This document shows positions 1 through 64,000 of a stretch of DNA of 64,000 nt, in pieces. Every line of letters starts with the position of its first letter. The stretch's first letter is position 1. The stretch is from Akkermansia muciniphila (GTDB lineage Bacteria > Verrucomicrobiota > Verrucomicrobiia > Limisphaerales > BJHT01): positions 1 through 64,000 of the forward strand of contig CAMAUZ010000003.1 of NCBI GenBank assembly GCA_945861535.1. The letters are read 5' to 3'. Made by a program: the position numbers and the translations under genes. Under the pieces are notes generated by a model. That model ran no database searches. It was not told the origin of the DNA and saw only the letters and a program-made list of their open reading frames with translations.

Positions 1-168
1 CTCCTGCACAATCACCCCTCCGGCGAACCCCAACCGTCCGAAGCCGACATCAAGGTCACCCGTGACCTCATCCGCGCCGGGCAGTTGCTGAAGATGGAAG
101 TTCTCGACCACATCATCATCGGCAACCCCGGCTATGCCAGCCTCAAGGAGCTCGGTTCTTTTCACTGA
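1..168 (+). CDS. radC: RadC/JAB-domain protein, C-terminal end (partial)
   Basis: The window opens inside this gene; the last 55 residues and the TGA are visible. The start HNHPSG is the histidine pair and proline-serine-glycine of the JAB/MPN metal site of the RadC (DUF2466) family, followed by EADIKVTRDL and DHIIIG, which are typical of the RadC C-terminus. RadC-family proteins carry a predicted metal-dependent protease-like fold; their cellular role is not settled and the old repair assignment is doubtful. The upstream part, including the helix-hairpin-helix region, lies outside the window. No coupled downstream gene is visible. Confidence 0.9.
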   Translation, partial: LLHNHPSGEPQPSEADIKVTRDLIRAGQLLKMEVLDHIIIGNPGYASLKELGSFH

Positions 169-347
169 CCTGCCTTGGAACGAACCAGATCGATGCCGAT
201 CTTGCAACGGGAACTCGGCTCCCAGCTGGCCCCGGTCAATCTGGAGGCTGTTTGGACTCCTCCGATCATTAGCGGTTGGCCGGTCAAGCCGTCGAAGGCG
301 AACCTCCGCAAGTCCACTGCTTCCGGGTCAAGAACAGCGACCCTCCA

Positions 348-380
348 CCCCCGACCATTCCATGGCCGGGGGCTTTTATT
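348..380 (+). terminator. Rho-independent terminator
   Basis: The stem CCCCCGACCAT pairs with ATGGCCGGGGG across a TCC loop (one A-C mismatch) and is followed by CTTTTATT. It lies 180 nt after the radC stop, so it may end that transcript. Confidence 0.6.
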
Positions 381-825
381 GCCACCAGAAAATCGAGATG
401 GTCATTGTGGCACAACTCGCGGAACCGGGTTCTCAATCTCCTTGCTGACACCCCAATCCTGCGGAATCTTCCGTCCGAGCCGAATTTGGGGCTTTTTGGC
501 GGTCAAAGTGAAGTAGCAAAAAGGCAATGTACGGGCCCCGGGTGCCGTTTTCCGCGCCCTCGCGGGAAACCCGCATGGACCGAGATCGAACAAATGATCT
601 CGGCGGGTGCCCCCGCGCCGGTGCTGACTGCAATGGCGTACCCAGCCACACCCGATAGCAGGTACGCTCCCCCAACTTGGGAATTCGAGTTCAACCTCAC
701 TTTTCGACCTCCCCACGAGCCGCAACCGTCGATTCTGCAAATTGTAGTATGCAAAATCACCGGTCATTCTGCTACCCATCTATCTCCGAAGACGAGCCGA
801 GGGCGCATCTCAGTTTCTTGCCCTT

Positions 826-993
826 CTCATTAGCACCCGGCTTCAGCCGGGTGTTGCTCGGGAAGAGAATCGCGGAGCCGTTTTAACGGCTTTGGCATAG
901 GTCCAAGCCACGGCAGCAAGACCGGAGAAACCGCTTAAGCGGTTGGCGCGATTCGCCTTCCCAGACACCCGGCTAAAGCCAGGTGCTAATGAG
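826..993. repeat. MITE-like element with 29-nt terminal inverted repeats
   Basis: The left end (826-854) begins CTCATTAGCACCCGGC; the right end (965-993) is its reverse complement with about two mismatches, ending GGTGCTAATGAG. Each end is itself a small palindrome. The interior has further stems built on AAGCGGTT and AACGGCTT. A single copy of the same end recurs at about 46243-46264, so it belongs to a dispersed family. No transposase is encoded. Confidence 0.7.
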
Positions 994-1089
994 ATGGGGA
1001 ATCGGCGGCGCGAAACTGAGATACGCCCTGAGCCATTCCGAGATAACTTCCGCCTTGAATCACGCCCCCCACGCCGCCACCTTCCACCC

Positions 1090-1504
1090 ATGGGAAAAGT
1101 TACCGTCAAAATCAAACTGACCAATCAGGGCGACTTGGTGGCCGCTCACCGTCAACTCTCCACGGCCACGCCCCGCACAGTGGAAGTCGAGGCGCTCGTG
1201 GACACCGGGGCGACGCGCCTCTATCTCCAGTCCAGCGTCCATCAAGGCCCTTGGCTTGGAGAAGGTGGACGAGGTTGTTTCCCAGACCACCAACGGCCCC
1301 AAGCAACGCAATGTCTATGAGTCCGTGCGGCTGGAAGTTCAGGGCCGTTACGGGGAATTCAACGTCGTGGACGTCGGCGAGCAGGTGCCGAACCTGCTCG
1401 GTCAGATACCGCTCGAATATCTCGACTTCGTGGTGGACTCCAAGAATCGCAAACTCATCCCCAACCCGGACCACGGGGACAAGCAGATGAGCGAGGAATA
1501 TTGA
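1090..1504 (+). pseudogene. Retropepsin-like (clan AA) aspartyl protease, frameshifted
   Basis: The ATG at 1090 opens a frame with the catalytic motif ALVDTGAT of single-domain retroviral-type aspartyl proteases. Around 1239-1240 an extra C (gtcc-atc) shifts the frame. Removing it restores SSVIKALGLEKVDEVV, and the second frame continues with VGEQVPNLLGQIPLEYLDF and ends at 1504, as in the bacterial family. The whole protein would be about 137 residues, the usual length. Either the gene is dead or the base is a sequencing error. The last 114 nt are repeated at 2172-2285. Confidence 0.75.
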
Positions 1505-1522
1505 GATTGCGGCAAATGACTG

Positions 1523-1551
1523 TTGGCCCCATGACCCGAATCATCTAACAT
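1523..1551 (+). promoter_or_regulatory. Promoter of hicBA module 1, leaderless layout
   Basis: TTGGCC (1523-1528), a 17-nt spacer and TAACAT (1546-1551) stand 6 nt before the hicB ATG at 1558. Transcription would start at or next to the start codon; no Shine-Dalgarno sequence lies between. Confidence 0.55.
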
Positions 1552-1557
1552 CAACCT

Positions 1558-1764
1558 ATGCAACTCACCGCCATCATCTACCCCGACTCCGACACCGACT
1601 GGCTGGTGGCCGAGTGCCCGGAAACCGGCACCGCCAGCCAGGGCAAGACCGAGGCAGAAGCCCTCGCCAACCTCCGCGAAGCCACTGAACTCTACCTGGA
1701 GTCGTTTCCCCAGACGGTGAAGCGGGCGACGGCCATCCGGAGCTTCGATCTGGCTCATGCCTAA
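1558..1764 (+). CDS. hicB: HicB-like antitoxin, module 1
   Basis: This 68-residue protein has the compact HicB fold pattern: an N-terminal strand (LTAIIYPDSD), then WLVAECPETGTASQGKTEAEALANL, the hallmark HicB stretch with the conserved glycine and the EA.NL helix. HicB proteins bind and neutralise the HicA mRNA interferase and usually repress their own operon. This one is short and lacks an added C-terminal DNA-binding domain. It overlaps hicA by 8 nt (1757-1764), so translation is probably coupled. Confidence 0.85.
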   Translation: MQLTAIIYPDSDTDWLVAECPETGTASQGKTEAEALANLREATELYLESFPQTVKRATAIRSFDLAHA

Positions 1765-1984
1765 GCCGCCCATCGTTTCGGGCACCCAAGCCGTGAAAGC
1801 CTTGCAACGCCTTGGATTCCAAGTGGACCGTCAGCGCGGCAGCCATGTGGTGATGAAGAAGACCACGCCCGAAGGCGCGCGCGGCTGCGTCATCCCGATG
1901 CACCGGGAAGTCGCACTGGGCACCCTGCGCGTCGCACTCAAACAGGCTGGGGTCAGCGTCGAAGAATTCGCCGAAGCGTTATGA
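1757..1984 (+). CDS. hicA: HicA-like mRNA interferase toxin, module 1
   Basis: 75 residues with the double-stranded-RNA-binding-like HicA fold: ALQRLGFQVDRQRGSHVVM holds the conserved Gly-Ser-His, with catalytic His30, followed by CVIPMHREVALGTLR, the typical end. HicA toxins cleave mRNA independently of ribosomes in the known systems. The TGA overlaps the ATG of the next small frame (ATGA, 1981-1984), which extends the operon. Confidence 0.88.
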   Translation: MPKPPIVSGTQAVKALQRLGFQVDRQRGSHVVMKKTTPEGARGCVIPMHREVALGTLRVALKQAGVSVEEFAEAL

Positions 1985-2160
1985 ATTCCGCCGCCACTGC
2001 CTGCCGCCCGCCGGTGGCCAACTCGCCCCTGCTCCATCAGCTGCGCGCCACCGGGGCGGACACCGAGGACGCCCGCATCATTAATCGCGCCAAGAAAGCC
2101 CACGGCAAACAGCCGCGCATTCCCTGGTCGCAGGTCAAAAAGGACCTGAGCTTGCCATGA
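1981..2160 (+). CDS. Small protein, antitoxin-like C-terminus
   Basis: 59 residues, too short for usual gene calls. It starts in an ATGA overlap with hicA and ends in an ATGA overlap with the next frame, so it is the third link of a coupled chain. The tail RIPWSQVKKDLSLP resembles the C-terminus of small ribbon-helix-helix or Phd-type antitoxins (IPWEQVKADLGL-like). The N-terminal half is not recognised. It may be a fragment of an antitoxin rather than an active protein. Confidence 0.5.
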   Translation: MNSAATACRPPVANSPLLHQLRATGADTEDARIINRAKKAHGKQPRIPWSQVKKDLSLP

Positions 2161-2285
2161 AAGCACGACTGAACCTGCTGGGCCAGACTCCCGTGGATTA
2201 TCTCGCCTTCGTGGTGGACTCCAAGAACCGCAAACTCATTCCCAACCCGGACCACGGGGATAAGCAGATGAGCGAGGAATACTGA
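2157..2285 (+). pseudogene. Duplicated C-terminal piece of the aspartyl protease
   Basis: A 42-residue frame starts at the ATGA overlap with the previous gene. From 2172 to 2285 it matches the last 114 nt of the aspartyl protease (1391-1504) without gaps; about 13 differences are seen by eye, many at third codon positions. LAFVVDSKNRKLIPNPDHG is nearly the same peptide. The catalytic DTG part is missing, so it cannot be a protease. It is best read as the remnant of a second gene copy whose 5' part was lost or replaced by the hicBA module. Confidence 0.7.
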
Positions 2286-2290
2286 AGTCC

Positions 2291-2467
2291 ATGAATACCC
2301 CGAGCATCGCCCGCCGCATCCCCATAACCACGCTTGAAAGGGACGCCGCCACCCTTAAATTCCTCAACCAAACCGATGCCAACCAATATGTCCTCCGGAC
2401 CTACCGGAAGGGGTTGAAAGTGAAGGGATTGTTAGTTGGGGACGCGGGATTACGGAAAAAAATGTGA
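2291..2467 (+). CDS. Small hypothetical protein
   Basis: A 58-residue frame begins 5 nt after the protease-tail fragment. It is basic at the C-terminus (RTYRKGLKVKGLLVGDAGLRKKM). I do not recognise a family; it could be a chance frame or a remnant. It is listed because it continues the closely packed row of short frames behind hicA. Confidence 0.25.
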   Translation: MNTPSIARRIPITTLERDAATLKFLNQTDANQYVLRTYRKGLKVKGLLVGDAGLRKKM

Positions 2468-2619
2468 CTGGAACCGAATTCGCCGAAATGTGGTGGATGT
2501 TAGGTTCGCGCGACAAATGATCCGCTTGAAAATTGTAATCAGCCGGCTGATCATTGCGACGGGCGACCTTACCTTTACTTCTTCAGAAAATACATGTTGG
2601 TCAATCTAACGTGTTTCCC

Positions 2620-3135
2620 ATGAACGTCCGCACCCTAGAACCTTGGCCTTGGCCCGATGACGAGATTTGCCGCGAGTTCGGGAGGACTAGCTACTATGCT
2701 CACAAACTCGAACGCGAGTTGAAACTCCTGCTACTTGCGGCGCATATTCAAGGCCGCATAGCAATTGCATTTGATAGAGCGAAATACCACACGTTAGAGA
2801 ATTTTCTCTATAATCAGACACTTGGCGGCTTGATCTACATCCTTAAGGAGGGAGGTGGATTGACCAACAATAAAATCAAGAAGGGGCTGCAGGGAGCGCT
2901 CGCCGCACGGAACGAACTTGCTCATACCGCCCTGGAGAACCACGATCCGATGCACTACCATATGGCGCATCGGGATGCGCTGCTCCAGCGTCTAGATGAA
3001 TTACGCTTCCGCATCGGTGTTCCCTACTTAATAATTCGCGAGTTCCGGAAAATCCTTGAGGAAGAAATCGGCATCACGGAGGAGCAACTGCAAGAGAAGC
3101 TCAGAAACATGGGGCCAGAAGGTGATGTACCTTAA
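2620..3135 (+). CDS. HEPN-like helical protein
   Basis: 171 residues from the ATG at 2620; an upstream in-frame start at 2554 is less likely because the sequence before 2620 looks non-coding. The protein is almost all helical and carries R97-N-E-L-A-H102, the Rx4H motif with a polar residue after Arg that marks the active site of HEPN nucleases and HEPN-type toxins. A second helix pair follows (LLQRLDELRFRIG, FRKILEEEIGITEEQ). No MNT nucleotidyltransferase partner is adjacent. The gene is visibly more AT-rich than its neighbours, which suggests transfer. DUF4145-like or an abortive-infection factor are the closest guesses. Confidence 0.55.
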   Translation: MNVRTLEPWPWPDDEICREFGRTSYYAHKLERELKLLLLAAHIQGRIAIAFDRAKYHTLENFLYNQTLGGLIYILKEGGGLTNNKIKKGLQGALAARNELAHTALENHDPMHYHMAHRDALLQRLDELRFRIGVPYLIIREFRKILEEEIGITEEQLQEKLRNMGPEGDVP

Positions 3136-3204
3136 ACTTCCGCCGCCGCAGATTCGTCTTGGATTCGCTGCGTTTTGGTCCGTAGGACTTACTCGCACCT
3201 TGCA

Positions 3205-3603
3205 ATGTCAACAGGCCAATCTGGGACCCACTTCCTGAAACTCCTCTTCATCTGCAGCCGTAACCGGATTCGGAGCCTCACCGCCGAACGCATCTTCGGC
3301 GGCCTTCCCGGCCTTCAGGTGCGCTCCGCCGGCACGCAGCCCAACGCCCGCATCGTCGTCACCGAAGGGCATATCGGTTAGGCCGACATAATCTTCCTCA
3401 TGGAGAAGTCCCACCTGAACCGCCTCCGGCAGAAGGTCCCCGAAGCGCTCGAAGGCAGGCGTATTGTCACTCTGCATATTCCCGACGACTACCAGTTCAT
3501 GCAGCCCGAACTCATCGACGAGTTACACGCCAAGGTATCCCAGCACTTGGCGCTGGAGATCGGGGAACGGTTTAGTGGAAGCGATACCGAGCGGATCGAG
3601 TGA
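3205..3603 (+). pseudogene. LMW protein-tyrosine-phosphatase-like gene with an in-frame TAG
   Basis: The frame from ATG 3205 gives KLLFICSRNRIRSLTAER, a C-x5-R P-loop as in low-molecular-weight phosphatase-like proteins, then QVRSAGTQPNAR and VTEGHIG, where TAG (3379-3381) interrupts. The same frame continues at once with ADIIFLMEKSHLNRLR and TLHIPDDYQFMQPEL, the normal rest of the family. A single change TGG to TAG (the position is normally Trp in VTEGHIGWAD) explains the split. The restored protein would be about 132 residues. It is probably dead unless the stop is suppressed or is a sequencing error. Confidence 0.8.
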
Positions 3604-3606
3604 CAT

Positions 3607-3750
3607 TTACAGGACCAAGTCATCAAGGCCGGTGAAGGTGACGGTGAGGCCGCCGACCTCGCGGGTGTAGGGCTTGGACAGGTTGGTGGCGATGACGAGG
3701 TTCATCTCCGCCGGATTGAGCGCGCGGAAGACTTGCCCGTTTGGGAAGGT
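3607..3750 (-). pseudogene. Remnant of an unknown gene, C-terminal end only
   Basis: Read on the minus strand, the frame closing with TAA at 3609-3607 gives VFRALNPAEMNLVIATNLSK, then PYTREVGGLTVTFTGLDDLVL, which reads like a genuine protein end. It is cut short by a stop just upstream. No family is recognised. It adds to the broken genes of the 1-4 kb accessory strip. Confidence 0.35.
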
Positions 3751-3762
3751 CTGTGCGATAAG
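3733..3762 (+). promoter_or_regulatory. Putative promoter of hicBA module 2
   Basis: TTGCCC (3733-3738), an 18-nt spacer and GATAAG (3757-3762) lie 6 nt before the ATG at 3769. The -10 match is weaker than in modules 1 and 3, but the geometry is the same. Confidence 0.35.
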
Positions 3763-3768
3763 TTATCC

Positions 3769-3987
3769 ATGAACGAGATCATCTTTGAAGTGCGCGAGGA
3801 CGAGACGGACGGCGGCTATGTCGCCACGGCCCTCGGTCATGCCATTGCGACACAAGGGGACACGGTCGAAGAACTGCGCGCGATGGTCCGCGACGCGGTG
3901 CATTGCCATTTTGGCGATGGCGTGCCCGGCGCGATGCCGCAGATCATCCGGCTCCACTTTGTCCGCGACGAGGCGCTGGCGGTGTGA
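3769..3987 (+). CDS. hicB: HicB-like antitoxin, module 2
   Basis: 72 residues beginning MNEIIFEVREDETDGGYVA, with GHAIATQGDTVEELRAMVRD forming the HicB core. Proteins of this exact type are sometimes mis-named 2-oxoisovalerate dehydrogenase subunits in databases; the neighbour shows the real role. The end (GAMPQIIRLHFVRDEALAV) matches the tail type of module 3 (WPIRMHFAQDPVLAAA). The stop overlaps the GTG of hicA (3984-3987). Confidence 0.82.
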   Translation: MNEIIFEVREDETDGGYVATALGHAIATQGDTVEELRAMVRDAVHCHFGDGVPGAMPQIIRLHFVRDEALAV

Positions 3988-4229
3988 AAACCCCGCGCAA
4001 CATCAACGCCTCCGACCTCATCCGCGCCCTGCGCATTCTGGGCTACGAGCGCGTGCGGCAGGATGGGTCACACATCCGCCTGACCACCACCGTTGGAGGG
4101 ACACATCATGTCACGGTTCCCAATCATCGCCCGCTGAAGACGGGCACCTTGCTGGGAGGTGTCTTGAAGCCCGTGGCCGCGCACCACAAACTTACGGTCG
4201 AGGAATTGCTGGCCCAGCTCGATCTGTAG
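3984..4229 (+). CDS. hicA: HicA-like mRNA interferase toxin, module 2
   Basis: 81 residues from the GTG at 3984, chosen because it gives the GTGTGA overlap with hicB. ALRILGYERVRQDGSHIRL contains the Gly-Ser-His with catalytic His30; HHVTVPNHRPLKTGTLLGGVL is the usual C-terminal strand and helix. It acts as the toxin of module 2. A 300-nt stretch without a recognisable gene follows (4230-4530). Confidence 0.85.
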   Translation: MKTPRNINASDLIRALRILGYERVRQDGSHIRLTTTVGGTHHVTVPNHRPLKTGTLLGGVLKPVAAHHKLTVEELLAQLDL

Positions 4230-4530
4230 TTTAGGGCCAGTTCGTTTCGGATACGTATTCGTGGAGATCGTCCTTTAGGCTGGGACCTTGGAGTTGGAAA
4301 GCGTGGAGGCAGTTTTTACGTTTGGTCGGACTGGATGTAAAATCAGACTTCTCGAGGGCCGGAGGCAAATTCATTGGCAACCAGTGCGGGATGCTGGTTG
4401 CGCAGCGATGCCTGGGAGCAGAAAATGAGGGAGTCTTCTTGCCTCGGCACCTACTGGGTAGTCCGATGTGGGGCGTCTGTCGCAACAAAAACCCTCGCCA
4501 CCCGCCGCATCCGTCGCAGTATTCCGTCCC

Positions 4531-6015
4531 ATGCACACCTTACTCGTCACCCTCGCCTGCCTATGGATTGGCTCGTCCGTTGCACGCGCCGCCGCGCCGC
4601 CGGGTGCGCCCCGGCCCAATGTTCTCTTCATCATGGCGGATGACTACCGGCCGGAGCTTGCCACTTATGGTTCGCCGGCTATTACGCCGAATCTGGATCG
4701 GCTCGCGCGGCGGAGCCTTCAGTTCGACCGCGCCTATTGCCAGCAGGCGGTCTGCAATCCGTCGCGCTCCTCGCTGCTCACCGGCCGCCGTCCGGACACG
4801 CTCCGCATCTGGAATAATGGCACTCACTTTCGTGAATTGAACGCGGACGTCACCACGCTGCCGCTCTGGTTCAAAGAGCACGGTTATCACACCCGCTGCG
4901 CCGGGAAGATTTTTCACAACTGGCACACCAAGGAGAAGGGCGACGCCCGTTCGTGGAGCGCGCCCGAGTTCCTCCACTACGCCACGCACGGCGAAGACCA
5001 CGCGCTGGTCACCGGCCCGCTCCCGCCCAACACCGCCTCGCCCGCGCCGCGTCTCTACACGTCCGTCCCGCTCTACGAATGCCGCGACGTTCCTGACGAA
5101 GCCTACTACGACGGCCGTGTCGCCGCCGAAGCCGTGCGCGTCCTCGCTGAGATCAAAAGCCAGCCCTTCTTCCTCGCCGTCGGTTTCTGGAAACCCCACG
5201 CGCCCTTCAATGCGCCCAAGAAATACTGGGATCTCTACGACCGCAAAAAGCTCCCCGTGCTCGATCCCGCCCGTCCCACCGGCGCGCCTGAGGTGGCCTT
5301 TCACGACGGCCGGGAGCTGCGGGGTATCCCGCCGAACCAAGTCAATTTCACCCCCGAACAAATCGCCGAAATCCGCCACGGTTACTTCGCCAACATCAGC
5401 TATCTCGACGCCCAGCTCGGCAAGGTCCTCGACGCCCTCGACAGCAGCGGCGTCGCCGACCGCACCATCATCACCTTCATCGGTGACCACGGCTATCATC
5501 TCGGCGAGCACGGACTCTTCGGCAAAACCTCCAATTTCGAATACGACGCCCGCGTTCCCTTCTTTGTCAGTACTCCCGGTAACACCAATGCAGGCAAGCG
5601 CACCCAGTCACTCGCTGAGTTACTCGATCTCTTCCCTACGCTGGTGGAACTCTGCGGTCTCCCTGCTCCCGCCGGACTCGAAGGCACCAGTCTCGTCCCC
5701 GTCCTCCGCGATCCTACTAAGTCAGTGAAATCGGCCGCCTACACGCAGCACCCGCGTCCCGCCTACTACGACCGCGAGCCGGATAAACAACCCAAGACCA
5801 TGGGCGTCAGTGTCCGTCTCGCCGGCGGTCGCTACACGGAATGGCGCGATTGGAAGACCGGCGAAACGATCGCCCGCGAACTCTACGACGACGCCCAGCA
5901 ACCCGCCGAGCTCCACAACCGCGCCACCGATCCGGCCCACGCCGCATTCCGTCAGCAGGCCGAGCGCCTCCTGCACCAGCAGTTCCCCTCGAACGGGCCC
6001 GGTCTTCCGCGCTGA
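4531..6015 (+). CDS. Sulfatase, iduronate-2-sulfatase-like, exported
   Basis: 494 residues from the ATG at 4531, which starts a clear signal peptide (MHTLLVTLACLWIGSSVARA); the frame is open further upstream but without a signal. NVLFIMADDYRP gives the first metal aspartates (D37, D38). C75-N-P-S-R79 is the formylglycine motif of type I sulfatases, so activity needs a maturase. DHGYHLGEHG supplies later metal and substrate ligands. The nearest family is iduronate-2-sulfatase (S1_7-type), which removes sulfate from polysaccharides in the periplasm or outside the cell. A second sulfatase of the same class lies at 19180-20703. Confidence 0.92.
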   Translation: MHTLLVTLACLWIGSSVARAAAPPGAPRPNVLFIMADDYRPELATYGSPAITPNLDRLARRSLQFDRAYCQQAVCNPSRSSLLTGRRPDTLRIWNNGTHFRELNADVTTLPLWFKEHGYHTRCAGKIFHNWHTKEKGDARSWSAPEFLHYATHGEDHALVTGPLPPNTASPAPRLYTSVPLYECRDVPDEAYYDGRVAAEAVRVLAEIKSQPFFLAVGFWKPHAPFNAPKKYWDLYDRKKLPVLDPARPTGAPEVAFHDGRELRGIPPNQVNFTPEQIAEIRHGYFANISYLDAQLGKVLDALDSSGVADRTIITFIGDHGYHLGEHGLFGKTSNFEYDARVPFFVSTPGNTNAGKRTQSLAELLDLFPTLVELCGLPAPAGLEGTSLVPVLRDPTKSVKSAAYTQHPRPAYYDREPDKQPKTMGVSVRLAGGRYTEWRDWKTGETIARELYDDAQQPAELHNRATDPAHAAFRQQAERLLHQQFPSNGPGLPR

Positions 6016-6027
6016 CCCGGACTAAAG

Positions 6028-6146
6028 AGACTGCGTGAAAATGTAGCCGCCGACGTGAGGAGGCGGATGGAACCCGCACGAAATAATGGGAAATCCGCCT
6101 CCTCACGTCGGCAGCTACGTCCCTTACGCGGGTTTTCACACAGTCT
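6028..6146. repeat. Hairpin repeat, GTAGCCGCCGACGTGAGGAG family, copy a
   Basis: GTAGCCGCCGACGTGAGGAG on the left pairs with a right arm reading CTCCTCACGTCGGCAGCTAC. Outer arms GCGTGAAAA and GGTTTTCACAC extend the stem. Three more copies are at 7105-7174, 14141-14216 and 44400-44469. Confidence 0.8.
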
Positions 6147-6302
6147 GTAAAGGCGGTATTTCAACCACGGAGGCATACGGATGGACACGGATAGGAACGT
6201 CGAATCGGTAATGACTCCACTTACTCACTCGGGCATGAGTCCGAAGTGGATGGGCTTGGGTGCTTCCAAGCTAATACTATCCAGTCGGGCCGATTCTTTT
6301 GG

Positions 6303-6628
6303 ACCACAGAGACACGATGAACACAGAAAAAACCAGGATTTGCTGGTCGATTGTTCATCACTGATTGGTGATTTCCTGGAGCCGGACCCGTCCCTCGTTT
6401 TTTTTCTGTACTACAACTCTGCAAAACCCGCGCGCGCCGGGAGGATTATTCCCGGAGCGCGGCTGTGTGCGCGGAGCACCAGCCGCAGCGGGGTGGACCC
6501 ACGGGACGCCTCTGATTCCAGCGGGTGCGTGCGGAGATTCGGGGCCGCTGCGGCTGGTCCTCGGCGGACACAGCCGCGCTCCTTGGGGTGCTGCCCCGCC
6601 GCGCTGTGTTCATCGTGTCTCTGCGGTT
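6303..6628. repeat. Inverted-repeat element with CCACAGAGACACGATGAACA ends
   Basis: The left end ACCACAGAGACACGATGAAC is mirrored at the right by TGTTCATCGTGTCTCTGCGG. The interior holds a second inverted pair around GGAGCGCGGCTGTG (6456-6495) and ACAGCCGCGCTCC (6568-6582). The rest of 6016-6709 shows no gene. Related ends occur at 16659-16786 and, singly, at 20853-20878. Confidence 0.7.
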
Positions 6629-6709
6629 TTGCTTCCCGTTTTAACTGAATGGAGACAGCCAGACTCCGAATTAGTGACCCACCCTTACGACTGGCTATCC
6701 CTGCCCATT

Positions 6710-7054
6710 CTATCTCCCCGGTAGAAACGTGAACGCCGCCGCACCGAGGATGCACAGGAACGCCGCGACGTGATTCCACTGGGGTTTCTGGCCAAAGTAG
6801 AAGAACGCAAAGGCGATGAACACCACGAGTGTCACCACCTCCTGGATGATCTTCAGTTGGTAGGGGGAATAGGTCTGGCTGCCCCAGCGATTGGCCGGGA
6901 CCATGAGACAGTACTCGAAGAACGCGATGCCCCAGCTCACCAGGATCACCAGCCCGAGCGAGCGATGGGTGTGTTTGAGATGTCCATACCAGGCGACGGT
7001 CATAAACACGTTGGAGACCACCAGCAGCACGATCGGCAACCACGCGTTTTGCAT
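6710..7054 (-). CDS. DUF486/DMT-family small membrane protein
   Basis: 114 residues from the ATG at 7054, which gives the normal DUF486 length; the longer frame upstream runs into a hairpin repeat and is ignored. Four hydrophobic segments are visible (AWLPIVLLVVSNVFMTVAWY, GLVILVSWGIAFFEYCLMV, IIQEVVTLVVFIAFAFFY and the C-terminal AAFLCILGAAAFTFL). The motif AWYGHLK and the sequence VPANRWG...YSPYQLKIIQE are characteristic of this family. The substrate of DUF486 proteins is unknown; they belong to the drug/metabolite transporter superfamily. Confidence 0.88.
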   Translation of the reverse strand: MQNAWLPIVLLVVSNVFMTVAWYGHLKHTHRSLGLVILVSWGIAFFEYCLMVPANRWGSQTYSPYQLKIIQEVVTLVVFIAFAFFYFGQKPQWNHVAAFLCILGAAAFTFLPGR

Positions 7055-7104
7055 TGTTAGAATCAGTTGAATTGTCTTTCGGAAGTGCGGCGAATTCGGA
7101 CTCC

Positions 7105-7174
7105 GTAGCCGCCGACGTGAGGAGGCGGAAGGCCCTGTCCATCCGACGCTCCGACTCCTCACGTCGGCGGCTAC
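7105..7174. repeat. Hairpin repeat, GTAGCCGCCGACGTGAGGAG family, copy b
   Basis: A 70-nt near-perfect inverted repeat lies between hisF and the DUF486 gene. Because both genes run leftward, it sits just behind the hisF stop and could act as its transcript end. Confidence 0.8.
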
Positions 7175-7178
7175 GAGA

Positions 7179-7955
7179 CTACGCCAGTCGCACCGGGATC
7201 CCCCGCTGCGCCAGATGTTCCTTCACTTGGCGCACGGTGTAGGTGCCGTAATGAAAAATGCTCGCCGCCAGCACCGCATCCGCTTTGCCGGCGAGGAGAA
7301 CCTCCGCCATGTGCTCCACCGAACCGGCCCCGCCGCTGGCCACCACCGGCACGCCTACGGTCTCGCTCACGCGCCGCGTGATCGCGAGATCGAAGCCCGC
7401 CTTGGTGCCGTCAGCGTCGATGCTGTTCAGCACGATCTCGCCCGCCCCGAGCGCGACCGCGCGCTGCGCCCATTCGAGCGCGTCGAGGCCCGTCGCCTTG
7501 CGCCCGCCGTGGGAGAACACCTCCCAGCGCCCCGGCGCGACCCGCTTGCAATCAATCGACACCACGATGCACTGGCTCCCGAACTTTTCCGCGCCGGCGC
7601 GAATCAGATCCGGCGTCGCCAGCGCCGACGAGTTGATGCTCGTCTTGTCCGCGCCCGCCTTGAGCATCACGCTCATGTCCGCCACCGCGCGGATGCCGCC
7701 GCCCACGGTCAAGGGCATGAAACACTGATCCGCCACGCGCTGAATCACCTCGACCATCGAGGCCCGCCCGTGCGCGCTGGCGGTGATGTCGAAGAAGACC
7801 ATTTCATCCGCGCCCTGCTCGTTGTAGCGCAGCGCCAGCGCCACGGGATCGCCGACGTTGCGCAGTTCGCCCGCCTCGGCCTTGCCGAATTGCACACCGC
7901 GGGTGACCTGTCCGTCGTGGACGTCGAGACACGGGATGACACGTTTGGCCAGCAT
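7179..7955 (-). CDS. hisF: Imidazole glycerol phosphate synthase cyclase subunit
   Basis: 258 residues, full length. HisF converts PRFAR with ammonia from HisH into imidazole glycerol phosphate and AICAR (histidine biosynthesis). [12 protein letters not shown] carries catalytic Asp11; IVVSIDCKR carries the second catalytic aspartate (Asp135). [12 protein letters not shown] and [13 protein letters not shown] are the phosphate-binding loops of the (beta/alpha)8 barrel. No other his gene is visible nearby, so histidine genes are scattered. Confidence 0.97.
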
Positions 7956-8148
7956 GATGATTAGTGCGCCGCGTCGCTCATTTTCGCGACGGAAGCCCGC
8001 GCATTAAGCCGTCGGCCCCTGCGGAAAGCAACTGCCCGGAGCGCTCGTGGCGAATGCGCCGCACGCGCCGGGCCTTCGTTTCCATTGGTGCCAGACGGTA
8101 CCGCTTCGAGCGTGTTTGAAAAGTCGCTTGAGCCGAAGGGACCGGGTC

Positions 8149-8213
8149 TGGAGTTCCGCGTTTACGCGGCCCGCTGGTCCAGTCCGCCCGAACCGCGTAA
8201 ACGCGGAACTCCC
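8149..8213. repeat. Hairpin repeat with GGAGTTCCGCGTTTACGCGG arms
   Basis: The left arm GGAGTTCCGCGTTTACGCGG pairs with CCGCGTAAACGCGGAACTCC. A related unit with CCTTTAGGCGG and GGCTAAAGCCGGAACTCC arms is at 22681-22782. The gap 7956-8321 holds nothing else recognisable. Confidence 0.75.
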
Positions 8214-8321
8214 AACCGGGGTTTTCAAACCGGCTCTCAGTGTTTTTCTCCCGCGTGTCACGGTCGTGTTCGGAATCAAGGTTGAACCCCCCGCCCTCGC
8301 CGGACTAAAACCTCCCCGCGC

Positions 8322-9545
8322 ATGAAACCCGGATTGCAGATCGGCCAGCAGGGCGAGTTGGTGTGGATCGTGGATCCGATCCATACCATCACGCTCGGCC
8401 TCGCGACGGCCACACAGGTCACCGTGTTCTCCACGCCGAGCATGATCATGCTTATGGAACGAGCCGCGCGCGAAGCCCTCCGCCCCTACCTCGAACCCGG
8501 CGAGGAAACCGTCGGCGTCGAAGTCAGTTGCGAGCATCTCGCGGGCGCGCCGCTCGGCGCGACCGTGCGCGGCGTGGCCACCATCACCGGCCTCGCGAAA
8601 CGCCGCGTTTCCTTCGACATCGCGGCCTATCACGGCGATCGCCTGCTCGGACGCGGACGCCACACCCGCGCGATCGCGCGAGTCGAACGCCTGCTCCAAA
8701 ATCTCCGCCAAATCGCCCCCAACCCCGGAGCCTCCATGAACATCCGCGCCAACTCCGGCGAACTCCCGCCGTTCGCCACACTCGCCGTCGCCGTCTCCGC
8801 CAAGGTCGCCACCGTCACCCTCAACCGCCCGAAGTCCCTCAACGCCGTGGACACGCAGATGACCACCGACCTCGAGCAGTTCGTCGCGTGGCTCACCGGC
8901 CATCCCGAGGACGTCCGCGTCGTGATCCTCACCGGCGCCGGCCCGGCCTTCTGCGCGGGTGACGATGTGAAGGAACTCGGCACCCTCGCGCTCGACGACG
9001 CGCGCGCGCTCAGTCTGCGCCAGGCCCAGCTTTACCTCGCCTTCGAGTCCCTGCCGCAGCCGCTCATCGCCGCGGTGAACGGCCCCGCGCTCGGCGCTGG
9101 TTGCGTCTGCGCCTACTCGTGCGATTTCCGTATCGCGTCGCACGCCGCCGCGTTTGGCATGCCCGAGATCAAGCTCGGCTGGACGCCCGGCTACGGCCTC
9201 GCGCAACTCACCGCCCTCATCGGCAAGGCCCGCGCGCTCGAACTCTGCCTCACCGGCCGCACGCTCACCGCGCGCGAGGCCCACGACTGGGGCCTCGTCA
9301 ACGAACTCGCCGCCGGTTCGCAACTCCTCGAACGCGCCCGCAAGCTCGCCGCGCAGCTCCTGCAAATGCCCGCTCTCGCCCTCCGCGAAACCAAACGCGT
9401 CCTCCACGCCGACGAAGGCCCGCAATCCAAAACCGCTCACCGCCTCGACACCGACGCCTACCTCCGCTGCCTCGAATCCCCCGACGCCCGCGAAGGCATC
9501 GCCGCCTTCAGCGACAAACGCGCGCCGCGTTTTCAAGGGCGGTGA
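8322..9545 (+). CDS. FlK-like thioesterase fused to an enoyl-CoA hydratase/isomerase
   Basis: 407 residues with two domains. Residues 1-130 are a hot-dog thioesterase of the fluoroacetyl-CoA thioesterase (FlK) type: Thr38 (STPSM), Glu46 (MERAAREAL) and His72 (CEHLAGAP) keep the spacing of the FlK triad Thr42/Glu50/His76. Residues about 145-405 are a crotonase: AFCAGDDVKEL and GPALGAGCVCAY form the oxyanion hole. The second hydratase glutamate is kept (GMPEIKLG), but the first, in GCE-type motifs, is Val here, so plain hydratase chemistry is doubtful. The fusion suggests that an acyl-CoA is rearranged and then released as free acid. It stands alone. Confidence 0.85.
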   Translation: MKPGLQIGQQGELVWIVDPIHTITLGLATATQVTVFSTPSMIMLMERAAREALRPYLEPGEETVGVEVSCEHLAGAPLGATVRGVATITGLAKRRVSFDIAAYHGDRLLGRGRHTRAIARVERLLQNLRQIAPNPGASMNIRANSGELPPFATLAVAVSAKVATVTLNRPKSLNAVDTQMTTDLEQFVAWLTGHPEDVRVVILTGAGPAFCAGDDVKELGTLALDDARALSLRQAQLYLAFESLPQPLIAAVNGPALGAGCVCAYSCDFRIASHAAAFGMPEIKLGWTPGYGLAQLTALIGKARALELCLTGRTLTAREAHDWGLVNELAAGSQLLERARKLAAQLLQMPALALRETKRVLHADEGPQSKTAHRLDTDAYLRCLESPDAREGIAAFSDKRAPRFQGR

Positions 9546-9689
9546 ACGGTAGTTGCGGAGAAGTTGCGGCGCAAAAATCCTGGTAGGGACGCGTTGCGCG
9601 CGTCCCCACCTTTTCCCAGTCCTGGGCGCTTGCTCCGAAATCTGACATGCCTGCTTTGGGTCGCTCACCACGCCCCGGTGAGGCGTCCC

Positions 9690-9902
9690 GTGCCGGAGGC
9701 ACGCCTGGAGTTTGGACATTTTTTGAGGAGCGCGGGCGGTCCCCGCCCGCAGCGGCAGCGAATTCGCAAAGGTGCCGGGGTATTTCCCGGGCGTCCTCCC
9801 GTGGGCGCACGCGCTGCGACCGGGGACCGGTCGCGCTCCGGCGGTGGCGCGCGGGTCGCGGCCGGACGAAAATGTCCAAACTCCAGCCGTGCCGGAGGCA
9901 CG
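9690..9902. repeat. Inverted repeat with TGCCGGAGGCACGCCTGGAG ends
   Basis: The left arm runs TGCCGGAGGCACGCCTGGAG then TTTGGACATTTT; the right arm reads AAAATGTCCAAACTCCAG then CCGTGCCGGAGGCAC. The interior repeats CGCGGGCGG and its complement. It looks like a non-coding element with about 30-nt ends. Confidence 0.65.
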
Positions 9903-9909
9903 CAAAGAA

Positions 9910-10130
9910 ATTAGCCGGTGGTGAAGCGCAGCGGAACCACCGGATAGGCTCCCAAGAAACTCGTGCGCCCCGGCGGGGCGCGAGAAGGCCGCAGACTTAC
10001 CGACTCATGCCGAGCCGTGGCAAGTTTGCGGCACTCAAGCGGTTTCACCTCTCTCTCTCGCCCCGCCGGGGCGCAGGCCCTCGGGGAGGCGTTTGTCCGG
10101 TGGTTCCGCTGCGCTTCACCACCGGCTAAT
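9910..10130. repeat. MITE-like element with perfect 35-nt inverted ends
   Basis: The left end 9910-9944 (ATTAGCCGGTGGTGAAGCGC onward) is the exact reverse complement of 10096-10130. A second inner pair is CGCCCCGGCGGGGCGCGAGA and TCGCCCCGCCGGGGCGC. No coding frame is shared between copies. A perfect match over 35 nt suggests recent movement or gene conversion. Confidence 0.75.
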
Positions 10131-10197
10131 CTCTTGGATGCCGCTGGCATCCTCTGAAGCGGATCACTGAATCTTTCTTACGAACTGGCGTGCGCCC

Positions 10198-12336
10198 TCA
10201 CTTGCTCCCAAGCTTCGTCACGTCTTCCGCGTTCAGCGCGCGATTGAAAACAGCGATCTCGTCGAGGCGACCTTCCCAGTTGGAATCGTTGTCGCTGCGG
10301 CCGCCGAAGAAGCATTGCTCGAAGGCGGCGGGGAAATTGGCGGGCGCGGTGGTTTCCAATTCGAGCTGGCCGTTGAGATAGGCACGCACGCTGTCGCCGT
10401 CGCGGACGAGAACGACGTGCTGCCATTGCCAGCGGGGGATTTCCGTTTTGCCAGCGACGACAGTTTTCGCACTGTCGCCGTGGAGGAAGATGAGCTTGCC
10501 CGTGTGCTGGTTCGTGCCACCGATGCCGAGGTGATCGCCCGCCGCGCCGAGGCCGTGGTCGTGGTCACGCGAGAAGAGCCAGCCGCTCACGTCGCGGGCG
10601 GTGTTCGGCATTCCGTTCCACAGCCACAGCGAAACGGAGTAACGGTCGCCGAGTGACGGCAGGCGCGCGCGGACTCGTCCGCCGACAAAATGCGGGGCGC
10701 GATTTTTTTCCGCCGCCTCGCAGAAGACCGCCGAGCGCGGGCCTTCGAGATAGAACGTGATGCCGGGTTCGTAGGTCGCGTCGTGCGCGTGGCCGGTGGC
10801 GTCGGCGGCATGCGGGCCGGTGAATTCGTTCAAGCGCCAGTAGGCCGCGGGCTGGAGCGCGAGCACGCCGCGCGCGGCGGGGCCGTCGGTGAGCTTCCAC
10901 GCGCGCCGCGGCTTCCCGGCGACTTGCTCCAGCAGATGGATGGCGGCCTCGGCGATCTTCGGCTCGGCCATGACTTCGAGACCGGCGGAGCGCGCGGCCC
11001 AGGTGTTGTAGCCGCCGAAGGGATATTGCTCGGGCGGCGGGATGTAGCCGTCACCGCCGTTGGCCAACTCGATGACCATCGTGTTCGGGAGCGGGCTGGC
11101 GGCCTTTATTTTCAAGCCCGTGACCGCGTAGGTCTCGCACGGCGTGGTGGCGATGGCGATGTCCCCGAGGCGGAGGGCTTGCACGACGATCTCGGTCTGT
11201 TGCGCCTCGTGCAGCAGAATCTGTTCGCGCGCGTAAATTTCCGGCGTGGTCTTGACGAGGCGGTTGGTGACGCCGGCCATGATGCGGCGCGACCATTCGA
11301 GGCGTTGCTGGTCGGGCACGCGATATTTCAAAACCATGCGGCGCTCGGCCATCGCGAGGTCGGCGTCGGCGCGATGCGCGAGGCCGGTGAGGGCTTTCTG
11401 CGCGAGGTCGAGCAGGCCGTTGGCGTATTGGTCGATGGTGGGCTTGGGGCGGTCCTTTTCCGGGATGGTGTAATCGACGCGATAAATGTCGCCGCTGCAG
11501 CCGTGCGACATGAGACCGACGAAGGCGGGCTTCCCCGCGACGGGCGAGGGCGCGAGGCGCGTCTTCAAGCCCTCGGCGAACAGCCCGAAGTAATCGGCGC
11601 TGATGTCCGCGTCGCCGAAATAGTGCATCGAAAAATTGCCCAGCACCGCGAGTGGACGCCCGTCGCGCGCCTGAATCGAGATGAGCGCAAGGTCGGGATC
11701 TTTCGGTCCGGCCTCACCGGTGACATCGTCCCAAACGCGGCCAGCGTGCATGTTGGCGCGGATGTTCTTGTTGCCGAAGGGATCTTCCGCGAGCCGGTCC
11801 GGGCGGCGAATCCACTGCCGCAGCGCGGTGAAATCAGCCGCGTCGATTTTCGCGAAACCGACGCGGGCGGGTTCGAGATTGGCCCGCGCCGCGGCGATGG
11901 CCTCGACGAGTTTGTCGCGCAGGAACGGCACGTAACGCGGGTCGGCATCCGTGCCCAGACAACCCATCGACGCCGGCGCACTGTGCGCGTGCGTCGCGGA
12001 AATGAGGATGCGATCGGCGGCAATGCCCGTCCGTTTGGCCGCGAGCGCCTTGGCCTCATCCAGCAACGCGCGCCCCATCATGCAACTGTCCACGACCACA
12101 ATCGCGACGCGGGTCTTGTCATCGGCGAGCACGATGGCGCGGGCGTTGACCGCGGTTTTGATTTTCGCACCCGACCGGCTGGTCATGCCGCCGTTGACGA
12201 AGACCGGGAGGATGTCGCCGGGCGGTGTGACGTCGATGACCGCGGCCCCGGCCTGGAAGTCGGCGCGGGCGCGGAGGGGAGCACCGGCGAGGGCAATGAC
12301 GGCGGCGATTAGCGCGGCGAGTGGGCGGGTGTGCAT
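10198..12336 (-). CDS. Exported neutral/alkaline ceramidase-like protein with a C-terminal LamG domain
   Basis: 712 residues from the ATG at 12336, which opens a signal peptide (MHTRPLAALIAAVIALAGAP); the frame extends upstream without one. Residues about 25-470 resemble the ceramidase-like family common in planctomycetes and Verrucomicrobia: GAAVIDVTPPGDILP, ILISATHAHSAP (metal histidines), GNFSMHYFGDADISADYFG and FVGLMSHGCSGDIYR. Residues about 520-710 are a LamG/concanavalin jelly roll (AAYWRLNEF, RYSVSLWLWNGMP, HVVLVRDGDSVRAYLNGQLE, DEIAVFNRAL), probably carbohydrate binding. The substrate is unknown; lipid amides or sugar esters are possible. Confidence 0.8.
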   Translation of the reverse strand: MHTRPLAALIAAVIALAGAPLRARADFQAGAAVIDVTPPGDILPVFVNGGMTSRSGAKIKTAVNARAIVLADDKTRVAIVVVDSCMMGRALLDEAKALAAKRTGIAADRILISATHAHSAPASMGCLGTDADPRYVPFLRDKLVEAIAAARANLEPARVGFAKIDAADFTALRQWIRRPDRLAEDPFGNKNIRANMHAGRVWDDVTGEAGPKDPDLALISIQARDGRPLAVLGNFSMHYFGDADISADYFGLFAEGLKTRLAPSPVAGKPAFVGLMSHGCSGDIYRVDYTIPEKDRPKPTIDQYANGLLDLAQKALTGLAHRADADLAMAERRMVLKYRVPDQQRLEWSRRIMAGVTNRLVKTTPEIYAREQILLHEAQQTEIVVQALRLGDIAIATTPCETYAVTGLKIKAASPLPNTMVIELANGGDGYIPPPEQYPFGGYNTWAARSAGLEVMAEPKIAEAAIHLLEQVAGKPRRAWKLTDGPAARGVLALQPAAYWRLNEFTGPHAADATGHAHDATYEPGITFYLEGPRSAVFCEAAEKNRAPHFVGGRVRARLPSLGDRYSVSLWLWNGMPNTARDVSGWLFSRDHDHGLGAAGDHLGIGGTNQHTGKLIFLHGDSAKTVVAGKTEIPRWQWQHVVLVRDGDSVRAYLNGQLELETTAPANFPAAFEQCFFGGRSDNDSNWEGRLDEIAVFNRALNAEDVTKLGSK

Positions 12337-12399
12337 GGCGAGCGAGGTGAACTGCAGGACATAGTGACTGACCGGCATCGGTGCGATGCGCGGCGCTGC

Positions 12400-12624
12400 C
12401 TATTGTTTAACAAACGGACCACTGAAGACCCGCTGGACCGGGCAACCCTCAATCGAGTCAGGAATAACCGCCGTCTTCGCCGACTGACTGCCGTCAAGAT
12501 GGATGGCTAACAGAAAACTCCCGTTCTCCCCCCGCTCGACGCCGACGCCACACACCCCGAGCTGCTGGAGCAGCCGCCCAGAGTATTTGCGTTTGATTTC
12601 CCGAACTTGTTGCTCAGAAGCCAT
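12400..12624 (-). CDS. Small hypothetical protein
   Basis: 74 residues from the ATG at 12624; a GTG two codons upstream is an alternative. The layout GVCGVGVERGENGSFLLAI followed by IPDSIEGCPVQRVFSGP resembles the short N-terminal domain seen before trypsin-like proteases, where xxLPxxxEGVPVxxxxxGP is common, but no protease follows. It may be a stand-alone version. Function unknown. Confidence 0.45.
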   Translation of the reverse strand: MASEQQVREIKRKYSGRLLQQLGVCGVGVERGENGSFLLAIHLDGSQSAKTAVIPDSIEGCPVQRVFSGPFVKQ

Positions 12625-12719
12625 GGTCACGGACCGTATCTCACGTTCATGCCAGCGTCACCTTCAAAGCCCGGAGCACCTCGCCGATCTGATTGGCGAT
12701 CGTGTGCGCCGTTTCGCTC

Positions 12720-13148
12720 TCACACCGCCTGTCGTTGGGCCAGATATTCCTCGGGGGACATCACCGGCAGCCGACTCGCCGCATAGTCTGTCTTGTTGCG
12801 TGTGATGATTATCTGCACGCCGCCCTCCGACTGAGCCGAGAAATACTGGATGGCGTCCTCGAAATCGCCGAAGCCCGAGCCAAGGGCGGCTTGAATCTCT
12901 TTTTCGCCGACCGCGACGGTCTTGGTGATCCGCTTCAACTTGGCGAGCAAGGCCAGTGTCTCCGCGTGCGTGCGGCCATTGCGGCGCAGGTAATAAAGAT
13001 GGCTGAACGAAAGCGAGGACAGGCACGCCTCCACCTCCTGCACTTCCGCCAGACCCAGCAGGCGATGGGCGTGTTCCGCATAGGGTTGGCGGTCGGCCAG
13101 ATGGTCCAACGCCACATCCGTATCGAGGAACAGCTTATCCTTCGCCAT
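12720..13148 (-). CDS. PIN-domain ribonuclease toxin
   Basis: 142 residues with the PIN pattern: KLFLDTDVALDHLADR supplies the first acidic residue (Asp9), LAEVQEVEACLSSLSFSHL the second region, and GDFEDAIQYFSA the downstream acidic cluster; TRNKTDYAAS and VMSPEEYL are the usual end. VapC-type PIN proteins cleave specific RNAs. It overlaps the upstream antitoxin by 14 nt (13135-13148), so the order is antitoxin then toxin on the minus strand. Confidence 0.88.
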   Translation of the reverse strand: MAKDKLFLDTDVALDHLADRQPYAEHAHRLLGLAEVQEVEACLSSLSFSHLYYLRRNGRTHAETLALLAKLKRITKTVAVGEKEIQAALGSGFGDFEDAIQYFSAQSEGGVQIIITRNKTDYAASRLPVMSPEEYLAQRQAV

Positions 13149-13389
13149 ACTTCTTCCGCAGCTCTCCCACGATCAACTCACGGTAGTTCGTTTCCGGCGG
13201 GAGTCGGAGAGTGCCGCGCAATTCATCCGTGACGGGCGTCTGACCGGCCTGGCTGACGCGCCAGTTTTGAGCCATGACACCCAACTGCCGCTGCACGATC
13301 TCCGGCAACGTCATTTGATGCGCCCGCGCTTCCTGCTCGGCGAAATCCAAAACCTCGGCATCCAACTGCACAGTTAATGTGGCGATCAT
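13135..13389 (-). CDS. Antitoxin partner of the PIN toxin
   Basis: 84 residues from the ATG at 13389. This start is chosen because a -35/-10 pair sits directly before it and because the upstream in-frame sequence is a Pro-rich translation of that promoter. MIATLTVQLDAEVLDFAEQ followed by AHQMTLPEIVQRQL has the strand-helix-helix order of ribbon-helix-helix repressors; the acidic/basic tail LIVGELRKKYGEG would wrap the toxin. Confidence 0.75.
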   Translation of the reverse strand: MIATLTVQLDAEVLDFAEQEARAHQMTLPEIVQRQLGVMAQNWRVSQAGQTPVTDELRGTLRLPPETNYRELIVGELRKKYGEG

Positions 13390-13396
13390 AGGTGGA

Positions 13397-13425
13397 ATGT
13401 TAGGTGGCGTGCTAGGCGGCGTCAA
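13397..13425 (-). promoter_or_regulatory. Promoter of the PIN module, leaderless layout
   Basis: On the minus strand TTGACG (13425-13420), a 17-nt spacer and TAACAT (13402-13397) stand 7 nt before the ATG. The spacer (CCGCCTAGCACGCCACC) is nearly the same as the one before hicB module 3, so both may bind the same regulator or descend from the same promoter. Confidence 0.65.
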
Positions 13426-13593
13426 CGGCGCGGGCGGGAGTGGACGCGGTGCAGGCATAGCCGCACTCTCGGACACGCATCTCCGCCACTACCGGACAGG
13501 TGGTGTGTCAATTTCCGAATGGCAAAACAATTAGGACCGCGCCCTTTCAACCTGACGCGAGAGGAGATACCAGCCCTGTTCGAGCGAACTGAG

Positions 13594-13809
13594 TCAGAGA
13601 TTCTCCAACAGTTCTTCCAATGTGATGTCCGCTTGTTTGAGGATCGACTGCAACGTCTTGGGGCGAATCTCCCGGTGCATCGGTACGCAGGGATGCAACC
13701 CGCCCTTGGCATAGTGACAGTGGGAACCCGTCTGCCGTTGAAACACAAAGCCGAGCCGTTTCAAGGCTCGGCAGACTTCCTCGCCGGAGAGGTCGCGCGG
13801 CAATTTCAT
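13594..13809 (-). CDS. hicA: HicA-like mRNA interferase toxin, module 3
   Basis: 71 residues. ALKRLGFVFQRQTGSHCHY contains the conserved Gly-Ser-His (His30), and CVPMHREIRPKTLQSILKQ matches the end of module 1 (VIPMHREVALGTL). It overlaps hicB by 4 nt (13806-13809) and is transcribed leftward, behind the PIN module on the same strand. Confidence 0.87.
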   Translation of the reverse strand: MKLPRDLSGEEVCRALKRLGFVFQRQTGSHCHYAKGGLHPCVPMHREIRPKTLQSILKQADITLEELLENL

Positions 13810-14018
13810 GCGGCGGCCAGCACGGGGTCTTGGGCAAAGTGCATCCGAATGGGCCAGCGCAATTGCGGGGCACCCTCCTCGAACCGGCAGCGCACCAAGT
13901 CACGAATCATGGCCGGCAGCGTGTCGAGTGACTCTGCCTGCGTGGCCATCTCCGGTTCGTGGCAAGTGGCCACGAACCATTCCCCGTCCTGCTCCACGTG
14001 AAATTGCAGTGTTTGCAT
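13806..14018 (-). CDS. hicB: HicB-like antitoxin, module 3
   Basis: 70 residues: LQFHVEQDGEWFVATCHEPE followed by MATQAESLDTLPAMIRDLVR is the HicB core with the conserved acidic strand. Its C-terminus parallels module 2. It is the first gene of the operon and starts 6 nt behind a -10 hexamer, so the mRNA probably begins at the AUG. Confidence 0.82.
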   Translation of the reverse strand: MQTLQFHVEQDGEWFVATCHEPEMATQAESLDTLPAMIRDLVRCRFEEGAPQLRWPIRMHFAQDPVLAAA

Positions 14019-14024
14019 GGCGGG

Positions 14025-14053
14025 ATGCTAGGTGGCCCGCTGGGTGGCGTCAA
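14025..14053 (-). promoter_or_regulatory. Promoter of hicBA module 3, leaderless layout
   Basis: On the minus strand TTGACG (14053-14048), a 17-nt spacer and TAGCAT (14030-14025) lie 6 nt before the ATG at 14018. The sequence from the -35 to the ATG is about three-quarters identical to that of the PIN module. Confidence 0.65.
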
Positions 14054-14140
14054 CGGCGCGGGGCAGAAGCGGATGCGGGCGGGCGCATCTTACCCGTGAC
14101 TATGCCGCCGGAGCCCGGCCTTCAGAGCTTGCGTGAAAAC

Positions 14141-14216
14141 GTAGCCGCCGACATGAGAAGGCGGATGGAACTCATGCGAAATGCCGGGAAATCCGCCTCC
14201 TCACGTCGGCGGCTAC
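14141..14216. repeat. Hairpin repeat, GTAGCCGCCGACGTGAGGAG family, copy c
   Basis: The left arm is slightly diverged (GCCGACATGAGAAGGCGGA) and the right arm is consensus. GCGTGAAAAC precedes it as in copy a. It lies between the hicB promoter and the end of the LamG gene. Confidence 0.8.
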
Positions 14217-14236
14217 ACGGGCGGATCATTGCCGCA

Positions 14237-15103
14237 TCAGTAGAGTTCGCGGACGCCGGTTTTCAGGCCGTGGAGGAGTTTTACTTCGGCGGCGGTGAGA
14301 GGGCGGTTGAAGACGGCGAGGTCGTCCATGTGACCAACATAGGAGGCGCCGAGGACGAGGAGGACTTTGGCGGGGTCCCAGCCGAAGGTGAGGTCCCAGC
14401 CTTCGATGGCGCCTTGGAGTTGGCCGTTGAGATAGAGTTTGCCGGAGGGCTTTTTGGATTTGTCGTTGATGTTTTCGAGGGTGAAGACGGCGTGGGTCCA
14501 GGCTTCGCGGGAGAAGGGGGCGCGGGCGACTTCGACGGCCGGGCGTTTGGCCGCGGGGAGGTCGGCCCATTGCGCGCCGGTGGGATTCCAGATGTGGAAC
14601 AGCGGGCGGATGGCGTAGCGGAAGAGGCGCGGGGTTTCGTCTTTGGACCATTCGAGGAAGATGAAGCCTTTCTTGGTGTCATCGCCGATGATCTGGACGG
14701 GGTCGCAGTAGCCGGGGGCGAGGTCTTTGTCCGGGTCGAGCTTGAGCCAGACGGAGACGGTGGCGCTCCAGGTTTTGTCGTTGTAGTTGAGGACGTCGGG
14801 GCCTTTGAACTGCGGGTTGGATTTGCCTTTCTTGGTGAAGTGCAGGCCGCCACCGAAGCGGCCGCCGGTGGGGAGGAGTTTGATTTCGTCGTTGGCTTGG
14901 GCGGGGACGGTTTCCTTGCCGAGGCGGTAGTAGCAGGTTTTCTCGCCGCGGGAGAAGGTGGCGTTGAAGTCGGTGTCGAAGGGCGCGTGGAGGGTGAGGG
15001 CGCGACCGAGGTCGGCGGGGGTTTGGGCGGGGAGGGTAGGGACGGTGACGAGGGTGAGCGCGGTGAGGGACGCGAGGGAAGTGAGTTGTCGGAGGAGGCG
15101 CAT
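14237..15103 (-). CDS. Exported LamG-domain protein
   Basis: 288 residues from the ATG at 15103, which gives the signal peptide MRLLRQLTSLASLTALTLVT with cleavage near LPAQT; the frame runs on to 15325 without a better start. One LamG/concanavalin domain fills the mature protein: LTLHAPFDTDFNATFSRG, WSATVSVWLKLDPDKDL, THAVFTLENI, GKLYLNGQLQ and DDLAVFNRPLTAAEV. Such domains bind carbohydrates or act in adhesion. It sits beside the DUF1080 gene on the same strand, suggesting use of the same polysaccharide. Confidence 0.78.
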   Translation of the reverse strand: MRLLRQLTSLASLTALTLVTVPTLPAQTPADLGRALTLHAPFDTDFNATFSRGEKTCYYRLGKETVPAQANDEIKLLPTGGRFGGGLHFTKKGKSNPQFKGPDVLNYNDKTWSATVSVWLKLDPDKDLAPGYCDPVQIIGDDTKKGFIFLEWSKDETPRLFRYAIRPLFHIWNPTGAQWADLPAAKRPAVEVARAPFSREAWTHAVFTLENINDKSKKPSGKLYLNGQLQGAIEGWDLTFGWDPAKVLLVLGASYVGHMDDLAVFNRPLTAAEVKLLHGLKTGVRELY

Positions 15104-15254
15104 GGGTTGGGTGAGGGTTGTGGATTGAGGGTGGGAACAGCGTGAGCCGGATGGCGGTGAGGCGGTTGGCGAATGTGTCGGCATCGCAATTTCGGTTGGC
15201 TGTTCGGGGCGGAGTGTCGGGATTCTGAGGGCTGCCGGCAAGCGCGATGGTGAA

Positions 15255-15352
15255 CCACTAACCGGCACTAATAAATGCGGGGAAAAATGGGAAGGGGGAC
15301 TGAGGCTAGCTCCAAAGTTTTTCATTAGTGCCGGTTAGTGCGGGTCAGTGGT
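15255..15352. repeat. Inverted repeat with CACTAACCGGCACTAAT arms
   Basis: CACTAACCGGCACTAAT (15257-15273) is the exact reverse complement of 15324-15340. GTGAACCACTAA and TCAGTGGTGAAAA extend the ends. It lies between the LamG and DUF1080 genes. Confidence 0.65.
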
Positions 15353-15459
15353 GAAAAACTGCTTTTTGTTTCGGCGTTTGGCAGATCGACGGGGAAGCGT
15401 GGCGTTCGGGCCGCGGCGGGGTGCGCGAGGGCGGGACGCGGGGCGGGCATGGCGGGGAG

Positions 15460-16230
15460 TTACTTCTGCGGTTTGGCCGTGGCGAGGATTTGCTTCGCTT
15501 CGTCGGGGCCGATGTCGCGGACGAAGAGGTTGCGCCAGCGGATTTCGCCGCCGTGGGTTTGGAGCATGAGGGGGCCTTTGACAGCGAGTGGTTTCGTGCG
15601 GTCCCAGAAGTTCTCCATGACGGCGCCATCGACGACGAGTTTGTCGTTGAGCCAGACCCAGGTGACGGCACCGATCTGGCGGATGCGGAAGTTGTTCCAT
15701 TGGCCGAAGGGTTTGTCGGCGAGGACGAGGGGATCGCGGCCGGGGGTCTTGGGCGTATTGTTGAAGAGGCCGCCGGAGCCGAGCCACGGACGACGGTCGG
15801 GGTTCTTCGGATTCTCGGGCTGGTTCTGATCCCAAATTTGCACCTGCGGCGTGCCGCGGAGGTAGATGCCGCTGTCGGCCTTGGGGACGGTTTTGTATTC
15901 GATAAGGAGTTCGATGTCGCCGAAGTCGGCGTCGGTGGTGGCGTAGGGGCCGGTGCCGGAATTGACGAGTTCACCGTTCTCGACGCGCCAGTGGTTGGGG
16001 AAATCGGTGCGTTGTTGTTTGAGATTGGCATCGCGTTTTTCGCTCGGCGGCTTCGGGACGGAGTGTGGGTTCAGGCCGTACCAGCCGGTGAGGTCGGAGC
16101 CGTTGAAGAGGGCGCGGAAGCCTTTGGGCGGGGCGGGTTCCGCGGCGAGGGGGGTCGGGAGCGAGCCGAGTAAAAGCGCGGTGAGGGCGAGCAGGAGTGT
16201 GGATTTTGCGAAGGGCAGGGTGGATTTCAT
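15460..16230 (-). CDS. DUF1080 (3-keto-disaccharide hydrolase family) exported protein
   Basis: 256 residues with signal peptide (STLLLALTALLLGSLPTPLA). GFRALFNGSDLTGWYG is the start of the DUF1080 jelly roll; WRVENGELVNSG, DIELLIEYKTVPKADSGIYL, LRGTPQVQIWD and GGEIRWRNLFVRDI are its core motifs. Family members include periplasmic hydrolases of 3-keto-glucosides. The family is very common in Verrucomicrobia and Planctomycetes; the substrate here is unknown. Confidence 0.9.
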   Translation of the reverse strand: MKSTLPFAKSTLLLALTALLLGSLPTPLAAEPAPPKGFRALFNGSDLTGWYGLNPHSVPKPPSEKRDANLKQQRTDFPNHWRVENGELVNSGTGPYATTDADFGDIELLIEYKTVPKADSGIYLRGTPQVQIWDQNQPENPKNPDRRPWLGSGGLFNNTPKTPGRDPLVLADKPFGQWNNFRIRQIGAVTWVWLNDKLVVDGAVMENFWDRTKPLAVKGPLMLQTHGGEIRWRNLFVRDIGPDEAKQILATAKPQK

Positions 16231-16914
16231 GGCGGGGGTTTTACTGCTTCAGTTTCATAAGTCGAGGGCAAGGTCGCTGCAGATCGGCTGCCCGTTGGGC
16301 GGGCACGGCTGCGTTTTTGCAGGGGGATTTCCGAAAACTCGACGGGAGCGGACGGGGCGGGAAGGCCTCCCGCAGATTCAGGGCGGCCAGAGAGCCACTT
16401 GCAAAACCCCTGCTGGTTTATCTTTTACCCACCCTCTTTTGCCATCTGTGTCCCGTCCCCTCGTCCAAGGCCCAAGCATCTGGTAAAAGATGAGGGGTAA
16501 AAGACGGAAAGCCGGAACTGTGAAGCCGAGGTTTTGCAAGTTCCTCCACAGATGGGAATAAGGGGAGAAGAAATCTGTGGTCGCCTTGAATCTGCGGGAG
16601 TCTCGGTCCTCCCGTGCGGTGCCTCAGCCGTTTCGATTCGGTTGAAACCGGAATTGAAACCACAGAGACACGATGGACACAGAGAAAAACGAGGGATGGA
16701 GTCGGCTTCAGGAAGTCACTAATTAGTGACCGCTGATCGACTAGAAAGCCCCTGGTTTTTCTCTGTGTTCATCGTGTCTCTGTGGTGCAGATGAATCAGC
16801 CCGACTGAATGGTTACGGCTCAGCCGTAACGATGCCGTGAGTTCGGGGCCGGTTGGCGCTTGAGCCAGGTTCCGGGAAACGCTCTTATCCGCGCGTGGCA
16901 GCCCCAGTTTTCTC
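16231..16914. other. Intergenic stretch with repeats
   Basis: The stretch of 680 nt has no supported gene. It contains the inverted element 16659-16786 and a perfect small palindrome GTTACGGCTCAGCCGTAAC at 16812-16830, which recurs in split form around 18857-19056. Confidence 0.6.
16659..16786. repeat. Inverted-repeat element with ACCACAGAGACACGATGGAC ends
   Basis: ACCACAGAGACACGATGGAC at the left is mirrored at the right by GTTCATCGTGTCTCTGTGGT; AGAGAAAAAC and GTTTTTCTCT extend the pairing. It is a compact version (128 nt) of the element at 6303-6628. Confidence 0.75.
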
Positions 16915-17706
16915 ATGAACGATTCCCATCTCATTCTCGGCGTGGATATCGGCGGCACGAGCATCAAGGCCGCGGTGGTGGACACGCGCAAAGGTTCGCT
17001 GGCCACGACGGTCGCCCGCATCAAGACCCCGCAGCCCGCGACGCCCAAGGCGGTGGTCGCGGCGCTGGCGGAGTTGAGCGCGCGCCTGAAATGGCGCGGG
17101 CCGGTGGGCGTGGGTTTTCCGGGTTTGATTAAGCAGGGCGTCGTGCGGCGCGCGCCCAATCTCGATCCGGGCTGGGTGCGACACGAGATCGTGAATCATC
17201 TCCAGCGCGTGCTGGGCGTGCCGCTGGTCGCGGTGGGCAATGATGCGGACGCCGCCGGGTTGGCCGAAGCGCGCTACGGCGCGGGCCGCGGCGTGCGCGG
17301 GACGGTGGTGCTGGTCACGCTGGGCACGGGCATCGGGTCGGCGGTGCTGCACAACGGCTCGTTGCTGCCGGACACGGAGCTGGGGCATCTGGAAATCGGC
17401 GGGCAGGACGCCGAGCTGTTCGCCTCGACGCTCGCGCGCGAGCGCAACAAATGGACCTGGGAACAATGGGGCCGCAACGTGGACCGCTATCTGACCGTGC
17501 TGGAGTACATGCTCGCGCCGGATCTCTTCATCATCGGCGGCGGCGTGAGTGCGGAGCCGGAGCGTTTCTTTCGTCACCTCGAAAATGTGGAATGCAAGAT
17601 CGTCCCGGCCACCATGGGCAATGACGCCGGGATCGTCGGGGCCGCGCTGTTCGCCGTGCCCGGCGTGAAGGCGCTGGCGCGGCGACGGCAGCGCGGCGTG
17701 AAGTAG
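16915..17706 (+). CDS. ppgK: Polyphosphate glucokinase (ROK family)
   Basis: 263 residues. LILGVDIGGTSIKAAVVD is the phosphate-1 loop of ROK kinases; VGFPGLIKQGVV, VGNDADAAGLAEARYG (catalytic Asp), TLGTGIGSAV and ELGHLEIGGQDAE follow in order. The ELGHLEIGG form and the length fit polyphosphate-dependent glucokinases, which phosphorylate glucose with polyphosphate or ATP. The zinc-binding CXCGXXGCXE motif of repressor-type ROK proteins is absent. It is a single gene between repeats. Confidence 0.88.
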   Translation: MNDSHLILGVDIGGTSIKAAVVDTRKGSLATTVARIKTPQPATPKAVVAALAELSARLKWRGPVGVGFPGLIKQGVVRRAPNLDPGWVRHEIVNHLQRVLGVPLVAVGNDADAAGLAEARYGAGRGVRGTVVLVTLGTGIGSAVLHNGSLLPDTELGHLEIGGQDAELFASTLARERNKWTWEQWGRNVDRYLTVLEYMLAPDLFIIGGGVSAEPERFFRHLENVECKIVPATMGNDAGIVGAALFAVPGVKALARRRQRGVK

Positions 17707-17721
17707 GCGGGCGGCCGAAAA

Positions 17722-17941
17722 AAGCTCCAAGCTCAAAGCTTAAAGCTCAAGGGAAACTCCAAGTTCCAAGGACCACGCGCGCGGGGGCTTTGAGCTGCGG
17801 GGGGGGTGTTCGGAACGATGGCCGCTGTCGCCGCCGTGCGGCACGGTGCGTACGATCATTGGCGGCGGCTTGGTTCTTGAACCCGCTTGCGGCTTGGACC
17901 TTCCCTTGAGCTTTGAGCTTTATGCTTTGAGCTTTTGCCCC
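17722..17941. repeat. Inverted repeat built of AGCTCAAAGC units
   Basis: AAGCTCCAAGCTCAAAGCTT near 17724 is mirrored by CCCTTGAGCTTTGAGCTTTA near 17904-17925. TCCCTTGAGCTTTGAACTTT appears again at 19137-19156. The gap 17707-18008 contains nothing else. Confidence 0.6.
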
Positions 17942-18008
17942 GCTCCCGCGTAGCGCGCGCTTGCGCCACCGTTCGCGCCTCCTATTCTGCGGCCCTGGTT
18001 CACGCATC

Positions 18009-18860
18009 ATGAAATCAAGAATGTTCCTCTTCCTCGGCGGGGTCTGCGCGCTGGCGGCTTTTCTCACGGTGACTCCGGCGCAGGCCCAGCAACATCGGGC
18101 GACCCGGTTGGGCCTGCCGGGCTTTCGCTTCGCCGATCCGATCAGCACGCCCGAGGGTCTGCGCGCGCTGTTCAGCAATGCCCGCTTGAAGCCGGACATC
18201 GCGTCGGTCCTCGACCAGTGGGGGTGGCAGGGTGATCTCGAGGATCTGCATCGCGCCGCGGCCACCGCCGAGGTCCGTGAGTTGAAGGTTCCCCCGGGCA
18301 CGCGCCTGCCGTTCATGTCCACCCGCAGAAATGGCAAGCCGGTGGCGCTCTTCGACGTGCTCTGGGCGGGCAAACAGCCGTTCGAGGCCTACGAGTTTGT
18401 GTTTTCCTCGAAGGGGCAGCGCTATCGGTGCATCACGCCGAAGCTGTGCAGCAACTTCTTTCTCGAACCCCTCGGGCCGGAGCGCCTGAAGGCGCCACCG
18501 CCGCAGATCAGCATTCATTTCGAGGTCGTGGACCTCGAGGATCCGATCGAAGTGGGCAACCAGGTGATCTATGACATCTCGGTCCTCAACCAGGGGACGC
18601 AGCCCATCACCAACATCCGCCTGCTCTGTCTGGTGCCGCCGAATCAGGAATATGTCTCCGGCGCCGGCGTGACCCAGGTGACCGCGCAAGACCGCAAAGT
18701 CTGGCTGCACGCGGTGCCGGTGCTGGAAGGCAAGGCGGTGGCGCGCTGGCGGGTGATCGTCAAGGCAATCGGGGCCGGCGACACGCGCTTCAAAGTCGAA
18801 TGCCTCTGCGACCAGATCACCGAGCCGTTTGTCCGGTCCGAGGCGACCCAGCAGTATTGA
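18009..18860 (+). CDS. Exported protein with a DUF11-like beta domain
   Basis: 283 residues from the ATG at 18009, which gives a signal peptide (MFLFLGGVCALAAFLTVTPA, cut near AQAQ). The middle part (MSTRRNGKPVALFDVLWAGK, YEFVFSSKGQRYRCITPKLC) is not recognised. Residues about 160-280 form an immunoglobulin-like DUF11/CARDB-type domain: VVDLEDPIEVGNQVIYDISV, LNQGTQPITNIRLLCLVPP, WRVIVKAIGAGDTRFKVEC. Such domains are structural parts of surface proteins. Confidence 0.65.
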   Translation: MKSRMFLFLGGVCALAAFLTVTPAQAQQHRATRLGLPGFRFADPISTPEGLRALFSNARLKPDIASVLDQWGWQGDLEDLHRAAATAEVRELKVPPGTRLPFMSTRRNGKPVALFDVLWAGKQPFEAYEFVFSSKGQRYRCITPKLCSNFFLEPLGPERLKAPPPQISIHFEVVDLEDPIEVGNQVIYDISVLNQGTQPITNIRLLCLVPPNQEYVSGAGVTQVTAQDRKVWLHAVPVLEGKAVARWRVIVKAIGAGDTRFKVECLCDQITEPFVRSEATQQY

Positions 18861-19056
18861 GCCGTAACGATGCAGTCGGACCGCGGGCGTCCCGCCCGCT
18901 CACAGCGTACGCAGGGCGGAAACGGTGGGCGAGGCTGCGGCGTTCGGTTCACCTTTCAGTGACCAGTTCGCGCGGTGGACAGAGCGCTCGTGCTTGCTGT
19001 GCGGACGGCCTGAGCGGGCTGGAAGCCCCCGCTCCGACTGAATAGTTACGGCTGAG
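18857..19056. repeat. Inverted element with GAGCCGTAACGATG ends
   Basis: TGAGCCGTAACGATGCAG at the left and CTGAATAGTTACGGCTGA at the right form its ends; the left end overlaps the stop codon of the previous gene. The same words build the small palindrome at 16812-16830. No gene is seen in 18861-19179. Confidence 0.6.
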
Positions 19057-19179
19057 AACCCACGCGCGATCGCGCGGACGCACCGCAGTTATTCCCCCGC
19101 CGTCCAAGGCCCGCCGTTCCGCCTGTTCTGGTGCTTCCCTTGAGCTTTGAACTTTAGCCTTGGACCTTCTTCCCCGTCC

Positions 19180-20703
19180 CTAGTCCACCACCTGCGGCGC
19201 CCACATTCCGTCCTTCAACTCCGGCGTCACGCCTGACGGCGGGAAGGTCGCCTTCGCCGCGGCGCGGAGTTGTTGCGCGAGTTCGGCGACGGTGGCCGCG
19301 TGGGCGGGCCCGGTGGCGAGGTTGGTGGTTTCCTTCGGGTCGATGTCGTGGTCGTAAAGCTCGCGGCCCTGCCCGCCTTCGTCCCATTCGGTGTAGCGCC
19401 AGCGCGGCGTGCGCAGGCTGTAGCCAAAGAAGCGTTTCCCATTGTCACCGACCGCCGGGCTGGCCCCGAAGCGTCGAAAGCCACCGCCCCGCACGACCTG
19501 CGTGATCGCCCAGCCGCGGCCTGCCACCGCCGGGTCGCGGAGCATCGCCGCGAAGTTCTGACCCTGGAGATTTTCCGGCGCTTTCACGCCGCACAACGCG
19601 GTGAGGGTCGGATAGAGATCGATGTGACCGACCGGGGATTTGGCGACCGAGCCTTTGGGCGTGAGGCCGGGGGCGACGATGAGCAACGGCACGCGGGCGC
19701 TTTCCTCGAAGAGACTCTGCTTCTGCCACAGCCCGTGCTCGCCGAGGTGATAGCCGTGGTCGCTGGTGAAAACGATGATCGTGCTCTCCGCCAGCCCGAG
19801 CCGGTCGAGCGCGCCGAGCACGCGGCCCACCTGCGCATCCATGAAGCTGATGCTCGCGTAATACGCCTGCACCGCCTGCCGCCGCAGATCATCGGTAAGC
19901 TTGTCCTGCTCCTTTTTGTAACTGGCCAGCGCGGCGGCGGGTTTGCCGGCCTGGTCTTCCTTCACGCCCTGCACGACGGGCATCGCCGCCTCGGGATACC
20001 AGCCGTAATACGGCACCTTCGGCGCGACATATGGCGTGTGCGGACGGAAGAAACCGACCGCAAGAAAGAACGGGCGGTCCTTTTGTTTCGCGCAGCGTTC
20101 GAGCACCCACTCGGCATCGGCGGCGATCTTGCCATCCGTGTGCTGCGCGTCGTCCTTGGGCGACGCATACCAGCTCAGCGTGCCGCCGAACGAGCCGGGC
20201 GTGAGGCTGAAAATGTTCGGCTCTTCCTCGAGGCGGTCCACGCCGGCGGGGTTCAGCTCCAGCTCCCACGACGCCGGATCGTCATGGCCGTCCGTGCCGA
20301 TCGATTTGGGCACGTTGTAATGATAGAGCTTGCCGATGCGCCCCGCGAAATAGCCCTGCTGCCGGAAGGCCTGCGGCAAACTCACCTGCGCCGGGACGGT
20401 CTGCCGGAAAATCTGCGCGTTCGCGAGAATGCCCGAGCTGTTCGGATACAGGCCCGTCAGCATCGAATTGCGGCTCGGCCCGCACAATGGAAACGAGCAA
20501 TACGCCCGGTCAAAGCGCATCCCGCGCGCGGCCAGGCGGTCGAGGTTCGGCGTCTTCGCGCGCGGATCGCCGTAGCAACCGAGCGAGTTGTTCAAGTCAT
20601 CGGAGATGAGGAAGAGGACGTTCGTGCGCTGGGCGGCCTGGGCAGGCGGGGTGGTGCCGCACAGGACCGCAAGGACGGACAAGAGAGCGAGGAATCGTTT
20701 CAT
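19180..20703 (-). CDS. Sulfatase, iduronate-2-sulfatase-like, exported
   Basis: 507 residues from the ATG at 20703 (signal peptide FLALLSVLAVLCGTTPPAQA); the frame stays open upstream into repeat sequence. NVLFLISDDLNN gives the metal aspartates; C74-G-P-S-R78 is the formylglycine motif. FFLAVGFFRPHTPYVAPK, FTSDHGYHLGEHG and WQKQSLFEESARVPLL are strong I2S-type signatures. It is transcribed alone and differs from the sulfatase at 4531-6015, so the two are paralogues, not a recent copy. Confidence 0.93.
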   Translation of the reverse strand: MKRFLALLSVLAVLCGTTPPAQAAQRTNVLFLISDDLNNSLGCYGDPRAKTPNLDRLAARGMRFDRAYCSFPLCGPSRNSMLTGLYPNSSGILANAQIFRQTVPAQVSLPQAFRQQGYFAGRIGKLYHYNVPKSIGTDGHDDPASWELELNPAGVDRLEEEPNIFSLTPGSFGGTLSWYASPKDDAQHTDGKIAADAEWVLERCAKQKDRPFFLAVGFFRPHTPYVAPKVPYYGWYPEAAMPVVQGVKEDQAGKPAAALASYKKEQDKLTDDLRRQAVQAYYASISFMDAQVGRVLGALDRLGLAESTIIVFTSDHGYHLGEHGLWQKQSLFEESARVPLLIVAPGLTPKGSVAKSPVGHIDLYPTLTALCGVKAPENLQGQNFAAMLRDPAVAGRGWAITQVVRGGGFRRFGASPAVGDNGKRFFGYSLRTPRWRYTEWDEGGQGRELYDHDIDPKETTNLATGPAHAATVAELAQQLRAAAKATFPPSGVTPELKDGMWAPQVVD

Positions 20704-21120
20704 AGGATTTCCCCTATCAATACCGGTGATCCGCGCGCTCTGGCGAGCACCGAGCTGCGGTGGCGCACCAAGCCCCGGCGGGGACTGCGCCAACGCGCGC
20801 CAAACGTTGCCAGAAACTGCGCCGGACCTGTTCAGACCAGCCGATCTGGGTGAACCACCGAGACACGATGAACACCGGGCGGCGCAGCCACCACCCAAGG
20901 AGCGCGGCCGTCTCGGCCGCAGCGGCAACGTCGGAGCCAAGGTGCTGGGAATTTCTGGCGCTTTCGCGTACGCGAAGCCGCTGCGGTCGGGGACCGCCCA
21001 CGCGCCGAAAACCTCGCGGGGTGCGAGGGTTTTGCAGGGTTGTGGTTCCGAGCGGCGGACGGACACGCGCCCGCCGGCTCGGCGCGGCATGCGCCTGCGC
21101 CGCGCTGGCCTCCGCCCGCC
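20704..21120. other. Intergenic stretch with single repeat ends
   Basis: Holds one end of the CACCGAGACACGATGAACAC element (about 20853-20878) and a GGAGCGCGGCCGTC/GGCCGCAGC unit (20899-20930). No gene is supported, although frames stay open because of the base composition. Confidence 0.55.
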
Positions 21121-21969
21121 CTACGTCCGGGCCTTGAAAAGCGTCTCGACCCGGCTCAGTTCGTCCATCGTGAGCAGCATGTAGCGATCGAGATCAGCGG
21201 GGGTAAGATCGAGGGTTTTCAACACCTCGGCGCGGCCGGTCAGGGCCATGGCCTTGTGGCCGTAGGTATGGCCGAGGAGATGGGCGATGGCGTTGCCGAA
21301 GTAGATGTAGGACGCCAGTTTGGCGTGCTCGCCGGCCGCGCGCGGGTGATGATGAAACCAGACGGCGGAGACGAGGTTGGGCGGAAATTTCCAACGATCC
21401 AGCAGGCGGCCGCCGACCTGGGCGTGGTCCACGCCGAGCAGTTTTTTTTCCGTCTCGACCAGGGGCGTGGCGCTGTCGTTGGCGGCGAGCAGGAGGTCGG
21501 CGTAACGCTTCTCGAGGGCCTCGGAGAGGACGACCTTGCCGATGTCGTGGAGCAGGGCGGCGGTGAAGACGACGTTTTCGTTTTCGCCCTGGGCGCGGGC
21601 GAGCAACTGGGCCGCGATGCCCGCGGTGACCGAGTGCTTCCAGAGTTCGCCCTGGTCGATGGCGTAGCCTTTTTGCGGCGGCGTGAGCGTCCGCGAACTG
21701 CTGGCGGCGACGACGAGGCGGTAGATTTGCTGAAAGCCCAATTGGGTGACCGCTTCGGCGACATCGCTCACCGGCGTGGCGAGGCCGAAGAAGGCGCTGT
21801 TGCAGAGTTGGAGGACGCTGGCGGTGAGCGCGGGGTCGTAGGTGATCAGGTTGACGACCTTTTCACTCGGCACTTCCGGCTGGCCCAGCAACTGGAGCAA
21901 TTGGGGCAGCACGCGGGGCGCGGGCGGCAGGTGCTTGACGCGGTTGATGTAGTCGTCCAGCTCGTTCAT
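21121..21969 (-). CDS. HDOD-domain signalling protein
   Basis: 282 residues. LPPAPRVLPQLLQLL followed by EKVVNLITYDPALTASVLQL and CNSAFFGLATPVSDV is the diagnostic start of HDOD domains; TAALLHDIGKVVLSEALEKR and HAQVGGRLLDRWKFPP complete it. HDOD proteins act in chemotaxis, motility and phosphorelay output and lack the full HD metal site. The ATG overlaps the cheD stop (21966-21969), so both come from one mRNA, next to the flagellin genes. Confidence 0.9.
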   Translation of the reverse strand: MNELDDYINRVKHLPPAPRVLPQLLQLLGQPEVPSEKVVNLITYDPALTASVLQLCNSAFFGLATPVSDVAEAVTQLGFQQIYRLVVAASSSRTLTPPQKGYAIDQGELWKHSVTAGIAAQLLARAQGENENVVFTAALLHDIGKVVLSEALEKRYADLLLAANDSATPLVETEKKLLGVDHAQVGGRLLDRWKFPPNLVSAVWFHHHPRAAGEHAKLASYIYFGNAIAHLLGHTYGHKAMALTGRAEVLKTLDLTPADLDRYMLLTMDELSRVETLFKART

Positions 21970-22472
21970 AAGGCAATTTCTCCCGCCTGGCCGGTCGTGC
22001 GGACCAGCACCTTGCCGGTGGCAATGTGGAGCGCGACAGAGCGGTTGAGGCCGCCGCCGACGTGTTCGCCGCGGATGCGGAGGTTGTGTTTGTGGAGGAG
22101 GACGGTGAGCGCGTCGTAGTTGCGCCGGCCGATGTTGAACACGCCCGCATCATCGATGATCTGCGCGCCGCCGACCACGTAGATCAGGGTGCGATATTTC
22201 TCCGCGCCCAGCGCGTAGAGGGCATGGAAGAGCGCGGGCACGCCGGTGTCCACGAACGTGGCCGGCGCAGTGCTGGCGCGGGTCGGCGAGAGGCTCGACT
22301 CCGGCAGCAGGACATGGAGCAGACCACCGACGCGAATCAGGGGATCATACACGGCGACGCTCAGACAGGAGCCGAGGGAAAAGGCCGACAGGACGTCGCC
22401 CGACTCGGCGCTGACCGCCAGTTGGCCGGCCCCGACGATGATGCGCTTGGATTCCACGGGAGCGGCGGTCAT
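21966..22472 (-). CDS. cheD: Chemoreceptor glutamine deamidase CheD
   Basis: 168 residues. Cys36 in LSAFSLGSCLSVAVYDP and His53 in VGGLLHVLLPES are the catalytic pair of the CheD deamidase, which converts glutamines of chemoreceptors to glutamates and interacts with CheC. KYRTLIYVVGGAQI, FNIGRRNYDAL and IRGEHVGGGLNRS are the usual later motifs. No cheA, cheC or receptor gene is seen in the window. Confidence 0.93.
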   Translation of the reverse strand: MTAAPVESKRIIVGAGQLAVSAESGDVLSAFSLGSCLSVAVYDPLIRVGGLLHVLLPESSLSPTRASTAPATFVDTGVPALFHALYALGAEKYRTLIYVVGGAQIIDDAGVFNIGRRNYDALTVLLHKHNLRIRGEHVGGGLNRSVALHIATGKVLVRTTGQAGEIAL

Positions 22473-22680
22473 GAGCGAAAGGGCTTCGCCACTGGCCGAA
22501 GGTCACGGCGAGAAGCGCGTGATCCGGTCACCGGCGAGAGGAGGTTCACTGCTGGCATCGGCGACATAGGGCGGCGTACCGAAACGCCGACCATCGACCG
22601 GCTACGGGGGCCGCCGAGGACAGGACGTTTACCTCTCTCCTATCGGAATGCGCGAAGGCGGCTTGAGCGCGAAGGTGGTA

Positions 22681-22782
22681 CGGAGTTCCGCCTTTAGGCG
22701 GCAAACCGTCCACCTCCGCGGGACCTTCCAGCTCGCCGTTCGCGCTACTTCCAAGGCCGCTCCGGCTAAAGCCGGAACTCCA
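22681..22782. repeat. Inverted repeat with CGGAGTTCCGCCTTTAGGCG ends
   Basis: The left end contains GGAGTTCCGCCTTTAGGCGG and the right end CCGGCTAAAGCCGGAACTCC. It is related to 8149-8213. It lies in the 490-nt divergent region between cheD and fliW, which otherwise shows no gene. Confidence 0.65.
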
Positions 22783-22962
22783 AACCAGCGCCGCCCCAAA
22801 AACGCGGAGGGGAACATTTGGCGCACCCCAGCGGAAGAAACTGCCCGCCCGCACCGACCGAAAGCGGAGTGTCCGTCGAGTTTCGCCCTGTTCCAACGCG
22901 GGAAGGCCGTTTTCACGCGCTGGCATGGTCATTGCTTCCATCGCCACCAGTCATTGATCCCT

Positions 22963-23397
22963 ATGAAAACAGCCGAACTCCTCGAGCCAGAACCAGTCGT
23001 CGCCCTGCCCGCGAACCTGCGCATCAAACTGCCCTTGGGCCTGCTCGGCTTCGAGCGCACCAAGGACTACGTGCTCGTCTCGCACGAAGATTTTCATCCC
23101 TTCTTCTGGCTCCAGTTCATCGACGATCCCGAGCTGGCCTTTCCCGTGGTCTCGCCCTTTGTCGTGCTGCCGCAATACCAGCCGGACATCAGTTCCGAGG
23201 ATGAGCGCTTCCTGGGTCTGGAAAGCGCGGAAGACGCCCTCGTGCTCTGTGTCGTCACCGTGCGCCCCGACGGCGACAGCACCGTCAACCTCCGCGGCCC
23301 CATCGTCATCAACCGCCACACGCTCGCCGGCAAACAGATCGTCCCCATCAACGCCGCCCGCTACGCCCTCCAGTATCCGCTGCCGACCGCGGAGTAA
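22963..23397 (+). CDS. fliW: Flagellar assembly factor FliW
   Basis: 144 residues from the ATG at 22963; the frame is open upstream through repeat sequence. LRIKLPLGLLGFERTKDYVL, FFWLQFIDDPELAFPVVSP, LCVVTVRPDGDSTVNLRGPI and PINAARYALQYPL are the conserved blocks of FliW. FliW binds either flagellin or CsrA: when flagellin has been exported, freed FliW sequesters CsrA and lifts the block on flagellin translation. The gene order fliW-csrA-flagellin places all three partners together. Confidence 0.95.
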   Translation: MKTAELLEPEPVVALPANLRIKLPLGLLGFERTKDYVLVSHEDFHPFFWLQFIDDPELAFPVVSPFVVLPQYQPDISSEDERFLGLESAEDALVLCVVTVRPDGDSTVNLRGPIVINRHTLAGKQIVPINAARYALQYPLPTAE

Positions 23398-23433
23398 ATT
23401 TCCGTCGCGTCAAATTTCAACCCGCACCAACCC

Positions 23434-23733
23434 ATGCTGGTCCTCTCCCGCAAATCCAACGAAAGCATCGTCATCGACGGTCGCATCGTCATCAAGGTCA
23501 TCCGCGTCGAGGGCGACGTCGTCAAGCTGGGCATCGAGGCCCCGATGGACGTGCCGGTGCATCGCCAGGAGGTCTATGACGAAATCCAGAAGAACAACCG
23601 CGGCGCCCTCACCCGCGGCCGCACGGCTTTGCCGCGCCTCGAAAACCCGAAGAATGTCCCGTCCCTCCAGTCCTCAACCTCAATCCCACCGGCCCCCGTG
23701 TCACGGGCCGTAACCCCAGTCGGAACCGTCTAA
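23434..23733 (+). CDS. csrA: Translational regulator CsrA
   Basis: 99 residues. [20 protein letters not shown] and the following strands through [17 protein letters not shown] are standard CsrA; Arg and Lys positions at both ends of the dimer's RNA-binding strand are kept. The C-terminal tail of about 35 residues ([20 protein letters not shown] onward, Pro/Ser-rich) is longer than usual. CsrA binds GGA motifs near ribosome binding sites; a likely target is the flagellin start 39 nt downstream. Confidence 0.95.
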
Positions 23734-23758
23734 AACCCCCGCAGCAACGTTCAGCTAA

Positions 23759-23766
23759 GGAAAGGA
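23759..23766 (+). promoter_or_regulatory. Flagellin ribosome binding site with two GGA motifs
   Basis: The leader between csrA and flagellin ends AGCTAAGGAAAGGAATCCCT just before ATG 23773. Two GGA triplets (23759-23761, 23764-23766) overlap the Shine-Dalgarno sequence. GGA is the core of CsrA sites, so repression by CsrA at this place is plausible. Confidence 0.5.
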
Positions 23767-23772
23767 ATCCCT

Positions 23773-24576
23773 ATGGTCATCAACACCAATACCGCGGCCC
23801 AGAGCGCCGCCTCCAACCTCGTCGCCAGCAGCTCCATGCTGGCCCGCTCCCTGGCCCGCCTCAGCTCCGGCTCGAAGATCGTCAACCCCTCCGACGATGC
23901 CGCCGGCGTGGCCGTGTCGTCGCGCCTGGACGCCCAGGTGTCGCGCACCAACGCCGCCCGATCCAATGTTGCCAACGCCGTCTCGTTTACCCAGACGCAG
24001 GACGGCTATCTGACCAAGATCGGCAAGGCCCTCGACCGCATGAGTGAACTCGCGATCATGTCGCAGGACATCACCAAGAGCGATGCCGACCGGGCACTCT
24101 ACAACGGGGAATTCACCCAGCTCAGCGCCTTCGTCACCACGTCCGCCACCAAAGATTTCAACGGCGTCAGCCTTTTCTCCGCCGCCAGTCTCGGCGTCTC
24201 CATCGACTCCGAAGGCTCCACCTTCAGCATGGCGGGCGTCAATCTCGGCACCGCCTCCTACACCTCGGCCACGGCCTCGACCATCTCGACCACCACCGCC
24301 GCCGCCGCCGCGCTGACCAATGTCAAAGCCGCCATCACCCAGCTCGCGACCGACCGCGCCAGCATCGGGGCCTCGCAATCGCGCCTGAATTTCACCGGCG
24401 AACAACTGGCCATCAGCAAAGAAAATCTCACCGCCGCCAGCTCGCGCATCCGCGACGTCGATGTCGCCGAGGAATCCACGCAGTTCGCGCGCTACAACAT
24501 TCTCGTCCAGTCCGGCACCGCCATGCTCGCCCAGGCCAACCAACTGCCGCAAAGCGTCCTCCGGTTGCTCCAATAA
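23773..24576 (+). CDS. fliC: Flagellin
   Basis: 267 residues. The N-terminal D0/D1 helices (VINTNTAAQSAASNLVASSS, LARLSSGSKIVNPSDDAAGV, AVSFTQTQDGYLTKIGKALD) and C-terminal helices (RASIGASQSRLNFTGEQLAI, SRIRDVDVAEESTQFARYNI, LAQANQLPQSVLRLLQ) are complete. The middle is very short, with a Ser/Thr/Ala run near residues 160-185 (ASYTSATASTISTTT), a possible site for O-linked sugars. It is a minimal filament protein with a strong ribosome binding site. It is followed on the same strand by sugar-modifying genes. Confidence 0.96.
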   Translation: MVINTNTAAQSAASNLVASSSMLARSLARLSSGSKIVNPSDDAAGVAVSSRLDAQVSRTNAARSNVANAVSFTQTQDGYLTKIGKALDRMSELAIMSQDITKSDADRALYNGEFTQLSAFVTTSATKDFNGVSLFSAASLGVSIDSEGSTFSMAGVNLGTASYTSATASTISTTTAAAAALTNVKAAITQLATDRASIGASQSRLNFTGEQLAISKENLTAASSRIRDVDVAEESTQFARYNILVQSGTAMLAQANQLPQSVLRLLQ

Positions 24577-24615
24577 TCACCCCGGTTTCCGGCCTTCCCC
24601 GCCCCGCGCGCCGCC

Positions 24616-25107
24616 ATGAACTTCGCGTTAGCCAATCCGCTCGGCGGCCTCACGCTCCCCGCTGCCGCGCGGGTCGCCGTCACCGTGAGCGTGATCGCGC
24701 TGGACGACCAGCAACGGCTCGTCCTCCACCGCCGCGGCCCGGCCGGGCCGTGGGGCCTGCCCGGCGGCCGTCTCGAGGCCGGTGAAAACATCGCCCAGGC
24801 CGCGCTCCGCTCCTTCCGCGCCGCCACCCGCCTCACTGCCCGCGTCACCTATTTGCTGGGCATTTATTCCGATCCGCTGGACCACGTCGTGCAGGACCCG
24901 GAGGACGCCGAAATGATCCACGAGGTGAACATCGTGCTCGAAGCCCATCTCGTGTCCCCCACGCCGCCCAAGGCCTTGGCGAATGCAATCCCGCCGACCC
25001 GGAACGTGGGCTTTTTCGCTCCCGCACGGCTGCCGTCCGAGCTGTCGGGAAGTTCCGTGGGACCGCTGCAAAATTATCTCCGCGGCCACATCGGCATCAT
25101 TCGCTGA
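24616..25107 (+). CDS. Nudix-fold protein with a degenerate Nudix box
   Basis: 163 residues. AARVAVTVSVIALDDQQRLV and GPWGLPGGRLEAGENIAQAA are clearly Nudix. The box keeps G-x5-E and Arg65, but the catalytic REUxEExGU reads R65-S-F-R-A-A-T-R-L73: the three glutamates that hold magnesium are gone. It is therefore unlikely to hydrolyse nucleotide diphosphates and may bind a nucleotide-sugar or act as a sensor. It starts 39 nt after flagellin. Confidence 0.75.
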   Translation: MNFALANPLGGLTLPAAARVAVTVSVIALDDQQRLVLHRRGPAGPWGLPGGRLEAGENIAQAALRSFRAATRLTARVTYLLGIYSDPLDHVVQDPEDAEMIHEVNIVLEAHLVSPTPPKALANAIPPTRNVGFFAPARLPSELSGSSVGPLQNYLRGHIGIIR

Positions 25108-25225
25108 ACCGGACGGAAGCTGTCACCGCCCGCCCGTATTTCGCGCCGCCCTTGCCGCTCGTGCCATCCGCGCCGCCGGATTGTTTCTGTCGCTACCACC
25201 GCAACTGCAGCGCCGAGATTTTTTT

Positions 25226-25810
25226 ATGGCTCACTCCTGCGCCTCATTTGCTGCACGTTCCGCCCCCGCCCGCGCGGTTCAATTCCTCGCGCCGGCTCTC
25301 GTTCACGCCGCGACGCCAACCACCCCCGAGCGCCGCGGAGCCAGCGGACGCGCCAGCCCGTTTACGCCGCTGGTGCCGCCCGCGTACGCCGTCGTGTTCG
25401 CCGAAACCGCCGCGGGACAGGTGGTCGTGCTTCGCCCGCCGTTCGGCGCCGACGCCGGGCACCGGCTGCAATTGCCCGTCACGCTCGTGTCCCCCGGTGA
25501 AACCAGTTTTGCCGCCGCCCGCCGCGCGCTCTTCGAGCAGACCGGCTACGAATCCGACTGCTGGCAGCCGCTCGGGGAGATCCCCGCGCATGCCACCCCA
25601 CCCGGCAGCCGCGCGCAGATCTTCCGCGTCTGGCGCGCCCGCCCTGTTGCCGAAATCTGGACCGACGGCCTGACCGTTCCCGAGGTGGTGACTCTGTCGC
25701 CGTTCGAGATCGCCAACCGCGTGGGCGACCGGTCGCGCGCGTGGTTCGACCTCGCGACAATTTTGTCCCTCGCCAATCCCCAGCCGTGGCGGGCCGCGTG
25801 GCCTCGCTGA
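25226..25810 (+). CDS. Second Nudix-like protein, degenerate
   Basis: 194 residues from the ATG at 25226 (the start is uncertain; the frame is open upstream). YAVVFAETAAGQVVVLRPPF and LPVTLVSPGETSFAAARRAL, then FEQTGYESD, follow the Nudix order: Glu92, seven residues, R100-A-L-F-E104-Q-T-G-Y. Two of the box glutamates are replaced (A101, Q105). The arrangement resembles ADP-ribose pyrophosphatases. It is adjacent to the first Nudix-like gene and could be a diverged tandem copy. Confidence 0.6.
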   Translation: MAHSCASFAARSAPARAVQFLAPALVHAATPTTPERRGASGRASPFTPLVPPAYAVVFAETAAGQVVVLRPPFGADAGHRLQLPVTLVSPGETSFAAARRALFEQTGYESDCWQPLGEIPAHATPPGSRAQIFRVWRARPVAEIWTDGLTVPEVVTLSPFEIANRVGDRSRAWFDLATILSLANPQPWRAAWPR

Positions 25811-26099
25811 ACGGCCCGGCGTGGGACGGGCAATTAGTGCCCGCTGGCCGGTCAATCCTGCCCGCTCGCCCAGTCAGAACGCGGTTTCACCCCGGAAATC
25901 CCCCGTAATTCCGCGTGGCCCGCTGACTGCTCCGCAGACGACGCGATGAACCCTGCGAACTTGACCCGCCCCGTCGGACCGCTGCCTGGCGCGTGGTTCC
26001 GATCCGTGAGTGTGGCTGGCGACGGCGTCCGCGTCCGGGCGCGGCGGAATCCCGGCATCGTTCGTCGGCCGCGCTAAATCTTCATCTCGCAAAACCGCT

Positions 26100-28169
26100 A
26101 TGCTGACCTCCTCGCCCGCCGCCGACCGGCTCGCTTTTAATTCCAATCCCTCGCGCGCGACCGTCCCCGCCGCTCCAGTCCCGCTCCGCATCAACACCGT
26201 TGCCTCGATCGCTGATTTCAAACGGCACCTCGGCTTGCTCCACGACGGCGTGCAGCTCGAGACCGACCTCGACGTGGTGGAAACCGACTGCGACCTCCAC
26301 GCCCGCCGCCGCCGCGATGCCGAAGTCCTCACCACCCTCGCCGCCAATCTCACCGGCGACTGCCTCGACCTCGGCACCTCGCACGGCCACAGCGCTTTCA
26401 AACTCGCCACCAACCTCGCCGGCCGCGGCACCGTCCACACCGTCAACATCCTCCCCGAGCAATACCAGGCCAGCAGCGGCCAGCTCATCACCCACCTGCT
26501 CACCCGCGAGAAAATTGGCGCGTTCTTTCGCGCCCAGGGCACGCCCGGCATCCACCAGATTTACGCCGACACCTGCAACTGGACGATGCCCCTCGATCTG
26601 CGCGACCTCGCGATGGTTTTTGTGGATGCCGCGCACGACACCGAAGCCGTGTTCAAGGACAGCCTCCTCATCGCCCCCCGCGTCCGCCCCGGCGGCTACA
26701 TCGTCTGGCACGATTTTCATCCGGGCCTGCGCCGCAAGTTTGACTGGATCGACGCCGTCATGCGCGGCGTGGAACTCTTCTTCCAAGCCCACGGCCTCGT
26801 CCCCGAAATCCTCCACCTCAAAGACTCCTGGATGGGCGTGTGGCAGGTTCCCGAGCCTCGCCGCCAAGCCAACGAGGCGGACCCAGCCGTCCCCGCTCGC
26901 GCCAACCGACCTGAACCAGCCGTGGTAGGGCGGGGTGTCCTCACCCCGCCGTCGGCCACTCAGACGCAACGAGACCTGGGCGGCGCGCTGAGGACAGCGC
27001 GCCCTACCAACATCGGCTCCGAAGTCCACCTCGCGGAAGCTGCTCCCCTCCGAGGTGCGGAAGAACTTCCCCTCCCTTCGAGCCGCATCGAACTCCTCTC
27101 CCCAATCCGCAATCCGCAATCCGCAATCCGCAATCTCCGCTACGCCTTCGTCTATCCCGCCTATTCCGCCGGACGCGTCGCCGAAGAAGCCCACCTCGCC
27201 GCCCGCCTCAGCGGACTCGGCTACCGCGTCGAGGCCCACGGCATCCCGTGCGTGGGCGGCTGGTGGCCCTTTCCCAAGCTCGACCAGAAATGGCGCGCCG
27301 GCAGCGCCGACCTGCTGAGCCGCTACGGGGAACTCGCCGAAAAACTGCGCGGCGTGGACGTCCTCATCGCCGCCGGCGGCTCGATGCTGCATCCCGAGTT
27401 CATCCGCCAGCTCGGCACCTACAACGTCTTCCTCTGCGCCGACGACCCGGAGAGTTCCCCCGTCCTGTCCCAGCCCGTCGCCGCCGCCTTCGACTTTTGC
27501 TGTGTCGCCAACATCGCCTGCGTCGGCGACTACGCGCGCTGGGGCGTCCGCCACGCCGCCTGGCTCCCGCTGCCCGTGTCCGCGGACGTCATCGACCGCA
27601 CGCTCACCGCGGAACGGCTCCGCACCGGCACCCGCGACGTGGACCTCGTCATGTGTTGCGAACGCGTCTATGGCCTGAGCGACCGCGCCCAGCGCCTGGA
27701 ACGCCTCCAACGCGAATTTCCCCAAGCCATCCTGCGCGGCAAAGGCTGGCCCGCCGGCTTCGTCACCGACGCGGAACTCCGTGGCCTCTACCGCCGCGCC
27801 CGCATCGGCTGGAACCTCCACAACTCCAGCGGCCCCGTGAACACCCGCCTGATGATGCTCCCCGCGTTCGGCGTGATGCAGATTTGCGACTGCCGCGCCA
27901 ACCTGGGGAAAATTTTCAAGCTCGGCGAGGAGGTCATCGGCTTCGACACGATGGACGAGTGCGTGGACGCGACCCGCTACTACCTCGCCCACGAGGACGA
28001 GCGCCGTCGCATCGCCCTCGCCGGCTGGCAACGCGTCCTCGCCGACTACACGGAGGAAAAGTGGTGGCAGCGTTTGCTCCACCTCATCGCCCCGCATCTT
28101 CCCGGCGCGACGGCGGCCGGTCCCGCCGCCACCCCGGCGTGGCACGCTAGCCGCTTCACAGGGAATTGA
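26100..28169 (+). CDS. Methyltransferase-glycosyltransferase fusion
   Basis: 689 residues from the ATG at 26100. Residues about 40-260 are a class I SAM methyltransferase (CLDLGTSHGHSAFKLATNLA, LAMVFVDAAHDTEAVFKDSL, RPGGYIVWHDFHPGLRRKFD) of the Methyltransf_24 type. Residues about 355-670 are a CgeB-like glycosyltransferase (YAFVYPAYSAGRVAEEAHLA, DVLIAAGGSMLHPEFIRQLG, VDLVMCCERVYGLSDRAQRL, GWNLHNSSGPVNTRLMMLPA). The linker of about 85 residues is partly repeat DNA read in frame (26922-27011 and 27103-27137), suggesting that two genes were joined through an inserted repeat. Confidence 0.8.
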   Translation: MLTSSPAADRLAFNSNPSRATVPAAPVPLRINTVASIADFKRHLGLLHDGVQLETDLDVVETDCDLHARRRRDAEVLTTLAANLTGDCLDLGTSHGHSAFKLATNLAGRGTVHTVNILPEQYQASSGQLITHLLTREKIGAFFRAQGTPGIHQIYADTCNWTMPLDLRDLAMVFVDAAHDTEAVFKDSLLIAPRVRPGGYIVWHDFHPGLRRKFDWIDAVMRGVELFFQAHGLVPEILHLKDSWMGVWQVPEPRRQANEADPAVPARANRPEPAVVGRGVLTPPSATQTQRDLGGALRTARPTNIGSEVHLAEAAPLRGAEELPLPSSRIELLSPIRNPQSAIRNLRYAFVYPAYSAGRVAEEAHLAARLSGLGYRVEAHGIPCVGGWWPFPKLDQKWRAGSADLLSRYGELAEKLRGVDVLIAAGGSMLHPEFIRQLGTYNVFLCADDPESSPVLSQPVAAAFDFCCVANIACVGDYARWGVRHAAWLPLPVSADVIDRTLTAERLRTGTRDVDLVMCCERVYGLSDRAQRLERLQREFPQAILRGKGWPAGFVTDAELRGLYRRARIGWNLHNSSGPVNTRLMMLPAFGVMQICDCRANLGKIFKLGEEVIGFDTMDECVDATRYYLAHEDERRRIALAGWQRVLADYTEEKWWQRLLHLIAPHLPGATAAGPAATPAWHASRFTGN
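26922..27011. repeat. Inverted repeat translated inside a gene
   Basis: GTGGTAGGGCGGGGTGTCCT at the left matches the complement of AGGACAGCGCGCCCTACCAAC at the right, apart from a short mismatch. It is 90 nt long, so it keeps the frame, and it encodes the linker peptide VVGRGVLTPP to RTARPTN. Confidence 0.7.
27103..27137 (+). repeat. Tandem 7-nt repeat in a coding linker
   Basis: CAATCCG is repeated four times (27103-27130), followed by a partial fifth. Read in frame it gives the peptide NPQSAIRNPQSAIRN... A 7-nt unit shifts the frame when copies are gained or lost, so slippage would switch the C-terminal glycosyltransferase off. Confidence 0.7.
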
Positions 28170-28239
28170 ACCGTCAGCCGGTCACATTTTGCCTAGCGGC
28201 TCGCGTACCGGCGCGATGCACCACTAACCAACGACCGCC

Positions 28240-29463
28240 ATGAAAACCTGCCGCGCCTGCAACAGCACCGACCTCAGCCAGTTCCTCGACCTCGGCTTCA
28301 CCCCGCCCGCCGACCGCTTCCTGCGCCGGGAGCAGCTCGCCGAGCCGGAGATCCACTACCCGCTCACCGTCAACCTCTGCCAATGCTGCGGCTTCGTGCA
28401 GCTCGGCCAGGTCGTCTCGCCCGAGGTGCTCTACCGCCAGGATTACCCCTACGAATCCAGCATCACCCGCAGCGGCCAAGCGCATTGGAGCGAGTTCGCC
28501 AAGACCGTTGTCCAGCGCTTCGGCCTCGGCGCGGACGACCTCGCCGTGGACATCGGCAGCAACGTCGGCGTCCTCCTCTCCGCCTTCCGCGCCAACGGCA
28601 CCCGGATCCTCGGCGTGGACCCGGCCAGCAACATCGTCCGCATCGCCGAGCGCAACGGCGTCGAAACACTCAACGAGTTCTTCAGCCAGTCCGTCGCCGC
28701 CGACATCCGCAAAACCAAGGGCCAGGCCAGCGTCATCACCGGCACGAACGTCTTCGCCCATGTGGACGACCTTGCCGGGTTCATGCGCGCCGTGGACCAC
28801 CTGCTCAACGAACGCGGCGTGTTCATCTTCGAGGCGCCCTATTTTGTGAACCTCGTCGGCCAGCTCGAATACGACACCATCTACCACGAGCACCTGTCCT
28901 ATCTCTCGCTCCGTCCGCTCATCCCCTTCTTCCGCAAGTTCGGCATGGAAGTCTTCGACGTGGAACAGCGCGACATCCACGGCGGCTCCTTCCGCGTGTA
29001 TGTCGCCCGCCAGGGCCGGCACCCCGTGACCGCCGAAGTGCAGCACCTGCTCGATGTGGAAAAACAGACCGGCGTCCACTCGCTCGACACGCTCAACGCC
29101 TTCGCCCAACGCGTCGCGCAGAACCGCCAGGAGTTGATGAATTTCCTCCGCACCCTCAAGCAACAGGGCAAAACCGTCGCCGTCGTCAGCGCGCCCGCGA
29201 AAGGCATGACGCTCCTGAACTACTGCCGCCTCGGCACCGAGACGCTCGATTTCGCCACCGAGAAATCCACGCTCAAGATCGGCCGCTTCACGCCCGGCTC
29301 GCACCTGCCCGTCATCCCCGACGCCGAGCTGATGACGCGCAAACCCGACTACGTGCTCCTGCTCGCGTGGAACTTCGCCAAGGAAATCATCCGCAACCTC
29401 AACGACTACCGCGAGGCCGGCGGCAAATTCATCATCCCCATCCCCAACCTCAAGGTTCTCTAA
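28240..29463 (+). CDS. Sugar C-methyltransferase, NovU/TylC3-like
   Basis: 407 residues. The N-terminal zinc part has C4-x2-C7 (CRAC) and C47-x2-C50 (CQCC). The SAM site is LAVDIGSNVGVLLSAFRANG with GVDPASNIVRIAE. YDTIYHEHLSYLS carries the Tyr-His-Glu-His motif of deoxysugar C-methyltransferases such as TcaB9/TylC3, and the C-terminal domain contains VSAPAKGMTLLNYC. These enzymes methylate C-3 of dTDP-4-keto-6-deoxysugars. It is spaced 2 nt from the next gene. Confidence 0.88.
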   Translation: MKTCRACNSTDLSQFLDLGFTPPADRFLRREQLAEPEIHYPLTVNLCQCCGFVQLGQVVSPEVLYRQDYPYESSITRSGQAHWSEFAKTVVQRFGLGADDLAVDIGSNVGVLLSAFRANGTRILGVDPASNIVRIAERNGVETLNEFFSQSVAADIRKTKGQASVITGTNVFAHVDDLAGFMRAVDHLLNERGVFIFEAPYFVNLVGQLEYDTIYHEHLSYLSLRPLIPFFRKFGMEVFDVEQRDIHGGSFRVYVARQGRHPVTAEVQHLLDVEKQTGVHSLDTLNAFAQRVAQNRQELMNFLRTLKQQGKTVAVVSAPAKGMTLLNYCRLGTETLDFATEKSTLKIGRFTPGSHLPVIPDAELMTRKPDYVLLLAWNFAKEIIRNLNDYREAGGKFIIPIPNLKVL

Positions 29464-29465
29464 AT

Positions 29466-30017
29466 ATGAACGTCTCCCGCCGCCCGCCCGCCCACACCGA
29501 CGAGCGCGGCGTCATCACCGACCTCCACGTCGGCCAGCCGGTCAACGCGCTCACCACCGTCACCTGCGTGAAGGGCGCGATTCGCGGCAATCACTTCCAC
29601 AAGCTCACCACGCAGTTCACCTACGTCTTGAGCGGCAGGCTCCGCTACGTCGGCCAAAGCCAGCACGCGCCCGTCGAGGAATGCACCATCGCCGCCGGCG
29701 ACCTCGTCACCTCCCTGCCGCTGGAGAGCCACGCGTTCGAGGCGCTCGAAGACTCCGTGCTCCTCGCCTTTTGCCACGGCCCCCGCGCCGGCATGGACTA
29801 CGAGAAGGACACGTATCGCCTGGCGGAGCCGCTGATTCCAACCGGCCCCCGCGCCGTAGCGCAGGTTTCCAAACCTGCTGTATCGCCGATTTCCAAATCG
29901 GCAGGGCGCTCGACCTCCAGCAGCCCAGACTTCGCAGACACGTTCCGGACAGCCCAACGGCCAGCGGGTTTAGAAACCCGCGACACAGCAGACTTGGCAG
30001 TCTGCGCCACCCCATGA
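29466..30017 (+). CDS. Cupin-fold sugar-modifying protein with a repeat-derived tail
   Basis: 183 residues. Residues 1-120 are a cupin: GVITDLHVGQPVNALTTVTC, GAIRGNHFHKLTTQFTYVLS, GDLVTSLPLESHAFEALEDS. HFHK supplies the usual histidines. It resembles dTDP-sugar isomerases/epimerases of the WxcM/FdtA type, or capsular polysaccharide cupins. From about residue 130 the protein is the translation of a repeat array (29856-30010): VSKPAVSPISKSAGR, then RPAGLETRDTADLAV. The stop overlaps the next start as ATGA (30014-30017). Confidence 0.75.
   Translation: MNVSRRPPAHTDERGVITDLHVGQPVNALTTVTCVKGAIRGNHFHKLTTQFTYVLSGRLRYVGQSQHAPVEECTIAAGDLVTSLPLESHAFEALEDSVLLAFCHGPRAGMDYEKDTYRLAEPLIPTGPRAVAQVSKPAVSPISKSAGRSTSSSPDFADTFRTAQRPAGLETRDTADLAVCATP
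29856..30010. repeat. Array of short palindromes with GTAGCGCAGGTTTCCAAACC type ends
   Basis: Palindromes CAGGTTTCCAAACCTG, GCCGATTTCCAAATCGGC, GCGGGTTTAGAAACCCGC and GCAGACTTGGCAGTCTGC follow one another inside the cupin gene. The same four words in another order form 45831-45966. Confidence 0.8.
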
Positions 30018-31183
30018 CCACTCTCCTCGCCCCACCCGCCCCGCGCGCCCGCCCTCTCCAACGCATCCCCGTCGCCGCGCCGTGGCTGGACGCGCGCGAG
30101 GATGAGTTCGTCCGCGAGGCCATGAGCACCGGGGCCATCTCCGGTTTCTTCGGCGAGCACATCTCCCGCTTCGAGCGCGAGTTCGCTGATTTCTGTGGCT
30201 GCTCGCATGGCGTCGCTGTCAGCAACGGCACCACCGCCCTGCAAGTCGCCCTCGCCGCTCTCGACATTGGTCCCGGCGACGAAGTCCTCACCTCCACGCT
30301 CACGAACATGGCGACCTTCTTCGCCGTGCTCCACCAAGGCGCAACGCCCGTCCCCGTGGACATCGAGCCTGACACCTTCAACCTCGACCCCACGCAACTC
30401 GCCCGCCTCCGCACCCCGCGCACCAAGGCCATCCTCGTCGTCCACCTCTTCGGCCATCCCGTGAACATGGGCCCCGTCCTCGAGTTCGCCCGCGCGCACA
30501 ACCTCCGCGTCATCGAGGACTGTGCTGAGTCGCACGGCGCGGAGTTCAACGGCCGGCGCACCGGCTCCCTCGGCGACATCGGCTGCTTCAGTTTCTACGC
30601 GAACAAAATCATCACCACCGGCGAGGGCGGCATGTGCGTGACGAACAATGCCGCGCTGGCCGCCGAGATGCGTTCCCTCAAGTCCCTGGCCTTCGGCGAG
30701 CAGAACAAGTTCATGCACCGCGCCGTGGGCTTCAATTTTCGCATGACCAATCTGCAGGCCGCCATCGGCTGTGCGCAGATGGAGAAAATCGGGGCCATCA
30801 TCGCCCGCAAACGCCAGCACGCTCACTTCTACGCCGAGCACCTCGCCGACCTCGACTGCCTCCAGCTCCCCGGCCAGGCCGGCTACGCGCACAACGTGTA
30901 TTGGATGTATCACGTCGGCCTGCGCGGCCCGCTGGCCTTGCGACGCGGCGAAATTCTCCGGCGCCTCGCCGAGCGCGGCATCGAGACCCGCGAAGGTTTC
31001 ATCCCCTTCAACTTGCAGGAAATCTTCCTCGCCAAGGGCCTCACCCGCCGCGACGCCTGCCCCGTGGCCAATGAAGCCGCCTACCGCACGTTCTACCTGC
31101 CCAGCGGCCCCACGCTCACCGAAGCCCAGCTCGCCTACGTCTGCGACCATCTCCGCGAAGTCCTCACCGAAACCGCCGCCTGA
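30014..31183 (+). CDS. DegT/DnrJ/EryC1 sugar aminotransferase
   Basis: 389 residues. AMSTGAISGFFGEHISRFER, VSNGTTALQVALAAL, VIEDCAESHGAEFNGRRTGS and CFSFYANKIITTGEGGMCVT (PLP lysine K198) are the full set of motifs for PLP-dependent nucleotide-sugar aminotransferases. It would put an amino group on a keto-sugar, in line with the neighbouring sugar C-methyltransferase and cupin. It starts in an ATGA overlap with the cupin gene and ends 3 nt before the next. Confidence 0.93.
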   Translation: MTTLLAPPAPRARPLQRIPVAAPWLDAREDEFVREAMSTGAISGFFGEHISRFEREFADFCGCSHGVAVSNGTTALQVALAALDIGPGDEVLTSTLTNMATFFAVLHQGATPVPVDIEPDTFNLDPTQLARLRTPRTKAILVVHLFGHPVNMGPVLEFARAHNLRVIEDCAESHGAEFNGRRTGSLGDIGCFSFYANKIITTGEGGMCVTNNAALAAEMRSLKSLAFGEQNKFMHRAVGFNFRMTNLQAAIGCAQMEKIGAIIARKRQHAHFYAEHLADLDCLQLPGQAGYAHNVYWMYHVGLRGPLALRRGEILRRLAERGIETREGFIPFNLQEIFLAKGLTRRDACPVANEAAYRTFYLPSGPTLTEAQLAYVCDHLREVLTETAA

Positions 31184-31186
31184 CCC

Positions 31187-31951
31187 ATGTTCCAGCAATA
31201 CGCCTCCGCCTACGACGCGCTCTACCAGGACAAGGACTACGAAGGCGAATGCGACTTCGTCCAGGCCGCCGCCGACCGCTACTTGGACCACCGCCCCGCC
31301 ACCATTCTCGACCTCGGCTGCGGCACCGGCGGCCACGCCATTCCTTTCGCCCAACGTGGTTTCCGCGTCACCGGCCTCGACCAGTCCGCCGCGATGATCG
31401 AGCGCGCCGAACGCAAGCGCGCGACGCTCAACGGCCACGCCGACTACGCGCGCTTCGAAGTGGGCGACGCCCGCCGCACCGACCTCGGCCACCGCTTTGA
31501 TTTGGTCACCTGCATGTTCGCGGTCCTGAGCTACCAGACCACGGATGCCGATGTGCTCGCGCTTTTCCAGAACGCCCGCCGCCACCTCGACACCGGCGGC
31601 CTCTTCGTCTGCGATTACTGGCACGGCCCGGGCGTCCTCACGCAGCGTCCCCTCACCCGCACCAAGACCGCCGCGACACCCACCGAGACCATCTCCCGCA
31701 CCTCCACCCCCACGCTCGACGAGGCCAATCACATCGTCAGCCTCGACATCGTCACCCGCCATTCGCGCCCCGGCCAACGCGGCGACGAGTCGCGTGAGCA
31801 GCACTGCGTGCGCTACTTTTTCCCCTCCGAGATCTCCCGCCTCCTCACCGCCGCCGGCCTGCGCCCGCTGCATTTCTGTGCGTTCCCGCAACTCGACCAG
31901 ACCCTCACCGACCACGACTGGAACGCCGCCGTCATCGCCCGCGCCAACTGA
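31187..31951 (+). CDS. Class I SAM-dependent methyltransferase
   Basis: 254 residues. ATILDLGCGTGGHAIPFAQR is the SAM-binding motif I, VTGLDQSAAMIERAERKR motif II region, FDLVTCMFAVLSYQTTDADV and ARRHLDTGGLFVCDYWHGPG the later motifs; VRYFFPSEISRLLTAAGLRP closes the domain. The N-terminus MFQQYASAYDALYQDKDY is typical of small-molecule or sugar N-methyltransferases of the DesVI/TylM1 type, which often follow an aminotransferase as here. Confidence 0.88.
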   Translation: MFQQYASAYDALYQDKDYEGECDFVQAAADRYLDHRPATILDLGCGTGGHAIPFAQRGFRVTGLDQSAAMIERAERKRATLNGHADYARFEVGDARRTDLGHRFDLVTCMFAVLSYQTTDADVLALFQNARRHLDTGGLFVCDYWHGPGVLTQRPLTRTKTAATPTETISRTSTPTLDEANHIVSLDIVTRHSRPGQRGDESREQHCVRYFFPSEISRLLTAAGLRPLHFCAFPQLDQTLTDHDWNAAVIARAN

Positions 31952-31961
31952 ACCACACCCC

Positions 31962-34900
31962 ATGAAAGTCCACATTGTCTGCTACGAAGATGTCCACGCT
32001 TGGATCCTCGGCAAGTTCGCCCTGAAGCTCCAGGAACACCTCCGCCCGCTCGGCGTCGCCGCCACCATTTCCAAGCAGCCCGACCCGCAGGCCGACATCA
32101 ATCACCACATTATTTACCACGACTACGACGGCCGGAAGACCACCACCGAGACCGTCATGGTCACGCACATCGACACCGACTGGAAACGCGAGCGCCTCCG
32201 CCAGCAACTCGTCAACGCTGCCATGGGCATCTGCTGCTCCGCCGAAAGCGTGGACGCCCTCGCCGCCGCCGGTCTGCCGCGCGAAAAACTCTGCTTCGTC
32301 AACCCCGGCCACGACGGCGAGATGCGCCCCCGCCGCACCGTCATCGGCATCACGAGCAAGGTCCAACCCAGCGGTTGCAAACGCGAAGGCATCCTCCTCG
32401 ACCTCGCCCGCTGCATTTCCCCGGACGAGTTTCAGTTCCGCATCATGGGCGCGGGCTGGGACGAGCACGTGAAGCAACTCCGCCTCGCCGGCTTCACCGT
32501 GGACCACTGGCAAGCCTTCGACCGCGCCGAGTATCTCAAGCTCATGCCGAGCCTCGATTACTACCTTTACCTCGGCCTCGACGAAGGCTCGATGGGCTAC
32601 ATGGACGCCCTCGCCGTCGGTGTGCAAACCATCGTCACGACGCAGGGTTTCCACCTCGACGCCCCCGGCGGCATCACCCACGGCTGGAGCGAACCCACCG
32701 AACTGTTCCGCATCTTCGAGAGCATCGCCCGCGAAAAACGCCTCCGTCAGCAAGCCGTCGCCAACTGGACCTGGCCCGAATACGCCCAGCGCCACTTCGC
32801 GCTCTGGCAATACCTGCTCGCGAAAAAAACCGGTGCCGCAGTCCCTGCCGCCCTCCGCGCCCCGCTCACCAAAATGGCCGTTCTCGTCCCCGTCGCGGCC
32901 GTCGCCGGAGCGCCGGCCGCCACCCCGGCCGCCACCCCGGCCGCGCCCGCCGCGCCCGCCGCGCCCCTGACGCAGGCCACCCGCAACGGCGTCACCTTCG
33001 CCCTCGATCTCACCGAGTTCATCGACCGCAGCCTGCACGACCACGGTTGCTTCGAGCCGGCCACCACCGCCGCCCTCGCGCGGCTCACGCGGCCCGGCAT
33101 GACCGTTCTGGACATTGGCGCGAACATCGGCGCGCACGCCCTCCATCTCGCGCAACACGTCGGTCCGGCCGGTCGTGTCCTCGCCATCGAGCCCATGAGC
33201 GGCGCGTTCCACAAGCTCCGCCGCAACGCCGAACTCAACCCGTCGCTCACCAACCTGGCGCTGCATCACCTGGCGCTGGGGGCCGAGAACGGCACGCTCC
33301 AGGCCGACTTCAACCACAGTTGGCCCGTGGATGGCAATTACCGCGACGTGACGCCCGAGCCGGTGCCCGTGCTTCGCCTGGATGACTTCCTCGCCGAGCA
33401 GGGCATCCCGCGCGTGGACCTCATCAAGCTGGATGTGGATGGCTACGAACACCAAATCCTCCGGGGCGCGGCGCGCACGCTCCACGAGTCCCGCCCGCTG
33501 CTCGTGATGGAACTGTGCAACTACACGCTGGAACGCGTGGGTGATTCCGTGGCCGCCATGCTCGATGACCTCGCCGCCGCCGGCTACCGCTTCCAGTTCG
33601 AGCACAATCTCCAGCCGGCCACGAAGGACGCGCTCCTTGCCGCCATTCCCGTCGGCAGCAGCATCAACATCATCGCCACCCCAACCCCGCTGGCGGACGC
33701 CGCGTCCCCGGACGTTGCCGAAACCGCCGCGCTTGAAGCCGAAATCACCGCCGCCCTCGCGCACAACCCCGCCGACCGGCCCGCGCTCACGGCGCTCCTC
33801 GCGCTGCGTCTCGACCAGTCCCGCTGGGCCGAGGCCGCCAAAGCCGCGTTCCAACTCCTCCAGCAAACGCCCGACGACGCCCCCATCCTCCAGGCCCTCG
33901 CGCATTGCTTCGAGCAGCTCGGCGAGCACGAAACCGCCGCCACCGTCCGCGAGCAGTTGGCCCAAACACCCGCCACCGGCCAGACCGCGCCGGGCGCGGC
34001 CCCGCCTTCACCCACGCCTTCGGACGACGCCAGCCGCGCCCCGCGCGTTCCGGTCCGGCCCCGCATTCTGATCCTCGCCGACGTGCCGAACTGGATCTTC
34101 GAGCGGCACGCCCGCACGCTCCAGACGCTGCTCAGCGACGAGTTCGACATCACGGTGGGCTTCCGTGGACTGGAGTTCAACGAGGACGCGTTCGATCTGA
34201 TTTATCCGCTCGAGTTCAATCTCGTGGAGCCGGCACGCATCCGCGATCCGCGCAAATACGTCACGGGCATCCGCTCGCACTGCGCCTGGCAGCCGCTCGG
34301 TTTCGCGAATGTGGTGCAAACGCTGCGCACGAAATTCCAGCGGGTTCACGCGGTGTCGCGCGAGTTGCAGGAAATCTTCCGGCGCGAGCTGCCGGCGGTG
34401 GAACTCCTCAGCCACGGCGTGGACACAGCGCATTTTGTTCCCCAGACGCGCGCCGATCAGTCAGGTCACGGCCGGCTGCGCCTCGGCTGGGCGGGCAACC
34501 GCCGCTCCGGTTCGCGCAAGGGCTTCGAGGACATCATCGAACCGCTGGGACGCCTGCCCGGCGTCGAGCTGGTTTTCTGCGGCTACAGCGACCGGTTGCT
34601 GACGGCGGCGGAAATGGTGGGGTTCTACAACTCGATCGACGCCTACGTCTGCGCCTCGGATTTTGAGGGCAACAACAACTCGCTGCTCGAGGCCGCGGCG
34701 ATGGGTCGCGCGATCATCACGACCGCCAACGGCACGGTGCCCGAGTATCTCCGGCATCAGGAGAGCGCCCTCATCGTGGCGCGGCAGGCGGACGCCTTTC
34801 GCGTGGCGGTGGAACAACTCCGTGACGATCCGGCCTTGCGCGTGCAGCTCGGCGCGGCGGCGGCGGCGGCGGTGAAGCCTGCCTTCGACTGGCGCGCGCA

Positions 34901-37900
34901 GGCCGAGCGGCATCGCGATTTCTTCCGTCGTTCGCTGGCGGTGGCCCGCGGGGAACCGGCTGGCGCGGGAATGAACGTGGCCATCGGCGATCCGCTGGCA
35001 CAAGCCGAGTCGAATGCGCGGGCGGCGCTCCAGCTCCACCCGGATGCGCCGGCGGCGTTGCGGTTGCTCGTGCAGGTGCTGGTGCAACGCGGCGACTGGC
35101 GCGAGTGCGCGCGGGCCTGCCAGCAGTTGCTGGCGCAGACGCCGAACGACACGGAAATCCTGCTGACCACGGCCAAGTGTTTTTACGAACTGGGAGACCT
35201 CGACGCGACGCGCCGTGCGCTCGACCGCGTGCTGTGCGTGGAGCCGGGCAACCCGCTGGCGCGGGCCAACCTCGCCGCGCTGGACCAGCGTCGCCAGGCG
35301 GAGACCGGCTTGACGGCCGGGCAGGAAGAACAGATCCGCGCCGGAATGGCGGCGCTGGAACGGGAAGATCTGCCGCTGGCGTTGCAACACTACGAAGCGG
35401 CGCTGGCCGGGTCACCCAGGCAGGCGGAATTGCAAAACATCGTCGCGCAGCTCCGGGCCGCGCTGGTGGTCGGCGACAGCGTTTCGGTACTCACGCCGGC
35501 TACGCCAGTGACGGAGTCTTCCGTGCGTCTGCACGCGCCCACGCCGCACGGCGGACCGTCGCGGGAACGCGAGGCGGGCTACTCGTTCTGTCTCATCACC
35601 AACGGCAAGAAACCGGCCAAGCTGGTCAACTCCATCGCCAGCATCCGCGCGCTGAACATGCCGGCTTACGAAATCCTCGTCGCCGGCGAAGTGCCGACGG
35701 GGCTGGGCGACGTGACCGTGGTGCCGCTGGTGGACGCGGCCCGCGGCGGGCGGCTCGGGGAGATGCGCAATGCGTTGGTGCGGCGCGCGCGCTTCGACCA
35801 CTGCGTGGTGGCGGACGACGACATGCTGTTCCACGACGACTACTACCGGGGCCTGCAACAATTCGGCGAAGATTACGACGTGCAATGTGTGCGACTGCTG
35901 AACCCCGACGGCACACGGTTCTGGGACTGGGCCACCTGCGGCGGGCCGCGCGGGCACACGTTGCTCGAGTACACCGAGGATGATGCGTTCGTGTATCCCA
36001 CCGGCGGCCTGTGCCTGCTGAAGACCGAACTTATCGACCGCGTGGGCTGGGACGATGCGCGGGGATTTTATCAGGGCGAGGATTTGGATTTTGCGGAGCG
36101 GCTGCGCACGGCCGGCGCCCGGGTGCGGTTCAATCGCCACAGCACCGTCACGCACGATGACCCGCGCTACACCCAGATTGGGACGCGGATCATGCGGATG
36201 GATCATCTGCTCATCAATGCGCGGGCCAATTACACGAACCGGCAGACCGCGGTGGCGCGGCAGTTTCTCGGGCACGCCCGGCGCTTGAGCGTGCTGGGGA
36301 ACGATCCGGCGGGCTTGGAAGAAGTGGTCCGGCTGGCACGGGAATTCGGCGATGGCGAGTGGGCCATGCAGGCCGTGCTGGGCCGTGCCACGGCTCCGGC
36401 GTTACGACTGCCGGTGCGCTGGCTCGGGCCGATTTTCAATCCCAGCGGCTATGCCAGCGAGGCGATCAATTTCCTCATCCCGCTGGTCGAGCGCTGCAAT
36501 GTCGGGCTGTTTCACCACACGAATCTGTACTCGGAAAAATTTGTCGCGGGGCTGCCGCCGGCGGAACGCCACAGCCTCTTCGCCGCGCGTGACCGTTTCG
36601 CCTCGCTGGAGAAGGGCATCGTGATCTCGCACAATCCTGCGCACGGATTTGCCCGGTTGCCGGACGGGCAGTGGCATATCGGGCGCTCGATGTTCGAGAC
36701 CGATCGCATCGCGCCCGAGTGGGTGCAGGCCTGCAACCGGATGGACGAGGTCTGGGTTCCGAGCCGGTTCAATGTCGAGACGTTCGCACGCAGCGGCGTC
36801 GAGCCGACGAAGCTGCGGGTGATGCCGGGCGCGGTGGATTCCAATGAATTTGATCCGGCCCGCCACCCGGCGCTGCCCCTGCCCAACCGCGCCGCGTTTA
36901 ATTTCCTCGCCGTCTTCGAGTGGTCCTCGCGCAAGGGCTGGGACGTGCTGCTGGCGGCCTATTTGCGCGAGTTTTCCGCGGCGGACGACGTGTGCCTTTA
37001 TCTGCGGACGTATCTGTTCGCGCAGCCGGATGGCGACCCGCGCGAGGCCATCTGGCAGCGCATCCGCGCCCACGCGGCGACGCTCGGGCTGGAGGACAAG
37101 GCCTGGCCACGCATCGAGATTCTGGCCGAACAGGTCGCGACGGAGGATCTGCCGCGACTGTACAAGGCCGCCGACTGCCTCGTCGCGCCGAGCCGGGGCG
37201 AAGGCTGGGGCCGGCCGCAGCACGAGGCGATGTTGATGGAACTGCCGGTCATCGCCACGAACTGGGGCGGCAACACGGAATTCATGAACGCCGAGAATTC
37301 CTACCTGCTCGACTACGAACTCGTGGACGTGACCGATGTGGAAATCGAGCTGTGGCATTACCACGGACATCGCTGGGCGAATCCCTGCGAGCGGCATCTG
37401 CGCCAACTGCTGCGCCACGTCCAGCAACAGCCCGCCGCCGCCAAGGCCGTCGGCAAAATCGCCCGCGCCCACATGGTGCAGCAGTTCAGTCGCGAGGCGG
37501 TTGCCGATTTGGTCGTGCAGCGACTGGCGGAGATTGAAAGCCAACTGGGCCGGCCGACTTTGCCCCCGGCCCCCACGCGGCTCGTCGAGGTGACGCCGGA
37601 ATTTCCCGAGCGGAAGGCGCAGACGCTGTGCGTGGACTGGGAAGGATCGTTTCTGGATTACGGGAGTTTGTCGCATGTGAACCGCGAGTTCACGCGCCAG
37701 CTCGGGCGGCAGCCGCGGTTGCAGGTGAATTGTGTCAGCGCGGCCACCGACCCGGGCGGAGTGATGCCGGCGGGATTGCAGGAGGTGGCGCGGCGGCTGC
37801 GCACCAAGCCTTCGCCGAAGGTGCAGATCACCGTGCGGCACGCGTGGCCGCCGGACTGGACGCGCCCGGCGCAGGGCGCGTGGGTGGCGATGCAGCCGTG

Positions 37901-40727
37901 GGAATTCGGCACGCTGCCCGAGGCCTGGGTCAAGGGGGCCGAGAAGGCGGACGAAATCTGGGTGTACTCGGAATATGTGCGGCGCGTGTATGTGAATTCG
38001 GGAGTCGATCCGGCGAAGGTGAAGATCGTGCCGCTGGGCATCGATCCGCAGCGGTTCCAGCCGGGCGCACCGCCGATGCAGCTGGCGACGAACAAGGCGT
38101 TCAAGTTCCTGTTCGTGGGCGGGACCATCGGGCGCAAGGGCGCGGATGTGCTGCTCGAGGCGTATCTCCACAGCTTCATGGCGGCGGATGATGTCTGCCT
38201 GGTGATCAAGGATTTTGGCGGGAACAGCGTGTATGCGGGGCAGACCCTGGAGCCGCGGATTCGCGCGGCGCAGGCGCGGCCGAACGCGCCGGAGATTTTG
38301 TATTTGAACCAGGAGCTTCCGCCCGAGGAACTGCCTGGCTTGTACACGGCGTGCCAGTGCCTGGTGCATCCGTATCGCGGCGAGGGCTTTGGTTTGCCGG
38401 TGCTCGAGGCGATGGCGTGCGGGCTGCCGGTGGTGGTGACGGCCGGCGGTGCGACGGATGATTTTGCGGATGATACGCACGCGTATCGGCTGCCGGCGGA
38501 GCGGCGCAGCATCGGTGGCGAAGTGAGCGGGATGAAGCTGGTCCATACGGGCTGGCTGCTCGAACCGTCGCTGCCGGCGCTGGCGGAGCGGCTGCGCTGG
38601 GTGGCGGCGAATCGCGCCGAGGCGGCGGCGAAAGGCCGGCTCGCGGGCGAAATGGTGCGGCGCGACTGGACGTGGGAACGCTCGGCGCGCGTGGCGGCGC
38701 AGCGGTTGCAGAATCTGGCGGCGCGCGTGCAGAACGAAATGGAGGCCGCGCGGGCGCGGCGGGCGCGGCGCGGCAAGCCCCTGGTGCTGCCGGCGACGGC
38801 CCGCCTCGGGCAGCTCGGCGCGGCGACGGAGTTGCTGCGGAAGAATCAGTTGGCGGCGGCGTGGACGGCGGCGGTCGAGGCGATCACGGCGCGGCCGTTT
38901 CATCCCGAGGGCTGGCTGTTGCTGGCGGAGATCGCGCACCTCGCGTTGCAGCCGGAGCTGTCGCGGCAATGCGTGGAGCACGCGCGGGCGCTGACGCCCG
39001 AGTGGAAACGGGCGCAGCAATTCACCAAGAACGGAGCGGCAAAAGGGCGGGCGCGGTTGGAACTGCCGGTGTTGCCCGAGGCGTTGACGCGCGGGCTGGC
39101 ACAGCCGCGGCTGACGGTGTGTGTGATCGCACGCAACGAGGAGCGGTTCCTGGCGAAGTGCCTCGGCGCGGTGCGCGGGCTGGCGCAGCAGATCGTGGTG
39201 GTGGACACCGGCTCGACGGATCGCACGGTGGAAATCGCCCGTGAACACGGGGCGGAAGTGCATTCGTTCACGTGGACGGAGGACTTCTCGGCGGCGCGCA
39301 ACGCGGCGCTGGAGCACGCGCGCGGCGAGTGGATTTTGTTCATCGACGCGGACGAGGAGCTGACGCCGCAGGGGCGCGAGACGCTGGTACAGGAACTGCA
39401 CGCGGCGAACGTGATGGCGTTTCGCTTTCCGCTGATCGACGTGGGGCGGGAAAACGAGGGCCGCAGTTTTGTGCCGCGGTTGTTCCGCAATGCGCCGGGG
39501 TTGTTCTATGTCGGACGTGTGCACGAGCAGGTGTTCAGCAGCGTGGTGGTGCGGTGCGAGGAATGGGGCACGACGGTGGAACTCGGTAAGACGGAGCTGC
39601 TGCATTACGGCTACTCGGTCGAGATGGTGCGCGGCCGGAACAAGCTGGCGCGCAATCTGCACCTGCTGCTGCGCGCGATCGAGGAGATGCCGAACGAGCC
39701 AAATCTCCTGATGAATCTCGGCCTCGAGCTGGCGCGCGGCGGGCACCTGAACGCGGGGCTGGATTACTACTACGAGGCGCACGAGCTGATGTCCGAGCTG
39801 CCGCCGCAGAATGTGCCGCCGGAGTTGCGCGAGGCCTTGCTCACGCAGATGGCGACGCGGTTGACGGGCGCGGGCGGTTTCGCCGAAGTGGTGCGGGTGT
39901 TGCGTTCACCGCTGGCCCGCACGCCGGGGCTGACGGCGAGCCTGCATTTTTTCCTTGGCCTCGCGCTGGTGGGGTTGGGCCGGCTGGAGGAAGCGGCGGT
40001 CGAGTTCCGCGAGTGCATCGCCAAACGGGACCGGCAGGCGCTGACGCCGATCAATCCGGACATCCTCGGAGCCGGGCCGTATCAGTGCCTGGCAACGTGC
40101 CTGGTGGGGCTGGAACGCACGGAGGAGGCGCGCGCGGCGTTCGTGGCGGCGCTCGGGCAGGGGTCGAAGCTGGGGCCGGTGCGCTTGGATTACGCGCGGT
40201 TTCTGGTCGCGCAGGGCGAGCCGGTCCCGGCGCTCGAGGTGCTGCACACGCAGGTGAACGAGCGGCCCGCGGATGCGGCCGCGTGGCAGTTGGGCGGCGA
40301 GATTGCGCTGGGGCGGGCGGAGTTTCTCGAGTTCGCGCTGGACTGGACGGGCGAGGCGCGACGGGCGCTGCCCGAGAACGCGGCGCTGCTGGCGCAACGG
40401 GCGGAGGCGCTGATGTTCAATGGTGAACTGGAGGCCGCGCTGCCGTTGTGGCGGCAGGTGCAGGAGCGGCGGCAGCCGGGGCCGCTCGCGGCGCTGGTGT
40501 TGTGCGAGGTGCTCACGGGCGACCGGCAGGTGCGGCTCGGCGGGGGCGAAGAGGCGGCGGTGAGCCGGGAGTTTTTGCAGTGGTTCCGGCGGCTGGTGGA
40601 ACGCGGAGCGGAGGGACTGGTGCGGCGGTTGCAGCAGCACTTGCGCGCCGTGGCCGAGGTGCTGCCCGGCGCGGCGGGAGTGCTGGACGGTGTGCTGGCG
40701 CAGGTGGAGCAGCCGGTGGCGGCGTGA
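31962..40727 (+). CDS. Giant multi-domain glycosyltransferase/methyltransferase with TPR repeats
   Basis: 2,921 residues from the ATG at 31962. Domains in order: glycosyltransferase about 1-290; FkbM-type methyltransferase about 335-560 (VLDIGANIGAHALHLAQHVG, DLIKLDVDGYEHQILRGA); TPR about 590-670; glycosyltransferase about 695-1000 (ILILADVPNWIFERHARTL, CASDFEGNNNSLLEAAAMG); TPR about 1010-1190; GT-A fold about 1205-1410 (CVVADDDMLFHDDYY); GT4 about 1483-1870 (RWLGPIFNPSGYASEA); GT4 about 1884-2260 (HPYRGEGFGLPVLEAMACG); TPR; GT2 about 2383-2620 (TVCVIARNEERF, VVDTGSTDRTVEIA, DADEE); C-terminal TPR. It lacks a signal peptide and probably builds a glycan in the cytoplasm, perhaps on flagellin. 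Third-position usage changes from C-rich to G-rich along the gene. Confidence 0.9.
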   Translation: MKVHIVCYEDVHAWILGKFALKLQEHLRPLGVAATISKQPDPQADINHHIIYHDYDGRKTTTETVMVTHIDTDWKRERLRQQLVNAAMGICCSAESVDALAAAGLPREKLCFVNPGHDGEMRPRRTVIGITSKVQPSGCKREGILLDLARCISPDEFQFRIMGAGWDEHVKQLRLAGFTVDHWQAFDRAEYLKLMPSLDYYLYLGLDEGSMGYMDALAVGVQTIVTTQGFHLDAPGGITHGWSEPTELFRIFESIAREKRLRQQAVANWTWPEYAQRHFALWQYLLAKKTGAAVPAALRAPLTKMAVLVPVAAVAGAPAATPAATPAAPAAPAAPLTQATRNGVTFALDLTEFIDRSLHDHGCFEPATTAALARLTRPGMTVLDIGANIGAHALHLAQHVGPAGRVLAIEPMSGAFHKLRRNAELNPSLTNLALHHLALGAENGTLQADFNHSWPVDGNYRDVTPEPVPVLRLDDFLAEQGIPRVDLIKLDVDGYEHQILRGAARTLHESRPLLVMELCNYTLERVGDSVAAMLDDLAAAGYRFQFEHNLQPATKDALLAAIPVGSSINIIATPTPLADAASPDVAETAALEAEITAALAHNPADRPALTALLALRLDQSRWAEAAKAAFQLLQQTPDDAPILQALAHCFEQLGEHETAATVREQLAQTPATGQTAPGAAPPSPTPSDDASRAPRVPVRPRILILADVPNWIFERHARTLQTLLSDEFDITVGFRGLEFNEDAFDLIYPLEFNLVEPARIRDPRKYVTGIRSHCAWQPLGFANVVQTLRTKFQRVHAVSRELQEIFRRELPAVELLSHGVDTAHFVPQTRADQSGHGRLRLGWAGNRRSGSRKGFEDIIEPLGRLPGVELVFCGYSDRLLTAAEMVGFYNSIDAYVCASDFEGNNNSLLEAAAMGRAIITTANGTVPEYLRHQESALIVARQADAFRVAVEQLRDDPALRVQLGAAAAAAVKPAFDWRAQAERHRDFFRRSLAVARGEPAGAGMNVAIGDPLAQAESNARAALQLHPDAPAALRLLVQVLVQRGDWRECARACQQLLAQTPNDTEILLTTAKCFYELGDLDATRRALDRVLCVEPGNPLARANLAALDQRRQAETGLTAGQEEQIRAGMAALEREDLPLALQHYEAALAGSPRQAELQNIVAQLRAALVVGDSVSVLTPATPVTESSVRLHAPTPHGGPSREREAGYSFCLITNGKKPAKLVNSIASIRALNMPAYEILVAGEVPTGLGDVTVVPLVDAARGGRLGEMRNALVRRARFDHCVVADDDMLFHDDYYRGLQQFGEDYDVQCVRLLNPDGTRFWDWATCGGPRGHTLLEYTEDDAFVYPTGGLCLLKTELIDRVGWDDARGFYQGEDLDFAERLRTAGARVRFNRHSTVTHDDPRYTQIGTRIMRMDHLLINARANYTNRQTAVARQFLGHARRLSVLGNDPAGLEEVVRLAREFGDGEWAMQAVLGRATAPALRLPVRWLGPIFNPSGYASEAINFLIPLVERCNVGLFHHTNLYSEKFVAGLPPAERHSLFAARDRFASLEKGIVISHNPAHGFARLPDGQWHIGRSMFETDRIAPEWVQACNRMDEVWVPSRFNVETFARSGVEPTKLRVMPGAVDSNEFDPARHPALPLPNRAAFNFLAVFEWSSRKGWDVLLAAYLREFSAADDVCLYLRTYLFAQPDGDPREAIWQRIRAHAATLGLEDKAWPRIEILAEQVATEDLPRLYKAADCLVAPSRGEGWGRPQHEAMLMELPVIATNWGGNTEFMNAENSYLLDYELVDVTDVEIELWHYHGHRWANPCERHLRQLLRHVQQQPAAAKAVGKIARAHMVQQFSREAVADLVVQRLAEIESQLGRPTLPPAPTRLVEVTPEFPERKAQTLCVDWEGSFLDYGSLSHVNREFTRQLGRQPRLQVNCVSAATDPGGVMPAGLQEVARRLRTKPSPKVQITVRHAWPPDWTRPAQGAWVAMQPWEFGTLPEAWVKGAEKADEIWVYSEYVRRVYVNSGVDPAKVKIVPLGIDPQRFQPGAPPMQLATNKAFKFLFVGGTIGRKGADVLLEAYLHSFMAADDVCLVIKDFGGNSVYAGQTLEPRIRAAQARPNAPEILYLNQELPPEELPGLYTACQCLVHPYRGEGFGLPVLEAMACGLPVVVTAGGATDDFADDTHAYRLPAERRSIGGEVSGMKLVHTGWLLEPSLPALAERLRWVAANRAEAAAKGRLAGEMVRRDWTWERSARVAAQRLQNLAARVQNEMEAARARRARRGKPLVLPATARLGQLGAATELLRKNQLAAAWTAAVEAITARPFHPEGWLLLAEIAHLALQPELSRQCVEHARALTPEWKRAQQFTKNGAAKGRARLELPVLPEALTRGLAQPRLTVCVIARNEERFLAKCLGAVRGLAQQIVVVDTGSTDRTVEIAREHGAEVHSFTWTEDFSAARNAALEHARGEWILFIDADEELTPQGRETLVQELHAANVMAFRFPLIDVGRENEGRSFVPRLFRNAPGLFYVGRVHEQVFSSVVVRCEEWGTTVELGKTELLHYGYSVEMVRGRNKLARNLHLLLRAIEEMPNEPNLLMNLGLELARGGHLNAGLDYYYEAHELMSELPPQNVPPELREALLTQMATRLTGAGGFAEVVRVLRSPLARTPGLTASLHFFLGLALVGLGRLEEAAVEFRECIAKRDRQALTPINPDILGAGPYQCLATCLVGLERTEEARAAFVAALGQGSKLGPVRLDYARFLVAQGEPVPALEVLHTQVNERPADAAAWQLGGEIALGRAEFLEFALDWTGEARRALPENAALLAQRAEALMFNGELEAALPLWRQVQERRQPGPLAALVLCEVLTGDRQVRLGGGEEAAVSREFLQWFRRLVERGAEGLVRRLQQHLRAVAEVLPGAAGVLDGVLAQVEQPVAA

Positions 40728-41045
40728 GCGGAAGGGTGGAGACAAATTGTCCCCGGCGAGGTTGCGGGGATGAGTAGGCGTGTCGGTGTCTAGCCGCAAC
40801 GGGGCGATGACCCTTCAGCGCGGCAGCCGGCGCAGGTCGCCGGGCAGGGGCGCGGCACCGGAGCCGTGCGCGATCGGCAGCGTTCATCGCGGCATCGGCT
40901 TTTTTAACAAATCTCGGACGGCCTCATCGGCCAGATCGCGGGCGGTGATTTTTTCCCCTGCGGCTCGGCTCGTGAGCGTGGCCGGAGAGGCAAGGTTGCC
41001 GGCGAGCAAACCCGGCGGGACGGTGGGTTTCAGGGCATTGGCATT
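40728..41045. other. Convergent intergenic region
   Basis: Lies between the ends of the giant gene and the leftward ATPase gene. It holds a hairpin TCCCCGGCGAGGTTGCGGGGA near 40751 without a T-run. No gene is supported. Confidence 0.5.
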
Positions 41046-41762
41046 TCACTGGCGGGACTGCGCGACCAACTGGCCGTCGCGGAGTTCCAAGACGCGGTCC
41101 ATTTTGCGGGCGAGGTCGGGGGCGTGGGTGACGACGATGAGGGTGATGTTTTGCTCGCGGTTGAGGTCGAGGAGGAGGGCGGCAAGGGCGTCGGCGTTGT
41201 GGCGGTCGAGGGCGCCGGTGGGTTCGTCGGCGAGGAGAAGTTTGGGGCCGTTGATGAGGGCGCGGACGACGGCGACGCGCTGGCGTTCGCCACCGGAGAG
41301 CTGGCCGGGGCGGTGGTGGAGGCGGTCGGCGAGACCGATGCGGGCGAGGAGCGGCTGGGCGCGTTCAGCGGCCGCGCGGCGGCGGGCGAGGTCGGGATCG
41401 GCGAGGGTGGGGACGAGGACGTTTTCCAGCACGGTGCATTGCGGCAGGAGATGGTGGGATTGGAAGACGAAGCCGACCTGCTGGTTGCGGACGCGCGCGA
41501 GCTGGAGGTCGTCGAGGCGGGCGAGGTCTTCGCCGTCGAGCAGGAGCTGGCCGGAGGTGGCGCGGTCGAGGGTACCGATAATGTTGAGGAGCGTACTTTT
41601 GCCGCAGCCGGACGGGCCGACGATGGCGACACGCTCGCCCCGCGCGAGGTCGAGCGAGACGCCGAGGAGCACGCTGACGCGCTCAGTTCCGGCGGCGGAG
41701 GCGTACTGTTTGGTGACGTCCTTGAGCCGCAGGAGCGGCGCGGACGTGGGTGGCGATGACAT
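41046..41762 (-). CDS. lolD: ABC transporter ATPase, LolD/MacB type
   Basis: 238 residues from the ATG at 41762; the frame is open upstream but has no family similarity. Walker A GPSGCGKST, Q-loop FVFQSHHLLPQ, signature LSGGERQRVAVVRAL, Walker B LLLADEPTGALD and switch His in VVTHAPDLA are all present. RVSVLLGVSLDLARGERVA and the overall length match LolD, which powers release of lipoproteins from the inner membrane. No LolC/E-type permease gene is adjacent. The first 84 nt of this region exist in a second, degenerate copy at 42712-42795. Confidence 0.9.
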   Translation of the reverse strand: MSSPPTSAPLLRLKDVTKQYASAAGTERVSVLLGVSLDLARGERVAIVGPSGCGKSTLLNIIGTLDRATSGQLLLDGEDLARLDDLQLARVRNQQVGFVFQSHHLLPQCTVLENVLVPTLADPDLARRRAAAERAQPLLARIGLADRLHHRPGQLSGGERQRVAVVRALINGPKLLLADEPTGALDRHNADALAALLLDLNREQNITLIVVTHAPDLARKMDRVLELRDGQLVAQSRQ

Positions 41763-41905
41763 GCGCGGAGGATAGCGGGAGGGGCGGAGATAAAAACGAA
41801 ATTCCAAAACGCGCACGGCGCGCTGCACGGCGGAGCTTGGGCGGGGGGCGGTTCCTGTTCCCCGAGTCGTTTTGCACCCTCTTGAACCGGGAAACGGCGG
41901 GCAGG

Positions 41906-42058
41906 TTGAACCACGAAAGGCACGAAAGGCACGAAAAGCCGGAAAACAAAGGGCGGAAGTGTGTTGTCTCCCCATCCGAGTAACTCACCCGCCCAATGAC
42001 AACTCCCGATTCGGCTCGCCCTTCTCCTTACGTGCCTTTCGTGCCTTTCGTGGTTCAA
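41906..42058. repeat. Inverted element with TTGAACCACGAAAGGCACGA ends
   Basis: TTGAACCACGAAAGGCACGA and further AAAGGCACGAAAAG at the left are mirrored by GTGCCTTTCGTGCCTTTCGT then GGTTCAA at the right. It is 153 nt long, in the divergent gap 41763-42171. Relatives are at 59614-59752 and, with changed words, 52008-52178. Confidence 0.75.
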
Positions 42059-42171
42059 CCCGACTGCCGTTTCCAAGATTACCGGTCACGGATTCCATGA
42101 AGAATCAGGTGTTCACCCATGCTGACCGCGCCGTTGCGTTCTGAAATCCGCCCGCGCAAACTCGCCTGACC

Positions 42172-42642
42172 ATGCGCTCGCCCGATCTTTGGTTTTTCGC
42201 CGGCTGTCTGCTTCTGGTTCTGGCGGGCTGCGCCACGGGCACGAAACTGGTCACCACCACCGGCAGGGTCGTGGGTGTGACCGCCACAACCGCCATCACC
42301 ACCGGCGGAAAGATCGCCAGTGCGACTGTCGCCGGCGGCGTGACTGTGGCGAAGACCGTCGTGACCACCACCGGTTCCATCGCCGGCTCCATTGCCAGGA
42401 CCGCTGTCGTCACCGTCGTGGACTGCGCGTCCGGGGTAACGCAGCAGATCCCTTGGACTGAGGGCATGAAGCTCTACGCCGCCACCAAAACCACCGAGGC
42501 CGACGCTGCTCTCAAGGCGATCGAAATCCTGCGTGGCACCCAGGTCATCTCCGCCCCCAATCCCGACAAGCTCGCGACGCACGCTCCGGAACCGCTCCTA
42601 CAGCCCGGCGACGTCATCAACGTCAGTCCGCTCGAACCATAG
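42172..42642 (+). CDS. Thr/Val/Gly-rich lipoprotein
   Basis: 156 residues. WFFAGCLLLVLAGCATG is a lipoprotein signal with the lipobox LAGC (Cys20). Residues about 25-85 alternate Thr, Val, Ala and Gly (TTTGRVVGVTATTAITTGGK, VAGGVTVAKTVVTTTGSIAG), which suggests beta-rich or glycine-zipper packing. The end LLQPGDVINVSPL resembles the phrase in which polysaccharide-export proteins start a domain, but nothing follows. The family is not identified. It lies between two copies of the lolD 5' region. Confidence 0.65.
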   Translation: MRSPDLWFFAGCLLLVLAGCATGTKLVTTTGRVVGVTATTAITTGGKIASATVAGGVTVAKTVVTTTGSIAGSIARTAVVTVVDCASGVTQQIPWTEGMKLYAATKTTEADAALKAIEILRGTQVISAPNPDKLATHAPEPLLQPGDVINVSPLEP

Positions 42643-42711
42643 GCCGCCCTGCGAATCCCCGCGCCCTTTCGCGGCACGCGGCGACGGCGGTGTGCTCATT
42701 GGTTCGGCATG

Positions 42712-42795
42712 GAGCTGCAGGAGCAGCGCGGACCTGGGTGGCGATAAGCTGCGCAGAGGATGGCGACGGGAGCGGAGATAAAAACGAAATTCCAA
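42712..42795 (-). pseudogene. Degenerate copy of the lolD 5' end and leader
   Basis: 84 nt align without gaps to 41724-41807, the first 13 codons and leader of the ATPase gene. The longest exact block is GGAGATAAAAACGAAATTCC. The start codon is changed (CAT on the plus strand replaced), so this copy cannot be translated as lolD. It leaves the lipoprotein gene flanked by a direct repeat. Confidence 0.7.
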
Positions 42796-42872
42796 GGCGC
42801 TCGCGACTTGGCGGCGGACTTCAGTTTCCTGCAACAATCGGCGCGGGTTGGCGCAGTCCCGCAGGGACGACC

Positions 42873-43033
42873 GAAAGAAGCCCAGCACTTCAGTGCAGGG
42901 TGTACGGTCGGGAAACCGAAAAGTCCCGGCAGGGACAAAGAGGCGGGACGGCGCACGGTTTCTTTCGTCCCTGACGGGACTTGGTTCGCTACCGCCGTAG
43001 ACCCCGCACTGAAGTGCTGGGCTATTTTCTTTC
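42873..43033. repeat. Inverted element with GAAAGAAGCCCAGCACTTCA ends
   Basis: GAAAGAAGCCCAGCACTTCAG at the left pairs with CTGAAGTGCTGGGCTATTTT then CTTTC at the right. The interior has GTCCCGGCAGGGAC and GTCCCTGACGGGAC stems. The remainder of 42796-43152 has no gene. Confidence 0.7.
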
Positions 43034-43152
43034 GCCCGCTGGGCTGGGGATGGGAGCCAGTGGGCGTGCAATAAACTGAGATGTGCCCGCGACCTGCCGA
43101 CGTGCTGCGGCTGGTCTCCGCGACACAGCCGCGCTCCGAACGGCCGCGCGCC

Positions 43153-44337
43153 TCAGGTGGGAATCTCAAACAAATGCACCGGCGAGGTGTTGCCGGGGTA
43201 TTCGCCGTCCTTGGTGAGCTGGCGGCCGTTGCCGTTGCTGGCTTTGTTCATCGCGGTGACGGCGAAGCGTCTGGCGTCGGGGTGCAGCGTGACGGAGTGG
43301 CAGTTGGCCAGCGCGGTGTGGGTGAAGAACGGTTCCTTCTCGCCAGGGCGCAGGAACATGACCTTGCCGTTGCCGGGCTGGCCGCTGGTGACGAGGATCA
43401 GGTAGCCGCCGGGATGCGCGGCGACATCGAGGACGAAGCCGTCCTTGGCCACGCCGAAGCGCCAGTCGGACTGCGGTTTGCCGGTCGCGACGTCGAAGCG
43501 CAGGAGCGCGGGCGCGCCTTCGAGGAAGCCGCCGCCGGCGGGCTCGCAGCCGCCGACGAGCAGGGATTTGCCGCCGTCAGTGAACGCCAATAGGCGCAGG
43601 CCGGCCACGTCTTGCAGGCGCGAGAGTTTGTGGAAAACGGAGGCATCGAATTCGCGCACGGGTTTTTTCGCGGCGAAATCCCAGAGCGTGACGCGGCCTT
43701 TCAGGTCGGCGAAGGCGATGAGTTTGCCCTCGGGCGCAAAGGTCACGGCGAACACGTCCTCGGGCGCGCGGTGTTCGGTGACGAGCTTGCCGGCGGTGGT
43801 CCAGATGCGGACGAACTGGTCGCGACCGCACGTCGCGAGGTGCTGTCCGTCGGGCGAGACGGCGAGGCGGCGAATCCAGCCGTCGTGCGCGGCGGCGTTT
43901 TCCCAGAGGGGCTTGGGCATGTCGCCTTCGTAGGGGGTGGCGAGGAGCTTGCCCCAGGTGTCGGCGACGTAGAGGACTTTTTCCTTGGGATGGAAGACGA
44001 GGTTTTGCACCCAGCCGTTGCAGCCGGTGAGGTGCGGCAGGGGCACCAGTTCGACGGGGGATTCTTCGGGCGGCGGCTTGGCCCCTTTGGCGGGTTTGGG
44101 AGCGGCTTTTTTCGGGGCATCGTCGAGGAGGTCGATGTCCGCTGCGGCTGCGGCTGCGGGCGCAGGCGCGGGCTTCCTTTTCTCGACGACGCTCCAGCGG
44201 CGCACGGTGCCCTCGAGCGCGCCGGCGGCGAGGAAATTGCCGCACGGACTGAAGCGCGCGATGGCGAGCTGGCGGTCGCAGGGGAACATTTTGAGTTCCT
44301 TGGGCGGGACGAAAGTGGCGGCGGATTGGTCGGGCAT
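43153..44337 (-). CDS. WD40-repeat protein
   Basis: 394 residues from the ATG at 44337. Beta-propeller blades are visible: LAIARFSPCGNFLAAGALEG, TVRRWSVVEK, GWIRRLAVSPDGQHLATCGR, DQFVRIWTTAGKLVTEH, VFAVTFAPEGKLIAFADLKG, RVTLWDF and HSVTLHPDARRFAVTAMN. An Ala/Pro/Lys-rich insert (about 65-100) separates blades. There is no signal peptide. It follows DUF1501 and DUF1553 genes on the same strand, a set often found together in PVC bacteria, where WD40 proteins may scaffold the complex. Confidence 0.85.
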   Translation of the reverse strand: MPDQSAATFVPPKELKMFPCDRQLAIARFSPCGNFLAAGALEGTVRRWSVVEKRKPAPAPAAAAAADIDLLDDAPKKAAPKPAKGAKPPPEESPVELVPLPHLTGCNGWVQNLVFHPKEKVLYVADTWGKLLATPYEGDMPKPLWENAAAHDGWIRRLAVSPDGQHLATCGRDQFVRIWTTAGKLVTEHRAPEDVFAVTFAPEGKLIAFADLKGRVTLWDFAAKKPVREFDASVFHKLSRLQDVAGLRLLAFTDGGKSLLVGGCEPAGGGFLEGAPALLRFDVATGKPQSDWRFGVAKDGFVLDVAAHPGGYLILVTSGQPGNGKVMFLRPGEKEPFFTHTALANCHSVTLHPDARRFAVTAMNKASNGNGRQLTKDGEYPGNTSPVHLFEIPT

Positions 44338-44399
44338 GGCGGGAGCGGGTTGGGGGTTAAAGGGCTGGGTGTAGGCGGGGCGGCTGCGGGCGACGAATC

Positions 44400-44469
44400 G
44401 TAGCCGCCGACGTGACGAGGCAGATCCGGCGCTGGACATGGCCCTCCGCCTCCTCGCGTCGGCGGCTAC
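44400..44469. repeat. Hairpin repeat, GTAGCCGCCGACGTGAGGAG family, copy d
   Basis: GTAGCCGCCGACGTGACGAG at the left, CTCCTCGCGTCGGCGGCTAC at the right. The paired changes (G-to-C at the left, A-to-G at the right) are not compensatory. It lies between the DUF1501 stop and the WD40 start. Confidence 0.75.
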
Positions 44470-44490
44470 GGGGTAAGTGAGTCCAAGTCG

Positions 44491-45771
44491 TCACGCGAGC
44501 GCCTCCTTGATCGGGGCCATGTCGTCGTGGGCGAGCGGCAGGGGCTGGCTGTTGTTGTTGTATTCCACTTTCTTGGAGTCGATGCCGAGGGCGTTGAACC
44601 AGGTGTGGAAGACCGCGCCGATGTCGTGACCGGCGTCTTTCACGAAGGTGCCCTTGTCGTTGGTCGCGCCGACGACCGCGCCGGCTTTCAGGCCGCAGCC
44701 GGCCATCGCAATGCTCCAGGCCTCGGGCCAGTGGTCGCGGCCAACGTGGCCGTTGATGCGCGGGGTGCGGCCGAATTCGCTCATCGCGATGACGAGCGTT
44801 TGCTCGAGCAGGCCGCTAACGGCGAGGTCCTCGACGATGGCGGCGAAGGCGCGGTCGAACTTCGGCACGAGCGAGGCGTGGGCGTTGAAGTTGTCGCCGT
44901 GGGTGTCCCAGCCGTAGCTGTTGACCTTCACGAAGCGCACGCCGGCCTCGAGCATGTTGCGCGCGATGAGCATGTGCTGGCCGATCTCGGTGCGGCCGTA
45001 GCGGTCGAGTTCTTTCGCGGCCATTTTGCTCGTGTCGAAAATCTCGGCGCGTTTCATCAACTCGCGCGCGGTGTCGAAGACGTAGCTGCTGGCTTCGGTG
45101 AACGCTGGGCGGCGCTGTGCGGCGTAGCGTTGGTTCAGCATTTCGCGCAGTTCGTTGCGCTCGTCGTCCTCGTCGGCGGTGAGCGCGGCGGGGCGGAGCA
45201 AATCCTCGGGCGGCTTGCCGTCACCGAACGCGAGCGAGCCGTATTTCGGGCCGAGAAAACCGGCGTCCTCGGTCTTGAACCCGCCGCTGCCGGGCTTCAC
45301 CCAGACGTAGGGCGGAAGTTTCGAGGCGGTCGGTCCCATGAGCTTGGCGATGGCGGAGCCAAAGTAGGGATAGGCGACGCCGCGGTTCTTCGGATCACCG
45401 CGCTGGATGCGGGCGACGCCGGAGGAGTGCGCGTTGTCCTTGGTGCAGAGATTGCGAACGATGCAGAGGCGATGGGCCTGCTTGGCGGATTGCGGCATCA
45501 GCTCGGAAAAGTGCGTGCCGGGCACGGTGGTCTTGATGGTGCGGAACGGACCGCCGAACTCGGTGTTCGGCTTCGGATCCCAGCTCTCGAGCTGGCTCAT
45601 GCCGCCGTCGAGCCAGACGAAGAGGACCTGCTTCTCCTTTTTGCGCAGGGCCTCGGCGGCCTGCGGTGAGACGAGTCCGCCGAGCGCGCCGAACGCGAGC
45701 GCGCCGGCGGACGCACCGAGGAACTGGCGGCGCGAAGTGGTGTGTTCCCAGGGTTTGCAGAGGGGGTTCAT
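44491..45771 (-). CDS. DUF1501 exported protein (Tat signal)
   Basis: 426 residues. SRRQFLGASAGALAFGALGG is a twin-arginine signal. VLFVWLDGGMSQLESWDPKP, FSELMPQSAKQAHRLCIVRN, NAHSSG, YGWDTHGDNFNAHASLVPKF and MSEFGRTPRINGHVGRDHW are the hallmarks of DUF1501, a sulfatase/alkaline-phosphatase-fold family of unknown reaction. It lies behind the DUF1549/DUF1553 gene, its usual partner in PVC bacteria. It is likely active in the periplasm on polysaccharide-derived material. Confidence 0.92.
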   Translation of the reverse strand: MNPLCKPWEHTTSRRQFLGASAGALAFGALGGLVSPQAAEALRKKEKQVLFVWLDGGMSQLESWDPKPNTEFGGPFRTIKTTVPGTHFSELMPQSAKQAHRLCIVRNLCTKDNAHSSGVARIQRGDPKNRGVAYPYFGSAIAKLMGPTASKLPPYVWVKPGSGGFKTEDAGFLGPKYGSLAFGDGKPPEDLLRPAALTADEDDERNELREMLNQRYAAQRRPAFTEASSYVFDTARELMKRAEIFDTSKMAAKELDRYGRTEIGQHMLIARNMLEAGVRFVKVNSYGWDTHGDNFNAHASLVPKFDRAFAAIVEDLAVSGLLEQTLVIAMSEFGRTPRINGHVGRDHWPEAWSIAMAGCGLKAGAVVGATNDKGTFVKDAGHDIGAVFHTWFNALGIDSKKVEYNNNSQPLPLAHDDMAPIKEALA

Positions 45772-45830
45772 GGGGTGGAATCAGTCGCGGAAGGACGCGG
45801 AGGATGCAAGGAGAGGACAACGAAGTCCGT

Positions 45831-45966
45831 GTAGCGCAGACTTCCAAGTCTGCTGTGTCGCGGGTTTCCAAACCCGCGCGGCGTTCGCAGTCGGACGCGC
45901 CTCAAAACTCGCACGCGCCGCCGATTTGGAAATCGGCGAGACAGCAGGTTTGGAAACCTGCGCTAC
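45831..45966. repeat. Array of short palindromes with GTAGCGCAGACTTCCAAGTC type ends
   Basis: Four palindromes (GCAGACTTCCAAGTCTGC, GCGGGTTTCCAAACCCGC, GCCGATTTGGAAATCGGC, GCAGGTTTGGAAACCTGC) occur in a row, opened by GTAGCGCAG and closed by CTGCGCTAC. It is non-coding here, unlike the copy at 29856-30010. Confidence 0.8.
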
Positions 45967-46017
45967 GAAAGGGGGGCGGCGGCCAGCGTAGCGAAATCGG
46001 GTGATGATCACCGGTGG

Positions 46018-46233
46018 TTCAGCCCCAACGGGGCGCTTCCATACCAGCCTGGGGCAACGCCCCAGGTCACGCCGCGAGTTGACCTCAAAGCCCTGAAGGG
46101 GCGGCCCATTCCGAGCGACGCGCGAGTCGTGAAACGCCCCTTCAGGGCTTTGGTTTCTTTCGGGTGGCCCAACCCAGGGCGGCGCTTCGCTCTGCCCTGG
46201 GCTGGTATGGAGCCGCCCCGTTGGGGCTAAACC
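46018..46233. repeat. Inverted element with AGCCCCAACGGGGCG ends
   Basis: TTCAGCCCCAACGGGGCGCT and CATACCAGCCTGGGGC at the left are mirrored by GCCCTGGGCTGGTATGGA and GCCCCGTTGGGGCTAAA at the right, with inner arms CCCTGAAGGGGCG and CGCCCCTTCAGGG. A single GAAGCCGGGTGCTAATGAG end follows at 46245-46263. No gene is seen between 45772 and 46290. Confidence 0.7.
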
Positions 46234-46290
46234 AACAACCGCTTGAAGCCGGGTGCTAATGAGGGGGGAAAGCAGGTTCACGCGTCGGCC

Positions 46291-47970
46291 TCAGTGATTC
46301 GTAAAAAACTCCATCGACGACAACATCGCCCAGGCGAAGTGCCCGAGCGCCTTCTCGCGGTCGGCGGTGTGTTTGGCCAGATACTTTTCGAGCGCGGAGG
46401 TCTCCTCCGGTGCGGGCGGGCGGGCGAGGATGCTGTGGAAGAGTTCGTCCGCGATTGGCGCGGGTTCCTTCAGCGCGGCAATGCGGGCGAGTAGATTGCC
46501 GGGACGCGGCTTGTGGGACCAGAGGACGAGGTCGTTGTTTCGCAGGAAGAGCGCGGCGCGTAGGGTCGGGTTGACGCTGAGTTCCGGCTCCTTGGCGGCG
46601 TTGGCGAAGGCGTTGAGGAAAGCTTTCTCGAAATCTTTCTGCGTGTGCTTTTTGCCTTCGATGCCTTCCCAGCCTTTGCCGGCGACGACGCGCTCGTGCT
46701 CGCCGATGGCGGCGAGGAAGGCGCGGGCGAGCTGCTCGGCGGAGAGCGGGCGTTCCTTGGCGACGGTGAAAAGTTCCTCGGGCGGACTTTTCGCGTCGGC
46801 GGGGAGCAGGCTGGTGCGCTGGTAGGTCTGCGTGAGCGCGAGTTCGCGGATGAGCCAGCGGAGGTCGAATTTGTGCGCGGTGATTTCCTTCGCAAGCAGG
46901 TCGAGAAGCTCTGGATGCGACGCAGGATTGTCGCTGTGCTGGAGATCAAGCGGTTCGACGAGACCGCGGCCCATGAGCTGCCACCAGACGCGGTTGGCGA
47001 TATTGCGGGCGAGGAGCGGATTTTCCGGCGAGGCGATTTCCTGCGCGAGCGCCTTGAGCGGACTGAACTTCGGCACGCCGGCCGCACGCGTTTTTTTGTC
47101 CGGCGGCACGGCCCAAAGCTCGTCTTTCGCCGGGTCGGGCAGCGGCACTTCGACCCCGAGCGGCACGCGCGGGCCGGTCGCGCCTTTCGCGCTGCTGAGG
47201 ACGGAGATGAACTCGTATTTGTTGGTCAGCAACCCTTCCTGCAACCACGCCGTCTTGTAGTCGCCCGCGGCGGCCTGGAGCTTCGTGTTCTGGAACGCGA
47301 CGAAGAGGCCGTTGAAATCCACCTGCTTGTAATCTTTCACCGTGAGGTGCTTGTGGCACTGGCAGCATTGCAGGTCCACGCCCATGAAGAGGCGGCCCGC
47401 GTCGCGCGTGACGCCGGGATAGTCGGTGTCCTGCTGGCCGACTTTTTCGAGGCGGCGCGTGATGAAGTAGCCGGCTCCGCGGAGTTTCTCGTTCTTGAAA
47501 TCCGGCCCGAGAATCTCGCGCGCCATCTGGTCCCAGGGCTTGTTCGCGCGAAAGGAATCGGTGAGATAACGCCGCCACTCGACATTGTCGCCGTTGCGTT
47601 CCATGAGCTGAATGTGAAAGGCCTCGGCCATCTGCTCGGCGAAGCGCGGCGCGGCGATGAGCTGGTCGATGAGCCGGGTGCGTTTGTCCGGCGATTTGTC
47701 GGCGCGAAATTTCCGGGTCTCGTCGGCGCTGGGAATGGAGCCGCTGAAATCGAGCGAGACGCGTCGGAGGAATTCAGCATCGTCCGCGGGCGGGGCAAGC
47801 GGTTGTTTGGCGGCAACGGCCTTGGCGGAGATGAGGTGGTCGATGCGGGCGGCGAGCGATTCTTCAGCGGCGGCTCCGGTGCCAGCGCAGAACCCGAACG
47901 CCACGAGCAGAAAAAGAAACCCGCTGAACGAGCGGGCGCGCGGGTGACGGATGGGAGCCGGGATGTGCAT
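46291..47970 (-). CDS. DUF1549/DUF1553 exported protein
   Basis: 559 residues from the ATG at 47970 (signal FSGFLFLLVAFGFCAGTGAA); the frame is open upstream into repeats. The DUF1549 part has DDAEFLRRVSLDFSGSIPSA and the motif GVDLQCCQCHKHL, a possible metal or haem site. The DUF1553 part has NPLLARNIANRVWWQLMGRG, HPELLDLLAKEITAHKFDLR and LALTQTYQRTSLLP. It is the first gene of the DUF1553-DUF1501-WD40 set, probably for uptake or breakdown of complex substrates. Confidence 0.9.
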   Translation of the reverse strand: MHIPAPIRHPRARSFSGFLFLLVAFGFCAGTGAAAEESLAARIDHLISAKAVAAKQPLAPPADDAEFLRRVSLDFSGSIPSADETRKFRADKSPDKRTRLIDQLIAAPRFAEQMAEAFHIQLMERNGDNVEWRRYLTDSFRANKPWDQMAREILGPDFKNEKLRGAGYFITRRLEKVGQQDTDYPGVTRDAGRLFMGVDLQCCQCHKHLTVKDYKQVDFNGLFVAFQNTKLQAAAGDYKTAWLQEGLLTNKYEFISVLSSAKGATGPRVPLGVEVPLPDPAKDELWAVPPDKKTRAAGVPKFSPLKALAQEIASPENPLLARNIANRVWWQLMGRGLVEPLDLQHSDNPASHPELLDLLAKEITAHKFDLRWLIRELALTQTYQRTSLLPADAKSPPEELFTVAKERPLSAEQLARAFLAAIGEHERVVAGKGWEGIEGKKHTQKDFEKAFLNAFANAAKEPELSVNPTLRAALFLRNNDLVLWSHKPRPGNLLARIAALKEPAPIADELFHSILARPPAPEETSALEKYLAKHTADREKALGHFAWAMLSSMEFFTNH

Positions 47971-48042
47971 GACGCGTAGGCGGACGGCTGGTGCGGTGGA
48001 TGTATTGAAGCACAAGCGGGGGCGCGAGTTCCCGTCGCTCGG

Positions 48043-48080
48043 AGGGAGCGCGGCTGGGCGCGGAGCACCAACCGCAGCGC
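48043..48080. repeat. GGAGCGCGGCTG/CAACCGCAGC stem unit
   Basis: AGGGAGCGCGGCTGGGCG is followed by CGGAGCACCAACCGCAGCGC, as in the interior of the element at 6303-6628. An inverted copy is at 43105-43143. The gap 47971-48242 holds nothing else. Confidence 0.5.
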
Positions 48081-48242
48081 GCTGGCAAGCCGGCGCACGG
48101 AGCCGGCGGGACACGCCAGTCGTGGCGTCCGCAGCGTTGCGCAGCGTTGCGCTTCGCTTTGTCACCGCCACCAGCGCACCCGCGCACGCTCCGCAAACGC
48201 GCAGTTGCCGCCACGCGACTCGTTGACCAAGCTGTCCCCGTC

Positions 48243-48632
48243 ATGCCCGACGCGCCACGCATCCTTTACTGCCACTGCCAATACGCCCAGGTCGTCCCAC
48301 CCGAGGTGAAGGCCGCGGTGCTGAAAAAACTGTGCGACTCGGGCGTGGCTTTCGACGCCGTGGCCGATCTGTGCGAACTGAGCGCCCGTCAGGATCCCTC
48401 GCTCAAACGCCTCGCCGACGGCAATCCGGTGAAGATCGCCGCCTGTTTTCCCCGCGCCGTGAAGTGGCTCTTCCACACCGCCAAAGCCGACCTCCCGCTC
48501 GACACCGCCGAGGTGCTGAACATGAGGGTGCAAACCGCCGAGGAAGTCTGCGCCGCGCTCTTCAACGGTGAGGTGAAGCCGAACTTGCCGCAGGGCAAAG
48601 TCACGGCGACCGATGCACCGAAAGCAACGTGA
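48243..48632 (+). CDS. Cysteine-containing protein, possible Fe-S partner
   Basis: 129 residues, not assigned to a named family. RILYCHCQYAQVVPPEVKAA gives C10-x-C12; further cysteines are C31, C44 (VADLCELSARQDP) and C68 (KIAACFPRAVKWLF). This layout occurs in proteins found beside the 4Fe-4S ferredoxin type seen at 53840-54700 in PVC genomes and could hold a cluster. Its job may be electron transfer with that ferredoxin and the radical SAM enzyme. The function is an inference from context. Confidence 0.55.
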   Translation: MPDAPRILYCHCQYAQVVPPEVKAAVLKKLCDSGVAFDAVADLCELSARQDPSLKRLADGNPVKIAACFPRAVKWLFHTAKADLPLDTAEVLNMRVQTAEEVCAALFNGEVKPNLPQGKVTATDAPKAT

Positions 48633-48694
48633 GTCATGAAAAGGAAACTTGTCGCCCGCGTCGTCGCCAGTAGCTTCAGCCAGCCGTCAAACCT

Positions 48695-48862
48695 ATGAAC
48701 CTTTACGCCACCGGCAGCCAACCGATTGATATCAAACAAGAGGTGCGTGACCTCAACGCGGCCGCGCGAAAACTGCTGCGCAACAAGGCCGCCGCCCGAA
48801 AGTTCATCCTCTCGCTGGGCTTCAACTCCAAGGACGGCAAACTCAAGCCGAAATACCGCTGA
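48695..48862 (+). CDS. Small protein, candidate antitoxin
   Basis: 55 residues, highly basic: IDIKQEVRDLNAAARKLLRN then KAAARKFILSLGFNSKDGKL and KPKYR. The tail (FxxxxGxxxxDGKLxxxYR) resembles small genes found just upstream of the type of protein encoded next. It ends TGATG, overlapping the next start by 1 nt, which indicates coupled translation. It is proposed as the antitoxin of a two-gene module. No DNA-binding motif is evident. Confidence 0.55.
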   Translation: MNLYATGSQPIDIKQEVRDLNAAARKLLRNKAAARKFILSLGFNSKDGKLKPKYR

Positions 48863-49434
48863 TGGTGTCGCGCGCCTTCGTCCTTGGTTTTCACGGTTGT
48901 GATTTGGCCTTGGCTCGTCGGGTCGTGGCGGGAGAGGCGCAGCTTCGCCCCAGCTCGAATCTCTACGACTGGCTGGGGAGCGGCCTCTACTTCTGGGAGG
49001 ACAGTCCCGCCCGGGGATTGCGCTGGGCACAGGCGGAAGCGGCGCGCGACACCGGCAAGATTCGACAACCGGCGGTGCTCGGTGCGGTCATCCACTTGGG
49101 CAACTGCCTAAACCTCATTGATACCGAACACCTCGACCTCGTTGCCGGCGCCCACCGCACCTACTTGGACATGGCGGCGGGGACCGGCAACACCCCCGCC
49201 CGCAACAGTGGCCCCGGCCTGCGCGCCCGCTACCTCGACCAAGCGGTCTTCGAGACCCTCCACCGGCTGCGCCAAGCCGAGGGCAAGCCCGCCTTCGACA
49301 CCGTGCGCGCCTTCTTCGCCGAGGGCACGCCGCTTTACGCCGACGCGGGCGTGCGGGCCTTGGATCACATCCAACTTTGTGTCCGCGACGCACGCTGCAT
49401 CCTCGGCTACTTCCTCCCGCGCCAGCCGTTTTGA
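48862..49434 (+). CDS. Candidate ADP-ribosyltransferase-fold toxin
   Basis: 190 residues. VLGFHGCDLALARRVVAGEA followed by LRPSSNLYDWLGSGLYFWED is a conserved pattern of an unnamed family. H11 (FHG), Y43 and E46 (LYFWE) could form the His-Tyr-Glu core of the ART fold, similar in order to DUF3990-like proteins (FHGTS...GFY). The C-terminal half (VFETLHRLRQAEGKPAFDTV, HIQLCVRDARCILGYFLP) is helical. With the small upstream gene it forms a compact pair set among conserved genes. Neither toxicity nor enzyme activity is shown by sequence alone. Confidence 0.5.
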   Translation: MVSRAFVLGFHGCDLALARRVVAGEAQLRPSSNLYDWLGSGLYFWEDSPARGLRWAQAEAARDTGKIRQPAVLGAVIHLGNCLNLIDTEHLDLVAGAHRTYLDMAAGTGNTPARNSGPGLRARYLDQAVFETLHRLRQAEGKPAFDTVRAFFAEGTPLYADAGVRALDHIQLCVRDARCILGYFLPRQPF

Positions 49435-49440
49435 ACCGCC

Positions 49441-51990
49441 ATGAGCCATCGCCTTCCGCTGCTGTTGAGCTTGCTCGCTGTGTTCGCCAGCGCCGCCGCG
49501 CCCGCCGCTGACACAGCGGGCTTCGCAAAAATCGCCCAGCCCTTTCTCACCGAGCACTGCCTCCGCTGCCACGGGCCGGAAAAGCAGAAGGGCAATCTCC
49601 GCGTGGACACGATGTTGTCGGCGGACTTCTCCTCCGCGGCTGCGCGTGAGAAGTGGGCCGAGGTCGTGAACGTGCTCAACAGTCACGAGATGCCGCCCAA
49701 GAAGGAGCCGCAGCCCAAGCCCGCCGACACCGCGCGCGTCGTGGATTGGGCCACGGCGGAACTCGCCCGCGCCGAGCTGGCCCGCCGTGCGAACACCGTC
49801 GTCCTCCGCCGCATGAACCGCGCGGAATACAACAACACCATCCGCGACCTCTTCGGCTTCGACGGCGTGCCGTTCCTGCCCGCGAGCAAGTTCCCCGAGG
49901 ACCCGCCCGCCGGCGGCTTCGACAACATCGGCGCGGCGCTCTCGCTCTCGCCGATGCAGACCGAGCTGTATTATCAGGCCGCCCGCCAGATTCTCGACCG
50001 CGCGCTGGTCGAGGGGCCGCAGCCGCCGGCGATTTCGTGGCGCTTCGACCCGGAGGAAAACACGCTCGGCCTGGACCGCGTGCGCGTGCGGCGCGACGGC
50101 AACAACATACTGCTCAACGACGGGGACAACGAGTCGCAGGGCGGCTTAACCGTCGTGCATCACAACTCGTGGAACAAAGCCATCGGTTTCCGAGATTTCA
50201 AACTCAAGGCCGAAGGCGATTACCTCATTCGCATCCGCGCCGCCGGACGCGTGCCGAAGCGCGAGCAGGTCGTCGCCAGCGCGGAGAAGCTTCTCGCCGA
50301 CCGCCGGGACAAGCAGGACGCGAAGAACCCAGCCGGGAAGAAGTTCACGCAGCAGCAGATGGACAACGACCTCGCGCACTACAAGACGCACCGGATGTAT
50401 GACTTCGGCCCGCCCCGCCTGAAGATTTCCGTCACGCTCGGCGGCCAGCCGCAGGTCGTCGCCGAGATGGACGTGGACGCGCCGGAGTCCGCGCCGAAGG
50501 TTTACGAAATCCCCGCGCGCTTCACGAAGGAGTCCGCTGGCGTGGGCCTCGAATACGCTTACGACATTCCCATCTCGTTGGAGAATTTAGGGATGCAAAA
50601 CGCCGCCGCTTTCGCGCGGCCCGAGCTGCTGGTGGACTGGATTGAACTCGTCGGCCCCATCCATCCCGTGTGGCCGCCCGCGAGCCATCGCCGCGCGCTC
50701 GGCGAGTTGCTCGTCGGGAAGGTGGATGAAGCCGCGCAAGCACGCGAAGTCCTCACGCAGTTCATGCGCCGCGCGTTCCGCCGCCCCGTGACGGCGGAGG
50801 AAGTCGCGGCGAAGGTGGCGCTCTTCGAGAAGACCCGCGCGGGCAAGCCGTCGTTCACCGAAGCCATCAAGGCCCCGCTCGCCGCCGTGCTGGCTTCGCC
50901 GCACTTCCTCTTCCTCGTCGAGCCAGCGCCGCCTGCCGCCGCGCCGCGCCCGCTCAACGCCCACGAACTGGCCTCACGCCTCTCCTACTTCCTCTGGTCC
51001 TCGATGCCCGACGACGAGCTGTCGCGCCTCGCGAACAAAGGCGATTTGACCCAGCCCGCCGTGCTCCGCGCGCAGGTGGACCGGATGCTGAAGGACGCCC
51101 GCAGCGAGGCGTTCGTGCAGAACTTCACCGGCCAGTGGCTCGGCACGCGCAAGGTCGGCGCGAATCCACCGGCCAAGAATCTTTACCCGGAATACGACCG
51201 CCACCTCGAAGTCAGCATGGTGCGCGAGACGGAAAGTTTCTTCGCCGAAATCCTCCGCCACGACCTCGACGCTCGCAGCCTCATCCGCAGCGATTTCGTC
51301 ACGGTGAACGAGCGGCTCGCGCGCTTCTACGGCATTCCCGGCGTGCGCGGCGATGCGTTCCGGCGCGTGCTCGCGCCGCCGGAGAGCCATCGCGGCGGGC
51401 TTGTCACGCAGGCCAGCATCCACGCCATCACGAGCAACGGCACGCGCACCTCGCCCGTGACGCGCGGCGTCTGGGTGCTCCGCACGCTGCTCGGCACGGA
51501 CCCCGGATTGCCTGTGGCGAACGCCGGAGAAATCGCCCCGAAAGTCCCCGGCATCGGCAAGGCCACCGTCCGCCAGCGTCTGCAAATTCACCGCGAACTC
51601 CCGCTGTGCGCGCGCTGTCACGACAAGATCGATCCGCTCGGCTTCGCGCTCGAGAACTTCAACGCCACCGGCGAATGGCGCGAACAGGAGGGGCACGGCT
51701 ACAACGGCCGCATTGACCGCAACGACCCCAAGATTGACGCCCGCGCCACGATGCCGGACGGCACGGAGTTCGTGGGCGTGGAGGGCTTGCAGGCCGAGTT
51801 GCTGAAGAAGGAAGACCTCTTCCTCACCGCACTGGCCAAGCAGCTCCACACCTATGCGCTGGGCCGCGAGCTGGGCTTCGCCGACCAAGCCATGCTCCGC
51901 GCCGCCGTGGCCGAGATGAAGCGGGAGAACCACACGCTTCGTTCGCTGACGCAGGCGGTGGTGGCGTCGGAGGCGTTTCGGACGAAGTGA
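49441..51990 (+). CDS. DUF1592/1588/1587/1595/1585 cytochrome-like exported protein
   Basis: 849 residues with signal peptide (LPLLLSLLAVFASAAAPAAD). EHCLRCHGPEKQKGNLRVDT is the PSCyt1 haem motif (CxxCH). RRMNRAEYNNTIRDLFGFD is DUF1587; the region around VLTQFMRRAFRRPVTAEEVA DUF1595; HELASRLSYFLWSSMPDDEL DUF1592; NERLARFYGIPGVRGDAFRR and HRGGLVTQASIHAITSNGTR DUF1588; the end (LHTYALGRELGFAD) DUF1585. LCARCHDKIDPLGFALEN is a second CxxCH. It is a typical PVC secreted c-type cytochrome; the reaction is unknown. Confidence 0.92.
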   Translation: MSHRLPLLLSLLAVFASAAAPAADTAGFAKIAQPFLTEHCLRCHGPEKQKGNLRVDTMLSADFSSAAAREKWAEVVNVLNSHEMPPKKEPQPKPADTARVVDWATAELARAELARRANTVVLRRMNRAEYNNTIRDLFGFDGVPFLPASKFPEDPPAGGFDNIGAALSLSPMQTELYYQAARQILDRALVEGPQPPAISWRFDPEENTLGLDRVRVRRDGNNILLNDGDNESQGGLTVVHHNSWNKAIGFRDFKLKAEGDYLIRIRAAGRVPKREQVVASAEKLLADRRDKQDAKNPAGKKFTQQQMDNDLAHYKTHRMYDFGPPRLKISVTLGGQPQVVAEMDVDAPESAPKVYEIPARFTKESAGVGLEYAYDIPISLENLGMQNAAAFARPELLVDWIELVGPIHPVWPPASHRRALGELLVGKVDEAAQAREVLTQFMRRAFRRPVTAEEVAAKVALFEKTRAGKPSFTEAIKAPLAAVLASPHFLFLVEPAPPAAAPRPLNAHELASRLSYFLWSSMPDDELSRLANKGDLTQPAVLRAQVDRMLKDARSEAFVQNFTGQWLGTRKVGANPPAKNLYPEYDRHLEVSMVRETESFFAEILRHDLDARSLIRSDFVTVNERLARFYGIPGVRGDAFRRVLAPPESHRGGLVTQASIHAITSNGTRTSPVTRGVWVLRTLLGTDPGLPVANAGEIAPKVPGIGKATVRQRLQIHRELPLCARCHDKIDPLGFALENFNATGEWREQEGHGYNGRIDRNDPKIDARATMPDGTEFVGVEGLQAELLKKEDLFLTALAKQLHTYALGRELGFADQAMLRAAVAEMKRENHTLRSLTQAVVASEAFRTK

Positions 51991-52007
51991 ATCGAGATGA
52001 ACAAACT

Positions 52008-52178
52008 TGCCTCACGCAAAGGTCGCGAAGGACGCAAAGGGGTATGGCGCGTCTGTCCCCATCGCGCCGGTTGGGGCGTCCGCACGTTTCAGCGGCGCGC
52101 TGGGACAGACACGCCCTACCAATTGCGGTGTTCCAACTCCTCTTCCCCTTTGCGCCCTTCGCGTCCTTTGCGTGAGGC
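52008..52178. repeat. Inverted element with CTCACGCAAAGGTCGCGAAG ends
   Basis: CTCACGCAAAGGTCGCGAAG then GACGCAAAGG at the left is mirrored by CTTTGCGCCCTTCGCGTCCT then TTGCGTGAG at the right. The interior has GGACAGACACGCCCTACCAA. It is built like the CACGAAAGGCACGAAA family but with other words. Confidence 0.7.
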
Positions 52179-52199
52179 TCCATCCGTGAATCCAACCGT

Positions 52200-52415
52200 A
52201 TGACCGATGTGCAACAACTCTTCGCCCGGCAAACCGCGTGGCAGCGTTCACAGGAGAACCTCTCGTGGGAGGAAAAGGTGCGTCTCGCGGAAGCAGCGTT
52301 GCCCGGTTTGCGCGAATGGCGGAGTGGTATCGCTTCAGTCCCAGCGCCTTCAGAGAAGCCTCTTTCACCAAATCCCCCAAACCCGCACGTCCAACCCGCC
52401 GCCACTGAAAACTAA
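52200..52415 (+). CDS. Small hypothetical protein
   Basis: 71 residues: FARQTAWQRSQENLSWEEKV then RLAEAALPGLREWR is one long amphipathic helix, followed by a Pro-rich tail. Similar short helices occur in proteins paired with toxins or nucleotidyltransferases, but no partner is present. It lies 27 nt before the DUF1552 gene. The family is unassigned. Confidence 0.4.
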   Translation: MTDVQQLFARQTAWQRSQENLSWEEKVRLAEAALPGLREWRSGIASVPAPSEKPLSPNPPNPHVQPAATEN

Positions 52416-52442
52416 TTACTAATCACTAAACACTTCCCCACC

Positions 52443-53792
52443 ATGACCCCGCTCCTCCACCAACCCCTCCCGCGCCGCACCATCCTGCGGGGCCTCGGCG
52501 CGACGCTCGCGCTCCCGATGCTCGAAGCCATGCTGCCGCGCTCGGTGTTCGCCGCGCCATCGCAGTTCAAGCCGCTCGCCCGCTCCGCCGTGAAGCCCCA
52601 GCCGCGCGTCATCTTCTGCTACGTGCCCAACGGCGTGAACATCCTCCAGTGGATGCCCAAGGACTCCGGCACCAACTACACGCTCTCGCCCACGCTCGAA
52701 GCCTTGCGCGACCACCGGTCCCGCTTTTCCGTCCTCACCGGCCTGGGCCATCCCAACTCCAAGGGCGGCCACTCCGGCGCCGACACCTGGCTCACCGGCG
52801 CGGACTTGAAGGCCGTTCCCGGCAAGGATTACACGAACACCATCTCCGCCGACCAAGTCATCGCTGAGGCCATCGGACGGCAGACGCGTTTCCCCTCGCT
52901 TGAGCTTTCCGACGGCTCCGGCACCGGTGGCGCGGGTCACAGTCACACGCTCGCCTTCGACCGCAACGGCACGCCGCTCCCCGCCGAGAACAGCCCGCGC
53001 CGACTCTTTGAGCGCCTGTTCGTTCCGGACGACGCTTCCTCCCGCGAGGCCACGCTCCGTCGCTACGTCGAGAAGCGCAGCATCCTCGACGACGTGGCCA
53101 CCGAGGCGAAGGCATTGGAGAAAAAGCTGGGCCGCGCCGACCAGCAGAAAGTCAGCGAATACCTTGCCTCCGTCCGCGAGACCGAGCTGCGCGTCCGCCG
53201 GCAGGAAGAATGGCTCGACGTGCCGAAACCCAAGGTGGACGGCGCGCTCTTGCAACTCGCCAGCCAGCCCGGCAACGGTCACGACCGCCCCATGTGGGTG
53301 GACGTGATGAACGAGATTGCCTATCTGGCCTTCGTCACCGATGCCACGCGCGTCATCACCTTCGAGTGGTCGCGCGAAGCTGGCGGCTACGGCGGCGGCG
53401 GCGAGAACCACCACGAGCTTTCCCACCACGGTGGCGACGCCGGGATGCTGGACAAGCTCGCGAAGATTGACCGCTTCCACCTCGAACGCCTTGGTCGCCT
53501 GCTTACCTTCCTGCAAGCCACCGAGGAAGGCGGGCGCACGATGCTCGACCACACGATGGTCGTCTTCGGCTCCGGCATGAACAGCGGCGAACGCGGCGAC
53601 CATTCGCCCAAGAACCTCCCGCTCCTCGTCGCGGGCGGCAGCGCGTGGGGCCTCAAGCACGGTCAGCACCTCGCCCATGACGAGAAGGGCCACCCGCCCC
53701 TCGCCAACGTCCTGCTCACCCTCATCCAGAAAATGGGCGTCGAGACCGGCAAGTTCCAAGACGCGAAAGGCACGCTGACCGGCTTGGTCTGA
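52443..53792 (+). CDS. DUF1552 exported protein (Tat-type signal)
   Basis: 449 residues. LPRRTILRGLGATLALPMLE is a twin-arginine-like signal. VIFCYVPNGVNILQWMPKDS, FSVLTGLGHPNSKGGHSGAD, TWLTGA, SADQVIAEAIGRQTRFPSLE, FDRNGTPLPAENSPRRLFER and SGMNSGERGDHSPKNLPLLV are the DUF1552 signature blocks. DUF1552 is the usual partner of DUF1592-type cytochromes, as here (49441-51990), with only a repeat and a small gene between. It probably acts in the periplasm in the same unknown pathway. Confidence 0.92.
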   Translation: MTPLLHQPLPRRTILRGLGATLALPMLEAMLPRSVFAAPSQFKPLARSAVKPQPRVIFCYVPNGVNILQWMPKDSGTNYTLSPTLEALRDHRSRFSVLTGLGHPNSKGGHSGADTWLTGADLKAVPGKDYTNTISADQVIAEAIGRQTRFPSLELSDGSGTGGAGHSHTLAFDRNGTPLPAENSPRRLFERLFVPDDASSREATLRRYVEKRSILDDVATEAKALEKKLGRADQQKVSEYLASVRETELRVRRQEEWLDVPKPKVDGALLQLASQPGNGHDRPMWVDVMNEIAYLAFVTDATRVITFEWSREAGGYGGGGENHHELSHHGGDAGMLDKLAKIDRFHLERLGRLLTFLQATEEGGRTMLDHTMVVFGSGMNSGERGDHSPKNLPLLVAGGSAWGLKHGQHLAHDEKGHPPLANVLLTLIQKMGVETGKFQDAKGTLTGLV

Positions 53793-53839
53793 CCACCGCT
53801 GTCACTGAATACTGAACACTAATTACTGATTACTTTCCC

Positions 53840-54700
53840 ATGAGCCTCACCACCGCCTCCACCCTCCGTGTCGTCCTCTACGAGGGGGCCGACTCCGCAC
53901 CTCTCGCCAGCCCCGACCGCTTCTCCGCGCTGACCGCGCTGCTGGAGAAGGGCTTCGCCGTCACCCGCGCCGTCGCGGGCGGACGCGTCGCGCCGCATGA
54001 ACGCGGGTCGTTGCTCGTGCTCGGCCAGTTCGCCGGCGGAGGCACGCTTGCGGCGGAAGGCGTTTCCGCCGAGACGCCCGTGCGTTTTCAGGACATCACG
54101 GGCTTCGACACGAATCGCATCGCGGAAGTAGCCGAGCGCACGCGCGCCGAGTTGGGTGCGGCCAAGCACGGCGAGTGGAAGCCATGGTTCCCGGTGATTG
54201 ACTACGACCGCTGCACGAACTGCATGCAGTGCCTGAGCTTCTGCCTCTTTGGCGTCTATGGCGTGGACGAGCAGAACAAGATTCAGGCGCAGAACCACGA
54301 CAACTGCAAAACCAACTGCCCCGCCTGCTCGCGCGTCTGCCCCGAGGCCGCCATCATGTTCCCGAAATACAAGGCCGGCCCCATCAACGGCGACGTGGTG
54401 CAGGACTCCGACATGGGCAAGGAGAAGATGAAGGTGGACATCTCCGCGCTGCTCGGCGGCGATGTCTATTCCGCGCTCCGCCAGCGCAGCGACGCCGCCA
54501 AGGCGCGCTTCAGCAAAGAGCGCGACGACAAAAAAGCCCTGGCCGAACGCCAGAAATGCCTGACCAAACTCGCCACCTCCGGCGACATCCCAATGGAAGT
54601 CCTGATGAGCCTGCCGTCGCCGGACGAAATCCTGCGCCGCGCGGGTGAGGCCAAGGCGAAGGCGGCGGCGGCGTTGCTGGCACAGGGCAAAGTTGTTTGA
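53840..54700 (+). CDS. Ferredoxin-like protein with two 4Fe-4S motifs
   Basis: 286 residues. FPVIDYDRCTNCMQCLSFCL has C125-x2-C128-x2-C131-x3-C135; the second group is C156-x3-C160-x2-C163-x3-C167 (CKTNCPACSRVCPE). The unusual first spacer in the second group is typical of this PVC family. The N-terminal 100 residues lack a known fold. The C-terminal tail (MEVLMSLPSPDEILRRAGEA then KAKAAAALL) is copied at 56567-56649. It is proposed to pass electrons to the radical SAM enzyme at 58184, from which it is separated by inserted cassettes. Confidence 0.85.
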   Translation: MSLTTASTLRVVLYEGADSAPLASPDRFSALTALLEKGFAVTRAVAGGRVAPHERGSLLVLGQFAGGGTLAAEGVSAETPVRFQDITGFDTNRIAEVAERTRAELGAAKHGEWKPWFPVIDYDRCTNCMQCLSFCLFGVYGVDEQNKIQAQNHDNCKTNCPACSRVCPEAAIMFPKYKAGPINGDVVQDSDMGKEKMKVDISALLGGDVYSALRQRSDAAKARFSKERDDKKALAERQKCLTKLATSGDIPMEVLMSLPSPDEILRRAGEAKAKAAAALLAQGKVV

Positions 54701-54708
54701 GTCCTGCC

Positions 54709-55293
54709 ATGACCGCACTGCCCAAACCCGTCGAAACGATTACGCCCGAGGAATACCTCGAGGGCGAACCGCTCGCCGAGGTCCGCCACGAGTACGTGGA
54801 CGGCTTCGTGTATGCGATGGCGGGCGCGAGCGATGAGCACAACCGGATCGCGGGAAACATCTTCGCCGAACTACGGGCCCGTCTGCGCGGCAAAAGGGGC
54901 GAGGCGTTCATCAACGACATGAAGGTGAAAATCCCGCCCGTGTTCGCCGACGCCTTCTATTATCCCGACGTGCTGGTCGCCTGCGATCCGGCGGACAACG
55001 CGAAGTATTTCCGGGAACGCCCGACCGTCATCTTCGAGGTGCTCTCGCCCGAGACCGAGCGCTCCGACCGCCGTGAAAAGGCCATTGCCTACCGGCAGAT
55101 TCCCACCGTTCAAAACTACGTGCACATCGAACAGGACCAGCTCGCTGTTACCGTCTTGCATCGCGCCGAACCGGGCTGGCGCAAGGAGGAACTCGCCGGT
55201 CCCGACGCGGTGCTGCGCCTGGCGTGCCTCGGGGTCGAGCTGCCGTTCGCGGCGATCTACGAGCGGACGGCGGCGTTGCCACAGCAGGTTTGA
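54709..55293 (+). CDS. Uma2-family putative restriction-type endonuclease
   Basis: 194 residues from the ATG at 54709. TPEEYLEGEPLAEVRHEYVD, GFVYAMAGASDEHNRIAGNI, DAFYYPDVLVACDPAD (catalytic Asp), TVIFEVLSPETERSDRREK (catalytic Glu) and AIAYRQIPTVQNYVHIEQD are the standard blocks of Uma2 (DUF820), a PD-(D/E)xK nuclease family. It begins 8 nt after the ferredoxin stop and is the first inserted gene of the cassette strip. TTGCTG, 17 nt and TTGAGT place a possible promoter 6 nt before its ATG. Confidence 0.87.
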   Translation: MTALPKPVETITPEEYLEGEPLAEVRHEYVDGFVYAMAGASDEHNRIAGNIFAELRARLRGKRGEAFINDMKVKIPPVFADAFYYPDVLVACDPADNAKYFRERPTVIFEVLSPETERSDRREKAIAYRQIPTVQNYVHIEQDQLAVTVLHRAEPGWRKEELAGPDAVLRLACLGVELPFAAIYERTAALPQQV

Positions 55294-55304
55294 GGGACCA
55301 CGCT
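55276..55304 (+). promoter_or_regulatory. Putative promoter of the 55311 antitoxin
   Basis: TTGCCA (55276-55281), 17 nt and CACGCT (55299-55304) stand 6 nt before the ATG. It lies within the last codons of the Uma2 gene. The hexamers are imperfect, but the geometry repeats exactly at 57672-57706. Confidence 0.4.
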
Positions 55305-55310
55305 TCCCGC

Positions 55311-55523
55311 ATGAACACGACCAAATTGAAAGCCTTGGTGGATCAGGCCACGCCGGAAGAGCGCCTTTTTTTGGAACAATATCTGGCGCATCTGCAGCGT
55401 TCGGAAGACCCGCGCTATGCCGAGGAACTCGCGGGGCGTCATCGCGATATGGACGCGGGCCAGAAGGTCACGCTCGCTCAAGCGACGAGGCTGCATGAAG
55501 CACTGGAGAAGCAAGGGCTATGA
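55311..55523 (+). CDS. Antitoxin of an addiction module (copy 1)
   Basis: 70 residues. LKALVDQATPEERLFLEQYL followed by AELAGRHRDMDAGQ-type sequence (YAEELAGRHRDMDAGQKVTL) and a helical tail TRLHEALEKQGL. It is a clear paralogue of 57707-57922 (LAELDRRMKDMDEGKNRVTW). Proteins of this kind precede RelE-superfamily toxins. Its stop overlaps a toxin start as ATGA (55520-55523), but the toxin that follows is truncated, so this antitoxin is now orphaned. Confidence 0.7.
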   Translation: MNTTKLKALVDQATPEERLFLEQYLAHLQRSEDPRYAEELAGRHRDMDAGQKVTLAQATRLHEALEKQGL

Positions 55524-55633
55524 GCAACGGATGGCAACTGGTCATCCACGAGCCGTCCATGCTGGCGCTGCTGGCGGCGCGCGGAGAAGGCGGGAGGCGT
55601 TGGCTGACAATTGAGCAAAATGAGTCGGCATGA
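55520..55633 (+). pseudogene. Truncated RelE-superfamily toxin
   Basis: The frame opens MSNGWQLVIHEPSM, matching the start of the intact toxin at 57919 (MSSGWQFVIHEQAW) in sequence and in the ATGA overlap with its antitoxin. After about 14 codons the similarity stops and the frame ends at 55633 inside the start of the following hicA. The rest of the toxin was evidently replaced when the hicAB pair arrived. Confidence 0.7.
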
Positions 55634-55865
55634 AAAAACCCTGGAGCGAATCCTCAGCGGCGAGACTGATGCGAACATCGACTTCGACGACTTGCGCCAG
55701 GTGCTGCTGCGAAAGGGATTCCGCGAGCGAACTAAAGGCAGCCACCACATTTTCACGCGCTCCGGCGTCCGGCATCGCATCACCCTTCAGCCCGATGGCC
55801 GGCACGCGAAAGCATATCAAGTGAGACAAGTTCGGGAAATCCTGTCAGAGTATCCCCACCTATGA
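55620..55865 (+). CDS. hicA: HicA-like toxin, toxin-first module
   Basis: 81 residues from the ATG at 55620; a TTG at 55611 is possible. FDDLRQVLLRKGFRERTKGS then HHIFTR has the Gly-Ser-His with His42, a longer N-terminal lead (TLERILSGETDANI) and the end AKAYQVRQVREILSEY. This is the YcfA-like subtype in which the toxin gene comes first. The stop overlaps the hicB ATG (55862-55865). Confidence 0.85.
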   Translation: MSRHEKTLERILSGETDANIDFDDLRQVLLRKGFRERTKGSHHIFTRSGVRHRITLQPDGRHAKAYQVRQVREILSEYPHL

Positions 55866-56077
55866 ACGCCAAAGCCTACGAACTCATCATTGATTGGAGC
55901 GACGAGGACCAGTGCTACGTCGTGAAAGTGCCCGACCTGCCCGGTTGCATGGCTCACGGCCAGACACGTCAGGAAGCTGTGCAGATGGCCGAGGAGGCGA
56001 TTGAACTCTGGATTGAAACCGCGGAAGAGGATGGCGTGGTGGTGCCCAAGCCGAGAAGCTTCGCGGCGCTGGCTTGA
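55862..56077 (+). CDS. hicB: HicB-like antitoxin, toxin-first module
   Basis: 71 residues. YELIIDWSDEDQCYVVKVPD, LPGCMAHGQTRQEAVQMAEE, AIELWIETAEEDG is textbook short HicB: a strand pair with the conserved PDLPGC.AHG and the EA helix. It pairs with the hicA just upstream. A second HicB-like gene follows after 16 nt, giving two different antitoxins next to each other. Confidence 0.88.
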   Translation: MNAKAYELIIDWSDEDQCYVVKVPDLPGCMAHGQTRQEAVQMAEEAIELWIETAEEDGVVVPKPRSFAALA

Positions 56078-56093
56078 CCGGGAAAGGAAACCC

Positions 56094-56333
56094 ATGAAAC
56101 AGCCTCAGGAGTTCGAGATTAACTACTTTCAGGACGAGGACGGGATGTTCAACGCCGAAGTGCCGGCCATTCGCGGATGCGTCGCGTGGGGTAAGTCGCT
56201 GAAGGAGTGCTATCGTAACACCGTGGATGCCATTGAAAGCTGCTTGGAAGCCCGGGAGAAAATCGCTGCGACCAAATTGCGCAAGCCGCGCTACGCCGGA
56301 CTAAACATCTATCGCCGCCCCGTTCATGCCTAA
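56094..56333 (+). CDS. hicB: HicB-like antitoxin, antitoxin-first module
   Basis: 79 residues from the ATG at 56094, preceded by the ribosome binding site GGGAAAGGAAA. FEINYFQDEDGMFNAEVPAI, RGCVAWGKSLKECYRNTVDA, IESCLEAREKI shows the same fold as the previous gene but a different sequence. It overlaps the next hicA by 8 nt (56326-56333), as in module 1. Unlike the leaderless operons, it has a clear Shine-Dalgarno sequence, so it may be read from the upstream hicAB mRNA. Confidence 0.85.
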   Translation: MKQPQEFEINYFQDEDGMFNAEVPAIRGCVAWGKSLKECYRNTVDAIESCLEAREKIAATKLRKPRYAGLNIYRRPVHA

Positions 56334-56544
56334 GCTGGTGCCCATTTCGCACCGTGAACTGGCCCGGAAACTCAAACGCGCGGGCTTCGAACTGATTCGC
56401 ACCCGACGACATCCGGTTTACTACTCGGCAGAGAAAGACATGACCGTTCCGATTCCAAGCCATCCCGGCGACGTGCCGAAGGGCACGTTGCGAACCATCA
56501 TTCGCGAGATGGGGATGACGGTGGAGGAGTTCAATGAACTTTGA
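56326..56544 (+). CDS. hicA: HicA-like toxin with altered Gly-Ser-His motif
   Basis: 72 residues. ISHRELARKLKRAGFELIRT then RRHPVYYSAEKD aligns with HicA, but the conserved Gly-Ser before the catalytic His is Arg-Arg (R27-R28-H29). VPIPSHPGDVPKGTLRTIIR is the usual end. His29 is retained, so activity is possible. Its 3' end overlaps a short frame that carries the copied ferredoxin tail. Confidence 0.82.
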   Translation: MPKLVPISHRELARKLKRAGFELIRTRRHPVYYSAEKDMTVPIPSHPGDVPKGTLRTIIREMGMTVEEFNEL

Positions 56545-56668
56545 CCAACAGTCGAGCCGTCAAGCGATGGAAGTCCTGATGAGCTTGCCGTCGCCGGAGG
56601 AAATCCAACGCCGCGCGGAAGAGGCGAAGGCGAAGGCGGCAGCGGCGCTCCCAAAGCAAACCAGCTAG
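56534..56668 (+). pseudogene. Copied 3' end of the ferredoxin gene
   Basis: A 44-residue frame overlaps the hicA end. From 56567 to 56649 it matches 54593-54675, the 3' end of the ferredoxin gene, without gaps and with about 8 to 10 differences (peptide MEVLMSLPSPEEIQRRAEEA). The cysteine motifs are missing. It marks the right border of the inserted segment 54701-56566. Confidence 0.75.
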
Positions 56669-56692
56669 AAGTTTCCTAGCGTTAGAGCAATC

Positions 56693-57541
56693 ATGACATC
56701 CGCGACTATCAAACTCTTCTTGCCTCGGGGCGATGCTAAGAGCCTTCGCACAGCCGAAATCTCCAACTGGACTGGCAAGGCCATCGCGGCGCCTCGAACT
56801 GAGCTCGACGAACTGCTCGCACGTGAGGAACTCGAAAAAGCCGGGATTTATATCCTCACGGGTAGCGATCCGATTACAAATGCGCCCCGCGCATACATCG
56901 GGGAGGCCGAGGTAATTCGTGAACGCCTCAAACAACACAAGACGAAAGAATTCTGGGTTTCAGCCATCGTCTTTGTCAGCAAAGACGAGAATCTCACAAA
57001 AGCACACGTTCGTTACCTTGAGAGCCGACTCCTCGCAGAGGCGGGTAACATTGGAAGGTTCACACTAGAACAAAATCAAGCCGGCGGATCCAAGCTTCCC
57101 GAATCGGACCGGGAAGATATGGAGGTGTTTTTCTCGCGTATCCGCCAGCTACTGCCGGTTCTCGGCTCCGACATTCTCGCTCCCGTTTTCCAGCCCGCTA
57201 CTAAATCTCAACCAGGCGGCGTGCTTTTCTGTCGCATCAAGGGTGCTGAGGCTCGCGGCCAGCGGACCGCGAATGGCTTTGTTGTCTTCGAGGGTTCTAC
57301 TGCGGTCTCGGAGGAGCGACCATCCGCAGAGAGCTATCCGGGAGTCACCGCACAACGAAAACAGTTTGTCGCCGACAAGACGCTCGTCGAAAAGAACGGG
57401 TTGCTCGTCTTCACCAAAAATTGCGAGTTCACGAGTCCGTCAGCAGCCGCTGTAGTAATTCACGGCGGAAGCGCTAATGGACTGACAGCTTGGAAGACGA
57501 AAGACGGCACTTCCCTTAAACAATTGGACGAAAGCGCCTAG
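56693..57541 (+). CDS. GIY-YIG nuclease-domain protein with DUF4357
   Basis: 282 residues. AGIYILTGSDP and RAYIGEAEVIRERLKQHKTK supply the GIY and YIG parts (about 51-70), with Arg76 in the following helix; EFWVSAIVFVSKDENLTKAH then VRYLESRLLAEA contains the family glutamate. The C-terminal region (FTSPSAAAVVIHGGSANGLT then AWKTKDGTSLKQL) is DUF4357. This domain pair is common in mobile and defence contexts; its target is unknown. The gene is less GC-rich than its neighbours, suggesting transfer. Confidence 0.88.
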   Translation: MTSATIKLFLPRGDAKSLRTAEISNWTGKAIAAPRTELDELLAREELEKAGIYILTGSDPITNAPRAYIGEAEVIRERLKQHKTKEFWVSAIVFVSKDENLTKAHVRYLESRLLAEAGNIGRFTLEQNQAGGSKLPESDREDMEVFFSRIRQLLPVLGSDILAPVFQPATKSQPGGVLFCRIKGAEARGQRTANGFVVFEGSTAVSEERPSAESYPGVTAQRKQFVADKTLVEKNGLLVFTKNCEFTSPSAAAVVIHGGSANGLTAWKTKDGTSLKQLDESA

Positions 57542-57543
57542 TT

Positions 57544-57720
57544 ATGCTCCCCAAACTCGTCGTCCGCACCCTCCGCTCCGCGAACAAGCGCTGCATCGCG
57601 AAGTTTCTCTGGAACTTCGGCGTGAAGGGCATGCGGTCGGAGGCGCAGCGCGGATTGAGGCCGTCAGGCTGTTGCCAATCGCCGAAAGACGCAGCACACT
57701 TTTCCCATGAGCACGCTTGA
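57544..57720 (+). pseudogene. Copied 5' end of the radical SAM gene
   Basis: The first 30 codons (57544-57633) match the start of the radical SAM gene at 58184 without gaps (about 8 differences in 90 nt): LRSANKRCIAKFLWNFG in both. After KGM the similarity ends abruptly and the frame runs into unrelated sequence to a stop at 57720. It marks the left border of the inserted pair 57707-58179. Confidence 0.8.
57672..57700 (+). promoter_or_regulatory. Putative promoter of the 57707 module
   Basis: TTGCCA (57672-57677), 17 nt and CACACT (57695-57700) stand 6 nt before the ATG at 57707. -35, spacing and the words after -10 (TTTCCC against TCCCGC) match the promoter before its paralogue at 55311. 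Confidence 0.4.
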
Positions 57721-57922
57721 GTTAAAAAGCTACGTGGAAGCACGCACTCCGGAAGAGCGCCGCTGGTTGGCGCGCTTCGTTTGGGAAATGGAGCGGCAGA
57801 GCGATGAGGCGCATCTGGCCGAGCTCGACCGCCGCATGAAGGACATGGACGAGGGCAAGAACCGCGTGACTTGGGAGCAGCTTCAGGCCCGTCTTGACGA
57901 GTCCGAAAGACGGGGCCGATGA
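57707..57922 (+). CDS. Antitoxin of an addiction module (copy 2)
   Basis: 71 residues: ELKSYVEARTPEERRWLARF, VWEMERQSDEAHLAELDRRM, KDMDEGKNRVTWEQLQARLD. The tail KDMDEGK..TWEQL is widespread in antitoxins next to RelE-like toxins. The stop overlaps the toxin start as ATGA (57919-57922). It is the intact relative of 55311-55523. Confidence 0.8.
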   Translation: MSTLELKSYVEARTPEERRWLARFVWEMERQSDEAHLAELDRRMKDMDEGKNRVTWEQLQARLDESERRGR

Positions 57923-58179
57923 GCAGCGGCTGGCAATTCGTCATCCACGAGCAGGCGTGGGATGCGTCGGAAAAACTGCGCGGGCGCGAGAAGCTCGAGT
58001 TGAGAACGGCCTTGGAAGCCCTGCTGACCGACCCATTTCAAACACCTGACGCTGAAAGGCGCACGCCGGAACGAACCTACTCGGTGAAATACTTTGGCCG
58101 CTTTTGCGTGCTCTACTGGCTCGACAGCTTCGTGCGCGAACTGCGAATTGTTGGGATAGAGCGCGTGAAACCCAAGTGA
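57919..58179 (+). CDS. RelE/ParE-superfamily toxin
   Basis: 86 residues. WQFVIHEQAWDASEKLRGRE, LRTALEALLTDPFQTPDAER and RTYSVKYFGRFCVLYWLDSF then VRELRIVGIERV match the RelE fold: two helices followed by a four-strand sheet. Such toxins cleave mRNA in the ribosome or poison gyrase. It ends 4 nt before the radical SAM start, so it was inserted very tightly. Confidence 0.78.
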   Translation: MSSGWQFVIHEQAWDASEKLRGREKLELRTALEALLTDPFQTPDAERRTPERTYSVKYFGRFCVLYWLDSFVRELRIVGIERVKPK

Positions 58180-58183
58180 TGCC

Positions 58184-59437
58184 ATGCTCCCCCAACTCAT
58201 CTTCCGCACCCTCCGCTCCGCGAACAAACGCTGCATCGCCAAGTTTCTCTGGAACTTCGGGTGGAAGGGCATGCTCTCGGTCGAGAAGTTCAAGCGCCGG
58301 CTCAAGCGCGGCGAGGTATTCCCGCCGTTCCTCTATCTCTCGATCATCAACACCTGCAACCTCCGCTGCCAGGGCTGCTGGGTGGATGTCGAGGAGAAGG
58401 ACGCCATCGATCTCGCGGCGCTCAACCGCACCATCTTGGACGCGAAGAAGCAGGGGAACGTTTTCTTCGGCATTCTCGGCGGCGAGCCGTTCATGCACCC
58501 ACAGTTGCTCGAATTGCTCGCGGAGCACCCCGATTGTTACTTTCAGGTCTTCACCAACGGGCAACTCATCACGGAGAGAACCGCGAAACGCCTGCGCGAG
58601 ATTGGCAATGTCACGCCGCTCGTCAGCATCGAGGGCCGCGAGATCATCAGCGACGAACGGCGCGGGAAGAAAGACGTCTTCATTCGCACCCTGCGCGGCC
58701 TCGACAACTGTCTGCGCGAGGGACTGCTCACCGGCGTCGCCACGAGCGTGTGCCAGACGAACATTGACGAGCTGCTCACCGAGTCGTGGTTGCAGGAGCT
58801 GATCAACCGCGGCGTGCATTACGTGTGGTATCACACCTACCGCCCGGTCGGACCGAAGCCGAATTTCCAGCTCGCGCTGCGCCCCGACCAGCTCGTGCGC
58901 GTGCGCAAGTTCATCGTCGAGATGCGCGCCAAGATGCCCATCGCGATGATCGACGCCTACTACGACGACCGCGGCCAGGCGCTCTGTCCCATGAGCACCG
59001 GCGTCTCGCATCACATCGGGCCGAAGGGCGACATCGAGCCGTGCCCGATCATCCAGTTTGCAAAGGAAAGCATCCACGACCCGCGCGGCATCTACGAAAC
59101 GATGCGCGACAGTTCGTTCCTCAAAGACTTCCGCGAACTCAGTGCCCACCACACGCGCGGCTGCGTCGTGCTCGAACGGCCCGACCTCGTGAAGCAGCTC
59201 GTTGTGAAACACGGCGCGCGCGACACCACCGTCCGCGGCACCGCCATGGCCGAACTCGATGCCATGACCCCGCGCTTCAGCCAGTGGCTGCCCGGCGAGG
59301 AAATCCCCGAGAAACATTGGATGTACCGCCTCTCGAAGAAATACTGGTTCTACGATTTCGGCGCTTACAAGGAAGCCAAGCTCGACGCCACCGCCGCCGC
59401 CAAAGCGAAGGAACTGGCCGCCGCTGGGCGCAGTTGA
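58184..59437 (+). CDS. Radical SAM protein
   Basis: 417 residues. INTCNLRCQGCWVDVEEKDA has C58-x3-C62-x2-C65, the 4Fe-4S/SAM cluster; FFGILGGEPFMHPQLLELLA is the GGEP motif; YFQVFTNGQLITERTAKRL and PLVSIEGREIISDERRGKKD are later barrel strands. The region GDIEPCPIIQFAKESI with CPMSTGVSHH may hold a further cluster. The product class is unknown; it resembles HpnH-like or SPASM-type proteins only loosely. It was probably once next to the ferredoxin gene (53840-54700), a likely electron donor. Confidence 0.9.
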   Translation: MLPQLIFRTLRSANKRCIAKFLWNFGWKGMLSVEKFKRRLKRGEVFPPFLYLSIINTCNLRCQGCWVDVEEKDAIDLAALNRTILDAKKQGNVFFGILGGEPFMHPQLLELLAEHPDCYFQVFTNGQLITERTAKRLREIGNVTPLVSIEGREIISDERRGKKDVFIRTLRGLDNCLREGLLTGVATSVCQTNIDELLTESWLQELINRGVHYVWYHTYRPVGPKPNFQLALRPDQLVRVRKFIVEMRAKMPIAMIDAYYDDRGQALCPMSTGVSHHIGPKGDIEPCPIIQFAKESIHDPRGIYETMRDSSFLKDFRELSAHHTRGCVVLERPDLVKQLVVKHGARDTTVRGTAMAELDAMTPRFSQWLPGEEIPEKHWMYRLSKKYWFYDFGAYKEAKLDATAAAKAKELAAAGRS

Positions 59438-59957
59438 TCCCCGCGCGATCCGCGCTCCAGTTTCGGGCTGGCAGCATCTCCATCCCGGACCAAACCGGAG
59501 GAACCGGGCTGCCACGGATAAACACCGGTAGAAACGGATGAAATCCGACTGTCGTTGCTCCGCTCACCGGCTGAACAAGGGCCGGGATGATTCACGCTGA
59601 AGGGAGCAGTCGGAACCACGAAAGACACGAAAAGCACGAACGGAGAACGGCCTTCAGAAACCGCAGTCATCACCGAGCGGGTGCGGCAATCCGGAGCCAA
59701 CCAACGGTGATTCGGCCCTCTGTTTTCGTGCCTTTCGTGCCGTTCGTGGTTCATCTCATTTCTCCTTTCCAAGCTTCTCGTTCCCATCCCTGTCCATCCG
59801 TGGGTGAACTCCGCTTCTCGTCCACCCTCGCCGGCCGCGCATTCCGGCGCTTTGAAGCGCGGGCGAATCCCCATCGCCCTCACTCGGGTTTCGGCCGCGG
59901 CTCGAGCAGTTTTCTCAACTCCAGATTCGGGTCGGCGCGAAACCGGGGGGTGCCGGG
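59438..59957. other. Intergenic stretch with one repeat element
   Basis: No gene is supported in these 520 nt. They contain the inverted element 59614-59752 and a GCCACGGATAAACACCGGTAG phrase near 59511, which resembles other intergenic words. Confidence 0.55.
59614..59752. repeat. Inverted element with AACCACGAAAGACACGAAAA ends
   Basis: AACCACGAAAGACACGAAAA then GCACGAACGG at the left is mirrored by TTTTCGTGCCTTTCGTGCCG then TTCGTGGTT at the right. It is 139 nt and a relative of 41906-42058. Confidence 0.75.
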
Positions 59958-60809
59958 TTAAAAATTTTTCGGCTTCCGGCCCGCGCGGATTTCCGCGCGC
60001 CACTGGTCGAGCCGGGTCGCGTGCTCGTTGGCCAGGCGCTCGGAAAGCGCGCCGCCCTGTTTGCGCGCCGCGTCCACCCAGAACTTTTGTACGAGGTCGA
60101 AATAGGCCAGCACCGTTTTGGAATCGCCCGCCTCCAGCAGTTCGCGCGCGAGCGTGAAATCGGGGCCGAACGAGTTCAATTGCGGCGACCCCGGCGTCGC
60201 GCCCGCCTTCAGCAGGAACTCCGCGGCGGCCGCTTTGTCGCCGTCGCGCAAGGCCGCGCGGCCGAGCTGCGCATTGGCGTTGTGGATCACATTGCCGTAG
60301 TTCCAGTCCTTGGGATCGATGTTCGCGGCCAGTTGCGCGCGGGCGAGATTTTTCACCGTCGCGGTTTCGCCCGCCTCGAGACTGGCGAGCGCGAGCGCGC
60401 TCTTGAGCTCGCCCATCTGATAGGTCAGCGACTGGTCTCCCGGATGCGCTTTCAAGGCCGTCTCCGCCAGCGCCAGCCCGCGCTGCAAATACTCCCGGCA
60501 CTCGGTGAACCGCTTCACGCGCTCGCCCCCGCGCAACGGCTGCGCGACGCGGCGGTCGTGGCCGAAGATCATCGCCAGATCGACGCCCCAGAGCTGTTTC
60601 GTCGGCGTCTTTTCGAGCCCCGCGAGCGTCTGCTGCAACGCCAGCGCGCGGTTGGTGGCGACGAGTTCCATCAGGCTCGTCATGTGCTGGCGCATGGCGG
60701 TTTCCAGGCCGGTTTCCGCAGCGTCGAGTTTCGCGAAGAGCTGGGTGCCGAGCAAGGTGGCCATGATAAGCAGGAGGTTTCCGGTGGTGGAGAGGGTCGG
60801 GATCTTCAT
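59958..60809 (-). CDS. Hypothetical protein with helical repeats
   Basis: 283 residues from the ATG at 60809; an ATG at 60833 is possible. The start STTGNLLLIMATLLGTQLFA is a membrane anchor or signal. The rest is helical and TPR-like: YLQRGLALAETALKAHPGDQ, SALALASLEAGETATVKNLA, NAQLGRAALRDGDKAAAAEF, ARELLEAGDSKTVLAYFDL. It is not assigned to a named family. It stands alone between repeats. Confidence 0.6.
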   Translation of the reverse strand: MKIPTLSTTGNLLLIMATLLGTQLFAKLDAAETGLETAMRQHMTSLMELVATNRALALQQTLAGLEKTPTKQLWGVDLAMIFGHDRRVAQPLRGGERVKRFTECREYLQRGLALAETALKAHPGDQSLTYQMGELKSALALASLEAGETATVKNLARAQLAANIDPKDWNYGNVIHNANAQLGRAALRDGDKAAAAEFLLKAGATPGSPQLNSFGPDFTLARELLEAGDSKTVLAYFDLVQKFWVDAARKQGGALSERLANEHATRLDQWRAEIRAGRKPKNF

Positions 60810-60844
60810 GAGGGAGGCGGCAGTAAAGCGCATCCAGTCCGGGC

Positions 60845-60925
60845 CGCGCAAAGCTGAAATGTTTTCGTGGTGGCGGCCCGGGGCGCGGCGTTCACGCCGC
60901 TTCACCGTGCGAACGTCGGAGCGCA
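60845..60925 (+). repeat. Direct repeat, left copy (CAAAGCTGAAATG unit)
   Basis: GCGCAAAGCTGAAATGTTTT, then GCGGCGTTCACGCCGCTT and GCGAACGTCGGAGCG. The same words in the same order recur at 61985-62066, so the membrane protein gene 61298-61894 is flanked by a direct repeat of about 80 nt. Confidence 0.65.
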
Positions 60926-61297
60926 TTCGCAGCCGCTTGGCTCGCGCCACGCCGAAGCGGCAGGAATGCCGCGCTCCCATCATGGGCACGCTCCGATTCG
61001 GGCTTCCCCGGCGGCTTTGTCACCGCTCGGTGCCCGAGGGAATCGGTTGACAAGCTGCACAACGTGAGAATCCTCCCCGCCATGAACCCACGCCGGACCG
61101 TTTACAAGACTGTGTGCGGATCGCCGCGCGCTGCAATTGCCCCCACCGACCCGAGGCCGGGTTGGCGCGGCGAAGCGGAGCCAAGTTCCAGCCCGAGCAA
61201 CACCCAAGTTAAAGGGACGACCACCGACCCCATGCGGCTGTCGAAGAGATTGGAGATGGCGGCAGGAACTCGACCATCGAACACCACGACATACCCG

Positions 61298-61894
61298 ATG
61301 AAAACAGGCTCTCGCTTTTACAGGGTCTTGGTCGCAGTGCTGATTCTTTGGAGTGGTGATTCGGGCCTTATTAGTGCGGAAAGGAACTCCGAAACCGCCA
61401 GCCCAACGAATGCCCTAGGTTCGAGTGCGACGACGCCGCCGCTGCCGCCGCTGTCGTGGTCGGACCCGCCGGTGGCGCCGCCGCCGGCACCCCGTGCGTC
61501 TTCTGAAGCTGCGGTCGAGCATCACAATGCTACCCGGGCTTCTGGTCCGCTGCGGGGAGTGCCACCTCAGGCTGTCACTGAGCGCGACGCTTCGACCAAC
61601 GCCACGCCTACTCACACCGGGCCTCTAAACCTCCACAGCCCGGCGGAAATCGTATTTGCCTGCTCGGTGCTGGCTTTTGGCCTCCTCTTGGTGGCCGTGC
61701 AGGCATTCTTGGCGCTCCGCGGGAAGCTGTCTGACGTGGCGGTGTTTAAGCTGATGGGGCTGACCATTATCGTCACGGTCGGCACCTTCGTAATTCCCGC
61801 CGGGTTCAGTGACCGGCAGATGTCGCCGCTGATGGGGCTTTTGGGAGCCGTAGCTGGCTATTTGCTGGGCAAGGATGTGACGAAATCCGACTGA
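61298..61894 (+). CDS. Hypothetical membrane protein with Pro-rich linker
   Basis: 198 residues from the ATG at 61298 (signal-like RFYRVLVAVLILWSGDSGLI). A low-complexity Pro/Ala/Ser region (TTPPLPPLSWSDPPVAPPPA) follows, then two or three membrane helices: EIVFACSVLAFGLLLVAVQA, VFKLMGLTIIVTVGTFVIPA, SPLMGLLGAVAGYLLG. The family is not recognised. Its base composition is slightly lower in GC than the flanks. The direct repeat around it suggests that it is a cassette. Confidence 0.6.
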   Translation: MKTGSRFYRVLVAVLILWSGDSGLISAERNSETASPTNALGSSATTPPLPPLSWSDPPVAPPPAPRASSEAAVEHHNATRASGPLRGVPPQAVTERDASTNATPTHTGPLNLHSPAEIVFACSVLAFGLLLVAVQAFLALRGKLSDVAVFKLMGLTIIVTVGTFVIPAGFSDRQMSPLMGLLGAVAGYLLGKDVTKSD

Positions 61895-61984
61895 GGTCGG
61901 ACCGGACCATTTGTCGGCTCCCGCATCGGTTGGCGCTGCGAGAGGCGGTCCGCCCGGAAGAACTCAGGCGCACCCGGCCCGAGC

Positions 61985-62066
61985 CGCACAAAGCTGAAAT
62001 GTCTCCGTCGTGGCGGTGAGGCGCGCGGCGTTCACGCCGCTTTGCCGCGCGAAGGTCGGAGCGTGC
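61985..62066 (+). repeat. Direct repeat, right copy (CAAAGCTGAAATG unit)
   Basis: CGCACAAAGCTGAAATGTCT, then GCGGCGTTCACGCCGCTT and GCGAAGGTCGGAGCG, in the same orientation as 60845-60925. The inner GCGGCGTTCACGCCGC is a palindrome. Confidence 0.65.
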
Positions 62067-62083
62067 ATATTTCGGCGGCGGCG

Positions 62084-62194
62084 GGTGGCACGGACGGAGG
62101 CGTCCGTATGTTCCAGCAAGCTTGGATCAACGCGCGTCACCCCTTTCCGTCCGGCGAGTCGCCGGACGGCACAGGCTGGTAGCCTGTGCCACCC
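62084..62194. repeat. Row of small hairpins
   Basis: Three stems follow each other: ACGGACGGAGGCGTCCGT, GTCCGGCGAGTCGCCGGAC and GGCACAGGCTGGTAGCCTGTGCC (given here as stem plus loop), bounded by GGTGGCAC and GTGCCACC, which also pair. They resemble the palindrome arrays at 29856 and 45831 in design. Confidence 0.6.
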
Positions 62195-62289
62195 AGTCGG
62201 GTGCGGCCCCTCACGGCATTACGTTCGCACCGCCCCGGAGCACTCGACGCCGAGGCGGCATGACTGCCACGCTCCTCGCGCGCAAGCCC

Positions 62290-63462
62290 TCACTCCGCCT
62301 TCCCCCGCTGCTTCGTCACCGCCTCGCGCAGCCGCTTCCCATTCTCCTCGCTCCAGTCTGATGGCACGTCGCCTGCCAGCCCGGGCGCGGCGCGGCGCAA
62401 GGCCCAGAAGGCGGACTCGCGCACCGTCGCCTCGGGATCGTCGAGCGCCTTGACCAGCACCGCCACGGTGCGCGGGCCGGGGTGATCCTGCAGGGCGGTG
62501 AGGACCTCGACCCGGCGCGATTTTTCCTGGTGCGCGCTCAGTTCCGCCACCGCCGCCCACGCCTCGTCGGTGCCGATGGCGACAAGCGCGCCCACGCCCG
62601 CCGGGACCAGTTGCGGCGGCGTGAAGACCGGTTGCTGGGCCACCGCGTCGCGGATCGTGCCGACCTGTCCGACAGCCTTGAGCTGTCCAAGCGCCTTAAG
62701 CAGTTGCGCCCTTTGCCAAGGCCATTGCCCGTCATTCTTGGCGAGCAACTGCACGATCCACGGCGCGACGCTGCGATCTCCCAGCTCGGCCAGCGCGGTC
62801 GCGGCGGCGACGCGAATGCCCGCCTCCACGTCAGCCTCCAGCCACCGGTGCAATTCCGCGTTGACATCCGCACCACCGAGCTGACCGAGCACGCGCAACT
62901 GCGGCGGCACCTGGCTCGGCCCCGAGTGGTCGTCGCGCGAATACGGATGCCGGTGCAGTTCGGTGAGCAATGCCGGCACAACGGCGGGGCCGCGTCGCAC
63001 CAGCTCCTGTTCGTCCTCGCCCGAGGCCGCGCCGGTGCCGAGCCGGCGGACGAGCAGCGCCGTCGGGGCGTGCGCGGGCGTGTCCAGCACGAAGGCACCC
63101 ACGCCACCCACGAACAACAGCACGCTCAACCCGAGCGCGACGCGCGACGGGGGCGAGCGGCGGAAAATCCCGCGCTTCTTCACGCCGATCACGATCAGCG
63201 TCACCACGAACACGACGAGAAACACCACGCCCACCGCGATGACGCCGATCACCAGCGGCCCCAGCCCGCGCCATTCCCCGCCGCCGGTCGCGAACGAATT
63301 CGCGACCCGCCACACGATCCAGCCCACGCCCGCCGCCGCGCCCGCCGCAAGCAACGCCGCCGCCACCAGCGCCACCACCAGCCGCCAGAAGCCGGCCCCG
63401 ACGAGCAACGCCAGAAACGCGAGCACGAGCGTGATGATTCCGATGGTGGTGAGGTCGTTCAT
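62290..63462 (-). CDS. Membrane protein with HEAT-like repeats
   Basis: 390 residues. Four hydrophobic segments at the N-terminus (TIGIITLVLAFLALLVGAGF, LVVALVAAALLAAGAAAGVG, LVIGVIAVGVVFLVVFVVTL, VALGLSVLLFVGGVGAFVLD) precede a soluble part of about 250 residues with HEAT-type repeats: GIRVAAATALAELGDRSVAP, WIVQLLAKNDGQW, RVEVLTALQDHPGPRTVAVL, VKALDDPEATVRESAFWALR. HEAT repeats act in protein binding; the partner is unknown. It lies 24 nt upstream of the sulfatase gene on the same strand. Confidence 0.78.
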   Translation of the reverse strand: MNDLTTIGIITLVLAFLALLVGAGFWRLVVALVAAALLAAGAAAGVGWIVWRVANSFATGGGEWRGLGPLVIGVIAVGVVFLVVFVVTLIVIGVKKRGIFRRSPPSRVALGLSVLLFVGGVGAFVLDTPAHAPTALLVRRLGTGAASGEDEQELVRRGPAVVPALLTELHRHPYSRDDHSGPSQVPPQLRVLGQLGGADVNAELHRWLEADVEAGIRVAAATALAELGDRSVAPWIVQLLAKNDGQWPWQRAQLLKALGQLKAVGQVGTIRDAVAQQPVFTPPQLVPAGVGALVAIGTDEAWAAVAELSAHQEKSRRVEVLTALQDHPGPRTVAVLVKALDDPEATVRESAFWALRRAAPGLAGDVPSDWSEENGKRLREAVTKQRGKAE

Positions 63463-63486
63463 CGCGGTTGGACGTGGATTTTGGGT

Positions 63487-64000
63487 TCATCGCATGCTGT
63501 CGCGTCGCCAGTCCTCGAAGATCTTTGCCATCGCCTGCACCCGCTCGGGGTCGCGGGCGGCGAGATTGCGCAGTTCGGTGCGGTCGGTGGCGAGGTCGTA
63601 GAGTTCCCACGGGCCGGCCTTGGACGCGACCAGTTTCCACGGGCCGACGCGGACGGCGCGCGCGCCGGAGGTGGCCCAGCACAGCGAGGCGTGGCCGTCG
63701 CGTGAGCCGCCTTGCAGCACGGGCAGCAGGCTCCGGCCCGCCAGCGGCTGCACCTGCCGCCCTGCGAACTGCGCCGGGTATTTCACGCCCGCCAGTTCCA
63801 GACACGTCGCGGTGAGGTCGATGAGGTGCGTCAGTTCATGCGAGATGCCGCCCGTCGGCGCTATCACGCCCGGCCACCACGCGATGAGCGGCGAGGCGAT
63901 GCCGCCTTCGTGGTTGGAGTTTTTGTGCTGGCGGAAGGGCGTGTTTGCGACGTTCGACCACGGCGGGCCGGCGGTGACGAAGTTGTCCGCCGGGCCGGGC
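63487..64000 (-). CDS. Arylsulfatase-like protein, C-terminal part (partial)
   Basis: About 171 residues; the gene runs off the right edge, so the catalytic N-terminus is outside. NHEGGIASPLIAWWPGVIAP is the conserved sulfatase segment that follows the active-site Lys/His region (KNSNHEGG). SHELTHLIDLTATCLELAGV, LAGRSLLPVLQGG, RAVRVGPWKLVASKAGPWEL and YDLATDRTELRNLAA are the typical sulfatase C-terminal domain, with WELYDLATDRTELRNL. It is of the arylsulfatase A/AtsA type, a third sulfatase unlike the two I2S-type genes. Confidence 0.92.
   Translation of the reverse strand, partial: PGPADNFVTAGPPWSNVANTPFRQHKNSNHEGGIASPLIAWWPGVIAPTGGISHELTHLIDLTATCLELAGVKYPAQFAGRQVQPLAGRSLLPVLQGGSRDGHASLCWATSGARAVRVGPWKLVASKAGPWELYDLATDRTELRNLAARDPERVQAMAKIFEDWRRDSMR

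Follow-up and report, generated by a model that had tools for sequence, protein, structure and literature searches.

A conserved fusion of an FlK-type thioesterase with a single-glutamate crotonase in planctomycetes and verrucomicrobia

Described relatives of the two halves

The protein described here joins two domains that are each familiar from other enzymes. Its N-terminal half resembles FlK of Streptomyces cattleya, with which it shares the hotdog domain, the Thr-Glu-His triad and the same spacing of the triad (8 and 26 residues); unlike FlK, it lacks the counterparts of Phe33 and Phe36, which form the gate of the fluoroacetyl-CoA-specific enzyme (the corresponding loop is four residues shorter), and it is joined to a crotonase. 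For the C-terminal half, the comparison centers on two catalytic glutamates, Glu144 and Glu164 in hydratase numbering: hydration normally requires both. Crotonases that retain a single glutamate are typically isomerases (PMC4498308). The fusion is like the Δ3,Δ2-enoyl-CoA isomerases and PaaG in that it has the crotonase fold with only one of the two glutamates, but it differs from them in being nearest in sequence to hydratases and in carrying a thioesterase domain. Its best sequence and fold matches are two-glutamate enzymes (e.g., the 3-hydroxypropionyl-CoA dehydratase 5zai, EchA8 and LiuC); unlike these, the window protein has Val at the Glu144 position, and no member of the family has Glu there.

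Two described systems bring hydrolysis and crotonase chemistry together. The crotonase DmdD catalyses both hydration and hydrolysis of methylthioacryloyl-CoA (PMC3660561); as proposed for the fusion, it combines hydrolysis and crotonase chemistry in one enzyme, but it does so in one active site with both glutamates, whereas hydrolysis by the fusion would be assigned to the separate hotdog domain. In Escherichia coli, separate thioesterases and β-oxidation clear minor unsaturated acyl-CoAs, with TesB and FadM helping beside crotonase-type enzymes (PMC9329746); unlike the fusion, these are separate proteins that act on longer chains and belong to different thioesterase families. By analogy, the E. 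coli arrangement may be regarded as a precedent for a logic in which an acyl-CoA is isomerised and hydrolysed.

Domain layout and active sites

The fusion gene occupies positions 8322–9545 of the window, that is, of the whole 64,000-nucleotide stretch of DNA that was analysed; it lies on the forward strand, as do all of its features given below, and encodes 407 amino acids from an ATG start without an internal stop. It matches its own genome at 100% identity. An FlK-family hotdog thioesterase domain (approximately residues 1–131; 8322–8716), delimited by Pfam family PF22636, phmmer and the structural model, is followed by a variable linker (residues 132–150; 8715–8771), recognized by low pLDDT and poor conservation, and by a crotonase domain (residues 159–406; 8796–9539), delimited by PF00378 and Foldseek. 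The Pfam matches over this open reading frame, to PF22636 (FlK) at residues 32–120 (E=1.3e-27, 96.4 bits versus a cut-off of 27) and to PF00378 (ECH_1) at residues 159–406 (E=6.1e-56, 190 bits versus a cut-off of 27), confirm the order of an FlK-type thioesterase followed by a crotonase that had been proposed in a sequence-only reading. In the AlphaFold2 model (mean pLDDT 90.4) both domains are confident, with values mostly near 90 in the thioesterase domain; the linker is flexible or disordered (pLDDT <50 at residues 132–138), and its sequence is little conserved among orthologues.

FlK is the nearest solved structure to the N-terminal half, and the phmmer alignment with its PDB entries 3p3f and 3kv7 spans residues 1–133 (E~4e-17). 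Thr38 (8433–8435), Glu46 (8457–8459) and His72 (8535–8537) fall on FlK Thr42, Glu50 and His76, respectively, and each is invariant in all 46 full-length fusions; thus, the 8- and 26-residue spacing that had first drawn attention to these residues reflects homology and is not a coincidence. Thioesterase chemistry of the N-terminal half is likely. Because FlK is also its closest solved structure, and triad and spacing are the same, the fusion might be an enzyme of resistance to fluoroacetyl-CoA or another α-halo-acyl-CoA. However, the triad is also present in all ten stand-alone FlK-like proteins from genomes of the window's order, so it marks the FlK family and not fluoroacetyl-CoA specificity; in addition, FlK Phe33 aligns with a gap and FlK Phe36 with Gln32 of the window protein, a position at which Arg is most frequent across the 46 aligned fusions. 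With the gate residues absent and the triad family-wide, fluoroacetyl-CoA is an unlikely substrate, and we regard a resistance function as very improbable.

In the C-terminal half, GAGCV stands in place of the hydratase motif GGGxE, which puts Val262 (9105–9107) at the site of the first glutamate; the second, Glu282 (9165–9167), is retained in MPEIKLG at the Glu164 position. The replacement had been noticed in the window protein and proves to be a property of the whole family: in the full-length alignment, position 262 is Val in 42 sequences, Met in two, Thr in one and Ile in one, with Glu in 0 of 46, whereas Glu282 is invariant (46/46). The window protein therefore lacks the glutamate pair that defines enoyl-CoA hydratase (crotonase sensu stricto) and has, in Glu282, the single glutamate of the enoyl-CoA isomerase type. 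Foldseek confirms the fold of the crotonase half, which aligns with 3pea (rmsd 1.5, TM 0.95 by target length, E=1.5e-25) and with human peroxisomal ECI (2f6q; TM 0.88 by target length); of the 60 best solved chains hit by the profile of the family, none extends over the thioesterase half too. Overall, the sequence of the crotonase half is closest to ordinary two-glutamate hydratases and not to isomerases, so the assignment of an isomerase-type reaction derives from the active site and not from subfamily membership. The loss of one glutamate is not by itself proof of isomerase activity; it is nevertheless reasonable to infer an isomerase-type reaction for this half.

The alignments show an intact FlK-family Thr-Glu-His site together with a crotonase site that has the Glu164-type acid/base only. 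The best explanation, to which we give a probability of about one half, is a bifunctional acyl-CoA enzyme of the PVC group, shared by planctomycetes and verrucomicrobia, that arose by one fusion event and in which an isomerase-type crotonase is tethered to a thioesterase. A short acyl-CoA would be held in the crotonase oxyanion hole, where Glu282 would shift a proton beside the thioester carbonyl; the reaction would be a Δ3/Δ2-type isomerisation or a similar α/γ-proton shift. Hydration, for which both glutamates are normally needed, is not proposed. The tethered hotdog domain would then hydrolyse the product, or an unproductive CoA ester, to the free acid and CoA. As single-glutamate crotonases are typically isomerases (PMC4498308), the earlier suggestion that the pair would isomerise an acyl-CoA and then hydrolyse it still seems the most natural reading.

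The fusion family and a possible second start

A scan of genome contigs yielded 80 loci, of which 45 encode a full-length fusion (~400 amino acids) with the same layout, besides the one in the window; these 45 orthologues and the window protein constitute the 46-sequence alignment. The other loci include several pieces cut at contig ends. One orthologue (L045, 2249–3463) has a reading frame that is broken after 148 codons, either by decay or by sequencing error. The orthologues are 42–66% identical to the window protein, and the carriers are mostly metagenome-assembled genomes of Planctomycetota (Pirellula, Schlesneria and Phycisphaerales) and Verrucomicrobiota, with two labelled Acidobacteria and a few given other labels. 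The occurrence is sparse: a search of 58 genomes of the window's order found the fusion in three, and it is present in three of the 119 genomes in the order of another carrier (G069). The statement in the sequence-only reading that no characterised enzyme is known to have this fusion stands in part: our literature search, with most subscription journals outside its scope, found no paper describing a thioesterase–crotonase fusion, but the architecture is not unique, being that of a conserved family of 46 full-length members. It is a new architecture of known domains, and the fusion family is uncharacterised.

In a tree of the FlK halves, the fusions form one clade against their stand-alone relatives (support 100/100); in a tree of the crotonase halves, they lie on one side of one split (weak support, 67). 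Both trees are consistent with one fusion event. The junction contains an in-frame ATG preceded by a Shine-Dalgarno-like sequence, as could also be expected if an assembly error or frameshift had joined two neighbouring genes. However, the same junction is found in 46 full-length orthologues, and the copy in a genome of the same genus, recovered as two contig-end pieces, matches the window protein at 93 and 97% identity; an artefact can be discounted for practical purposes.

The ATG itself (Met139; 8736–8738), located at the domain junction where the crotonase half starts, is preceded by a Shine-Dalgarno-like GGAG. Met is found in this column in 29 of 46 sequences, versus 21 of 1604 other linker cells. 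Pairing of the 14 upstream bases with the anti-Shine-Dalgarno sequence averages −5.5 kcal/mol at the Met139 column, compared with −1.8 before 441 other internal ATGs and −2.1 at the annotated starts, and at least four bases match at 71% of the Met139 positions versus 16% of control positions. Much of this likeness comes from the Glu/Gly-rich linker: synonymous-codon shuffles are as good in energy in 22 of 300 cases for a non-redundant set and in 64 of 300 for all sequences, leaving only a modest excess. A second translation start at Met139 that would give a free crotonase is plausible, with moderate support.

Gene neighbourhoods and candidate pathways

The window fusion gene stands alone, that is, the upstream gene (hisF) and the downstream gene (ceramidase-like), both named by eye, are on the opposite strand. 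Elsewhere in the window, by-eye inspection identified a small PIN-like protein with an overlapping short gene before it, which together are toxin-antitoxin-like (12720–13476, reverse strand), and a short HicA-type toxin-like protein (3903–4229, forward strand). The window also contains a very long open reading frame of 3060 amino acids (31545–40724, forward strand), and a short motif, SASSRRRL, is repeated in the translations of several predicted open reading frames (at ~6110, 7120, 14220 and 44410), which suggests a dispersed DNA repeat.

Across the fusion loci no shared operon was found; the neighbours are idiosyncratic. In eight loci (L043, L053, L058, L059, L060, L075, L078 and L082) a protein of ~1650–1700 amino acids is encoded 19–78 bp upstream of the fusion; in L053 it contains GDSL lipase, DUF7133, HEAT, PA14, cupredoxin and cytochrome c domains (Pfam), and this DUF7133/PA14/cupredoxin protein is limited to one Pirellula-type group. 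The widely varying gene context leaves the pathway unfixed, and this counts against the bifunctional isomerase–thioesterase as we have described it. Variable neighbourhoods would suit a house-cleaning enzyme that isomerises and hydrolyses dead-end or toxic unsaturated short acyl-CoAs outside any fixed pathway, much as E. coli uses separate thioesterases (PMC9329746), and so would the wide, if sparse, occurrence (e.g., the 3/119 genomes above). The same sparseness is unlike a housekeeping repair enzyme, and the L-rhamnose loci of two lineages, described next, also argue against this role; we consider it possible but doubtful.

Genes for L-rhamnose are the sole recurring neighbour theme, and they recur in two separate lineages. 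In genome G072 (locus L046, 1–6835) genes for an aldehyde dehydrogenase and then a class II aldolase precede the fusion, and those for RhaA and then an MFS transporter follow it, the gaps flanking the fusion gene being 11 and 6 bp. RhaT adjoins the fusion in L042 and L056 (17–94 bp, convergent), and a RhaT of a different type is located 70–100 bp upstream of it in L063 and L070, the latter with an α-L-rhamnosidase downstream, on the other side of the fusion. The two groups of rhamnose loci are separate clades in the trees. Of the 49 carrier genomes, only six have RhaT, and in four of these six it adjoins the fusion; the association was recognized post hoc, yet it is hard to get by chance. It is not a general rule because most carriers lack such neighbours, including the window genome, in which both RhaA and RhaT are absent. 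In the two rhamnose lineages, the best substrate lead is a short acyl-CoA derived from the breakdown of 6-deoxy sugars.

A more specific proposal follows from the G072 locus. The start of its contig overlaps the end of the microcompartment contig of the same genome (L115, 17790–18612) by 823 bp at 94% identity, the overlapping gene being the first gene of L046, which encodes a microcompartment-type aldehyde dehydrogenase; the dehydrogenase and aldolase of L046 are 80% and 67% identical, respectively, to those of the microcompartment locus of the window genome. That locus lies on another contig (G000:C108, L114) and contains BMC shell genes, an acetate-kinase-like gene, an aldehyde dehydrogenase and a class II aldolase. 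The published pathway of this microcompartment converts L-lactaldehyde to lactyl-CoA (PMC8857213). With L-lactaldehyde supplied by the breakdown of L-rhamnose or L-fucose, the fusion could hydrolyse lactoyl-CoA (or a derived C3 acyl-CoA) while the crotonase isomerises or epimerises the CoA ester; lactoyl would be the α-hydroxy analogue of the α-fluoro substrate of FlK. This pathway is favoured by the position of the G072 fusion, which has the class II aldolase on one side and RhaA on the other and lies downstream of that dehydrogenase, and by the RhaT neighbours in the second lineage. However, only five of ~50 loci show such neighbours, the window genome has neither RhaA nor RhaT, and neither domain has a known lactoyl-CoA activity. 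Microcompartment genes are present in 45 of 49 carriers, versus 39 of 55 background genomes in the window's order and 102 of 119 in that of G069; because relatives that lack the fusion have them about as often, their presence in carriers is uninformative, and we dropped the co-occurrence as a functional clue. On these grounds a role in lactoyl-CoA metabolism is rather unlikely. An extension of it that we would put forward only as speculation, and consider less likely still, has two products: a free crotonase from Met139 would be made beside the fusion, giving mixed crotonase oligomers with a reduced number of thioesterase domains, and in lineages that degrade deoxy sugars this complex would isomerise or epimerise, and hydrolyse, the C3 acyl-CoA from L-lactaldehyde.

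Weak matches to o-succinylbenzoate synthase among the neighbours prompted a different idea, that is, a DHNA-CoA synthase (MenB) joined to its own thioesterase (MenI) in menaquinone synthesis. MenB belongs to the crotonases and the thioesterases for DHNA-CoA to the hotdog proteins, and canonical MenB is missing in 35 of 38 carrier genomes, as it would be if the fusion replaced it. MenD, however, is present in exactly the three carriers that have canonical MenB and is absent from the other 35 (and from the window genome); with 35 carriers lacking the pathway and three already owning MenB, there is no gap for the fusion to fill. Moreover, the window fusion scores 116.1 bits against the MenB model (TIGR01929), versus a cut-off of 342.7, and two of the o-succinylbenzoate-synthase-like neighbours score best as DgcA-like racemases/epimerases. 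The MenB/DHNA-CoA thioesterase role was rejected on the co-occurrence of MenB and MenD and on these racemase/epimerase scores, and we find it scarcely credible.

For the family, the strict conservation of all the expected catalytic residues makes the fusion a clear target for assay, and some fifty genes that single-domain models would call only 'enoyl-CoA hydratase' can now be annotated as members. The rhamnose neighbours in two lineages provide a concrete first guess at a pathway.
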